From Opitutus sp. GAS368 (lineage in GTDB: Bacteria > Verrucomicrobiota > Verrucomicrobiia > Opitutales > Opitutaceae): a DNA stretch of 40,161 nucleotides. Each line of letters begins with the position of its first letter. Position 1 is the stretch's first letter. Below the pieces are notes generated by a model that made no database searches, had not been told where the DNA came from, and saw only the letters and a list, made by a program, of their open reading frames with translations. The stretch covers positions 1 to 40,161 of the forward strand of contig CAMBVX010000016.1 of assembly GCA_945871085.1 (NCBI GenBank). Reading direction: 5' to 3'. Position numbers and translations under genes: made by a program. This document shows, piece after piece, positions 1 through 40,161 of this stretch.

Positions 1-120
1 TCATTCCGCACATATCCATTGCACCACACCAAAATCCTCTTTTGGTTAGGAGCCTAACTATCCATCGATCAGGACTTCCCTGATCCGTTGACCTGAGCTG
101 CCGAAACCGGCCCGCGCCGC
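1..120. other. Left-edge non-coding stretch
   Basis: No gene is evident here. In the frame of the following gene a stop (TGA at 94-96) closes the region, so that gene cannot start before position 97. I see no convincing promoter, terminator or RNA gene. Confidence 0.4.
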
Positions 121-1656
121 TTGCCTACCGTTCATACCGCCTTCCGCCACCTGCTCTTGCTGGTTCTAACAACCTGGTTGGTGGAGCGTGTCTGCGGTCA
201 AGAGCGCGAGCGCCACACGTGGGCCCTCGGCGTCGAACGTTCCGATGCGACCGGTCGCGTGACTTCGTGGACCGCCGCCGGACCGCTTCTTTTCTCGAAA
301 TCCGCACCCGAGGCCGGGACAACCAGCGGTTTTCGACCGTTTTGGGTGCAAACCACGGAAGCCAACGGTGATTTGCGCTCGGGCACCGCACTCTATCCGA
401 TCTTCACCTACCGCGCCGACGCCGCGACCTACGCGTGGAGTTTTTTCGAACTGATCAAGCGCGCGGGTCGCAAAGACGGCGCGCCCGCCCCCCAGAGCAC
501 CCTGGAAAACAGCGCGGCCTTCGATGTGTGGCCGTTCTGGTTCTCCCGCCGCACCGACGATCCCGCCGACAGCTACCGCGCCCTCTTTCCCTTCGCCGGC
601 ACCCTCAAACGCCGCCTCGGTTTCGAAGAGCTCTCGTGGAAACTTTTTCCGCTCTACGTCGAAAATCACCGCCGCGGAGCCCTCACCACCTCGACCCCGT
701 GGCCCTTCATCCGCACGACTCGCGGTGCCGCGCACGGCTTCGCGCTCTGGCCGCTCTTCGGCTGGCAGGAACGCCCCGGCGTCTCCCGCGACGAATTCTA
801 CCTCTGGCCGCTCGGCTACAATAACACCCAAGCGCCCGCCGCCGGCGCCCCCGCGGGCACCCCGCCTTCACGTCAATTTGCCGTCCTGCCGTTCTACGCC
901 CGCGAACAGGGACCCGGTTTCGTGAGCGAAAATTTTCTCTGGCCTTTCTTCGGCTACACCGACCGCACCGCACCGTGGCGCTACCACGAAACGCGTTACT
1001 TCTGGCCGTTTTTCGTCCAAGGCCGGGGCGATGATCGCACCGTCAATCGCTGGGGCCCGTTCTACACGCACTCGGTCATCAAGGGCATCGAAAAAACCTG
1101 GATCGCTTGGCCGTTCTTCCGCGAGAAGCGCTGGACCGAGCAGGGCCTCGCGCAAACCCAGACCCAATTTCTTTGGCGTCTCTCCTGGTCACTCGAACAA
1201 CGCAGCACGACCAATCCCACCCTCGCGCCCGCTTCGATCCAACACGTCTGGCCGCTTTTCAGCACCTGGGACAACGGCGCAGGTCGCCGCCAAATCCAAG
1301 CCCTCAGCCCCTTCGAAGTATTTTTTCCCGGCAACACCAAGATGCGTGAAGTCTGGGCACCCCTTTTATCGCTTTACCGCTACGACCAACGCGCCCCCGG
1401 CCACGAGCGCCACTCGCTCCTTTGGGATCTCATTTCGTGGGAAAACCACTCCGTGTCACCTGCGCCAGCCGCCGCCACTGCATCAACGACTACTCCGGCC
1501 AACACGGCCAACCCTAAGCCCGCCCTAGAGGAACGCCTCGCCCTCGCCCGCGGTCTGATCGGTCTGCGTCGCCCCGCCGGCGAACGCGCCTGGCGTCTCT
1601 TCTGGTTAGATTTCCCTTCGAAAACCGCTAGTGTTTCCACTGCGTCCACCCGCTGA
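121..1656 (+). CDS. Secreted W-P-F-F repeat protein of unknown function, upstream of mla genes
   Basis: This 511-residue protein is not a family I can name. Residues 7-26 form a hydrophobic signal-peptide-like segment after a short N-terminus. The mature part holds about fourteen short aromatic-proline motifs of the form [W/F/Y]-P-[F/L]-[F/W/Y], for example near residues 72, 92, 137, 176, 193, 210, 256, 274, 295, 330 and 377, usually 17-27 residues apart. This suggests a repeat-built beta structure, either periplasmic or in the outer membrane. The start is taken as TTG at 121: it is the first start codon after an in-frame stop at 94-96, and no early ATG exists, so the exact start is uncertain. 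Its stop codon lies one base before the mlaE ATG, so it is probably the first gene of the mla operon and may act with that transporter in the envelope. That role is inferred from context only. Confidence 0.75.
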   Translation: MPTVHTAFRHLLLLVLTTWLVERVCGQERERHTWALGVERSDATGRVTSWTAAGPLLFSKSAPEAGTTSGFRPFWVQTTEANGDLRSGTALYPIFTYRADAATYAWSFFELIKRAGRKDGAPAPQSTLENSAAFDVWPFWFSRRTDDPADSYRALFPFAGTLKRRLGFEELSWKLFPLYVENHRRGALTTSTPWPFIRTTRGAAHGFALWPLFGWQERPGVSRDEFYLWPLGYNNTQAPAAGAPAGTPPSRQFAVLPFYAREQGPGFVSENFLWPFFGYTDRTAPWRYHETRYFWPFFVQGRGDDRTVNRWGPFYTHSVIKGIEKTWIAWPFFREKRWTEQGLAQTQTQFLWRLSWSLEQRSTTNPTLAPASIQHVWPLFSTWDNGAGRRQIQALSPFEVFFPGNTKMREVWAPLLSLYRYDQRAPGHERHSLLWDLISWENHSVSPAPAAATASTTTPANTANPKPALEERLALARGLIGLRRPAGERAWRLFWLDFPSKTASVSTASTR

Positions 1657-1657
1657 T

Positions 1658-2410
1658 ATGAACCAACTCACCGCCATCCTCGAAGGCATCGGCAGCACGC
1701 TCCAGCTGCTGTTCCGCGCGGTCTCCTACACGCCGTCGCTCTGGCGCCAGCGTGCGCGCTTCATCGAGCAGTGCTACCTGATCGGCTACACGACGCTCCC
1801 CATCGTCGCCATCCTGAGTTTTTTCATCGGCAGTGTGCTCGCGCTGCAGGCCGGTTACTCCATGTCAAACTTCGGCGCGAAACAGTTCATCGGCTCCCTC
1901 GTCGGCCTCTCCATGGCGCGCGAACTCGGCCCCGTCATGGCCGCCATCTTGCTCGCCGGTCGCGTGGGCTCCGCCATCGCCGCCGAGCTCGCCTCGATGA
2001 AAGTTTACCAGGAAATCGACGCGTTGGAGACCATGAACATCCCGCCCGCCAAGATCCTGGTGCTCCCGCGGCTCGCCGCCGTGCTCGTGATGATGCCCGT
2101 GCTGGCGATCATCGCCGACCTCGTCGGCTGGTTCGGCGGTGCCATCATTTCGAAATACACCCAGTCCATCGCCATCGAACCCGAGGCTTATTTCTCCGTG
2201 CTCCGCCGCTTCATGGTCTTCAAAGACGTGCTCAACGGCCTCATCAAAGCCGAAGTCTTCGGTTTCGCGATCGTCCTCGTCTGCTGCAACATCGGCCTCA
2301 ACACCCGCGGCGGCCCCCGGGAAATCGGCGCCGCTGTCACCCGGGCCGTCGTCGTCTCGCTCATTCTCATCCTCGTGCTCGATTACTTCGTCACGAAAGC
2401 CCTCATGTGA
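1658..2410 (+). CDS. mlaE: MlaE-type phospholipid ABC transporter permease
   Basis: This is a 250-residue integral membrane protein of the MlaE/YrbE permease family, which with MlaF and MlaD moves phospholipids between the outer and inner membranes. The family core is visible: a conserved segment with GSALALQAG-like sequence around residues 48-60, and the ELGPV motif followed by ILAGRVGSAIAAELASMK, typical of MlaE. Several hydrophobic helices follow. The ATG at 1658 gives the standard MlaE length; an in-frame GTG at 1631 would overlap the upstream gene and add nine unlikely residues. The gene follows the secreted repeat-protein gene by one base and is followed by mlaF after two bases, so the cluster is very likely one transcript. 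Confidence 0.92.
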   Translation: MNQLTAILEGIGSTLQLLFRAVSYTPSLWRQRARFIEQCYLIGYTTLPIVAILSFFIGSVLALQAGYSMSNFGAKQFIGSLVGLSMARELGPVMAAILLAGRVGSAIAAELASMKVYQEIDALETMNIPPAKILVLPRLAAVLVMMPVLAIIADLVGWFGGAIISKYTQSIAIEPEAYFSVLRRFMVFKDVLNGLIKAEVFGFAIVLVCCNIGLNTRGGPREIGAAVTRAVVVSLILILVLDYFVTKALM

Positions 2411-2412
2411 CC

Positions 2413-3216
2413 ATGACCTGCTCGCCTACCCGCAATCCTTTTACCCACACTGAGACCGCCGCCGTCGGTGTAGCCATCGAAGGCCTCTCAAAAAATTTCG
2501 GCTGCTTCGAGGTGCTGAAAAACGTCACTTTCTCCGTCGAGCCCGGCGAAATCTTCGTGCTCATGGGCCCCAGCGGCTCCGGCAAGAGCGTACTCCTCAA
2601 ACACATTGTCGGCCTCGAAAAACCGACCGCCGGTCGCGTCACGGTCGATGGCCGCGACGCCTCTTCCGAAACGACGCGCGAACAAGTCCGCCTGGCCCTC
2701 GTTTTCCAATCCGGCGCGCTTTTCAACTCCCTCAGCGTCTACGACAACCTCGCCCTCTACCCGCGCGAACATCAAGTCGCCGACGAAGCCGCCATTCGCG
2801 AAAAAGTGATGCGCGCGCTGCAAATCCTGTCCCTGGAAGGCACCGCCCACAAATCTCCCTCGGAGCTTTCCGGCGGCATGAAAAAACGCGTGGCCATCGC
2901 CCGCGGCCTCGTGATGGAGCCGCAGCTCATGCTCTACGACGAGCCCACCAGCGAGCTCGACCCTGTCATGTCTGCCACCATTACTGAAATCATCGCCACG
3001 CTGAAAGACGAGTATCACGTCACCAGCATCGTCGTGTCCCACGATCGCGAACTCGCCCTCGGCATCGCCGACCGCGTCGGCATTTTGATGGGCGGCGAAC
3101 TCGTCAGCCTCGGCACGCCCGCCGAACTGCGCGCGCCCAAGGACCCCCGCGTCGCGGAATTCCTCTATCCCAAAATCGACCTTAAGAATCCCCGTTTCAA
3201 AAAACTGGAGACCTAA
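2413..3216 (+). CDS. mlaF: MlaF-type ABC transporter ATP-binding protein
   Basis: This 267-residue ATPase powers the Mla phospholipid transporter. The Walker A motif GPSGSGKS is at residues 52-59, the ABC signature LSGGM at 152-156, and the Walker B LMLYDE at 172-177, followed by PTSELDP. The LSGGMKKRVAIARGL form is characteristic of MlaF. About twenty extra residues precede the usual N-terminus. The start is ATG 2413; an in-frame GTG at 2407 overlapping the mlaE stop is also possible. The gene is tightly coupled to mlaE upstream and mlaD downstream (three bases). Confidence 0.93.
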   Translation: MTCSPTRNPFTHTETAAVGVAIEGLSKNFGCFEVLKNVTFSVEPGEIFVLMGPSGSGKSVLLKHIVGLEKPTAGRVTVDGRDASSETTREQVRLALVFQSGALFNSLSVYDNLALYPREHQVADEAAIREKVMRALQILSLEGTAHKSPSELSGGMKKRVAIARGLVMEPQLMLYDEPTSELDPVMSATITEIIATLKDEYHVTSIVVSHDRELALGIADRVGILMGGELVSLGTPAELRAPKDPRVAEFLYPKIDLKNPRFKKLET

Positions 3217-3219
3217 ACC

Positions 3220-4218
3220 ATGAACAACGCCCAACAAACCGCCCGCGTCGGCCTCTTCTTCCTCCTCGGTCTCGCCCTCACGTGGGTGACCTTCGAGACC
3301 CTCAGTGACGGCAAGGTCTTCAAAGACCGCGGCTACACCCTCATCGCTGGCTTCGAGAGTCTGAAGGAGCTCAAACAGGGCGACGAAGTTCGTATGGCCG
3401 GCGTAAAAATCGGCTCCGTCGAACAGACCAACCTGGCACCCTCCGGCCGCCGCGCCGAAGCCGTCCTCCGCATCGACCCGAAGATCACGATCAAAAGTGA
3501 CGCCACCGCTTCCATCGTCATGGCCGGCCTCATCGGCACCAACTACGTCGGCATCGACCTCGGCACCACCACCGCCGCCGCGCTTAAAGACGGTGCCGAA
3601 ATCCAGACGCGCGTCACCCCCGACATCAACGCCATCATGAGCGAGCTCGGTAACCTCGGGAAAAAACTCGAGGGCGCTCTCGGCAGCATCACTGGGGCCG
3701 TGAACGGCGACGGCAAGACCCCCGGTCTCTTCCAAAAACTCGATCAAGTCGTCACGGATAACTCCGCGAAAATCAGCACGACGATGACCAACCTCCAAGC
3801 CGTCACCGCCAAACTCAACCAAGGTGAAGGCACCCTCGGTCGCCTGATCAACGATCCAAAAATGCATGACGAACTGATCGCCAGCGTGAACGAAATCAAG
3901 AGCGCCGCCACCGACGCCCGCACCTTCGTCGCCAACGCCCAAGCCATCATCGATCAGGTCAAACTCGGCAAAGGCGCGCTCGGCGCACTCGTCTTCGATG
4001 AGAAAACCGCCACCGACTTGAAGAGCTCCGTCGCTAATTTACGCTCCGTCTCCGACAAACTCGCCAAGGGCGACGGCACCCTTGGTCGACTCCTCAACGA
4101 CGACAGCCTCTTCCGTGACGCGCAAGCGATCATGAAGAAAGCCAACACCGCAATCGACGGCCTCGGCGACTCCGGCCCGATCTCCGCCCTCGGCGTCGTC
4201 GCCAATTCGCTCTTCTAA
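3220..4218 (+). CDS. mlaD: MlaD-type MCE-domain substrate-binding protein
   Basis: This 332-residue protein belongs to the MCE (mammalian cell entry) family, the periplasmic lipid-binding part of the Mla transporter. It has an N-terminal membrane anchor at about residues 9-27 and an MCE domain at about 37-115, including the phrase LKQGDEVRMAGVKIGSVE and a GTNYVGIDLG strand. A long helical region of about 200 residues follows, with repeated GxGTLGRLINDP-like turns near residues 206-216 and 286-296. E. coli MlaD is about 183 residues, so this is the longer type with an extended C-terminal helical tail, as in other multi-helix MCE proteins. A GGAG ribosome site lies within the end of mlaF. It is the last gene of the operon. 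Confidence 0.9.
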   Translation: MNNAQQTARVGLFFLLGLALTWVTFETLSDGKVFKDRGYTLIAGFESLKELKQGDEVRMAGVKIGSVEQTNLAPSGRRAEAVLRIDPKITIKSDATASIVMAGLIGTNYVGIDLGTTTAAALKDGAEIQTRVTPDINAIMSELGNLGKKLEGALGSITGAVNGDGKTPGLFQKLDQVVTDNSAKISTTMTNLQAVTAKLNQGEGTLGRLINDPKMHDELIASVNEIKSAATDARTFVANAQAIIDQVKLGKGALGALVFDEKTATDLKSSVANLRSVSDKLAKGDGTLGRLLNDDSLFRDAQAIMKKANTAIDGLGDSGPISALGVVANSLF

Positions 4219-4351
4219 CGGAGCGACGGTATCCCACCGCCGCTGCTGGCGCTCGCGACCTCACCGCAGGGCCCGCGCTCGCCGCCGTTCCGTTACGCAG
4301 CGAACACGATCACCGCGACGCCCCGCCGTCCAGCGGCAGCCCGACCCAAAA

Positions 4352-4385
4352 AAGGCGCGCCTGCGAAGGCGCGCCTTGTCTTTTT
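4352..4385. terminator. Bidirectional rho-independent terminator between mlaD and argG
   Basis: Perfect 10-bp arms AAGGCGCGCC (4352-4361) and GGCGCGCCTT (4368-4377) enclose a 6-base loop. A T-run follows at 4381-4385 and an A-run precedes at 4348-4353, so the hairpin can end both mlaD (+) and argG (-) transcripts, which converge here. Confidence 0.85.
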
Positions 4386-4408
4386 AGAAAATCAAATCGC
4401 TGCCGAAC

Positions 4409-5635
4409 TCACACCTTCGGACCACCCTGCGCGAGATTGCGCGCCCGCAGCCGCAAGCCGTTCAAACGGATAAACCCCGTCGCGTCGCTCTGGTTATACC
4501 AGCTCTTCACGCCTTCCATCGACGCGATCTTGTCGTCGTAGAGCGAGTATTTCGACTTCCGTCCGCAAGTGATGATATTGCCCTTGTAGAGCTTGAGGCG
4601 GACGGTGCCGGTCACGTAGCGCTGGCTCTCGTCGACCATCGCTTGGAGCATTTCCCGCTCGGGCGCGAACCAGAAGCCGTTATAAACGAGCTCGGCGTAT
4701 TTCGGGATGAAACCGTCGCGCAGGTGCAACACTTCGCGGTCGAGTGTGAGCGACTCCACTTGCCGGTGGGCCTGCATGAGAATCGTGCCGCCCGGGGTCT
4801 CATAGACCCCGCGGGACTTCATACCGACGAAGCGATTCTCGACCAAATCGACGCGGCCGATGCCGTGCTTGCCACCGAGCTTATTCAGCGCCTTGAGCAC
4901 GCCGCCGGGAGTGAGCTGCTTGCCGTTCACGGCGACGCAATCGCCCTTCACGAAATCAAGTTCGACATACTCGGGCTTGTCGGGCGCATCCTCGGGCGCC
5001 ACGGAAAGCTTAAACATCGCTTTGTTCGCCTTCGTGGTCGGATCGAACCACGGATCCTCAAGAATGCCCGCCTCGTATGAAATATGGAGGAGATTCCGGT
5101 CCATGGAATACGGCTTCTTGAGCGACGCCTCCACGGGGATTTTGTGCTCGGCGCAGTAGGCGATCATTTCGGCGCGGCCGGGGAAGAGCGCGCGATATTC
5201 TTCCATCTTCCACGGCGCGATGATCTGCAGCTGCGGCGCGAGCGCCATGTAGGTTAGCTCGAAACGGCACTGGTCGTTGCCTTTGCCGGTAGCACCGTGC
5301 GCCACGGTATCAGCCTTTTCTTTCTTCGCGATGTCGACCTGCGCCTTGGCGATGAGCGGCCGGGCGATCGAAGTGCCAAGGTAATACTGCCCCTCGTAAA
5401 TCGCGTTGGCGCGGATCATCGGATAGATGAAGTCGCGCGCGAACTCCTCGACGAGGTCGAGCGTGTAGTGCTTCGACGCGCCGGTCTTCAAAGCCTTTTT
5501 GTCGAGGCCCTTCAACTCTTCCTCTTGGCCGACGTCGGCCGCAAACGTGACGATCTCAGCGTCGTAAGTTTCCTTGAGCCATTTGACGATGACGGACGTG
5601 TCGAGGCCGCCAGAGTATGCGAGGACGATTTTCAT
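4409..5635 (-). CDS. argG: Argininosuccinate synthase
   Basis: ArgG joins citrulline and aspartate using ATP to give argininosuccinate, the penultimate arginine step. The protein is 408 residues, close to the usual 400. The ATP-pyrophosphatase motif AYSGGLDTS is at residues 6-14, and later segments such as [15 protein letters not shown] and [11 protein letters not shown] are typical of the family. The start is the ATG whose complement is at 5633-5635; an upstream in-frame extension to 5737 is Arg-rich and unlike the family. It is the last member of the minus-strand arg series and converges on mlaD at a shared terminator. The neighbour upstream (5853-6347) is on the other strand, so argG probably has its own promoter in 5636-5850. 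Confidence 0.96.
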
Positions 5636-5852
5636 GAGTGGCCGAGTGTGGGGAAATCCCGCGCCGCCGCGCAAAAGAAAAACGCATGTCGCTCGACGAG
5701 ACCCCACGCGACGCAGCGCAAGAACACGTAGGGACACCGAGGATTACACTTAGGGTGTTTAACGCAGCGTTTACTCGGCGACGATTGCGGCCATGCTCAG
5801 GCCATGGAAGATCGAGGGCGTCAGGTCTCGTTTATTATTCATTATTCCATCC

Positions 5853-6347
5853 ATGCGTCCGTCCCCCATGAAGATCCCAGCCTCCCGTCCACCGCCAGCC
5901 CGCCGCGCCGGCTTCACCCTCGTCGAGATCATGATTGTCGTCGTGATCATCGGATTGCTCGCCGCCATGGCGATCCCCGCCTTTCAGCGGGTGCAACGGC
6001 GGTCACAGAATAGCCGTTTCGTCAGCGATCTCCGGATTTTCTCCCAAGCGTTCGAAACCTACTCCCTCGAAAACGGCGGCTGGCCGCCCAACGTCGGTCC
6101 GGGAGCCGTTCCCGCCGGCCTCTCCGGTGCCCTTCAAGTTTCAGTCTGGACCGCTCCCACGGTCGTCGGGGGCCGATGGAACTACGACCGCAACATCAAC
6201 GGTATTGCCGTCGCCGTCTCGTGCAGTGGCACCGGCATCGACGATGCCCGGATGCAGGAAATCGACGCGATGCTGGACGATGGCGATCTCAGCACCGGCC
6301 GCTTTCAGTTAATCGGCAGCCGCTATATGAGCATCCTCGAACTCTAG
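5853..6347 (+). CDS. Type IV pilin/pseudopilin-like protein
   Basis: This is a prepilin-type protein of about 164 residues. A short basic leader is followed by the GFTLVEIMIVVVIIGLLAAMA segment (prepilin peptidase site before F, Glu at +5, then one hydrophobic helix), the mark of type IV pilins and type II secretion pseudopilins. The globular part has short segments like those of small secretion pseudopilins of Verrucomicrobia, such as WPPNVGPG. The start could be ATG 5853 or ATG 5868; the latter gives a shorter leader, MKIPASRPPPARR. It is an orphan lying between argF and argG on the opposite strand; I see no other pilus or secretion gene nearby. Confidence 0.82.
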   Translation: MRPSPMKIPASRPPPARRAGFTLVEIMIVVVIIGLLAAMAIPAFQRVQRRSQNSRFVSDLRIFSQAFETYSLENGGWPPNVGPGAVPAGLSGALQVSVWTAPTVVGGRWNYDRNINGIAVAVSCSGTGIDDARMQEIDAMLDDGDLSTGRFQLIGSRYMSILEL

Positions 6348-6363
6348 CCCTCGGCCCGAAAAC

Positions 6364-7341
6364 TTAGCGGGCGGCCGCCGCGAGGGTAGCCAGAATCGCC
6401 TTCTGCATGTGGAGGCGATTCTCGGCTTGGTCGAAGATGATCGAGCGCGGATTCTCCAAGACTTCCTGCATCACTTCTTCTCCCGCATGGGCCGGCAGGC
6501 AATGCATGAAGAGGGCATCCTGCTTGGCCGCCGCGAAAAGTTTCCCCGTGACGACGTAGGGCAACATCACTCGAATACGCTCTTTGGTCTCTTCTTCTTT
6601 ACCCATGCTCACCCAGACGTCGGTGTAGACGACGTCGGCTCCGCGCACGGCTTCGTAGGGATCGGTCGTAAACTGAAAATCTCCACCCGTGGCCTTGCCC
6701 GAAAATTTCTCCTTCGCGAGCTGCGCCTGAAACGCAGCCGACGGCGCAAACTCCTTGGGGCCCGCGAGCGAGATCTTCATGCCGAACAGATTCGCCCCCA
6801 GAATCCACGAGTTGGCCATATTGCAGGCCGTATCACCCAAAAACGCAATTTTCCGGCCCCGCAGCGACTCGACCAGCTTCGCCCCCGTCGCGGTCTGCGC
6901 ATTTTTCGCCCAGCGTTCAGTCATCGTGAACGCGTCGGTGAAGATCTGACACGGGTGGAGAAAATCGGTGAGCGCATTGATCACCGGGACGCTCCCGAAT
7001 GAAGCCAAACGCTCCACTTCGCCATGATCAAACGTGCGCACCACCAAGCCATGCACAAAGCGGGAGAGCACCCGCGCCGTATCCTCGACGGTCTCACCGC
7101 GACCGAGCTGAATATCGTTCTTGTTTAGAAAAAGCGGATTGCCGCCGAGTTCGTGAATGCCGACCTCAAAAGAGACGCGCGTGCGCGTGGACGACTTCGA
7201 AAAAATCATGGCCCACGTCTGGCCCGCGAGCGGCTTGGGCGCTCCGCGCTGGCCGCGCGTCCGCTTCAACTCACGCGCCAAGGCAAACAGTTTGGGCAAT
7301 TCGGACCGCGCAAAGTCGGTCTCTTTGAGAAAGTGCTTCAT
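6364..7341 (-). CDS. argF: Ornithine carbamoyltransferase
   Basis: ArgF transfers the carbamoyl group of carbamoyl phosphate to ornithine, giving citrulline. The protein has 325 residues. The carbamoyl-phosphate motif STRTR is at residues 51-55, HPCQ at 129-132, and the ornithine-side HCLPAH at 280-285, which separates it from aspartate carbamoyltransferase. The ATG start gives MKHFLKETDF, the normal family N-terminus. It is an isolated minus-strand gene: the pilin gene lies downstream on the other strand and the Uma2 gene diverges upstream, so it needs its own promoter in 7342-7468. Confidence 0.95.
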   Translation of the reverse strand: MKHFLKETDFARSELPKLFALARELKRTRGQRGAPKPLAGQTWAMIFSKSSTRTRVSFEVGIHELGGNPLFLNKNDIQLGRGETVEDTARVLSRFVHGLVVRTFDHGEVERLASFGSVPVINALTDFLHPCQIFTDAFTMTERWAKNAQTATGAKLVESLRGRKIAFLGDTACNMANSWILGANLFGMKISLAGPKEFAPSAAFQAQLAKEKFSGKATGGDFQFTTDPYEAVRGADVVYTDVWVSMGKEEETKERIRVMLPYVVTGKLFAAAKQDALFMHCLPAHAGEEVMQEVLENPRSIIFDQAENRLHMQKAILATLAAAAR

Positions 7342-7468
7342 TGAAAACGAAGGGATCTAAGCCGGTCGCATGCTGCGGACGAGGGAAATTTTCGGCCGCT
7401 TCATCACGGCAGCAGCCACCGTGGATGCCGCGCTTGCCTCGACAGGATGACCAAACATAGTCTGTGGC

Positions 7469-8029
7469 ATGGAAACCGCCGCACCCTCGCTGCACCTGTC
7501 TGTCGAAGACTACCTGAAATTCGAGGCCGACGCACAGGTGCGCCACGAATACATCGGCGGCCGTATTCACGCGATGTCAGGCACGACTGTGCGGCACAAT
7601 GTTATCGCCGGGAACTTGGTCGGCGCGATTTTCAATCACCTGCGCGGTGGCCCCTGCCGAGCCTATTTCAACGACGTCAAAGTGCAGCTGGAAGTTCACC
7701 GCGAGGATATTTTCTACTACCCTGATATTATGGTCGCGTGCGAACACGAGGGCCTGGAGAAACATTTCCTCCGGCATCCGAAACTCATCGTCGAGGTGCT
7801 CTCGGCCTCGACAGAGGCCACCGACCGCCGCGAGAAACTCCTCAACTATCCGCTCATCGCGAGCCTCGATGAATACGCGATCATCGCGCAGGACTCTCAC
7901 GAAGTCACTCTCCACCGGCGCACTGAACACTGGCGGCCGGTTCAGATCACCGCGACGGACGCAACCGTGGAGTTCCGCTCGATCAATCTCACTGTCCCGC
8001 TTGCGCAGATTTACGCAGGCGTGTTCTGA
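7469..8029 (+). CDS. Uma2 family protein (DUF820, PD-(D/E)XK-like nuclease fold)
   Basis: This 186-residue protein matches the Uma2/DUF820 family: the N-terminal phrase VEDYLKFEADAQVRHEYIGG, then PDIMVACEHEG (Asp86), and LIVEVLSAST (Glu109) followed by a basic helix with K123. These give a PD-(D/E)XK-like layout. Members are common as scattered multi-copy genes in cyanobacteria and Verrucomicrobia, and their function is not settled. The start ATG 7469 gives the normal N-terminus. A weak TTGCCT / CATAGT pair with a 16-base spacer lies just upstream (about 7436-7464). It diverges from argF and converges on argD. Confidence 0.85.
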   Translation: METAAPSLHLSVEDYLKFEADAQVRHEYIGGRIHAMSGTTVRHNVIAGNLVGAIFNHLRGGPCRAYFNDVKVQLEVHREDIFYYPDIMVACEHEGLEKHFLRHPKLIVEVLSASTEATDRREKLLNYPLIASLDEYAIIAQDSHEVTLHRRTEHWRPVQITATDATVEFRSINLTVPLAQIYAGVF

Positions 8030-8033
8030 CCCC

Positions 8034-8094
8034 GGGAGCGCGGGCGGCCCCGCCCGCCCGCAATGACCAAAGCGGGCGAGCCGTCCGCGCTCTC
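8034..8094. repeat. Imperfect inverted repeat between the Uma2 gene and argD
   Basis: Arms of about 23 bases (8034-8057 and 8072-8094) pair with a few mismatches around a central spacer of about 14 bases. It lies directly after the Uma2 stop and just before the argD stop, so it could end both convergent transcripts, but it has no T-run and resembles a dispersed GC-rich palindromic repeat. Confidence 0.55.
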
Positions 8095-8099
8095 GATGC

Positions 8100-9320
8100 C
8101 TACGCCTTCGCGACCAGCACCGCGCGTAAAATCTCGACCGACTTGGCCAGATCTTCGGCCGTGACGTTGAGGGGTGGGAGCAGGCGGACCACGTTGCCGC
8201 CAGCGGGTGCAGCGAGGAGGCCGCCTCCCGCCAAATCCGAGATCCATGGCCCCGTTTCGCCGGTCATCTCCAGCCCGACGTGAAAGCCGCGACCACGGAC
8301 CTCGCGCACGTGGGCTGGAAATTCGACGGCGAGTTTTCTTAACTCCGCCAGCCACGGCACTCCGAGGCGGGTGACGTTCTCCAACAGGCGCTCCCGCTCG
8401 ATCACGTCGAGCACCGCCAGCGCCGCGGCGCACGCGAGGGGCGTGCCCCCGAATGTCGTGCCATGCGTCCCGGGAGTGAAAAGGTCGGCGGAACGCTCTT
8501 CCACCCAGATCGCGCCGATGGGGAAGCCGCCACCGAGGCCCTTGGCCATGGCAATCGCATCGGGCCGCACGCCGGCGGGCTCGAAGGCGTAAAAGGTCCC
8601 GGTGCGCCCGATGCCGCACTGCACTTCGTCGAGGAGAAGCAGCAGGTTATGTTCGTCGCAAAGCCGGCGCAGACCACGGAGAAATTCCGGCGTGCAGGGA
8701 TTGATGCCTCCATCGCCCTGAATCGATTCGACGATAATCGCAGCCGTGGCGTCGTCGATGAGCGCGGCGAAACTGGCCACGTCATTGAGATCACCGAAGG
8801 AGAAGCCCGGCACAAGCGGACGGAAGCCGCGCTGCACTTTGTCCTGCGGAGTCGCGCTCATCCCGCCAAACATTCGGCCGTGAAACGCTTTTTTCGCGCC
8901 GATGACCTTGAAACATTTCTCTTCCTCCCCGCCGGCCTTCCTCATGCCGTGCAGACGGGCGAGCTTAAGCAACGCCTCGTCGGCCTCGCCGCCGCTATTG
9001 CAGAAAAACACGCGACCAGGACCAGCGTAGCCGACGAGGCGGCGCGCGAGTTCCCCTTGGTTGGGATTACGAAAAAGATTACTGACGTGAATCAGTTCGC
9101 CCGCCTGGCGCTGCACGCTCGCCACCCAATGGGGATGACAGTGACCCAGTGCGCTGACCGCGATGCCGGAGGTAAAGTCGAGGTAACTGTTGCCGGCATC
9201 ATCCCATACCTGGGTGCCGCGGCCGCGCACGAGTGTCAGCGGAGCACGCGCGTAATTCTTCATTACATGCGCATCGTAAACTTCAGCGGTGCTGGTGCGG
9301 ACCATGGCGGGAGTGTTCAT
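8100..9320 (-). CDS. argD: Acetylornithine aminotransferase
   Basis: ArgD is a PLP-dependent class III aminotransferase that converts N-acetylglutamate semialdehyde to N-acetylornithine with glutamate as donor; it often also acts in lysine synthesis. The protein has 406 residues. Visible features are SGIAVSALGH (51-60), the phosphate-binding NSGGEADE (108-115), DEVQ (231-234) and the PLP lysine at about 260 in AMAKGLGGGFPIGA. The start complement at 9318-9320 gives MNTPAMVRTS. A longer in-frame reading to 9413 is translated from a simple repeat and is rejected. No Shine-Dalgarno sequence is visible: the leader just before ATG is the pyrimidine-rich repeat arm at 9325-9356. It probably follows argB in one transcript. 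Confidence 0.94.
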   Translation of the reverse strand: MNTPAMVRTSTAEVYDAHVMKNYARAPLTLVRGRGTQVWDDAGNSYLDFTSGIAVSALGHCHPHWVASVQRQAGELIHVSNLFRNPNQGELARRLVGYAGPGRVFFCNSGGEADEALLKLARLHGMRKAGGEEEKCFKVIGAKKAFHGRMFGGMSATPQDKVQRGFRPLVPGFSFGDLNDVASFAALIDDATAAIIVESIQGDGGINPCTPEFLRGLRRLCDEHNLLLLLDEVQCGIGRTGTFYAFEPAGVRPDAIAMAKGLGGGFPIGAIWVEERSADLFTPGTHGTTFGGTPLACAAALAVLDVIERERLLENVTRLGVPWLAELRKLAVEFPAHVREVRGRGFHVGLEMTGETGPWISDLAGGGLLAAPAGGNVVRLLPPLNVTAEDLAKSVEILRAVLVAKA

Positions 9321-9324
9321 AAGC

Positions 9325-9409
9325 GTGAAAGTGAAAGTGAAAGTGCAAGGATGAAGAAGCCTTTTCGCGTCCTTCACCCGTTCACTTTCGCTCTCACTTT
9401 CCCTTTCAC
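9325..9409. repeat. GTGAAA-type simple repeat arranged as an inverted repeat between argB and argD
   Basis: The left arm (9325-9356) begins with three to four GTGAAA units. The right arm (9372-9409) is its imperfect reverse complement, CACTTTC-like units. Together they can form a stem of over 30 bp that fills almost the whole gap between argB and argD. Confidence 0.75.
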
Positions 9410-9413
9410 GCAC

Positions 9414-10295
9414 TCAGCCGTGCACAATTTCGGTGCCGATACCTTGGTCGGTAAAAATTTCCAGCAAGAGTGAGTGCGGCAGTCGTCCGTCGATGAAGTG
9501 CACGCGTTGCACCCCCTCCTCCAGCGCGCGGATCGCACTCTGCACTTTCGGCCGCATCCCTTTGTCGATCACTCCGCGTTTCTTGAGCTCTTCGACCTGC
9601 GAAATCTTCAAAGTTGAAATCAACGAGTCGGCATCGGGCGGATTCGAGAGCAAACCCGGCACGTCGCTCATGTAGACCAGCCGGCGCGCCCGGAGCGCAC
9701 TCGCCACACGACCGGCGACGAGGTCCGCATTCACATTGTAGGGCATGCCATCATGGCCTTCGGCGACCGGCGAGATGATCGGAATGAACCCGTCTCCAAT
9801 CTCCTTCTTAATCAGCTTCACTTTAACTTCGGTCACATCGCCGACGTAACCGAGGTCCACCGCATGACCATCGTCGTCCACGATTAGTTTTTCACACACG
9901 AGCACGGTGTCACCGGGGAGACCCTTGGGTTTCCCCTTCGCGGAGGCGACCGCATCGCACACGTCTTTGTTGACGACTTCATCGAGAGTTTTTTTCACCA
10001 CAGCGATCGTCGCGGCGTCGGTCACGCGGAGGCCATTGACGAAATCCGCCTTCAGGCCCGAGGACTCCATCGCTTTGGTGATCGCCTTGCCGCCGCCGTG
10101 GACGACCACGACATTGATGCCGCAGGCGGCGAGAAATGCGATGTCGTAGGCGACGCGCGTGCGGGCGACGGGATCGGGGTCATCCATAAAACTCCCGCCG
10201 TATTTGATGACGAACGTGGAGCCACGAAAATCCTGGATGTAGGGGAGTGCCTCGAGCAGCACCTTGGCCTTGGCGGTTACTTCAGCGACGTTCAT
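9414..10295 (-). CDS. argB: Acetylglutamate kinase
   Basis: ArgB phosphorylates N-acetylglutamate and is commonly the arginine feedback point. The 293 residues show the amino acid kinase fold: [11 protein letters not shown] (Lys31) at the start, [13 protein letters not shown] (about 62-73) for nucleotide and phosphate binding, and NVNADLVAG near the C-terminal third. The N-terminal helix of about twenty residues before the first strand is of the kind seen in arginine-sensitive hexameric enzymes; whether this one is inhibited by arginine cannot be told from this. It diverges from argJ across a 157-base gap and leads into argD. Confidence 0.95.
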
Positions 10296-10452
10296 GGGAA
10301 TTCAAAGCGCGCGGCCAACGGTCGCGGAGAGGTGGAGAGAGCGGAAAGATGCGTTCACTTTTTATTTTCTAAAATCCGACTAAGGCACGTGCGGCGCGCA
10401 TTTCCACAAAAAATTTCTCGCGCGGCGCGCCGGAGCCAAACAGTTCTTCATC
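10296..10452. promoter_or_regulatory. Divergent argB/argJ intergenic region
   Basis: This is a 157-base gap between the starts of argB (-) and argJ (+). It must contain both start signals. An AT-rich patch lies near 10355-10372. I do not see a clear ArgR-like operator or a strong -35/-10 pair. Confidence 0.4.
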
Positions 10453-11769
10453 GTGTCTAGCACCCATCTCACGTTTTCCAATCGCGCCACGCACCGCGCG
10501 TGGCTCGCTTCGCAGGCGGCACTGCCCGCGGGTTTCCGCGTCGGCACGACACGCTTTGAGTTTGTCCCACGCGAGGCGCCCAAGCCCGCGAAGATGACGC
10601 TGACCTTGATCGCGCTGGATCAACCGACGCCGGATTTCGCGGCGGCATTCACCAAGAATGCGTTTCCCGGAGCGCCCATCATCCTCGGCCGCAAACGCCT
10701 CAACGCGCCCGCCCTCGGTGCCATCATTATCAATAACAAGATCTCGAACGTTTGTGCGCCCGGTGGCGTCGAGACGTCGGAATGCGTGTGCGGCGAAACC
10801 GCGCGGTTGCTCGGTCTCATGCCGACCGAGGTGTTGCCGAGTTCGACGGGTGTAATCGGCTGGTCGCTGCCGGCCGACGCGATCCTCGCGGCGTTGCCGC
10901 AGGCAGTGTCGGCGCTCGTCGGCGGCTCGATCTTGCCCGCCGCCGAAGGCATCGTGACCACAGATCTCTATCCGAAGATTCGCCGCGCCGATATCTGCGG
11001 TGGCAGCATCGTCGGCATCGCCAAAGGCGCCGGTATGATCGAGCCCAATCTCGCGACCATGCTCGTTTATTTACTCACCGACCTCGCCGTGCCACGCGGT
11101 GAGTTGCGCGCGATGTTGGCGAAAGCCATCGATGCCAGCTTCAACGCCATCAGCATCGACAGCGATACGAGCACGTCCGACACCGTGGCGCTCGTCTCTT
11201 CGGGCCGCGTGGCCTGCGAAGATTTCGGGGCCTTCGAGCGCGCTCTCCACACCGTGTGTCGCGATCTCGCCGAGGATGTCGTGCGCAACGGCGAAGGCGT
11301 CCGTCACGTGATTCGCGTGCGCGTCACCGCCGCCGCGAGCTCTGTCCTCGCGCGCGCCTTGGGCAAGGCGGTCGTCAACGCGCCCCTCTTCAAGTGTGCC
11401 GTCGCCGGCAACGATCCCAACGTCGGCCGGCTCGTGCAAGCCATCGGCAAACACATCGGCGCGTTCGCTCCGAAGACCGACCTCTCGAAGCTGCGCGCCA
11501 CGTTGGGCGGCGTGGAAATTTTCGCGCACGGCGTCTTCCAACTCGACCCGGTAAAGGAGGCGGCATTGGTCGCGCACCTCCGCGACGCCGAACTCTACGC
11601 CAGCGCCGCTCCGAAGGACGGCGTATTCTCCGCCGCCGTGGACTTCCCGCCGCACGAACGTTGCGTGGAACTCGAAATCGAAGTGGGCAACGGCGCGGCC
11701 TCCGCGACGGTGCTCGGCGGCGATCTCACTCATGAATACGTGAGCGAAAACGCGGATTATCGGAGCTAG
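10453..11769 (+). CDS. argJ: ArgJ: glutamate N-acetyltransferase / ornithine acetyltransferase
   Basis: ArgJ recycles the acetyl group from N-acetylornithine to glutamate and in bifunctional forms also acetylates glutamate with acetyl-CoA. The protein has 438 residues with the self-cleavage site ATML at 201-204 (Thr202 the predicted nucleophile), preceded by KGAGMIEPN. SSTGVIG (130-136) and the C-terminal ending in AHEYVSENADYRS-like sequence (DLTHEYVSENADYRS) are typical. The segment INNKISNVCAPGGVE (93-107) replaces the usual NxGNANACTG stretch, so this is a divergent member. The start is GTG 10453; the N-terminus has about 24 extra residues before LPAGF. It is the only arg gene on the plus strand. 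Confidence 0.92.
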   Translation: MSSTHLTFSNRATHRAWLASQAALPAGFRVGTTRFEFVPREAPKPAKMTLTLIALDQPTPDFAAAFTKNAFPGAPIILGRKRLNAPALGAIIINNKISNVCAPGGVETSECVCGETARLLGLMPTEVLPSSTGVIGWSLPADAILAALPQAVSALVGGSILPAAEGIVTTDLYPKIRRADICGGSIVGIAKGAGMIEPNLATMLVYLLTDLAVPRGELRAMLAKAIDASFNAISIDSDTSTSDTVALVSSGRVACEDFGAFERALHTVCRDLAEDVVRNGEGVRHVIRVRVTAAASSVLARALGKAVVNAPLFKCAVAGNDPNVGRLVQAIGKHIGAFAPKTDLSKLRATLGGVEIFAHGVFQLDPVKEAALVAHLRDAELYASAAPKDGVFSAAVDFPPHERCVELEIEVGNGAASATVLGGDLTHEYVSENADYRS

Positions 11770-11781
11770 CGCTCCGTCTTT
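11761..11781 (+). terminator. Short hairpin over the argJ stop codon
   Basis: Perfect 6-bp arms CGGAGC (11761-11766) and GCTCCG (11771-11776) enclose a TAGC loop holding most of the stop codon, followed by a short T-rich tail. It may be a weak terminator for argJ, which converges on argC. Confidence 0.4.
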
Positions 11782-11866
11782 CCGCTTGGTAATTTTCGCT
11801 TGTCGATTTCCCAGCGATCCGGGATCGCGCTATTTCAATCGGCCCTCGCCGCTCTAAAATCGGCCA

Positions 11867-12892
11867 TTAGACCAGACCCGCCGTCTCCTCGAAGCCTGAC
11901 CATAGGTTCATGATCTGCACGGCCTGGCCACTGGCTCCCTTCATGAGGTTATCCTCAGCCGAGGTGATCACGAAGTTGCCGGTGCGCGGGTCGTGGACGG
12001 CGGAAATGTCGATGCGGTTCGTGCCGACGACGTGCGCCGTGTCCGGTGTTTCGCCCGAGGGCAATATCTGGACGAAGGGCGAGGTTGCGTAGGCCTTCCG
12101 CCACACCGCATAAACCTGCTCGATGGTTCCGCCGGGCGCCGCCGGCACCGTGATGGTCGTCGCAATTCCGCGGCGCATGGGCGCGAGGTGGGGATTAAAC
12201 TGGATGATCGTCTTCCCACCCGTGTGCAGGGCGAGTTGCTCCTCCACCTCGGCGAGATGGCGGTGTTTCACGAGCCCGTAGGCTTTCGCGCTTTCGGCCC
12301 GCTCGCAAAAGAGAAAAGCTTCTTCAGCTTTTTTTCCGGCCCCACTGACGCCGCTGAAAGAATTCACCACGATGTGCTCGCGGGTGACGACCGCCGCTTT
12401 GAGCAACGGCACGAGCGGCACCAGAATGCTCGTCGGATAACAGCCGGGTGCAGCGACGAGCTTCGCCTCAGTTTTCCACGCCGGCACCGTGAGCTCGGGC
12501 AGGACAAAGCGGGCGGAGGGCAACAGCGCAGGCGCGTGGTGCTCACCATAATATTTCTGGTAGATCGCGAGGTCGGCGATGCGGAAGTCGGCACTCAGGT
12601 CGATCACACGCTTGCCGCCGCCGACCAACGCCTGCGCATAAATGGCCGCGGCGCCGTGCGGAAGCGCGAGAAAAAACAAAGCGATCTCGCTGGCCGCGAG
12701 CGCCACTGGATCGGAATCGACAAACGTCAGCCCACGGTCGATTCCCCGGACTGCGGGCATCACAGACGCCAGGGACTTTCCTGCGTGCGTGCGTGACGTC
12801 ACCGCCGCGAGCGTCACCCGTGGGTGCCCGAGGAGGAGCTTGACCAAGACTTCGCCGGAATATCCGGCCGCGCCGACAATGCCTACTTTCAT
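11867..12892 (-). CDS. argC: N-acetyl-gamma-glutamyl-phosphate reductase
   Basis: ArgC reduces N-acetylglutamyl phosphate with NADPH to the semialdehyde. The 341 residues show the Rossmann motif GAAGYSGEVL (7-16), the catalytic cysteine in APGCYPTS (Cys151), and the FSGVSGAGKKAEE loop typical of ArgC type 1. The ATG start gives MKVGIVGAAG, as in the family. argC is first in the minus-strand series but is separated from argB by the oppositely oriented argJ, so it cannot form a simple transcript with argBD unless it reads across argJ in antisense. Confidence 0.95.
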   Translation of the reverse strand: MKVGIVGAAGYSGEVLVKLLLGHPRVTLAAVTSRTHAGKSLASVMPAVRGIDRGLTFVDSDPVALAASEIALFFLALPHGAAAIYAQALVGGGKRVIDLSADFRIADLAIYQKYYGEHHAPALLPSARFVLPELTVPAWKTEAKLVAAPGCYPTSILVPLVPLLKAAVVTREHIVVNSFSGVSGAGKKAEEAFLFCERAESAKAYGLVKHRHLAEVEEQLALHTGGKTIIQFNPHLAPMRRGIATTITVPAAPGGTIEQVYAVWRKAYATSPFVQILPSGETPDTAHVVGTNRIDISAVHDPRTGNFVITSAEDNLMKGASGQAVQIMNLWSGFEETAGLV

Positions 12893-12956
12893 GATAATGG
12901 GAGGGTGAACTGCATCCGGCCAAGCGACCGGGTCAAATCACAAACCCACCCCAAAC

Positions 12957-12992
12957 GAAAACAGCCCGCACGTTTCCGCGCGGGCTGTTGTG
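12957..12992 (-). terminator. Rho-independent terminator of the TorF-like porin gene
   Basis: Ten-bp arms AACAGCCCGC (12960-12969) and GCGGGCTGTT (12980-12989) pair perfectly. On the minus strand the stem is followed by a T-rich run (A-rich at 12954-12960 on the plus strand). It lies just after the stop of the gene ending at 13022. Confidence 0.75.
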
Positions 12993-13021
12993 CTTGGAGC
13001 GAAACACGCGCTCCACATGAT

Positions 13022-13816
13022 TTAGAACGCGTAGCTGTAGCTGACGGTCACGACACCACGGCCGACCGCGAGCGAGTTGACGCCCTTCGGGAAGTTCCCC
13101 TGCTTGAAGAACGCGTCGCGACCCTCGGTGTAGGCGAAGCCGACGGTGAGTTTCGACTCTTTCGTGAGCTGAAACGGCGACGCGACGCCCAACATCCAGT
13201 AGTCGCCCCAGGCCTTAACGCTCGGCGTGGTATTGTTGGCAGCATCGGTGACGCGGTAGGTGCCGATCTGGCCAGTGAAATCGAGCGACGTGCCGAGGTC
13301 CTTCAACGCGACTGAGTAAGCCGCCGTGAGCTCATAAGTCGGGCCGCTGAGCACGACGTCGTAATAATACTTCGGGGTGAGCCGCACGTCGGCGACCGTG
13401 TAATTGAGGGCGACGCTGGGCTCGAAGGTCGAACGATAGTAGCCCGCATTCGTCGGCGCCTTCGGGTAGTCATAGAACGTAAACGCCGGAACGAACGCCA
13501 GGTCCTTGTTCACCTTGAGGGTGTAGGAACCATAGAGGTCGAACTCGGGCGCCGAGGAATCCTTCACCTTATCCTTGAAAGGAAAGTTGGACCAGAGGCC
13601 GGCCGTAAAATCGCCGGCGGCGACTTCGACCGAGGGCTGCCAGGAGGGACCGCCGAGGCGTTGGCCACGGAACATATATTGGGACACAGCCGAGAACGTG
13701 CTGGTCACGGTGTAAGCGGGAGCCGCAGCCGCCGGGGCCGCCGAGGCCTGCGCCCGAATCGTAACAGTGCCAACCGCAGCGAAGCTGAGGAGGGCGAGGA
13801 GGAGTTTCTTAGTCAT
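13022..13816 (-). CDS. TorF-like putative porin (Gcw_chp type outer-membrane protein)
   Basis: This is a 264-residue exported beta-barrel protein. Residues 1-22 form a signal peptide (MTKKLLLALLSF...), followed by an Ala/Pro-rich stretch, then the phrase TSTFSAVSQYMFRGQ, typical of the TorF/Gcw_chp family. Alternating hydrophobic strands follow and the chain ends VTVSYSYAF with a C-terminal phenylalanine, the outer-membrane insertion signal. The start complement is at 13814-13816. It diverges from the second porin gene across about 290 bases. A link to urea uptake is possible from position but not shown. Confidence 0.75.
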   Translation of the reverse strand: MTKKLLLALLSFAAVGTVTIRAQASAAPAAAAPAYTVTSTFSAVSQYMFRGQRLGGPSWQPSVEVAAGDFTAGLWSNFPFKDKVKDSSAPEFDLYGSYTLKVNKDLAFVPAFTFYDYPKAPTNAGYYRSTFEPSVALNYTVADVRLTPKYYYDVVLSGPTYELTAAYSVALKDLGTSLDFTGQIGTYRVTDAANNTTPSVKAWGDYWMLGVASPFQLTKESKLTVGFAYTEGRDAFFKQGNFPKGVNSLAVGRGVVTVSYSYAF

Positions 13817-14108
13817 TGTTTGGTAGGTTTGTTGTCTAGTTAAGTGACCGTCCGTGAGGACAATCGCTGCCAATAGAGCAAACTACCGGGGGTTTGTTCC
13901 AGCGCATTTCGTGGCATAGAAAATTTCGCCCGAGTGCAGCGTTGGCCAGCGCCGTACAGCCGTCGCTGGCCCGTGCAGCATGAACGAACAGCTGACTGCG
14001 TGTCATAGGAATGAACTCAACGCATGATTGGCAAGGATGCTGCTTAGTCGGGTCCCAGTCGGGACGGATTCCTAAGTTCCAACACCAGCTAACCTCACAC
14101 ACCAGCCA
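13817..14108. promoter_or_regulatory. Divergent control region between two porin genes
   Basis: The gap holds a candidate sigma-54 promoter for the plus-strand gene (14029-14045, listed separately). About 75-120 bases upstream of its predicted start lies an inverted pair GGCCAGCG (13944-13951) / CGCTGGCC (13964-13971), flanked by a direct repeat GTGCAGC (13934-13940 and 13973-13979). That spacing suits an activator site for a sigma-54 enhancer-binding protein, but the sequence is not a textbook NtrC site. Confidence 0.45.
14029..14045 (+). promoter_or_regulatory. Candidate sigma-54 (-24/-12) promoter of the porin gene
   Basis: The sequence TGGCAAGGATGCTGCTT has the required GG (14030-14031), ten bases, then GC (14042-14043). 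Compared with TGGCACG-N4-TTGCW only two consensus positions differ. The predicted start is near 14055, about 54 bases before the ATG. Confidence 0.55.
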
Positions 14109-15080
14109 ATGAAAAAACGCATCAAACTCGCGGCGGCGCTTACGCTCGCCTCTTCCCTGACGGCCTTCGCCGATGTCAAAGTCAACGATTCGCTCTCCGT
14201 CGGTGGCTACGCTGCCGGATCGTATCGCAACACCAAATCCGACCCGGGAACCGCCGTCGACAAGTTCGACCTCGACGCCGCAAAAACCCTCTTCACAGGC
14301 TCATTCAAGCCCGTCACTGGCGTGGTCAGCCTCTATTACCAACCCGGCGCTCCGAGCGACGTCACCCTACTCGATGCCTACGCCACCGTCGATGTCGGCA
14401 GCGGCATGAGCGTGACCGCAGGCAAGTTCCTGAGCTACCTCGGCTACGAGGCGTTCGATATTCCCAATATGTCCCAGGTCTCTTACGCCAACGGCGATTT
14501 CCTCGGACCCATCCCTGGCTACCACTCCGGCGTGCGGCTCGACGGCGGCGATAAAGACACCGGCTGGGGCCTTGCGCTAGTCGATTCCGTTTACTCGGGA
14601 CCAAACTACCTCAAGGGCGACGGCGAGCTAAAGCGCAACGCCGGCTTCGAAGGCTACTTCACCTACAAGGCCATCCCCGATGTCACCCTCTGGGCCGGTT
14701 TTGCCTACGAGACCAAGGGCAACGTCATCCACAAGAATGACGAAATCCTCACCATTAATTTCTGGGCCAGCTACAATCTCACGAAAGAAGTCACGGTCGC
14801 CGCTGAGTGGGTTTCGAAAGACGGCGGCACGGGCGACAAGGGCTACAACTGGCTCCTGTTCCTCAATTACGCCATCGACAAGAACTGGTCTTCGGCTTTC
14901 CGCGTCAGCGGTGAGAAGCTCAGCAACGGCGGTCCCGGCTTCACGAAGCTCACCGCCGCCCCGACCTACAAGATCAATGACAACTTCTCGGTTCGCGCCG
15001 AGTTGTCCTACTACGACTACTCGAAGTCCGCCGCCAAAAGCGCGACGTTCTTCGCCGTCCAGTCGATCTTTAAGTTCTAA
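14109..15080 (+). CDS. Outer-membrane beta-barrel protein, possible urea-locus porin
   Basis: This 323-residue protein has a signal peptide (residues 1-21, ending TAFA) and a chain of alternating strands that ends FFAVQSIFKF with a terminal Phe, as in outer-membrane barrels. Internal phrases such as TAGKFLSYLGYEAFDIPNM and GPIPGYHSGVRL resemble the BBP2/DUF1597-like porin group. It lies directly upstream of urtA on the same strand and has a candidate sigma-54 promoter, so it may let urea or another nitrogen compound cross the outer membrane. That role is inference. A strong terminator follows, so it is a separate transcript from urtA. Confidence 0.78.
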   Translation: MKKRIKLAAALTLASSLTAFADVKVNDSLSVGGYAAGSYRNTKSDPGTAVDKFDLDAAKTLFTGSFKPVTGVVSLYYQPGAPSDVTLLDAYATVDVGSGMSVTAGKFLSYLGYEAFDIPNMSQVSYANGDFLGPIPGYHSGVRLDGGDKDTGWGLALVDSVYSGPNYLKGDGELKRNAGFEGYFTYKAIPDVTLWAGFAYETKGNVIHKNDEILTINFWASYNLTKEVTVAAEWVSKDGGTGDKGYNWLLFLNYAIDKNWSSAFRVSGEKLSNGGPGFTKLTAAPTYKINDNFSVRAELSYYDYSKSAAKSATFFAVQSIFKF

Positions 15081-15120
15081 TCCCCTCGCGGCCCACCGCC
15101 GCTGCTAGCTGCTTTTCCAC

Positions 15121-15154
15121 GGTGGTCGCGCGATTCCGCGACCACCATTTTTTT
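15121..15154 (+). terminator. Rho-independent terminator after the porin gene
   Basis: Perfect 10-bp arms GGTGGTCGCG (15121-15130) and CGCGACCACC (15137-15146) enclose a 6-base loop, followed by a run of seven Ts from 15148. Confidence 0.9.
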
Positions 15155-15221
15155 CGCCCGCGCCCAGCGCAGTCCGATCCGCCCGCTTCCCCTCTTCGTC
15201 AATTTTCCACCGCTTTCGCGG

Positions 15222-15238
15222 CGGCACCGCCACTGCTT
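15222..15238 (+). promoter_or_regulatory. Candidate sigma-54 promoter of urtA
   Basis: CGGCACCGCCACTGCTT has GG (15223-15224), ten bases and GC (15235-15236). It keeps GGCAC and TGC of the -24 and -12 elements. The predicted start is near 15248, about 29 bases before the urtA ATG. Confidence 0.5.
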
Positions 15239-15276
15239 TGCCTCCGCATCTTGTCCAGCCCACCTCCCGTCCCATC

Positions 15277-16533
15277 ATGATCACTCAACTCAAAAAACTG
15301 CTCACCGTCGGCGCCCTCGCGCTCGGCGCTTCGTTCGGCACCGCGCACGCGGCCGAAACCGTCAAAGTCGGCATCCTCCACTCCCTCAGCGGCACCATGG
15401 CCATCAGCGAAACCTCGCTGCGCGATGTGCTGCTCTTCACCTTCGACGAGATCAACGCCAAGGGCGGCGTCCTCGGCAAGAAGATCGAGCCCGTCGTCGT
15501 CGACGGTGCCTCCAACTGGCCGCTCTTCGCCGAAAAAGCCAAGCAACTCCTCGAGCAGGACAAGGTCGCCGTGACCTTCGGTTGCTGGACCTCCGTCTCT
15601 CGCAAATCCGTCCTTCCCGTCTACGAGAAGAACAACGGCCTCCTCTTCTACCCCGTGCAATACGAGGGCGAAGAAGAGTCCCAGAACGTCGCCTACACCG
15701 CCGAGGCCGTGAACCAGCAGGCCACGCCCGCCGTCGACTACTACCTCGCCGAAGGCAAAAAGAAGTTCTACCTGCTCGGCACCGACTACGTGTATCCACA
15801 GACCACAAACCTCGTGCTCCTCGAGTATCTCCTTAGCAAAGGCGTCAAGCTCGAGAACATCGGCGGCGGCTTCAAAAAGGACGAATCCGGCAAGATCATC
15901 GCCGCCGGCAAATACACGCCCTTCAGCCACACCGACTACCAGCAGATCATCGCCGAAATCAAACAGTTCGCCGCCTCCGGTGACGCCTGCGTGATCTCGA
16001 CCCTCAACGGCGATACCAATGTTCCTTTCTTCAAGGAATATGCCGCCGCCGGTCTCACTGCGGAAAAGTGCCCCGTCGTGTCGTTCTCCATCTCCGAAGA
16101 TGAATTCCGCGGCCTCCCCGCCAAGCAGCTCGTCGGTCAGCTCGGTTGCTGGACCTACTTCCAATCGATCAACACGCCTGCCAACAAAAAATTCGTCGCC
16201 GATTTCCAAGCGTGGCTCAAGACCACCAAGGCTCCCGGCGTCGTCAAAGAAGGCCGCGTCACCTGCTCGCCCATGGTGCTCAGCTACGTCGGTGTTTACC
16301 TCTGGAAGGCCGCCGTCGAGAAGGCCGGCTCCTTCGATGTCGATAAGGTCCGCGCCGCCTATAAGACCGGCCTCTCCTTCGACGGTCCCGGTGGCAAGGT
16401 CACCACGCAAAAGAACATGCACGTCACCAAGAACGTCTTCATCGGCGAGACCAAGGCCGACGGACAGTTCAAGATCGTGAAGTCCTTCGACAACGTCTAC
16501 GGCGAGCCCTGGCTCAAAGGTAAGTTCAAATAA
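15277..16533 (+). CDS. urtA: Urea ABC transporter substrate-binding protein UrtA
   Basis: UrtA is the periplasmic binding protein of the high-affinity urea ABC transporter. The 418 residues start with a signal peptide (about 1-25, ending TAHA), then [19 protein letters not shown], a signature of the urea-type binding proteins, followed by [17 protein letters not shown] and [13 protein letters not shown], both strongly conserved in UrtA. The start ATG 15277 places the signal peptide correctly; an upstream in-frame start at 15238 is unlikely. It is followed by a hairpin with a T-run (16642-16673), so the binding protein may be made in excess over the membrane parts. Confidence 0.95.
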
Positions 16534-16564
16534 ACCGCGCCTGCCTCGCGTTTCGAGTCGCTTG

Positions 16565-16595
16565 TCATTGCGAGGAGCGCAGCGACGAAGCAATC
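16565..16595. repeat. Widespread ATTGC-GCAAT palindromic intergenic repeat
   Basis: The segment carries CATTGCGAGGAGCGCAGCGA and closes with GCAAT, so ATTGC (16567-16571) and GCAAT (16590-16594) form the palindrome ends. This matches a repeat seen in the genomes of many unrelated bacteria, whose minus-strand reading gives the familiar phrase CFVAALLAMT. Confidence 0.75.
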
Positions 16596-16641
16596 CAGCT
16601 GGATCAACCCGGCGCGCCTTGCGCTCCTCAACTTACTCCCG

Positions 16642-16673
16642 GGGTGGGTGCTTAAACAGCACCCGCCCTTTTT
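16642..16673 (+). terminator. Terminator between urtA and urtB
   Basis: Arms GGGTGGGTGCT (16642-16652) and AGCACCCGCCC (16658-16668) pair with one G-T wobble around a 5-base loop and are followed by five Ts (16669-16673). Confidence 0.82.
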
Positions 16674-16676
16674 GTT

Positions 16677-16693
16677 TGGCACAGCACTAGCAT
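16677..16693 (+). promoter_or_regulatory. Candidate sigma-54 promoter of urtB
   Basis: TGGCACAGCACTAGCAT has GG (16678-16679), ten bases and GC (16690-16691), with two departures from the consensus. It lies just after the urtA terminator. The predicted start, near 16703, would favour the ATG at 16714 as the urtB start, though it leaves a very short leader. Confidence 0.45.
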
Positions 16694-16713
16694 TCATGGA
16701 TCGCCCCTTAACG

Positions 16714-18435
16714 ATGAATTTTTTCCATCGCGCTCGCCGCCTCCTCGCCCTCGCTGCGCTCAGTCTCGGCCTCGTATCACACGCGGCCGATTCCGCGCGC
16801 CCGATCATCGCGAAGGCCGCCCTCGCCGAAACCCCCGCCCAACGCATCACGCTCATCTCCTCTCTCATCGGCTCCGGCGACGAATCCATCGCGCCCCTCC
16901 TCGCCGCCTGGAAGGAAGACGCCCTCTTCGTGTTCACCGCGCCCGACGGCACAAAAATTCCCGTTCAACTCAGCGGGGATAAAGACAACAAAGATGCCCA
17001 AGCCGCGGTCCGCATCGACAACGGTCAACCACTGCACTTCGTCGCCGCCGGCCCCGCCCTCCGCCTCGTCGCCAGCGAACTCGCCGCCGTCGAGCACACC
17101 AGCGCTCTCCGCCGCGCGATGAAAGCCGTCCTCGACCTCCTCGATCTCTCGACGCCCGACCTCAAAAAACGCATCAGCGCCATCCAAACCCTCGGGTTCG
17201 CCCAAGACGCCGAAAAACTCGCCGCCCTCCAAGCCCGCCAGAAAATCGAAACCGCTCCGGCCGCCCAGCTCGCCCTCCGTGAAGCGATCGCCCTCATCGG
17301 ACTCAAGGACGCCAGCACCGACGTCAAACTTGCTTCACTCAAGGAACTCGCCGCACTGCACACCATCGGCAGCGCCGACGCCCTCAAGGCCGCGCTCAAG
17401 GATGCGGAAGCCGCCAACCATCCCTCGCTCGCTGCGGCCGCCCGCCTCGCGCTGAACGCCGTCGACCGCCATCTCACCACCGTCAATTTTTTCGGCACCC
17501 TCTTCCGCGGGCTCAGCCTCGGCAGCATCCTCCTCGTCGTCGCCCTCGGTCTCGCCATCACGTTTGGCCTCATGGGCGTCATCAACATGGCGCACGGCGA
17601 GATGATCGCCGTCGGTGCCTACACGACCTACGTCGTCCAAAATATTTTCGGCCCCGGCCTCGCCCTCTCGCCTTTCGGTTTTTCGTTTCACCTCCCGGGC
17701 CTGAACACGAGCGGCTGGCTCTACGAAAGCTACTTCATCTTCGCGCTGCCGCTCAGTTTCCTCTCCGCCGCCCTCGTCGGCATCGCGATGGAGCGCACCG
17801 TGATTCAGTGGCTCTACCGCCGCCCGCTCGAAAGCCTCCTCGCCACCTGGGGCGTGTCCCTGTTCCTCCAGCAATTTTTCCGCCGCGTCTTCGGCTCCAA
17901 CAACGTCCAGGTCTCCAGCCCGAGCTATCTCTCCGACAACTGGACCTTCAACGACATCATCTTCGGCTGGAACCGCGTCTTCGTGATCGGCTTCGCCGGC
18001 CTGATCGTGCTCGGCGTCTGGCTCGTCCTCACGCGCACGTCCCTCGGCCTCCTCATCCGCGCCGTCATGCAAAACCGCAACATGGCCTCGTGCATGGGCG
18101 TCCGCACCGAGCGCGTCAACATGCTCACCTTCGGCCTCGGCAGCGGTCTCGCCGGTCTCGCCGGCGCCTTCCTCAGTCAGATCGGCAACGTCGGTCCCTC
18201 GCTCGGCCAGAGCTACATCGTCGACTGCTTTATGACCGTCGTGGTCGGCGGCGTCGGCAATCTCCCTGGCACCGTCGTCAGCGCTTTTGGGATCGGCCTC
18301 GCCGACCAATCTCTCCAACAAATCCTCCTCAATCCCGTGCTCGGAAAAATCACCGTGCTCGTCGCCATCATCCTCTTCCTCCAGTGGCGCCCGGCCGGAA
18401 TCTTCGTCACGAAAAGCCGCAGCCTCGAGGGCTGA
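16714..18435 (+). CDS. urtB: Urea ABC transporter permease UrtB
   Basis: UrtB is one of two membrane channel subunits of the urea transporter, of the branched-chain amino acid permease family (LivH type). From ATG 16714 it has 573 residues: a signal-like segment (1-24), a periplasmic helical part of about 230 residues with HEAT-like pairs of helices, then from about residue 258 the permease domain with LSLGSILLVVALGLAITFGLMGVINMAHGEM, the typical UrtB opening. The long N-terminal part is usual for urea-specific UrtB. ATG 16696 is an alternative start six codons earlier. It leads the urtBC(DE) part of the operon. Confidence 0.93.
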   Translation: MNFFHRARRLLALAALSLGLVSHAADSARPIIAKAALAETPAQRITLISSLIGSGDESIAPLLAAWKEDALFVFTAPDGTKIPVQLSGDKDNKDAQAAVRIDNGQPLHFVAAGPALRLVASELAAVEHTSALRRAMKAVLDLLDLSTPDLKKRISAIQTLGFAQDAEKLAALQARQKIETAPAAQLALREAIALIGLKDASTDVKLASLKELAALHTIGSADALKAALKDAEAANHPSLAAAARLALNAVDRHLTTVNFFGTLFRGLSLGSILLVVALGLAITFGLMGVINMAHGEMIAVGAYTTYVVQNIFGPGLALSPFGFSFHLPGLNTSGWLYESYFIFALPLSFLSAALVGIAMERTVIQWLYRRPLESLLATWGVSLFLQQFFRRVFGSNNVQVSSPSYLSDNWTFNDIIFGWNRVFVIGFAGLIVLGVWLVLTRTSLGLLIRAVMQNRNMASCMGVRTERVNMLTFGLGSGLAGLAGAFLSQIGNVGPSLGQSYIVDCFMTVVVGGVGNLPGTVVSAFGIGLADQSLQQILLNPVLGKITVLVAIILFLQWRPAGIFVTKSRSLEG

Positions 18436-18465
18436 TCCGCTCACGCCCAACCGCCCCTTGCCCGT

Positions 18466-19575
18466 ATGAGCGCACCCACCACCCGCCGCCTCGAGTTCAT
18501 CGCCGTCGCCTTCATCGCGGTGCTCCTGATCGTCGTTTTCCCGCTGCTGAATTCCTACGGCATCATCAGCAACTTTACGCTCAACCTGTGGGGGAAATAT
18601 CTCTGCTACGCCCTGCTCGCGATCTCCGTCGATCTGCTCTGGGGCTACACCGGTCTGCTCAGTCTCGGCCAGGCGCTCTTCTTCAGCCTCGGCGGCTACA
18701 TGCTCGGCATGCACCTCATGCGCATGATCGGCGACCTCGGCCAATACAAGAAACCCATCCCCGATTTCCTCATCTTCCTCGGCTGGACCGAACTCCCAAC
18801 CTTCTGGAAACCGTTTTCCAGCTTCCCGTTCGCCGCCGCGATGGTGCTCCTCCTCCCCGGCCTCGTCGCCCTCGTCTTCGGTTTCCTCGCCTTCCGCTCC
18901 CGCATCAAGGGCGTGTATTTTTCCATCCTTACGCAAGCCCTCACCTACGGCGGCTCGCTCATGTTTTTCCGCAACGACCTGCTCATGGGCGGCAACAACG
19001 GCTTCACCGATTACAAATTCCTCCTCAGCGCCGATGTCCGCGACGCCTCCACCCAGCGCGCCCTCTTCATCGCCACCGCCCTCACGCTCGTGCTCGTCTA
19101 TCTCAGCTGTAGTTGGCTCAGCCGCACCAAACTCGGCCTGATCCAGCGCGCCATCCGCGACGGCGAAAATCGCGTGCTCTTCAGTGGCTACGCCGCCGCC
19201 GGTTTCAAACTCTTCATCTTCGTCGTCGCCGCCCTGATCGCCAGTGTCGGCGGCGCGCTCTACGTCCCGCAGGTCGGCATCATCAACCCGTCCGAGATGA
19301 CCCCCGACAAATCCCTCGAAGCCGTCGTCTGGGTCGCCGTCGGTGGTCGTGGCACTCTCGTCGGCCCCGTCATCGGGGCCATCGTCGTCAACGCCCTCAA
19401 AAGCTGGGCCACCCGTGCCTACCCCGACCTCTGGCTGTTTTTCCTTGGCGGCATGTTCATCGTCGTCGTCCTGCTCCTCCCGGGCGGCATCGTCAGCATC
19501 CCCGGCCGCCTTAAAACGTGGTGGGCCCACCGCACCGCTGCGTCCGCCGAAACCGCCACTCCCGTCGCGTCATGA
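18466..19575 (+). CDS. urtC: Urea ABC transporter permease UrtC
   Basis: UrtC is the second permease subunit (LivM type), pairing with UrtB. The 369 residues include many membrane helices and conserved phrases [38 protein letters not shown] and NNGFTDYKF. The loop around residues 90-125 with [10 protein letters not shown] is typical of UrtC and separates it from general amino acid permeases. It starts 30 bases after urtB and its stop overlaps the urtD ATG, showing a single transcript with translational coupling. Confidence 0.95.
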
Positions 19576-20354
19576 CTACCCGCCAGGAAAAAACCAACCT
19601 GATCCTCGCAGTGGAGGGCGTGAACAAAACCTTCGACGGCTTCAAGGCCATCACGAACCTCAATTTCTACCTCGACCGCGGCGAACTCCGCACCGTCATC
19701 GGCCCCAACGGCGCCGGCAAATCCACCTTCTTCGATCTCATCACCGGCCGCACCAAACCCGACACCGGCAAAATCGAATTCGGCTGGGACACCGACCTCA
19801 CCGCTCTCAACGAATATGAGATCAACCGCCTCGGCATCGGTCGAAAATTCCAAACTCCCTCGGTCTACAGCGAACATAGCGTCTGGGAAAATCTCCTCCT
19901 CTCGCTCAAGGGCCCGCGCGGCGTTTTTTCCACGCTCTTCCACCGCACCCGTTCCGAGCAACGCGACCGGATCGACGAACTGCTGAAACTCATCCGCCTC
20001 GACGCCAAACGCGACTGGCTGGCCGGCCAACTCGCCCACGGCGAAAAGCAGTGGCTCGAAATCGGCATGTTGCTCGCCCAAGAACCGCAGGTCCTCCTCG
20101 TCGACGAACCCGCCGCCGGCATGACCGACGATGAAACCCATCGCACCGGCGAACTCCTCCTCTCCCTCGCCGGCCAACACAGCATCGTCGTCGTCGAGCA
20201 CGACATGGCCTTCGTCAAACAAATCGCCCGCGACGGCAAAGTCACCGTCCTCCACCAAGGCACCGTGCTCTGCGAGGGAAAATTCGACGAGGTGCAATCC
20301 GACACCAAAGTCCGCGAGGTCTACCTCGGCCGCGGTAAACACGGCACCCGATGA
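19572..20354 (+). CDS. urtD: Urea ABC transporter ATP-binding protein UrtD
   Basis: UrtD is one of two ATPases of the urea transporter. It has 260 residues with Walker [10 protein letters not shown] at 44-52 and Walker B VLLVDEP. The usual LSGGQ signature is replaced by [15 protein letters not shown], which is close to the [13 protein letters not shown] form characteristic of UrtD. The start overlaps the urtC stop in ATGA (19572-19575); a longer in-frame start at 19518 would lie within urtC and is rejected. Confidence 0.94.
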
Positions 20355-20366
20355 ACTCCTCCCCAT

Positions 20367-20394
20367 GTAGCCCGCCTCGCATGAGGCAGGACGG
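20367..20394. repeat. GTAG-led short palindrome between urtD and urtE
   Basis: The element begins GTAG (20367-20370) and carries GCCTC (20374-20378) / GAGGC (20383-20387) around GCAT. The form, a GTAG tetranucleotide next to a small imperfect hairpin, is that of REP elements. Confidence 0.5.
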
Positions 20395-20409
20395 AAAATC
20401 GCTCCTCAT

Positions 20410-20450
20410 GCCTCGTCTTTCTCTGTGTCGCGGTGCCTCTGGGGTTCATT
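20410..20450 (+). repeat. CTGTGTC-type phrase repeat before urtE
   Basis: A stretch of the kind CTCTGTGTC-CGGTGCCTCTGGGGTT fills the gap and ends five bases before the urtE ATG. It resembles the CTCTGTG(T/G) phrases found before starts in Verrucomicrobia and Planctomycetes; this is a single copy in the window, recognised by style. Confidence 0.45.
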
Positions 20451-20454
20451 CCGA

Positions 20455-21249
20455 ATGAGCGCCCTCCTCCAACTCACCTCCGTCGAAACTGACATCGCCG
20501 GCTCCCGCATCCTCCGCGGCGTCAATCTTGCGGTAAACGCCGGCGAAGTCGTCGCCCTCATGGGCCGCAACGGCGTCGGTAAAACTACCACGCTCCGCAC
20601 CATCACCGGCCTCCTCCCCGTGCGTGCTGGCACCGTGACGTTCGAAGGCCGCGACATCGCCAAACTCGCCCCCGACGTCCGCGCCCGCGCCGGCATCGCC
20701 TACGTTCCGCAGGGCCGCGACATCTTCCCGCACCTGACCGTCGAGGAAAATCTCCACGTCGGTCTCGTCGTTCACCGTCGCGGCCGCGCCTCCGACCACG
20801 AGGGACTCGAACGCGTCTACAGTCTGTTTCCCGTCCTGAAGGAAATGCTGTCCCGCAAAGGCGGCGTGCTCTCCGGCGGGCAACAACAGCAACTCGCCAT
20901 TGGCCGCGCCCTGCTCACGAAACCGAAGCTCCTCATCCTCGACGAACCCACCGAGGGCATCCAACCGTCGATCATCGACCAGATCGGCGACACGTTGAAA
21001 AAACTGAAGGCACCCCAAGCTCCCGCCGACGTGTTTCAACGCGCGGCGAAGGACGTGCAGGAAATCAAGCACGCGGTCCAGCAGATCAAACACGAACACG
21101 CCCTCGCCATCCTCCTCGTCGAACAATACGTCGATTTTTGCCGCGAAGTCGCCGACCGCTACTACGCCATGGACCGCGGCACCGTCGTCGTGTCCGGCGA
21201 GATTGCTACCCTCACCGACGACGTCGTAAAAAAACATCTCCAAGTCTGA
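20455..21249 (+). CDS. urtE: Urea ABC transporter ATP-binding protein UrtE
   Basis: UrtE is the second ATPase of the urea transporter (LivF type). From ATG 20455 it has 264 residues: Walker A GRNGVGKTT (37-45), signature LSGGQQQQLAIGRAL (139-153), Walker B LLILDEPTEGIQPSII (159-174). It is about 30 residues longer than the usual 230 because of a charged helical insertion at about 184-214, just before the AILLVEQYVDF switch region. It is separated from urtD by about 100 bases holding two repeats, yet still on the same strand. The next gene is ureA. Confidence 0.93.
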   Translation: MSALLQLTSVETDIAGSRILRGVNLAVNAGEVVALMGRNGVGKTTTLRTITGLLPVRAGTVTFEGRDIAKLAPDVRARAGIAYVPQGRDIFPHLTVEENLHVGLVVHRRGRASDHEGLERVYSLFPVLKEMLSRKGGVLSGGQQQQLAIGRALLTKPKLLILDEPTEGIQPSIIDQIGDTLKKLKAPQAPADVFQRAAKDVQEIKHAVQQIKHEHALAILLVEQYVDFCREVADRYYAMDRGTVVVSGEIATLTDDVVKKHLQV

Positions 21250-21254
21250 ATGGC

Positions 21255-21286
21255 TTTATCCGGGTTCATCCGTGTAATCCGTGGTT
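21255..21286 (+). repeat. ATCCGTG-type repeat, copy 1 (before ureA)
   Basis: This 32-base stretch, starting TTTATCCGGGTTCATCCGTG, matches the copy at 25079-25110 with two differences. Internally it is three ATCC(G)GTG-like units about ten bases apart. Confidence 0.85.
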
Positions 21287-21299
21287 GGATTTCTTTTTG

Positions 21300-21327
21300 A
21301 TTAGCGCCGATTAGCGAAATTTAGCGG
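21300..21327 (+). repeat. TTAGCG 10-base-period repeat before ureA
   Basis: TTAGCG occurs at 21301, 21311 and 21321, exactly ten bases apart. It lies between the ATCCGTG repeat and the ureA ATG. Confidence 0.75.
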
Positions 21328-21340
21328 TTCACTCCCCGTC

Positions 21341-21643
21341 ATGCATTTAACTCCCCGCGAACGCGAAAAACTCCTCATCGTTACCGCCGCCGACCTCGCC
21401 CGCCGTCGCCAGGCGCGCGGCCTAAAGCTCAACTACCCCGAAGCGATCGCCATCATCACCTATGAGATCATCGAAGGCGCCCGCGACGGCCGGCGCGTCG
21501 CCGACCTCATGAGCTACGGCACGACGATTTTGAAACTCACCGATGTAATGGAAGGTGTCGCCGACATGATCCACGACGTGCAAGTCGAAGCCACATTCCC
21601 CGACGGCACCAAACTCGTCACCGTCCATCATCCCATCCGCTAA
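21341..21643 (+). CDS. ureA: Urease gamma subunit
   Basis: UreA is the small gamma subunit of urease, which splits urea to ammonia and carbamate in the cytoplasm. The 100 residues are the normal length and show [13 protein letters not shown] at the start, [23 protein letters not shown], and VPDMI-like [21 protein letters not shown]. It opens the urease structural gene set; ureB follows after two bases. No clear Shine-Dalgarno sequence is visible; the 5' gap is filled with repeats. Confidence 0.97.
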
Positions 21644-21645
21644 CC

Positions 21646-22032
21646 ATGATCCCCGGCGAAATCATCGTGGCCGAAGACGGCCCGCTCCCCGCAAATCTGA
21701 ATCTCGCGACCCTCACCCTCGCAGTCGCCAACACCGGCGACCGCCCGATCCAAGTCGGCTCGCACTACCATTTTTTCGAGACCAACGAAGCCCTCCGCTT
21801 CGACCGCACCGCCGCGCGCGGTTTCCGCCTCAACCTCCCTGCCGGCACCGCCGTCCGCTTCGAAGCCGGCGACACCAAAGAAGTCGAACTCGTCGCCCTC
21901 GCGGGCCTCCGCGAAGTCTACGGCCTAAACGCCAAAACCAACGGTCAGCTCGATTCTGCTCCGTCCCGTAGCCGCGAGCGCCAGCGAGTGGTTCCCGCCA
22001 ATCGGCAATCGAAAATCAAAAATCGGAAATAG
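21646..22032 (+). CDS. ureB: Urease beta subunit with an unusual C-terminal tail
   Basis: UreB is the beta subunit of urease. The core (1-100) is typical: [31 protein letters not shown] (31-47), [22 protein letters not shown]. Ordinary UreB ends near residue 100-106; this one reads on to 128 with a basic, low-complexity tail ([12 protein letters not shown]... SKIKNRK). The DNA of the tail is a GTAG-led repeat followed by an AATCGAAAATC-type repeat (21968-22026), so the extension looks like translated intergenic repeat. It could also be that the true stop was lost. Confidence 0.95.
21968..22026. repeat. GTAG-led and AATCGAAAATC-type repeats inside the 3' end of ureB
   Basis: The first part starts GTAG (21968) and carries CGCGAGCGCCAGC (21973-21985), the reverse complement of 4245-4257 after mlaD. 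The second part (21998-22026) consists of AATCG/AAATC units like those just before ssrA (38457-38492). Confidence 0.6.
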
Positions 22033-22039
22033 TCCGGCC

Positions 22040-23815
<1,776 letters not shown>

Positions 23816-23841
23816 GCCGGCCCGACTGCTTCGCTCCGCTC

Positions 23842-24303
23842 ATGCAGTTCGTTTCCGGTCCGCTCGCGGCGGCAGATCCTTCCCTCCCTGAAATTGCCCT
23901 GCGCGTCGCACGCCTCACGCTCGCCAAACGCCTCTGGCGAGGCACCGCCGAGGACGGTACCGAGTTCGGTTTCGAACTCGACGCTCCGCTCAAGCCCGGC
24001 GACACGTTTTTCCACTCCGCCACCGCCCGCTACACCGTCCAACAACACCCCGAGCCCGTCGTCGCAGTCTCGCTCGATGTCGCGCCTTCTGCCGCCGCCG
24101 GCCTCGGTTGGGCCATCGGCAATCTCCATCTCGAACTCCAAGCCGAGCCCACGCGCCTCCTTGCGCCAGACGAGCCCGCCGTGCGCCAACTCCTCGATCG
24201 CCTGAAGGTCCCGTTCAAATCGACCACCGCCATTTTTCGCCCCGGCCGTTTCGCCCGCAGTCAACAACCCAGCCATGACCTCGGCCCCAGTCACAAACAC
24301 TGA
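23842..24303 (+). CDS. ureE: Urease accessory protein UreE (nickel chaperone)
   Basis: UreE delivers nickel to the urease activation complex. The 153 residues show the N-terminal peptide-binding-like part (LTLAKRLWRGTAEDGTEFGF) and the central metal-binding part with LGWAIGNLHLELQAE and VRQLLDRLKVPF. The usual His-rich tail is reduced to a short SHKH end. ATG 23842 is the start that fits the family. The last 29 bases overlap ureF in another frame. Confidence 0.9.
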   Translation: MQFVSGPLAAADPSLPEIALRVARLTLAKRLWRGTAEDGTEFGFELDAPLKPGDTFFHSATARYTVQQHPEPVVAVSLDVAPSAAAGLGWAIGNLHLELQAEPTRLLAPDEPAVRQLLDRLKVPFKSTTAIFRPGRFARSQQPSHDLGPSHKH

Positions 24304-25015
24304 CGAAACGCACACGCGTTCCGCGACCGACGCCGCTTGGCTGGTTGGCCTGCTGCAAGCCGGCGACTCCTTCTACCCCACCGGCAGCTATGCTCACTCC
24401 TTCGGCCTCGAAGGCCTCGTGCAACAAGGCGTCGTGCGCGACCGCGCTACGCTCCGCGATTTCATCTTTCTCTCCGCGCTCCCCGCCCTCCGGCACACCG
24501 ATCTCCCGCTCGCCGCCCACGCGTGGCGCACTTTCGGCGAAGCCAACTGGCCGCGTCTCGGCGAACTCTGCAGGCTTTCCTCCGCCCTCAAAACCGCACG
24601 CGAAACCCGCGCTGCTTCCGAAAACATCGGCCGCCAGCGCGCCGAGCTTGTCGCCGGCCTCCGCGTGCACCCACTGGCCCAAGAATATCTCCGCCGCGCC
24701 TCCACCGAAAACTGGCCGCACTCCGCCGCAATTTCCGCTGCACTCGAAGGCCGCGTCCTCGGTGCCCCGCTCACCGCCGTGCTCGCTGGCATTTCGTATT
24801 CAACTCTTGCTTCGCTCCTCTCCGCCGCGATGAAACTTTTACGCCTCGGCCAAAACGCCGCGCAGTCGCTTCTCACCGAAGCCCTCGCGGCCATGCCCGC
24901 CCTCCTCACCGCCGCCGAATCCACCGCCTTCGACGACATCGGCTGGTTCAACCCGTGGCTCGACATCGCCGCCGCCCGCCACGAAATCGCCGACGCCCGC
25001 ATGTTCATTTCCTGA
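24275..25015 (+). CDS. ureF: Urease accessory protein UreF
   Basis: UreF, with UreG and UreD, forms the complex that activates urease and checks metal loading. The 246 residues contain the hallmark GDSFYPTGSYAHSFGLE (30-46) and the helical body with SALKTARETRAASENIGRQ. It overlaps ureE by 29 bases, a sign of translational coupling. About 110 bases with repeats separate it from ureG. Confidence 0.94.
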   Translation: MTSAPVTNTDETHTRSATDAAWLVGLLQAGDSFYPTGSYAHSFGLEGLVQQGVVRDRATLRDFIFLSALPALRHTDLPLAAHAWRTFGEANWPRLGELCRLSSALKTARETRAASENIGRQRAELVAGLRVHPLAQEYLRRASTENWPHSAAISAALEGRVLGAPLTAVLAGISYSTLASLLSAAMKLLRLGQNAAQSLLTEALAAMPALLTAAESTAFDDIGWFNPWLDIAAARHEIADARMFIS

Positions 25016-25028
25016 ACCAAACCTAGTC

Positions 25029-25110
25029 ACCGCGGATCACACGGACAAACACGAATCAAGGCACCGCGCACCGAGGGTTTTATCCGTGTTCATCCGTGCA
25101 ATCCGTGGTT
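25029..25110. repeat. Head-to-head ATCCGTG-type repeat pair before ureG
   Basis: The stretch 25079-25110 matches copy 1 at 21255-21286 with two differences. The stretch 25029-25059 is its imperfect reverse complement (about six mismatches). Together they could fold into a stem of about 30 bp with a 19-base loop. The repeat ends 16 bases before the ureG ATG. Confidence 0.8.
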
Positions 25111-25126
25111 AAGAAAATTCTTCCTC

Positions 25127-25762
25127 ATGTCTCTTAATCGTCCTCCCCGCATCGGCATTGGCGGCCCCGTCGGCTCCGGCAAGACCATGCTCTGTCTCAA
25201 ACTCTGCCAACGTCTCCGCGCGTGCTACTCGATGGCCGTCGTGACCAACGATATTTACTGCTCGGAAGACGCGCAGTTTCTCGTGCAACACCGCGCGCTG
25301 CCCGCCGAACGGATCGTCGGCGTCGAGACCGGCGGATGCCCTCACACCGCCATCCGCGACGATACGACGATGAACGAGCAGGCGTGTCGCGCGCTTGAAG
25401 CAAAGTTTCCCGACCTCCAGCTCCTCCTCGTCGAGAGCGGCGGCGACAACCTCACCGCGACGTTCTCCCCCGAACTCGTCGATGCTTTCATCTATGTGAT
25501 CGACGTCGCGGAGGGCGACAAAATCCCGCGCAAAGGTGGCCCCGCAATCCGGTTCAGCGATCTACTCATCATCAACAAAATCGACCTCGCCCCTCTCGTC
25601 GGGGCCGACCTCGGCGTGATGGACCGCGATGCGAAAATCCAACGCGGCGCGCGCCCGTTTCTTTTCTGCGACCTAAAACGTGAGCACCACCTCGACGCCG
25701 TCATCGCGTGGATCGAGCACGCGGTCTTGTTCGGCAAGAAGCCCGCCGCGGCGTCCCGCTGA
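25127..25762 (+). CDS. ureG: Urease accessory GTPase UreG
   Basis: UreG is the GTPase that carries nickel and drives urease activation. The 211 residues show the P-loop GGPVGSGKT (12-20), [13 protein letters not shown] (41-53; a usual Thr-Lys is replaced by Cys-Ser), the metal-binding CPH (71-73), ESGGDNL and NKIDLAP. ureD starts at its stop codon, overlapping by one base. Confidence 0.96.
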
Positions 25763-26586
25763 TGGCCGAGTTTTCCGGCCATCTCTCGCTCCACGCGGCG
25801 ACCCGCGCTCACGGTCGCACCGTTCTGGCAGCGCAGTCGTTTCGCGCGCCCTACCACCTGAGCAAGCCGTATTGGGACGCCGACACCCGCACGTTGATCG
25901 CCCAAGTCGTAAATCCGACCGCGGGCATTCTCTCCGGCGACCAACTTCAGTCCGATATCTCCGTCGACCAAGGCGCGGCCTTGCTCGTGACCACACCCAG
26001 CGCGAGCCGCGTCTTCAAAATGAAGACCGGCACAGCCACCTGTCGTCAGCAGTTTCACGTGACCGCCGACGCGTGGCTAGAAGTGATGCCCGAACCACTC
26101 GTGCCCCATCGCGGCTGCAGCTACCGACAAACCACGACGATCGAGGTCGCCGCCGGAGGAGAGATTTTTTTCGCTGATCTTCTGCTGCCGGGCCGCGTCG
26201 CCCACGGTGAAGCCTGGGAGTGGAAGAGCCTCTGCCTCGAAACCACCGTGCGACTCGACGGCGAACTCATCCTGCGCGAGCGATTCCATCAAGCCGGTGA
26301 CGATCTCCGCGCACTCGCCGCGCTCGCGGGCTCAGGTCCGAGCGCCTGTTTCGGCCACGCTGTGCTCATCGCCGCCGCGCGTCCGGCCGACGCTCAATGG
26401 CGCGCGGCCGTAAACGCGCTGCATGGCGACGGACTCTGGGTCGGTGTGAGTGTGCTCCGCCGCGGCGGTTGGAGCATAAAATTTGTCGCCCACGACGGGA
26501 TCCGGTTGCGTCGCGGACTCCGCGAGGTGCGAAAAATCCTCGCCGTGCATTTCCCCCACCTCGCTTGCGACCCACGGAAGCTCTGA
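25762..26586 (+). CDS. ureD: Urease accessory protein UreD (UreH)
   Basis: UreD is the scaffold that binds apo-urease and recruits UreF and UreG. The 274 residues contain NPTAGILSGDQLQSDISV, LLVTTPSASRVFKM and WLEVMPEPLVPHRGCSYRQ, all characteristic. ATG 25762 overlaps the ureG stop; an in-frame start at 25708 lies inside ureG and is rejected. The gene order ABC-EFG-D is common. The end is four bases from the end of a convergent small gene. Confidence 0.94.
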   Translation: MAEFSGHLSLHAATRAHGRTVLAAQSFRAPYHLSKPYWDADTRTLIAQVVNPTAGILSGDQLQSDISVDQGAALLVTTPSASRVFKMKTGTATCRQQFHVTADAWLEVMPEPLVPHRGCSYRQTTTIEVAAGGEIFFADLLLPGRVAHGEAWEWKSLCLETTVRLDGELILRERFHQAGDDLRALAALAGSGPSACFGHAVLIAAARPADAQWRAAVNALHGDGLWVGVSVLRRGGWSIKFVAHDGIRLRRGLREVRKILAVHFPHLACDPRKL

Positions 26587-26590
26587 GCGA

Positions 26591-26845
26591 TCAGCGCCGG
26601 TGGCGCGTTTCGTCGGCCCGCACCCGCTGAAGCGCCGGAGCGGTGGGCCGGATAATTCTCCACAGGCCCCACGCGACGGCACCCACGACGCCAAAACACC
26701 ACAGAGTCGCGCCAGGATTTGCGGCGAGGTGCCGCAGCTCCCAGGTGAGATCATGCCCGTCATGCCCGGGATGAGCTTGGGTGAGCACGGCGGTCGCGAG
26801 AAAAATAGCAGATGAGGTCAGAGCGCGGCGAAGGGAGGGCATCAT
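26591..26845 (-). CDS. Small His-rich membrane protein next to the urease genes
   Basis: This 84-residue (ATG at complement 26845) or 83-residue protein has an N-terminal signal segment, then the exposed stretch AHPGHDGHDLTW with four His and two Asp, and a C-terminal membrane helix (about 46-66, GATLWCFGVVGAVAWGLW). The AHPGH start after the signal peptide recalls the N-terminus of HupE/UreJ nickel-associated proteins, but the rest of those proteins is absent. It converges on ureD with a 4-base gap. A role in metal handling is inference only. Confidence 0.6.
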   Translation of the reverse strand: MMPSLRRALTSSAIFLATAVLTQAHPGHDGHDLTWELRHLAANPGATLWCFGVVGAVAWGLWRIIRPTAPALQRVRADETRHRR

Positions 26846-26920
26846 CACGAGGCGCTAGTAAGCAGGTCACGTTCCACTTCGCCACTCTGAAGATTGACCG
26901 CGCCATGTCGGCGTGGCCTC

Positions 26921-26955
26921 AAAAAAAAACCGCCCGCGGATAAGGCGGGCGGTTT
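26921..26955 (-). terminator. Terminator of the rplM-rpsI operon
   Basis: On the minus strand perfect 11-bp arms (26927-26937 and 26945-26955, AAACCGCCCGC) are followed by a run of nine Ts (A-run at 26921-26929). Confidence 0.9.
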
Positions 26956-27017
26956 GAAAAAACAGGGTGGGCGCAGCGTGAGTCGAAAATTGATTCGGCT
27001 CCGGAGCCCAACCACTC

Positions 27018-27422
27018 TTAGCGCTTCGAGAACTGGAAGCGGGCGCGAGCGCCGGGCTGGCCGGGCTTCTTGCGCTCTTTGGCGCGGGGATCGCGCTTGA
27101 TGTGACCCGCCTTCTTCAGCGCCGGACGGAGTTCGGCGTTCATCTTCTGGAGGGCACGGGCAATGCCGTGAGCGACCGCGCCGGCCTGGCCGGAGACACC
27201 GCCGCCGGCGACATTGACCGTCACGTCGATCTTCTCGCGAAGGTCAACCGTGAGGAGCGGGGCGTAGGCTTGTTTGGAAAAATTCTCGTGAGAGAAGTAG
27301 CTGTCGAAGGTGCGACCATTGACGGTCAGCTTGCCGGTGCCTTCGGTCAGGCGCACACGGGCGGTCGAAGTCTTGCGGCGGCCGGTGCCGAGGAAAATAT
27401 TGGCGGGGGCGGTGGTGGTCAT
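27018..27422 (-). CDS. rpsI: Ribosomal protein S9
   Basis: S9 is a component of the 30S subunit whose basic tail reaches the tRNA in the P site. The 134 residues show [14 protein letters not shown] at the start, [19 protein letters not shown] in the middle and the conserved tail QFSKR. It follows rplM by about 15 bases and ends at a strong terminator. Confidence 0.98.
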
Positions 27423-27437
27423 GTTCTAGGCGAAAAA

Positions 27438-27866
27438 TTAGACGGCGATCTTGACCGGATTGTTGGCCTCGTGCGTGTGCTTCGGGCCGGCGAAAACGCG
27501 GAGTTTGGTCAGCATCTTGGCGGCGATCCGGTTCTTCGGCAGCATGCCTTTGACGGCGTGCTCGATGATGAACTCGGGATTGCGCACGCGCTGCTCGGAC
27601 AGCTTGCGGTAGCTCTCGCCACCGACGAAGCCGGAGAAAAACATATACTCGTTTTGCACTTCCTTCTTACCGGTGACGGCGATCTTCTCGGCATTGATGA
27701 TCACCACGAAATCGCCGTTGTCGACGGAAGGGGTGTAGGCAGCCTTGTGACGACCACGGATGATGTTGGCAGCTTTGACGGCGAGACGACCGAGCACGAC
27801 ACCTTCAGCATCGATTAGATGCCACTTGGGTTGCACTGTCTCATTCTTGGCGAGGAACGTTTTCAT
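27438..27866 (-). CDS. rplM: Ribosomal protein L13
   Basis: L13 is an early-assembly protein of the 50S subunit. The 142 residues contain WHLIDAEGVVLGRLAV, ADFVVIINAEKI-like DFVVIINAEKIAVTGKK and AVKGMLPKNRIAAKMLTKLRVF. The start is ATG (complement 27864-27866), which gives MKTFLAKNE; the ORF could reach 27881 but with unlikely extra residues. It leads the classic rplM-rpsI pair. Confidence 0.98.
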   Translation of the reverse strand: MKTFLAKNETVQPKWHLIDAEGVVLGRLAVKAANIIRGRHKAAYTPSVDNGDFVVIINAEKIAVTGKKEVQNEYMFFSGFVGGESYRKLSEQRVRNPEFIIEHAVKGMLPKNRIAAKMLTKLRVFAGPKHTHEANNPVKIAV

Positions 27867-28021
27867 GAGAAAAGAGGCCAAAAGGTGAGGTTTCAGGAAG
27901 CACTGTCAACCCCTGTTTTGGGTTGTGAATAACTCGTTCAAGCGCGGGTTGATTGGCGAGCGACCTCGCTCGCGGCCACCATCACGCTTGTTTCCCATTT
28001 TCTTTGTGCAAGGGTCAAGCG

Positions 28022-28426
28022 ATGTCCCTTTCGCCTCGTTTCCCCCTGTTCTCCGCCGGTATTTCCGGCGCCGTTGGTGTCGGCCTGGGCGCGTTCGGTG
28101 CTCATGCGCTGCGCGGCACTTTGACGGAACTCGGCACGCGCGACCGCTGGGAAACGGCGGTGTTTTATCAACTCACGCACGCGGTCGCCTTGCTCGGCAT
28201 CGCGGCCTGCTTGCGCTCGGCCCGGGGAGCCAGCGTCGGTCGGTTCAAGTGGGCCACGCGGTGCTGGCTGGGAGGCATTACCCTCTTTTCCGGCTCCTTG
28301 TACGTGCTTGCGCTCAGCCCGCACGCACCGCTGTGGTTCAAAATCGCCGTGCCACCGCTGGGCGGCTCGTTGTTTGTGCTCGGCTGGCTGTTGGTCGCCG
28401 CCGCAGCCTGGACGAAAGACGAATGA
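28022..28426 (+). CDS. DUF423 family membrane protein
   Basis: This 134-residue protein has four likely membrane helices and the DUF423 core GVGLGAFGAHALRGTL followed by WETAVFYQLTHAVALLGI. The family (YgdD in E. coli) has no settled function. Its stop overlaps the start of the next gene (ATGA at 28423-28426), so the two are probably co-translated. Confidence 0.85.
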   Translation: MSLSPRFPLFSAGISGAVGVGLGAFGAHALRGTLTELGTRDRWETAVFYQLTHAVALLGIAACLRSARGASVGRFKWATRCWLGGITLFSGSLYVLALSPHAPLWFKIAVPPLGGSLFVLGWLLVAAAAWTKDE

Positions 28427-29835
28427 CTCCACCACTCGACCTGCGTTTTCCCGCCGATCTGCGCGCGATGCTCGACGCGGTGCGGCGCGTCGGCCGTCCG
28501 AGGCTCGTCGGCGGCGGCGTGCGCGATTGGTTGCTGGGGCTCGCCCCGAAAGACTTTGATGTCGAAGTGGGCGGGGTAGATTTCGAGAACCTGCATCGCG
28601 CGCTGGCGCGATTTGGGGCGACCGATGTCGTCGGGCGCAGTTTTGGCGTGATCAAAGTTCGCAGTCGCGAAACCGGCGAAGACTACGACTTTTCGCTGCC
28701 ACGCCGCGAATCTAAGACCGGCGCGGGTCACCGGGGTTTTGTCGTCGCACCTGATCCAGCGCTCAGCGATGCCGAGGCCGCCGCACGTCGCGATTTCACC
28801 GTCAACGCGATCGCGTGCGATCCCTTCACCGGCGAAATCATCGACCCGCACGGCGGGCGGCGAGATTTGGATGCGCGCGTGCTCCGGCACACGAGCGCGG
28901 CCTTTGCCGAGGATCCGTTGCGCGTGCTGCGCGGGATGCAGCTCGCCGGGCGGTTCAGCTTCACGCTCGCCCCGGAGACAGCGGCACTTTGCCAAACGAT
29001 CGCCGATACGTTTTCCGAGCTGCCGCTCGAACGCGTCTGGGGTGAGTGGGAAAAATGGGCGGCCAAGTCCGTGACGCCGAGCCGGGGCCTCACCGTGCTG
29101 GAAGCAAGCGGCTGGCTCCGCCACTTCCCGGAGCTCGCCGCGCTGCGCGGCACACTTCAAGAGCCCGCGTGGCACCCCGAGGGTGATGTCTTTACCCACA
29201 CCCAGCACTGTCTCGACGCGCTCGTGGCGCTGCCGGTTTGGCCCGACGCAAACTTTGGGCGACGGCGGCGGTTAATGTTCGGCGTGCTCGCGCATGATTT
29301 TGGCAAACCCAGCACGACCCGCCACGAGGAAAAACATGGCGTGCTCCGGTGGACGAGCGCGGGGCACGAGGCGGCGGGCGGCCCGCTGACCCAAACGTTC
29401 CTCCGCCGGATTGGCGCCCTCCGTGAGCTCGACGCGCCGGTCACGGCGCTCGTCGTGAACCACCTCGTCCACCATCACGGCCAAGCGACGTTTTCCGATG
29501 CGAGCGTCCGCCGCCTCGCACGTCGGCTCGCCCCCGCGACGATTGCCGAACTCGCCGCGGTCATGCGCGCCGATTCCAATGGCCGGCCCCCGCTCACCTC
29601 ACCCGAAACCCACCGCCGCATCGATGCCTTGGAAGCGACGGCGCGAGCCCTTGAGTTCGAGAACCTAGCGCCCAAGCCCGTCGTGTTCGGCCGTCATCTC
29701 ATGGCCCTCGGCATCGCTCCCGGTCCGGATTTCAAACGCGTGCTCGACGCCGCCTTCGAGGCGCAACTCGACGGCGCCTTTGCAGACGAAGCGACCGGCA
29801 CCGCGTGGCTGCGCCAGCATCTGCACATGAACTGA
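28423..29835 (+). CDS. CCA tRNA nucleotidyltransferase / poly(A) polymerase family protein
   Basis: This 470-residue protein belongs to the class II nucleotidyltransferases that add or repair the tRNA CCA end. The catalytic head has GGGVRDWLLG (30-39) and the metal pair D44/D46 in PKDFDVEV, followed by RRDFTVNAIA (122-131) and EDPLRVLRGMQLAGRF. From about 259 an HD domain appears (HTQHCLDAL, then LAHDFGKPSTT with H291-D292), a form of CCA-adding enzyme found in E. coli and others. Whether it adds whole CCA or only part cannot be told from the sequence. It overlaps the DUF423 gene by four bases. Confidence 0.9.
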   Translation: MTPPLDLRFPADLRAMLDAVRRVGRPRLVGGGVRDWLLGLAPKDFDVEVGGVDFENLHRALARFGATDVVGRSFGVIKVRSRETGEDYDFSLPRRESKTGAGHRGFVVAPDPALSDAEAAARRDFTVNAIACDPFTGEIIDPHGGRRDLDARVLRHTSAAFAEDPLRVLRGMQLAGRFSFTLAPETAALCQTIADTFSELPLERVWGEWEKWAAKSVTPSRGLTVLEASGWLRHFPELAALRGTLQEPAWHPEGDVFTHTQHCLDALVALPVWPDANFGRRRRLMFGVLAHDFGKPSTTRHEEKHGVLRWTSAGHEAAGGPLTQTFLRRIGALRELDAPVTALVVNHLVHHHGQATFSDASVRRLARRLAPATIAELAAVMRADSNGRPPLTSPETHRRIDALEATARALEFENLAPKPVVFGRHLMALGIAPGPDFKRVLDAAFEAQLDGAFADEATGTAWLRQHLHMN

Positions 29836-29875
29836 GATCCATCCGAAAGTTTGTCATTTGATCGATCCCCGGTCC

Positions 29876-29904
29876 TCCTGACGGGCCCGTTCAAAACGTC
29901 AGGA
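29876..29904. terminator. Weak hairpin between convergent genes
   Basis: Perfect 8-bp arms TCCTGACG (29876-29883) and CGTCAGGA (29897-29904) enclose a 13-base loop between two convergent genes. There is no T-run, so it is only a possible terminator. Confidence 0.35.
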
Positions 29905-29924
29905 CGAACACTCAACGCCAGATT

Positions 29925-30425
29925 CTAGCCGACTTCTTGGGCCAACCACAGCTCCACCGGCCCCACAGAGAGTTCGCCATCGGTGAGCACTTTCGCCCGC
30001 AGCCCGCCACGGCCCATCAGCCAATCCTCCGCGCCCGGCGCGACCACCGCGTTCATCCAATGGCACGGCCGAGCCTCTCCAGTGCCCTGAAATTCGACCC
30101 CGCCCAACGTGAACCGCCGCTCCAACAACTGATCGAGGTCGATGCCTTCGACCACCACGTTGCGCCGAAAGGCCGAGGGAGCGAGTGCGGGCACCTCAAA
30201 TTTCTCCCGCGCTGCGAGCAAAGTCTCCCACCGAAAAAACGTCACCTGCCCCTTGTAGCCCGGGCGGTAGCCATAAAACCGGTCTCCCTCGAGACCAAAG
30301 CCGGCGCGACATTTCACGGTAGGCACGTCAGCCGCCGGGTGCTCCCCCGCCGGCTGGCCATAGCGACCAAAAAAGTTATGGCCGGATGAAATGAAAAGGT
30401 GGCGGATGGCGGCAGGCGCGTTCAC
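29925..30425 (-). CDS. MOSC domain protein
   Basis: This 166-residue protein has the MOSC (molybdenum cofactor sulfurase C-terminal) layout: GLEGDRFYGYRPGYKGQVTF near residues 44-63, FRRNVVVEGIDLDQL (86-100), TGEARPCHWMN and a GLRAKVLTDGELSVG C-terminal phrase. MOSC proteins are linked to molybdenum cofactor and sulfur chemistry; the partner enzyme is not apparent here. Converges with the previous gene. Confidence 0.78.
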   Translation of the reverse strand: MNAPAAIRHLFISSGHNFFGRYGQPAGEHPAADVPTVKCRAGFGLEGDRFYGYRPGYKGQVTFFRWETLLAAREKFEVPALAPSAFRRNVVVEGIDLDQLLERRFTLGGVEFQGTGEARPCHWMNAVVAPGAEDWLMGRGGLRAKVLTDGELSVGPVELWLAQEVG

Positions 30426-30577
30426 TCAGCGGACCGTGGGCTAACCTCCGGCGCGTTGCAATCCACCGTCCACCTGCGCGGTTCCCTCGCCCGACACCCC
30501 GTCTAGGCGACCCTGTAACCGCCCTGTCCCGTCATTCGTCATACCGCCGTTCCCTACAAATCAATCCAACTCCCCTC

Positions 30578-30886
30578 ATGAAACGCCTCCTCCTCGCCCT
30601 CGCCGTCACTTCCCTCCTCCTCGCCCCGGCCTCCTACGCCGCCAAGGGTGACCGCAAGAAGGGCAACACCGCCAGCACCGAGCTCCTCAAGAAATACGAC
30701 ACCAACGCCAACGGCAAAATCGACGGAGCCGAACTTGAGGCCGTCCGCAAAGACTTCGCCGGCTCGCCCGATCTCAACCTCAAAGCCCTCGACAAAGATA
30801 GTGACGGCAAACTCAGCGACACCGAAGTCGAAGCGCTGAAGGGCGATGCCCCCAAGAAGGGCAAAAAGAAGAAAAACCAAGAGTAA
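30578..30886 (+). CDS. Secreted EF-hand protein
   Basis: This 102-residue protein has a signal peptide (1-21, ending SYAA) and two EF-hand calcium-binding loops: DTNANGKIDGAE (41-52) and DKDSDGKLSDTE (72-83), both with Asp at position 1, Asn/Asp at 3 and 5, Gly at 6 and Glu at 12. The C-terminus is Lys-rich. Likely a small periplasmic or exported calcium-binding protein. A terminator follows. Confidence 0.82.
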   Translation: MKRLLLALAVTSLLLAPASYAAKGDRKKGNTASTELLKKYDTNANGKIDGAELEAVRKDFAGSPDLNLKALDKDSDGKLSDTEVEALKGDAPKKGKKKKNQE

Positions 30887-30908
30887 GCCTCTGTTTCATC
30901 CCTCTCCC

Positions 30909-30941
30909 GGCGGCCCCGCATCATGCGGCGCCGCCTTTTTT
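30909..30941 (+). terminator. Terminator after the EF-hand gene
   Basis: Twelve-base arms (30909-30920 and 30924-30935) pair with one mismatch around a 3-base loop, followed by a run of six Ts. Confidence 0.88.
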
Positions 30942-31192
30942 GTGTCCACCCCGTCGTTGCCGTCTCCCCGCGCCTCCCTCTCTTCCCCGGATACGAGGTC
31001 TCCCGCTCGCCCCTTCTGCCCGGGTTTCCCACCGCCTGCCAAACCCCGCCATTCTCCTTGCCTATTAGTAACCGATAAAATGACGTTTCCCTGCTGAATC
31101 TTCCGAGGCAGGCGCGACAACTTTGCCTGCTCCGCCCCCGAAGGTTACAGCGCTGGCGGCACCATCCCGCCGGTCCTCAGCCCTCAACACCT
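30942..31192. other. Intergenic region before the TonB-dependent receptor
   Basis: Position 30942 to 31192 contains no gene I can support. It has pyrimidine-rich stretches and no recognisable riboswitch. The promoter of the receptor gene probably lies near 31060-31080 (AT-rich TAGTAACCGATAAAATG), though this is a guess. Confidence 0.35.
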
Positions 31193-34102
31193 ATGAACAC
31201 CCGCTACCTGTGGAAACCTGCTACATGGCTTTCCCTCCTCGCCGCCGTCAGCCTGCTGCCCATCGCGGTGGCCCAAACCGCCCCAGCCTCGACCACCGCA
31301 AAATTGGAAGAGACCGCGAAGCTCGAAAAATTCGTCGTCACCGGCTCGCTCATCAAACGCATCGACGGCGAAGGCGCGACACCCTTGCTCACGATCACAC
31401 CGCTCGAAATGGAACAGCGCGGCATTGGTAGCGCTGAGCAAATGCTCATGGAGCTGAATATTAACGGCAACGGCCTCGATAATCTCGCGTCCAATGCCGA
31501 CGTCGTCTCCGGTGCCCAGCGCGGCAATAACGGCGCCACCTCCGCCAATCTCCGCATGCAGGGTGCCGGCGCCACGCTCGTCCTCCTCAACGGCCGACGC
31601 GTTTCGTCGCACGGCCTGAACGGCGGCGTCGTCGACCTGAACCAGATTCCGTTCGCCGCGATCGAGCGCGTCGAAGTCCTCAAGGATGGCGCTTCCGCGA
31701 TCTATGGCACCGACGCCGTCGGTGGCGTCATCAATTTCATCCTGAAAAATAATTATCAGGGCGCGGCGGCCAGCGCGGCCATGGACATGACCGAGCAGGG
31801 CGGCGGTAATATTTTCCGTTACAACGCCGTCGCCGGCTTCGGCGATCTGAGTCGCGACAAATACAACATCATGGCCTCGGTCGCCCTCGCGGACAGCAAG
31901 GTCCTACGCGGCGACCAACGCAAATTCGTGAGCACTTTTCAGGTCGACCGCGGCGTCTCGCCTGACACCCGCGGCACGCCGATCGCCACGCTTTTTACGG
32001 TCGGCTCGCTCAAGACGGCGATCACCGGTGCCGGCCAGGCCAACGGCACCGGCCCGCTTGATCCCGTCGGCACCATCCGCGTCAACGGCATCAACTACGT
32101 CGATGTCCCCGGCGGCCCGGGTTACGCGGGTCTCGACGGCATGGGGCCCTACGACGAAGTGCTCTGGGCCTCGGCTGCCTCGAAATACGGCTCGGCTTGG
32201 GACACCGGTCGCGCTGCCGTCATCCAACAACCGGTTAAAAACAAAAATCTCGTGCTCCGCGGCACGTTTGAGATCGCCCCGCGTCACCGCCTGTCGACCG
32301 AGTTCGTCGCCGGTCGCTCGGAATCAAACAAGAGTTTCTCGCCCAACCAATGGTCCACCTCGGCCACGCTTAACACGACCGCACTCGACGGCCGCACCAC
32401 CGTCCCGAATCCGCTCTACAACCTCACCTATCCGAGCACCGGAGCGTCCTACAACAAAGTCTTCAACGTTCTGGCCAAGTATTTCCCCGAGCTTGAGGCG
32501 AACCGCGGTGAACCCATGGCCTTCCGCTGGCGCTCCCTCCCGCTCGGTAATCGCGCGTTTACCACGACCACTGACACCTATCGCTACATGGCCGGCCTCG
32601 AAGGCCCGCTCGGTTTCCTGTCGCAGTGGGACTATCGCCTCGGCGCCTCTCGCGCCAGCAGCAAGGGCAAATCCACCCTCAACGGCGGCTATGTTTATAC
32701 GGTGCCCTTCGTCACTCTGATCAAGACGGGCGTCGTCGATCCGTTCTCTTACGAGCAGTCAGCCGCGGCGACGACGGCCATCGACAAGATCCGCGCCGAC
32801 GGCGTCTCGCTCTACGGCGGCACGTATCGCACCGACAACCTCGATGCCGCCGCGTCAGGCCCGCTCTTCAAGCTCCCTGCCGGTTCGGTGCAAGCCGCGG
32901 TCGGCCTCGACTGGCGCGAGGAGAATTTCATCTTCAACGGCGACAGCCGCGCGAACCTCAATTCGTCCGACGCCCTGATCTTCAACGCTCCGTTCGATAA
33001 CAGCCTCGCGACCACCGGTTCGCTCAAGCGCACGATCAAGGCGGCGTTCGTGGAACTTCAAGTCCCCATCGCGAAGGGCTTCGACGTCAACCTCGCCGGC
33101 CGCGTCGACGACTACACCGGCTTCGGGCGCTCGACCAATCCGAAGGTCACGCTGCGCTACGCCCCCAACGACACGATCCTGTTCCGCAGTTCCTACAGCA
33201 CCGGTTTCCGCGTCCCGACTTTCAAGCAGCAGCTCGATCCGGTCACCGTCAGCCCCATTGCGTCCACCGGCCTCATCGACCCCGGCACCGGCCGCCAAAT
33301 CGCGCCAAACTCGGCCAACTCTCTCTTTGGCGGCAAGCCCGACCTCCAGCCCGAGGAAGCCAAGATGTATTCCGCCGGCTTCGTCGTGCAGGCGAACAAA
33401 CACCTCAGCTTTAACGTCGACTGGTGGAACGTCGACCGCATCGGCACGATCCAGAGCTTCGGCACCACCGTGCTGCTGGCCAACTACAGCCTCTTCCAAG
33501 ATCGTTTCCGTCGCAATGCCGCGGGCGACATCGTCGAGGTCGACAGTCGCTGGGTGAACGCCGGCCAGAATGTCACCTCCGGCGCGGAGTTTGGCCTCAA
33601 GGGCAACACCGACTTGGCCGGAGGAAAACTGTCCGGCGGATTCGATCTGTCCTACTTGCTGGAGAAGAAATCACGGCTGCTCGCGACCGCGCCGTTCAGC
33701 GTGAGTGAGATCAACCAGTTTACGCGTGCCAGCGACATTGGCCTGCGCTGGAAACACACGGCCTACGTAGCCTACCGCAAGGGCAACTGGACCGGTCAAT
33801 TCAACCAGCTCTTCCGCAACAGCTACATCGATGCGGTGCTCCCCGGCGTCGCCAACGGCACGGTGAAACCCGTCAACTGGAACCCACGCGTGAAGGCCTA
33901 CAATATCTTCGGCCTGAGCGCGACCTACCGCGGCATCAAGCATGTCACGCTCACGGCCGGCATCAAAAACCTCTTTAACACCGACCCGCCCTTCTCCGCC
34001 ACCTACGACACCAACTCCGGTGCCGGCAGCAGCTGGGAACCGCGCATCGCCGATCCCCGCGGTCGTTCCTATACGATGCGCGTCGACTACTCGTTCAAGT
34101 GA
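31193..34102 (+). CDS. TonB-dependent outer-membrane receptor
   Basis: This 969-residue protein is a TonB-dependent receptor. A signal peptide (about 1-28, ending AVAQ) is followed by a Lys-Glu-rich stretch with KFVVTGSLIKR (TonB box-like and plug start), the plug domain (about 44-190, with LVLLNGRRV, ERVEVLKDGASAIYGTDAVGGVINFI) and a large C-terminal barrel with strands such as FRSSYSTGFRVPTFKQ and an ending in YTMRVDYSFK. The substrate cannot be inferred from the protein alone; the neighbouring dehydratase-like gene hints at sugar acids, but there is a terminator between them. The family is expanded in Opitutaceae. Confidence 0.92.
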   Translation: MNTRYLWKPATWLSLLAAVSLLPIAVAQTAPASTTAKLEETAKLEKFVVTGSLIKRIDGEGATPLLTITPLEMEQRGIGSAEQMLMELNINGNGLDNLASNADVVSGAQRGNNGATSANLRMQGAGATLVLLNGRRVSSHGLNGGVVDLNQIPFAAIERVEVLKDGASAIYGTDAVGGVINFILKNNYQGAAASAAMDMTEQGGGNIFRYNAVAGFGDLSRDKYNIMASVALADSKVLRGDQRKFVSTFQVDRGVSPDTRGTPIATLFTVGSLKTAITGAGQANGTGPLDPVGTIRVNGINYVDVPGGPGYAGLDGMGPYDEVLWASAASKYGSAWDTGRAAVIQQPVKNKNLVLRGTFEIAPRHRLSTEFVAGRSESNKSFSPNQWSTSATLNTTALDGRTTVPNPLYNLTYPSTGASYNKVFNVLAKYFPELEANRGEPMAFRWRSLPLGNRAFTTTTDTYRYMAGLEGPLGFLSQWDYRLGASRASSKGKSTLNGGYVYTVPFVTLIKTGVVDPFSYEQSAAATTAIDKIRADGVSLYGGTYRTDNLDAAASGPLFKLPAGSVQAAVGLDWREENFIFNGDSRANLNSSDALIFNAPFDNSLATTGSLKRTIKAAFVELQVPIAKGFDVNLAGRVDDYTGFGRSTNPKVTLRYAPNDTILFRSSYSTGFRVPTFKQQLDPVTVSPIASTGLIDPGTGRQIAPNSANSLFGGKPDLQPEEAKMYSAGFVVQANKHLSFNVDWWNVDRIGTIQSFGTTVLLANYSLFQDRFRRNAAGDIVEVDSRWVNAGQNVTSGAEFGLKGNTDLAGGKLSGGFDLSYLLEKKSRLLATAPFSVSEINQFTRASDIGLRWKHTAYVAYRKGNWTGQFNQLFRNSYIDAVLPGVANGTVKPVNWNPRVKAYNIFGLSATYRGIKHVTLTAGIKNLFNTDPPFSATYDTNSGAGSSWEPRIADPRGRSYTMRVDYSFK

Positions 34103-34140
34103 TCCCCTGACCGGATAACTGCTTCGCTCTCCGCTCTCCA

Positions 34141-34172
34141 CGGCCTCCGGCACTACCGCCGGAGGCCGTTTT
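34141..34172 (+). terminator. Terminator after the TonB-dependent receptor
   Basis: Perfect 11-bp arms CGGCCTCCGGC (34141-34151) and GCCGGAGGCCG (34158-34168) enclose a 6-base loop, followed by TTTTCTTTT. Confidence 0.92.
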
Positions 34173-34205
34173 CTTTTGCGTGTCTTTCGCGCCTTTCGTG
34201 GTTCC
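34173..34205 (+). repeat. CTTTCG-type phrase repeat before the UxaA-like gene
   Basis: The stretch has the repeating form GTGTCTTTCGCGCCTTTCG followed by TGGTTCC, ending 16 bases before the ATG. It is a single copy in this window, recognised by its style as one of the short phrase repeats found before genes here. Confidence 0.4.
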
Positions 34206-34221
34206 TTCTTCGCTTCCTCCC

Positions 34222-36948
34222 ATGGCGCCCTCCCCGCTCGAACTCTCTGCCGTCAGCCGTCTCCCCGCCCCCGCCGACAACGTCGCCATCGCGACCCGCC
34301 GCCTCGAAGCCGGCACCGTCCTCGCGCTCTCCACCGGCCCCCGTGCGCTCACGCACACCGTGCTCGAAGGCCATCGTTTCGCGGTCGCTTCCATCTCCAC
34401 CGGCGCGCCGCTCCTTTCGTGGGGACTTCCCTTCGGCACCGCGCTCGTCGAGATCGCGGCGGGTGACTACGTGTGCAACCAGTCCTCCCTCGACATGCTC
34501 GCCGTCCGCCAACTCGACGGCGCCGTCCGGCCCGACCGCGCCAACTTCTCCGATCAACGCGCCGAATTTTCATTCGACGAAACATCGTTCACGGCCGCGC
34601 CGCCCACGCCGCTCGCCGATGCGCCCCGCACCTTTCAGGGCTACCGCCGCCCGGGTCGCCGCGGCGTCGGCACGCGCAACACCCTCGTCATCCTCGGCAC
34701 CACGTCGCGCACGGCGAGTTTCGCGCGCCAGCTCACCGCCCGGCTGCAAGCCCTCGCCCGCGTGCACCCGTCGCTCGATGGCATCGTCGCCATCGCGCAC
34801 ACCGAGGGCGGCGGCACGGGCGAACCGAACAACGCTCTCGAGGTCCTCCGCGCGCTCGCCGGTTTTATGGTGCACCCCAACGTCGGCGCCGTGCTCGCCG
34901 TCGACTACGGCGTCGAACCGATCACCAACACCCGCCTCGCTGCGTTTCTGCGCGATCGCGGCTACCCGCTCGACGACGTGCCGCACGCGTTTCTCTCGAT
35001 TCAGGGCGGACTCGCCGCCGCTCTCGCCGACGGCGAGAAAATCGTGCGCGGCTGGCTGCCCGCTGTGTCCGCCCAACGTCGCACCCCCGAGCCGCTCTCC
35101 GCGTTACGCATCGCGCTCCAATGCGGCGGCTCCGACGCGTTTTCCGGTGTATCCGGTAATCCCCTCGCCGGCGCCATCGTGCACGAGACCATCCGCCATG
35201 GCGGCACCGGCGTGCTCACGGAAATCGATGAGGCCGTCGGCGCCGAATCCTACATCATGAAGCGCGTGCGCGACCTCGCCACCGCGCGGGAGTTCATGCA
35301 CCGGCTCGCGGATTTCCAGACGCGTCTCGGCTGGCACGGCGTCTCGCCCGAAAACAATCCCTCCGGCGGCAACAAACTCCGCGGCCTCTACAACATCGCG
35401 ATCAAGTCGCTCGGCGCCGTGCACAAAAAGGACCCGCGCACCCGGCTCGATTTTGTCACCGACTACGCCGCCCCGCTCGCCGCGCCCGGCTTCTATTTTA
35501 TGGTCGGCCCCGGCAACGACCTCGAGGGCGTCGCCGGCCAAATCGCCGCTGGCTGCAACCTCGTCCTCTTTGTCACCGGCAACGGCTCGATCACGAATTT
35601 CCCGTTCGTGCCCACCCTGAAAATCACGACCACCACCCGCCGCCACCAACTCCTCGTGCACGAGATGGACATCAACGCCGGCCGCTACCTCGACGGCGAA
35701 TCGTTCGAGGCCCTCGCCGCCGAGAGTTTCGAGCTCACGCTCGCCACCGCCTCCGGAAAAAAATCCAAGGGCGAACACGCCGGCCACTCGCAAGTGTCCA
35801 TTTTGCGCAACTGGGCGCAGACCGACGGCTCACGTCTCACCGAAATCCGCGCCCGCCCCGTCCCCGACGGCCTGCCATTGGGTAGGAGCCTGCTTGCAGG
35901 CGATTCCCCGCCGCCACCGCCCTACCCAGTTACGCTCAACATCTTCGCCACCGAGCACGGCTTTGCCACCGAACGCGTCGCGCTCGTTTTGCCCACGAGC
36001 CTCTGCGCCGCGCAAATTTCCCGTCTCGCCGCCGATCGTCTCAACGAAAAACGCATCGGTGCCGCCCAGGGTATTTCACGCTTTGTCGCGCTCGTGCACA
36101 CCGAAGGCTGCGGCTTCGGCGGCGAATCCATGCACCAGTTGCTCCACCGCGCCTACCGCGGCTACGTCACGCACCCCAACGTCGCCGCCGCGCTCCTCCT
36201 CGAGCACGGCTGCGAAAAAGTCCCGAACGATCTCATGCGCCACAAACTCGAGGCCGCCGGTGTGTCCGCCGCGCGTTTCGGTTGGGCCAGCGTCCAACTC
36301 GATGGCGGCATCGCCAAAGCCCTGGACAAGGTCGAAGCGTGGTTCGCCGCGAAGCTCGCCGATCTTCCGCCCGCACCGACCGTCCCCGCCGACCTCGGCG
36401 CCCTGTCGCTTGGCCTCCTCACCACCGCACCGACCCACGACTCCACCGTCGCGGCCCTCGTCGCCGTGGCCCAACAGATCCTCCACCACGGCGGCTCGGT
36501 GCTCATCCCCGAAAGCGATCCGCTGCTCGCCGATCGCCGTTTCTCCTCAGCCCTGCTCGGTGACCGTCCCCCGCATGCCACGCTCCTCTACGGTCAACCG
36601 CTCACCACGCCCGGCTTCCATATCGTCGCGAGCGAAACCGATCACTGGGTCGAAAACCTCACCGGCCTCGGTGCCTGCGGCGCGCACCTCGCGCTCACCG
36701 TCGTCGACCAACACGCCCGCCAAGGCCACCCGTTACTGCCGGTCATCCAGGTCGCGGAATCCACCCAACGTGGAGTCATCCCCGCCGACGACATCGATCT
36801 TTTCCTGACAGACCAAGCCGACGAAAATTCCGCCGCGCTCACCCAACTCCTCGTCGCCATCGCCCAACGCGACCGCCTCCCCGCCGTCTCGTCAACCGGC
36901 TCCGTCGACTTCCAATTCACCCGCGGCCTCCTCGGCGTAACGACGTAA
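34222..36948 (+). CDS. Double-length altronate/galactarate dehydratase-like protein (UxaA/GarD family)
   Basis: At 908 residues this is nearly twice the family's usual 500. Residues 10-90 look like the N-terminal SAF domain. From about 138 to 545 a first UxaA unit has HTEGGGTGEPNN (193-204), HPNVGAVLAVDYGVEPITN (218-236) and the conserved LQCGGSDAFSGVSGNPLAG (299-317), GGTGVLTEIDEAVGAE and PGNDLEGVAGQ. From about 582 to 905 a second unit repeats the same order: HTEGCGFGGESMHQLL (626-641), HPNVAAALLLEHGCEKVPND (651-670), HHGGSVLIPESDP, GACGAHLAL. The first unit lacks the Cys of GCG and GCE; the second has these but lacks the LQCGGSD segment. The link at 553-570 includes PPPPP and is encoded in part by a REP-like element. 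The start ATG 34222 matches the family. The protein may dehydrate a sugar acid; the substrate is unknown. Confidence 0.88.
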   Translation: MAPSPLELSAVSRLPAPADNVAIATRRLEAGTVLALSTGPRALTHTVLEGHRFAVASISTGAPLLSWGLPFGTALVEIAAGDYVCNQSSLDMLAVRQLDGAVRPDRANFSDQRAEFSFDETSFTAAPPTPLADAPRTFQGYRRPGRRGVGTRNTLVILGTTSRTASFARQLTARLQALARVHPSLDGIVAIAHTEGGGTGEPNNALEVLRALAGFMVHPNVGAVLAVDYGVEPITNTRLAAFLRDRGYPLDDVPHAFLSIQGGLAAALADGEKIVRGWLPAVSAQRRTPEPLSALRIALQCGGSDAFSGVSGNPLAGAIVHETIRHGGTGVLTEIDEAVGAESYIMKRVRDLATAREFMHRLADFQTRLGWHGVSPENNPSGGNKLRGLYNIAIKSLGAVHKKDPRTRLDFVTDYAAPLAAPGFYFMVGPGNDLEGVAGQIAAGCNLVLFVTGNGSITNFPFVPTLKITTTTRRHQLLVHEMDINAGRYLDGESFEALAAESFELTLATASGKKSKGEHAGHSQVSILRNWAQTDGSRLTEIRARPVPDGLPLGRSLLAGDSPPPPPYPVTLNIFATEHGFATERVALVLPTSLCAAQISRLAADRLNEKRIGAAQGISRFVALVHTEGCGFGGESMHQLLHRAYRGYVTHPNVAAALLLEHGCEKVPNDLMRHKLEAAGVSAARFGWASVQLDGGIAKALDKVEAWFAAKLADLPPAPTVPADLGALSLGLLTTAPTHDSTVAALVAVAQQILHHGGSVLIPESDPLLADRRFSSALLGDRPPHATLLYGQPLTTPGFHIVASETDHWVENLTGLGACGAHLALTVVDQHARQGHPLLPVIQVAESTQRGVIPADDIDLFLTDQADENSAALTQLLVAIAQRDRLPAVSSTGSVDFQFTRGLLGVTT
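35882..35905. repeat. GTAG-led REP-like palindrome inside the UxaA-like gene
   Basis: The element starts GTAG (35882-35885) and carries GCCTGC (35888-35893), TT, GCAGGC (35896-35901). It is read in frame as LGRSLLAGDS at the joint between the two UxaA units, so it does not break the gene. Confidence 0.7.
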
Positions 36949-36954
36949 TTGCAG

Positions 36955-36992
36955 GCCCGTCCGCCGGGCGGGCGCAACCGGCCATCGGCCGG
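36955..36992. terminator. Tandem hairpins between convergent genes
   Basis: Two adjacent hairpins (36955-36973, 8-bp stem with a G-T pair; 36978-36992, CCGGCC/GGCCGG) fill the gap between the UxaA-like gene and the acyltransferase gene. There is no T-run, so termination is plausible but not certain. Confidence 0.4.
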
Positions 36993-36994
36993 AC

Positions 36995-38221
36995 TCACAC
37001 CCGCAGAAACCATTTCTGCCGGTACATCCCGTAAAGCAGCACCCACATCACCGCGAGCGTCGCGCCCCCCAGCAGCAGCGGTTCATATCCCGCCCCGAGA
37101 CTGCGGAAAGTTTCCGCCCCGAAATGTGTGGTCAGCGCCTTGCGGATGAAGTCCACAAAGAGATGCGCGATTAAATAGGCTGCGATGGAATTGGCGCCGA
37201 TCACGACAAGCGGAAACGCCCACCGTCCTCGCTTGGCCACGTCGACCGCCGCGTAGAAACCCGCGAGCAACAGGCAGCACCACCCACCGCTGAACAGCAC
37301 CCAGCTCGGCGTCCAAATGCGTTTCACCACCGGGCAAATCCCGAGCCAGCCCAGCAATGCCCCGGCCGCGAGCCCACTCACTCCGGCGATCACAAACCAC
37401 CGAATTTTTTCTCGCGGCGACCGCTCGCCCCGAAGCACGTTACCCGCGAGCAGTCCGAGAATCATCGTCGCCAGCGTCGGCACGAAACTCAGCGTCGCGT
37501 AACCGCCGCCGTGGAAAAGAAACAGTTTTTCGCGCGGAAAAAGATTGAGCCACCACGATTCGAACCCAGCCGCGAGATTCGTGTTCTTCTGCCAATGCGC
37601 CGCAAACCCCGAGAGCCCATTCGTCTCCAACCAGCTTTGCGCCACACCCGCCTTCGCATAGTCGAAGCCCGCCACCGGCAGCGGATACAGCGCAAACGCC
37701 GCCCACACTCCCACCACAATCACCGCGAACGCCGCCCACTGTTCGCGCACCGAACGAAACCCGAGCGCAAAGAGAAAACCATAACCCAACCCGATCTGCG
37801 TGAGTGTATCCTCAAAGGTCCAGTTCGTCAGATTCCGCCCCGTCGAACGCAGAAACACGCCGAGCATGATCAAGATCACGGCGCGCCACACCGCATGCCC
37901 GACCATGACGCCGGTCGATTGCCCGCGCGCCCGTCGACTCGCGATTGAATACGGCAGCGCCACGCCGACCAGAAACGAGAACGACGGTTGGATGAGATCG
38001 TGGAGCGAACACCCGACCCACTCGACGTGTGACTGCTGCGACGCGAGAAATTTCCACATCCCACTCTCGGGCAGAGCCTGCGCCACACGCTTCAGCCGCA
38101 GCACCTCCGCCATCATCAGGAACATGACAAAGCCGCGGTAAGCATCGAGTGAAGCGAGCCGGGCCGGCGGCGGGCCGACCGGCGAAACACCAACGGGGAT
38201 CGCAGACGAAGGGGTAGTCAT
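36995..38221 (-). CDS. DUF5009 / HGSNAT-like membrane acyltransferase
   Basis: This 408-residue multi-pass membrane protein (about ten helices) has the opening [16 protein letters not shown] and the phrase [22 protein letters not shown], characteristic of the DUF5009 group related to human heparan-alpha-glucosaminide N-acetyltransferase. These move acetyl groups across a membrane on to glucosamine-type sugars; the actual substrate here is unknown. The ATG complement at 38219-38221 with an upstream GGAG is chosen; the in-frame run to 38407 is Arg-rich and non-family. It converges with the UxaA-like gene. Confidence 0.8.
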
Positions 38222-38496
38222 GCTCCGTTGTTGTCGCCCGTCCCCCGCCCCGTTGCAAAGACGAATCGCGGACCGAACGGAGGGGCGCTTTCCCAAGCGC
38301 CCACCGCGGCGAGTGCGCCCTCTCGTCCCGGCGGTGGGGAAACCGCCGCTCCCGCCGCGTCGCTGCGCCTCGCCCACGCCGCACTTGCAATCATCGTCGC
38401 GCGGCACATGTTCCCGCTCCCGTTCTTTGATTGGTCAGCAAATTCCAATCGGTAAGCCCCAATCGAATATCGAAATTCAAAATTCGAAAATCTTTC
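38222..38496. other. Intergenic region before ssrA
   Basis: No gene is supported here. The last part (38457-38492) is AATCGAATATCG / AAATTC-type low-complexity sequence, akin to the stretch at 21998-22026. The ssrA promoter must lie here or within this repeat. Confidence 0.4.
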
Positions 38497-38851
38497 GGGG
38501 GTGTTCTGGATTCTACCCTTGGTTGGAGTGCGCCGCTGCCTGTCGAGAGTTGTGGGTCTCTCGTTAAATCCCCTGCAAAAAAAATAATAGGCAACACTGA
38601 AGAAATGCCCCTGGCCGCCTAATTGGCAGCCACGTTTGCCCGGCGACACCTGCTAGCCGGAACGAACGTCGACAGCAGGCATAGCGCGCGGAGCCGTCCG
38701 CGGACGGCGCGCTGTATCTTCATCCGGGGACTGGCTGACATCTTAGCGCGTGTGATCGCTTGGTGTCGGCGAGATTAAGATCACGCTATACACGTAGATG
38801 CGGTGCGCAAAGGCCGGGGGCACGTGGGTTCAACTCCCACCACCTCCACCA
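38497..38851 (+). ncRNA. ssrA: tmRNA (transfer-messenger RNA)
   Basis: tmRNA rescues stalled ribosomes, tagging the unfinished protein for breakdown. The 355-base RNA begins GGGGGTG (38497-38503), pairing with CACCTCC (38841-38847) as the acceptor stem, followed by TTCTGGATTCTACC, close to the tmRNA 5' consensus. The 3' end has the T arm GTGGG-TTCAACT-CCCAC and encoded ACCA. The tag reading frame starts at GCA 38575 and reads AKKIIGNTEEMPLAA before TAA at 38620-38622; the LAA ending is as expected, the first part is unusual. A strong hairpin (38683-38713, centred on CCGTCCG/CGGACGG) lies between tag and T arm. The tag start is inferred. Confidence 0.92.
38824..38851. mobile_element. Probable attL: ssrA 3' end used as integration site
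   Basis: The integrase gene starts 97 bases after the end of ssrA and reads away from it. Tyrosine integrases that use ssrA target its 3' end (T arm to CCA), so the core of attL is probably in 38824-38851. The other end, attR, is outside the window, so this is inference. Confidence 0.6.
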
Positions 38852-38859
38852 ATCAAAGT

Positions 38860-38900
38860 CCCTGTATTACAAGGAGATAGCCAATCCTTGTGATACAGGG
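38860..38900. repeat. Long inverted repeat between ssrA and the integrase gene
   Basis: Arms of 16 bases, CCCTGTATTACAAGGA (38860-38875) and TCCTTGTGATACAGGG (38885-38900), pair with one mismatch around a 9-base loop, followed by ATATTTTATG. It may end ssrA transcription or bind an element protein. Confidence 0.75.
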
Positions 38901-38947
38901 ATATTTTATGTCTCGATTTTGTATTCGAAATAGCGTCTATCTTGGGC

Positions 38948-40161
38948 ATGGAGCAGCAACCCAAGGCACCAGATGACTTCAAACCTCGGCGCGGCGGCAG
39001 CGGTAAATTGAGGGTCTGGCAGTGGCTCATTGACCCGCGCATCACGATCCGCGAACGCCTGAACGCATCCGGTGGGCTCGGCTACCGCGTCACCCTGCCC
39101 AAGAAACTCACCGGCGGTCCGGTGATCTTCCTCCAAAGCCGCGATTTTGAAGCCGCCAAGGAAATTGTCCGCAGTCGGGGCAAAGAGTTTCGCGAGAGCC
39201 GGTCGACCGCACTCGCCCTGCCCGACGACAAGAAGCTCCAAGCCGCCTCCGCCGTGCGCACGCTCCACGAACACGGCCTCACCCTCGGCCTCGACGAGAT
39301 CGCCCGCCGCTATTGCGCCGCCGACGCCACGTTGAAAGGCCACGTCCTTGGCGTCCCCGAAGCCGCCACGCTCCTCGCGTCCCTCCTCGTGCTCACCCAG
39401 CGCACCGGAAAGGCCCTGCCCGACGTTGTGGCCTTCGCGGTCGAACGCCTTTGCCCGGCCGGCGGGACCAAGACCCTCGCCGAGATCACTGCCGAGATGA
39501 TCGAGATCAAGCGGGGTTGGCTTGCACGCGGCGACCTCCGCAAAGCCTCCTTCCACGACTTCGAGATCCGCGCCGGCAAGATCGGCAAGGACATCGGCTC
39601 GTTCCCGCTTCCCGACCTCACCAAACAAATCGCCTACGATTGGCTCAACGGGCTGATCCTCGCGCCGCGCACCAAGAAGAATTACCGCATGGTGCTCTCC
39701 GAAGTCCTCTCCTACGCAAAGCAGAAGCGTTACATCGCCACCAGCCCGCTCGAAGAATTCACGCGCTCTGACGTCAAGGAACTCGAAGGCTCTGGCGGCG
39801 AAAGCCATCAACCCGCGATCCTCACGACGAAACAGGCCGGAAAACTCCTCACCACCGCCTTCGCTCACCCCGAGTGGGACCTCGGAGCCGCCGTCGTGCT
39901 CGGCCTCTTCGGCGGCATTCGCACCGAGGAAATCAAACGTCTCACATGGGACGCCGTGCGCTTGGACGAAGAACACCCCTTCGTCGTCATCGGCCCGGAA
40001 ATCGCCAAGAAGCGCCGGATTCGCAACGTCCCGCTGCCCGATTGCGCCGTCGCATGGCTGCGCCGCTGGCCGCGCGGCGAAAAGGTCACCCGTTCGGAGC
40101 ACGTCAATCAGTTTCAAAAGCATTTCCTCAAGCTCGCCGCCAAAGCCGAGATCACATGGGA
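38948..40161 (+). CDS. Tyrosine integrase, cut off by the window end
   Basis: This reading frame opens at ATG 38948 (TTG 38942 also possible) and stays open to the window end (404 full codons, missing the C-terminus). It has an N-terminal part (PKKLTGGPVIFLQSRDFEAA), a SAM-like core-binding region (LTKQIAYDWLNGLILAPRTK) and the start of the catalytic domain: the Arg I box LFGGIRTEEIKRLTWDAV and the beta-hairpin Lys region IAKKRRIRNVPLPD. The HxRH and Tyr parts lie beyond the edge. Right after ssrA it is the likely integrase of a genomic island. Confidence 0.88.
   Translation, partial: MEQQPKAPDDFKPRRGGSGKLRVWQWLIDPRITIRERLNASGGLGYRVTLPKKLTGGPVIFLQSRDFEAAKEIVRSRGKEFRESRSTALALPDDKKLQAASAVRTLHEHGLTLGLDEIARRYCAADATLKGHVLGVPEAATLLASLLVLTQRTGKALPDVVAFAVERLCPAGGTKTLAEITAEMIEIKRGWLARGDLRKASFHDFEIRAGKIGKDIGSFPLPDLTKQIAYDWLNGLILAPRTKKNYRMVLSEVLSYAKQKRYIATSPLEEFTRSDVKELEGSGGESHQPAILTTKQAGKLLTTAFAHPEWDLGAAVVLGLFGGIRTEEIKRLTWDAVRLDEEHPFVVIGPEIAKKRRIRNVPLPDCAVAWLRRWPRGEKVTRSEHVNQFQKHFLKLAAKAEITW

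Follow-up and report, generated by a model that had tools for sequence, protein, structure and literature searches.

A fused double UxaA/GarD-type protein in Opitutus sp. GAS368 with its conserved cysteines divided between two homologous halves

One open reading frame in the stretch of Opitutus sp. GAS368 DNA analysed here (40,161 nucleotides, hereafter the window) carries the core of a UxaA/GarD-type dehydratase twice, and the question it raises is how the two copies share the conserved residues of the family, and whether they would make up one active site, two active sites, or an active and a regulatory half. The order of domains in the 908-aa frame is SAF, GD_AH_second and GD_AH_C (half 1), then a truncated pair of GD_AH_second and GD_AH_C (half 2); the second and C-terminal domains are called D2 and D3 in half 1 and D2' and D3' in half 2 (Table 1). 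A GTG at 34180, upstream of the ATG, is an alternative start. The N-terminal SAF domain reached 15.5 bits in Pfam, below the cut-off of 21, and was counted as present through the structure 3k3s (Z 13.6, rmsd 1.8 and 84 residues against 3k3s_H by VIA-align) and phmmer (E 1.1e-9 against 3k3s_A).

Table 1. Features of the fused gene; positions are those of the window, and fractions refer to the 90 full-length relatives unless stated otherwise.
Feature	Position	Strand	Remarks
Fused UxaA/GarD-type CDS	34222..36948	+	908 aa; ATG 34222, stop 36946-36948; nearest homologs align from residue 1
SAF domain, aa 9-112	34246..34557	+	VIA-align to 3k3s_H; phmmer to 3k3s_A
Half 1 second domain (D2), aa 140-282	34639..35067	+	canonical Cys replaced by R163, G197, V231; GVGTRN kept
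GVGTRN motif of half 1, aa 148-153	34663..34680	+	absent from half 2
Half 1 C-terminal domain (D3), aa 292-531, intact	35095..35814	+	PF20629 256.7 bits, profile 1-240 of 242
Cys301 in LQCGGSD, sole canonical Cys of half 1	35122..35124	+	90/90
Linker joining the halves, aa 532-579, variable in length	35815..35958	+	1/48 columns conserved at 95%
Half 2 second domain (D2'), aa 580-716, with three Cys and Q692	35959..36369	+	PF04295 67.4 bits
Cys595, counterpart of UxaA C132	36004..36006	+	90/90
Cys630 in HTEGCG, counterpart of UxaA C166	36109..36111	+	90/90
Cys664 in HGCEK, counterpart of UxaA C199	36211..36213	+	90/90
Gln692, counterpart of UxaA Q225	36295..36297	+	Q in 90/90 in half 2, 0/90 in half 1, 38/38 canonical
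Half 2 truncated C-terminal domain (D3'), aa 717-908, without CGGSD	36370..36945	+	PF20629 profile 115-218 only

GD_AH_second was matched twice in the frame (92.9 bits in half 1 and 67.4 bits in half 2), and so was GD_AH_C (256.7 bits in half 1; 22.6 bits in half 2, below the cut-off of 26.8). The two halves aligned with each other in BLASTP (E 6e-13, 23% identity), and a profile of half 2 matched three canonical UxaA/GarD proteins with an hhalign probability of 99.5; by sequence comparison, half 1 and half 2 are homologous, as the preliminary description had supposed. With GD_AH_second and GD_AH_C above the Pfam cut-offs in half 1, the protein belongs by its domains to the UxaA/GarD superfamily (COG2721). 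It is not a GarD equivalog in the sense of TIGR03248, for which it scored 178.1 bits, well under the NCBIfam cut-off of 730.85. Its putative activity is iron-dependent dehydration of a sugar acid.

The preliminary description had read HTEGGG, YGVE and LQCGGSD in half 1 and HTEGCG and HGCEK, without CGGSD, in half 2, as if one duplicated protein had divided its conserved positions between its copies. The motifs are as described, and the search it proposed for homologs of the same length returned 90 full-length relatives from several bacterial phyla (Neff 67 at 80% identity), in all of which the division recurs. As a control, 38 canonical UxaA/GarD rows were aligned, and exactly four Cys columns were fully conserved in them (38/38). 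All four are invariant in the fused proteins as well (90/90), though divided 1 + 3: the only invariant Cys among the 90 relatives are C301 in half 1 and C595, C630 and C664 in half 2, and neither half has the full set that canonical proteins, chains of about 500 aa, hold within a single D2-D3 copy. The three counterpart positions of half 1 are Cys in 0/90 rows, with no Cys within 3 residues of them in any of the 90; a third canonical Cys (C132 of E. coli UxaA, C144 of GarD), overlooked in the preliminary description, is split too, being R163 in half 1 and C595 in half 2. Such a division across 90 aligned rows is not a product of chance.

Other motifs are parted in a similar way. At the position of UxaA Gln225, half 1 mostly has S, T or R and half 2 the invariant Q692, while the R and N of GTRN are each present in 90/90 rows of half 1 and, in a half-2 alignment that is gapped just ahead of this position, in 0/90 (R) and 1/90 (N) of half 2. 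The D3 of half 1 retains CGGSD, NPSxGN, K395, TGxG, D483 and G487; half 2 is without CGGSD, NPSPGN and TGRG, its GD_AH_C match starts only at profile position 115, and its D3' ends in a conserved C-terminal tail, FQFTRGLLGV. Columns conserved at 95% number 93 of 246 in D3 vs 12 of 192 in D3'. The Arg of TGRG (a feature taken from the canonical rows sampled, which implies no formal family definition) is nearly lost from the fused class: position R416 is R in 38/38 canonical rows and in 1/90 fused rows, 87 of which have N, so that chemistry or substrate may differ from those of the canonical enzymes; several other D3 positions also differ as a class.

The complementary loss of Cys suggests that a single active site is probably shared by the two halves. 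Two independent sites, one per half and acting on different substrates, seem highly improbable: H193/H626 and H218/H651 are retained in both halves, with the His of HTEG and the HP of HPN, and each half has the fold of a GarD subunit (see below), but with three of the four Cys gone from half 1 and the first part of GD_AH_C, with its motifs, gone from half 2, a complete set exists in neither.

The relatives bear on a different alternative, in which half 1 would be an enzyme with an altered, Cys-poor chemistry (e.g., based on a divalent metal) and half 2 a regulatory or redox-sensing Fe-S half. Half 1 does retain all of D3, with its many conserved columns, and much of D2, and three Cys in one domain could suffice to bind a cluster. 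Against this, half 1 lost exactly those Cys that are kept in 38/38 ordinary proteins and yet kept C301 in 90/90, and the canonical Q692 of half 2 would be an unlikely remnant in a pure sensor. Moreover, the hits gave no half-1-type protein that has the Cys losses and lacks half 2, save two half-1-only frames (L024, L025), both of which are cut short where their loci end. We therefore consider a sensor half unlikely. The preliminary description had left open a single site formed across the halves and a pair of active and regulatory halves; the first fits the sequences best, and the second is the poorer fit, as the full set is present in neither half (half 1 lacks three Cys, and half 2 lacks CGGSD and the surrounding part of the domain). 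Nor are all these residues gathered in one half, an outcome that would have told against the first.

No standalone half 2 was found; in the plasmid collection, where 90 records matched, at least 80% of the query was covered only in two fused proteins. One candidate for a standalone half 2 (L171) was rejected, as it matches neither profile and by its sequence looks like another enzyme. CGGSD and GCE occur together in all ten single-copy relatives (L179-L188). Nine short forms (L160-L167, L170) have a separate SAF frame, and one of these (L160) has CGGSD and GCE intact. Among viral contigs there were no close relatives; an alignment search of these contigs with canonical proteins gave two canonical UxaA genes. 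An assembly or frameshift artefact is excluded by the presence of the double form in 90 rows across many assemblies and in records of named strains, i.e., Rubrobacter taiwanensis (L086), Rubrobacter indicoceani and Pantoea soli. The annotated records of the latter two label the fused protein just "UxaA family hydrolase".

In a phylogenetic tree of D2, half 1 and half 2, with 24 rows apiece, each formed one clade (98/96 and 100/99, respectively), and a single branch (98/85) divided 47 canonical and short rows from both halves, in a tree with unsettled bootstrap, midpoint root only, and long branches of L027 and GarD that drew a long-branch warning. The midpoint drawing sets half 2 outside every other row. 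The tree is compatible with the duplication of one protein, and a union of two unrelated paralogs is not favoured, both halves lying on one side of the canonical split.

The full-length AF2 (AlphaFold2) model was confident (pLDDT 93.0, pTM 0.93), apart from the linker at aa 551-570 (block means of 70 and 69). The superposition on GarD that the preliminary description had proposed gave a match for each half: half 1 on 6u7l_C with 439 residues, rmsd 3.0 and Z 43.8, and half 2 alone on 6u7l_D with 299 residues, rmsd 3.7 and Z 27.4 (VIA-align). Each half is thus a pseudo-subunit. Foldseek alignments were looser (rmsd 4.2-5.0 for the full model; 6.2-7.1 with a query TM-score of 0.64-0.66 for half 2). 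Matches beyond GarD (CO dehydrogenase, UDP-GlcNAc 2-epimerase, glycosyltransferases, NAD kinase) were set aside, mostly with Z of at most 9.2 (VIA-align) or rmsd above 15 (Foldseek).

When half 2 was folded alone, the HTEGCG loop (aa 626-635) had a block mean pLDDT of 57, with values under 50 at 629-631, and the blocks of the C-terminal tail fell to 46 and 31, whereas the overlapping blocks of loop and tail in the full-length model reached 90, 85, 93 and 88, a contrast between two predictions whose input alignments differed (73 and 59 rows). There was no such drop at C595 (90 and 90) or C664 (91 alone, 87 full). In prediction, then, the C630 loop appears less confident without half 1. A composite site would bring C301 near C595, C630 and C664. 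What counts against it is that each half retains a D2-D3 arrangement roughly like that of a GarD chain: were the ordinary site intrachain, C301 would face a D2 free of Cys, and the composite site would fail.

The composite site might also form in trans, in a homo-oligomer where half 1 of each polypeptide would be completed by half 2 of a different chain. The linker is variable in length, and the AF2 model contains one chain only and so treats cis and trans alike; on the other hand, the single chain is already modelled with confidence, the C630 loop and the tail included. This is a variant of the explanation we favour, with which its chances overlap, and on its own we hold it to be rather doubtful.

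Covariation was also computed. Over the whole set, D3 covaried more with D2' (3.39-fold) than with D2 (0.71-fold) among the top 100 pairs. With the clades separated, the D3-D2' excess fell to 1.25-fold and 2.1-fold (top 100 of the two groups), and in the combined ranking of these separate groups the values at the top 100, 300 and 1000 pairs were 0.78, 1.2 and 1.1 for D3-D2' and 0.56, 0.46 and 0.49 for D2-D3. The hint of D3-D2' pairing is mostly gone once clades are separated, and our conclusion is not based on it.

Gene context was a weak guide to the substrate. No neighbour gene conserved across phyla was found; the commonest neighbour cluster, an ABC-transporter ATPase, occurred in 13 of 81 sources, and among 100 Pfam families in a scan of 125 of 160 selected, mechanically called neighbour ORFs (from loci other than L104-L106 and L108), none was seen in more than three. 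The four loci L104-L106 and L108 do have neighbours in common; they carry genes for an HpcH aldolase, a 2-hydroxyacid dehydrogenase, IlvD/Edd, a DHDPS-type protein and Ldh_2, which are compatible with sugar-acid catabolism and name no substrate. In Pantoea soli, the gene order is GntR, fused UxaA, FAH hydrolase and 2-keto-3-deoxygluconate permease.

The fused protein resembles UxaA (D-altronate dehydratase) and GarD (galactarate dehydratase; 6u7l) in the order SAF, GD_AH_second and GD_AH_C, in the fold of half 1, in CGGSD and NPSxGN, and in having the same four Cys overall, which in those chains of about 500 aa lie in one copy and here are spread over two. It also shares with two-gene members such as SuyAB and heteromeric L-fuconate dehydratase (the latter named in PMC6336799) the placing of enzyme parts on different polypeptide segments. 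It differs in that the nine short-form loci separate only SAF and keep D2 and D3 in one copy, whereas the fused protein has an added D2-D3 copy with the Cys divided. The sections of PMC6336799 on the D-arabinonate dehydratase C785_RS13685 of Herbaspirillum huttiense describe an ordinary member of the superfamily, a brown iron protein for which EPR and conservation are used to argue that four conserved Cys (134, 173, 208 and 276) form the proposed iron site; they call for further analysis and make no mention of a fused double form. Compared without alignment, the four canonical Cys here fit those four in number, order and rough spacing. In titles and abstracts of the open-access PMC literature, the fused double form was undescribed among the matches listed.

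The explanation we favour, and regard as probable for the whole, takes the protein for a pseudo-dimer in which a single composite dehydratase site would hold iron or an Fe-S centre. An ancestral UxaA/GarD-type gene would have been duplicated in tandem and fused into a covalent pseudo-dimer, in which half 1 would retain GTRN and the C-terminal domain that carries C301 and binds the substrate, and half 2 the D2 part with three Cys and the Gln, its own CGGSD-type motifs being gone. We infer an iron or Fe-S centre that C595, C630 and C664 would ligate, with C301 as fourth ligand or neighbour, and that would face the substrate held by half 1; an aldonate- or aldarate-type acid would lose its alpha proton and beta hydroxyl there and become a 2-keto-3-deoxy acid. 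Of the two sites in the ancestral dimer, the other would have decayed.

GarD is said to be a homodimer in its structure paper, and no open-access PMC paper on the placement of the four Cys in the GarD structure was found among the matches listed. A wider reading, to which we would give even chances, is that the site is intersubunit throughout the UxaA/GarD superfamily, the three Cys and the Gln of one subunit's D2 meeting CGGSD, GTRN and the substrate domain of its partner; of two such sites, the fused form would have kept one (a single Fe-S centre with 3 Cys or 3 + 1), and half 2, thus freed, would have become dedicated to holding the cluster and have taken on a new substrate range. The catalytic centre of these dehydratases looks unsettled, and the fused family, in which evolution has parted the four Cys 3 + 1, each group with other motifs, indicates which residues must cooperate. 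From the division one would expect the site to lie where subunits meet. The family is also a clear example of a fused homodimer that seems to retain one of two sites, its residues strictly divided. If the intersubunit reading is true for the whole superfamily, the fused family would be a natural complementation experiment.

Two GD_AH_second and two GD_AH_C domains were identified by Pfam in the fused protein. When the sequence was cut into four pieces, these domains scored 92.9, 256.7, 67.4 and 22.6 bits, the last (below the cut-off) spanning only positions 115-218 of the 242 in the profile. The N-terminal SAF domain also fell under the Pfam cut-off, yet is clear structurally (Z 13.6 to 3k3s). 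The preliminary description had proposed two homologous halves with the conserved UxaA motifs divided between them. Half 1 consists of SAF, D2 and D3, half 2 of D2' and a truncated D3'. Homology was confirmed by pairwise alignment of the halves (E 6e-13, 23% identity) and by a half-2 profile, which aligned across both domains of three canonical UxaA/GarD proteins (probability 99.5).

To describe the division of residues, we counted 90 full-length fused rows (the window and 89 loci, drawn from 110 loci), identical rows and rows spanning fewer than 780 query residues having been dropped. Four cysteines, C301 in half 1 and C595, C630 and C664 in half 2, were each Cys in all 90 rows (next best column: 75 of 90). 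The half-1 counterparts of the latter three were never Cys: R163 (R in 70 rows, Q in 9, L in 8, others), G197 (G in 76, D in 8, others) and V231 (V in 41, T in 15, others), and no Cys was found within three residues of these positions in any of the 90 rows. Around the lost CGGSD of half 2 (aa 728-742), Cys occurred somewhere in 7 rows. In a control of 39 canonical rows the four columns held 38, 39, 39 and 39 Cys, the single miss being a gap in locus L111; without it, all four were Cys in 38/38 and the next best column in 31/38 (two pairs of the 38 are identical in the second domain, and the majority come from one phylum). Each of the four canonical cysteines is thus kept exactly once, half 1 holding one of them and half 2 the other three, and the original observation stands in a stronger form than first stated.

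Other positions are divided as well. The counterpart of UxaA Q225 (E. coli numbering) was Q in 0/90 rows of half 1 vs 90/90 of half 2; R121 and N122 of GTRN were both present in 90/90 rows of half 1 vs 0/90 and 1/90 of half 2. H162, G165, H186 and G198 were retained in both halves, P187 in 89/90 (half 1) and 79/90 (half 2), and the canonical V130 and L197 were lost from both. The D3 domain of half 1 retains CGGSD, SG, N, E-x-x-E, NP, GN, K, TG-x-G, P, K and D, with class-specific changes (rows out of 90) at P299 (to D, 88), G350 (to R, 89), T354 (to N, 90), R416 (to N, 87) and L435 (to R, 90).

The four Cys columns correspond to residues 132, 166, 199 and 264 of E. coli UxaA and 134, 169, 204 and 272 of the Azospirillum protein. 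The part of PMC6336799 that treats the D-arabinonate dehydratase of the same superfamily describes a brown iron protein, names Cys134, Cys173, Cys208 and Cys276 as its only superfamily-conserved cysteines (sulfolactate sulfo-lyase excepted), reports Cys to Ser changes, and proposes, should it be a rubredoxin-type protein, a single ferric iron ligated by four Cys, for which its authors call for further analysis. The motif order and spacing of these residues, compared without aligning that protein, resemble the columns found here. A three-Cys or 3+1 Fe-S centre may take the place of a mononuclear iron.

The AF2 model of the full-length protein (73 sequences in the alignment) had a pLDDT of 93.0 and a pTM of 0.93. 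Half 1 superposed on GarD (6u7l chain C) over 439 residues (rmsd 3.0, Z 43.8), and half 2 folded alone (59 sequences, pLDDT 90.9) on chain D over 299 residues (chain 114-523, rmsd 3.7, Z 27.4; Foldseek gave a looser alignment, rmsd 6.2-7.1), so each half is predicted to be a GarD-like pseudo-subunit. In half 2 alone, pLDDT was 57 at aa 626-635, falling below 50 at the GCG of HTEGCG (629-631), and 46 and 31 in blocks of the tail (aa 898-908); overlapping blocks of the full model reached 90 and 85 in the loop and 93 and 88 in the tail. Blocks around C595 (90 alone, 90 full) and C664 (91 and 87) showed no drop without half 1. These differences suggest that half 1 holds both the C630 loop and the conserved C-terminal tail in place.

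Covariation (mutual information with average-product correction, 90 rows) weakly suggests a D3-D2' coupling: D3-D2' made up 22 of the top 100 pairs (3.39x expectation), D2-D3 5 (0.71x) and D2'-D3' 7 (0.87x). Within two clades (51 and 39 rows) the D3-D2' enrichment was 1.25x and 2.1x, and in the combined ranking 0.78, 1.2 and 1.1 for the top 100, 300 and 1000 pairs (D2-D3: 0.56, 0.46 and 0.49).

On the simplest account, the protein is a fused dimer that has kept one of its two sites between subunits. At this putative site, half 1 would contribute the substrate domain, C301 and GTRN, and half 2 three cysteines and Q692. Decay of the second site would have freed the half-1 D2 from its need for Cys, and D2' and D3' from theirs for GTRN and CGGSD, which would explain these losses together. 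A sensor or two-function reading of the halves would return if the ordinary site lay within one chain.

The surroundings of the gene are listed below.

Features of the window around the fused dehydratase gene
Feature	Position	Strand	Remarks
ABC transporter ATPase	20425-21249		with urease cluster
Urease cluster	22040-25762		urease alpha, UreF, UreG-type (cobW family) proteins
TonB-dependent receptor gene	31193-34102		upstream of dehydratase
Terminator-like hairpin	34140-34169		12 pairs, 10 GC, then TTTCTTTTGC; between receptor and dehydratase genes
Fused dehydratase ORF	34222-36948	+	908 aa
Palindrome	35882-35906		25 bases, in frame within CDS, linker between halves
Integrase-like ORF	38942-40159		PF00589, 29.7 bits; extends past right end

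Co-transcription of receptor and dehydratase is doubtful because the hairpin, the longest of 4 terminator-like sites in the scanned region (1.9 in shuffles), intervenes; downstream, the opposite strand holds a weak acyltransferase-3 match, and the window thus gives no firm clue to the substrate. The hairpin directly precedes an alternative GTG start at 34180. The palindrome, which we take to be REP-like, has a 21-base core with 27 genome copies at no more than one mismatch (reversed control: 0); its first eight bases had no match on the gene's strand in four relatives (L031-L034).

The only match in the own genome is the window's own gene. Of 100 genomes in this family (own included), 22 had a match of at least 840 of the 908 residues in one open frame, and the few further matches were split or shortened. 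The named collection encodes a relative in 110 stretches; titles of the best 80, mostly from metagenome-assembled genomes and read as titles rather than verified placements, name Verrucomicrobia/Opitutaceae, Chloroflexi, Latescibacterota, Gemmatimonadota, Poribacteria, Acidobacteria, Rubrobacter, proteobacterial classes, SAR324 and (two MAGs) Pirellula. The full-length form is sparse in the phylum of one relative's genome, G286 (3/301 genomes), and in the class of another, G287 (1/274, that one being G287, the centre). Among 314 matching plasmid records, two covered 80% or more; one is from Rubrobacter indicoceani and the other from Pantoea soli, and each carries the annotation 'UxaA family hydrolase'.

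In a second-domain tree (95 rows; root unplaced, long-branch warning), half 1 and half 2 each formed one clade, with one branch (98/85) separating the two clades from the canonical and short rows, 47 in all. This fits a single internal duplication predating the spread over phyla. The division of residues may likewise have been fixed before that spread, since no intermediate was found among the 90 rows. Nine loci (L160-L167, L170) carry short UxaA-type frames (397-474 aa) with a separate SAF frame (100-141 aa) within the same stretch, a two-gene form of the superfamily.

The fused protein probably catalyzes sugar-acid dehydration; in Pantoea soli, an operon of GntR, fused UxaA, FAH hydrolase and 2-keto-3-deoxygluconate permease genes supports this class and points to no particular substrate, and the altered TGRG motif speaks against both altronate and galactarate. 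No earlier description of such a fused variant was found in the literature searched. It stands as a widespread variant of a known superfamily, with the proposed metal-site residues strictly divided between fused copies, and if the fused-dimer account is true, the ordinary enzymes would be predicted to share their sites between subunits.
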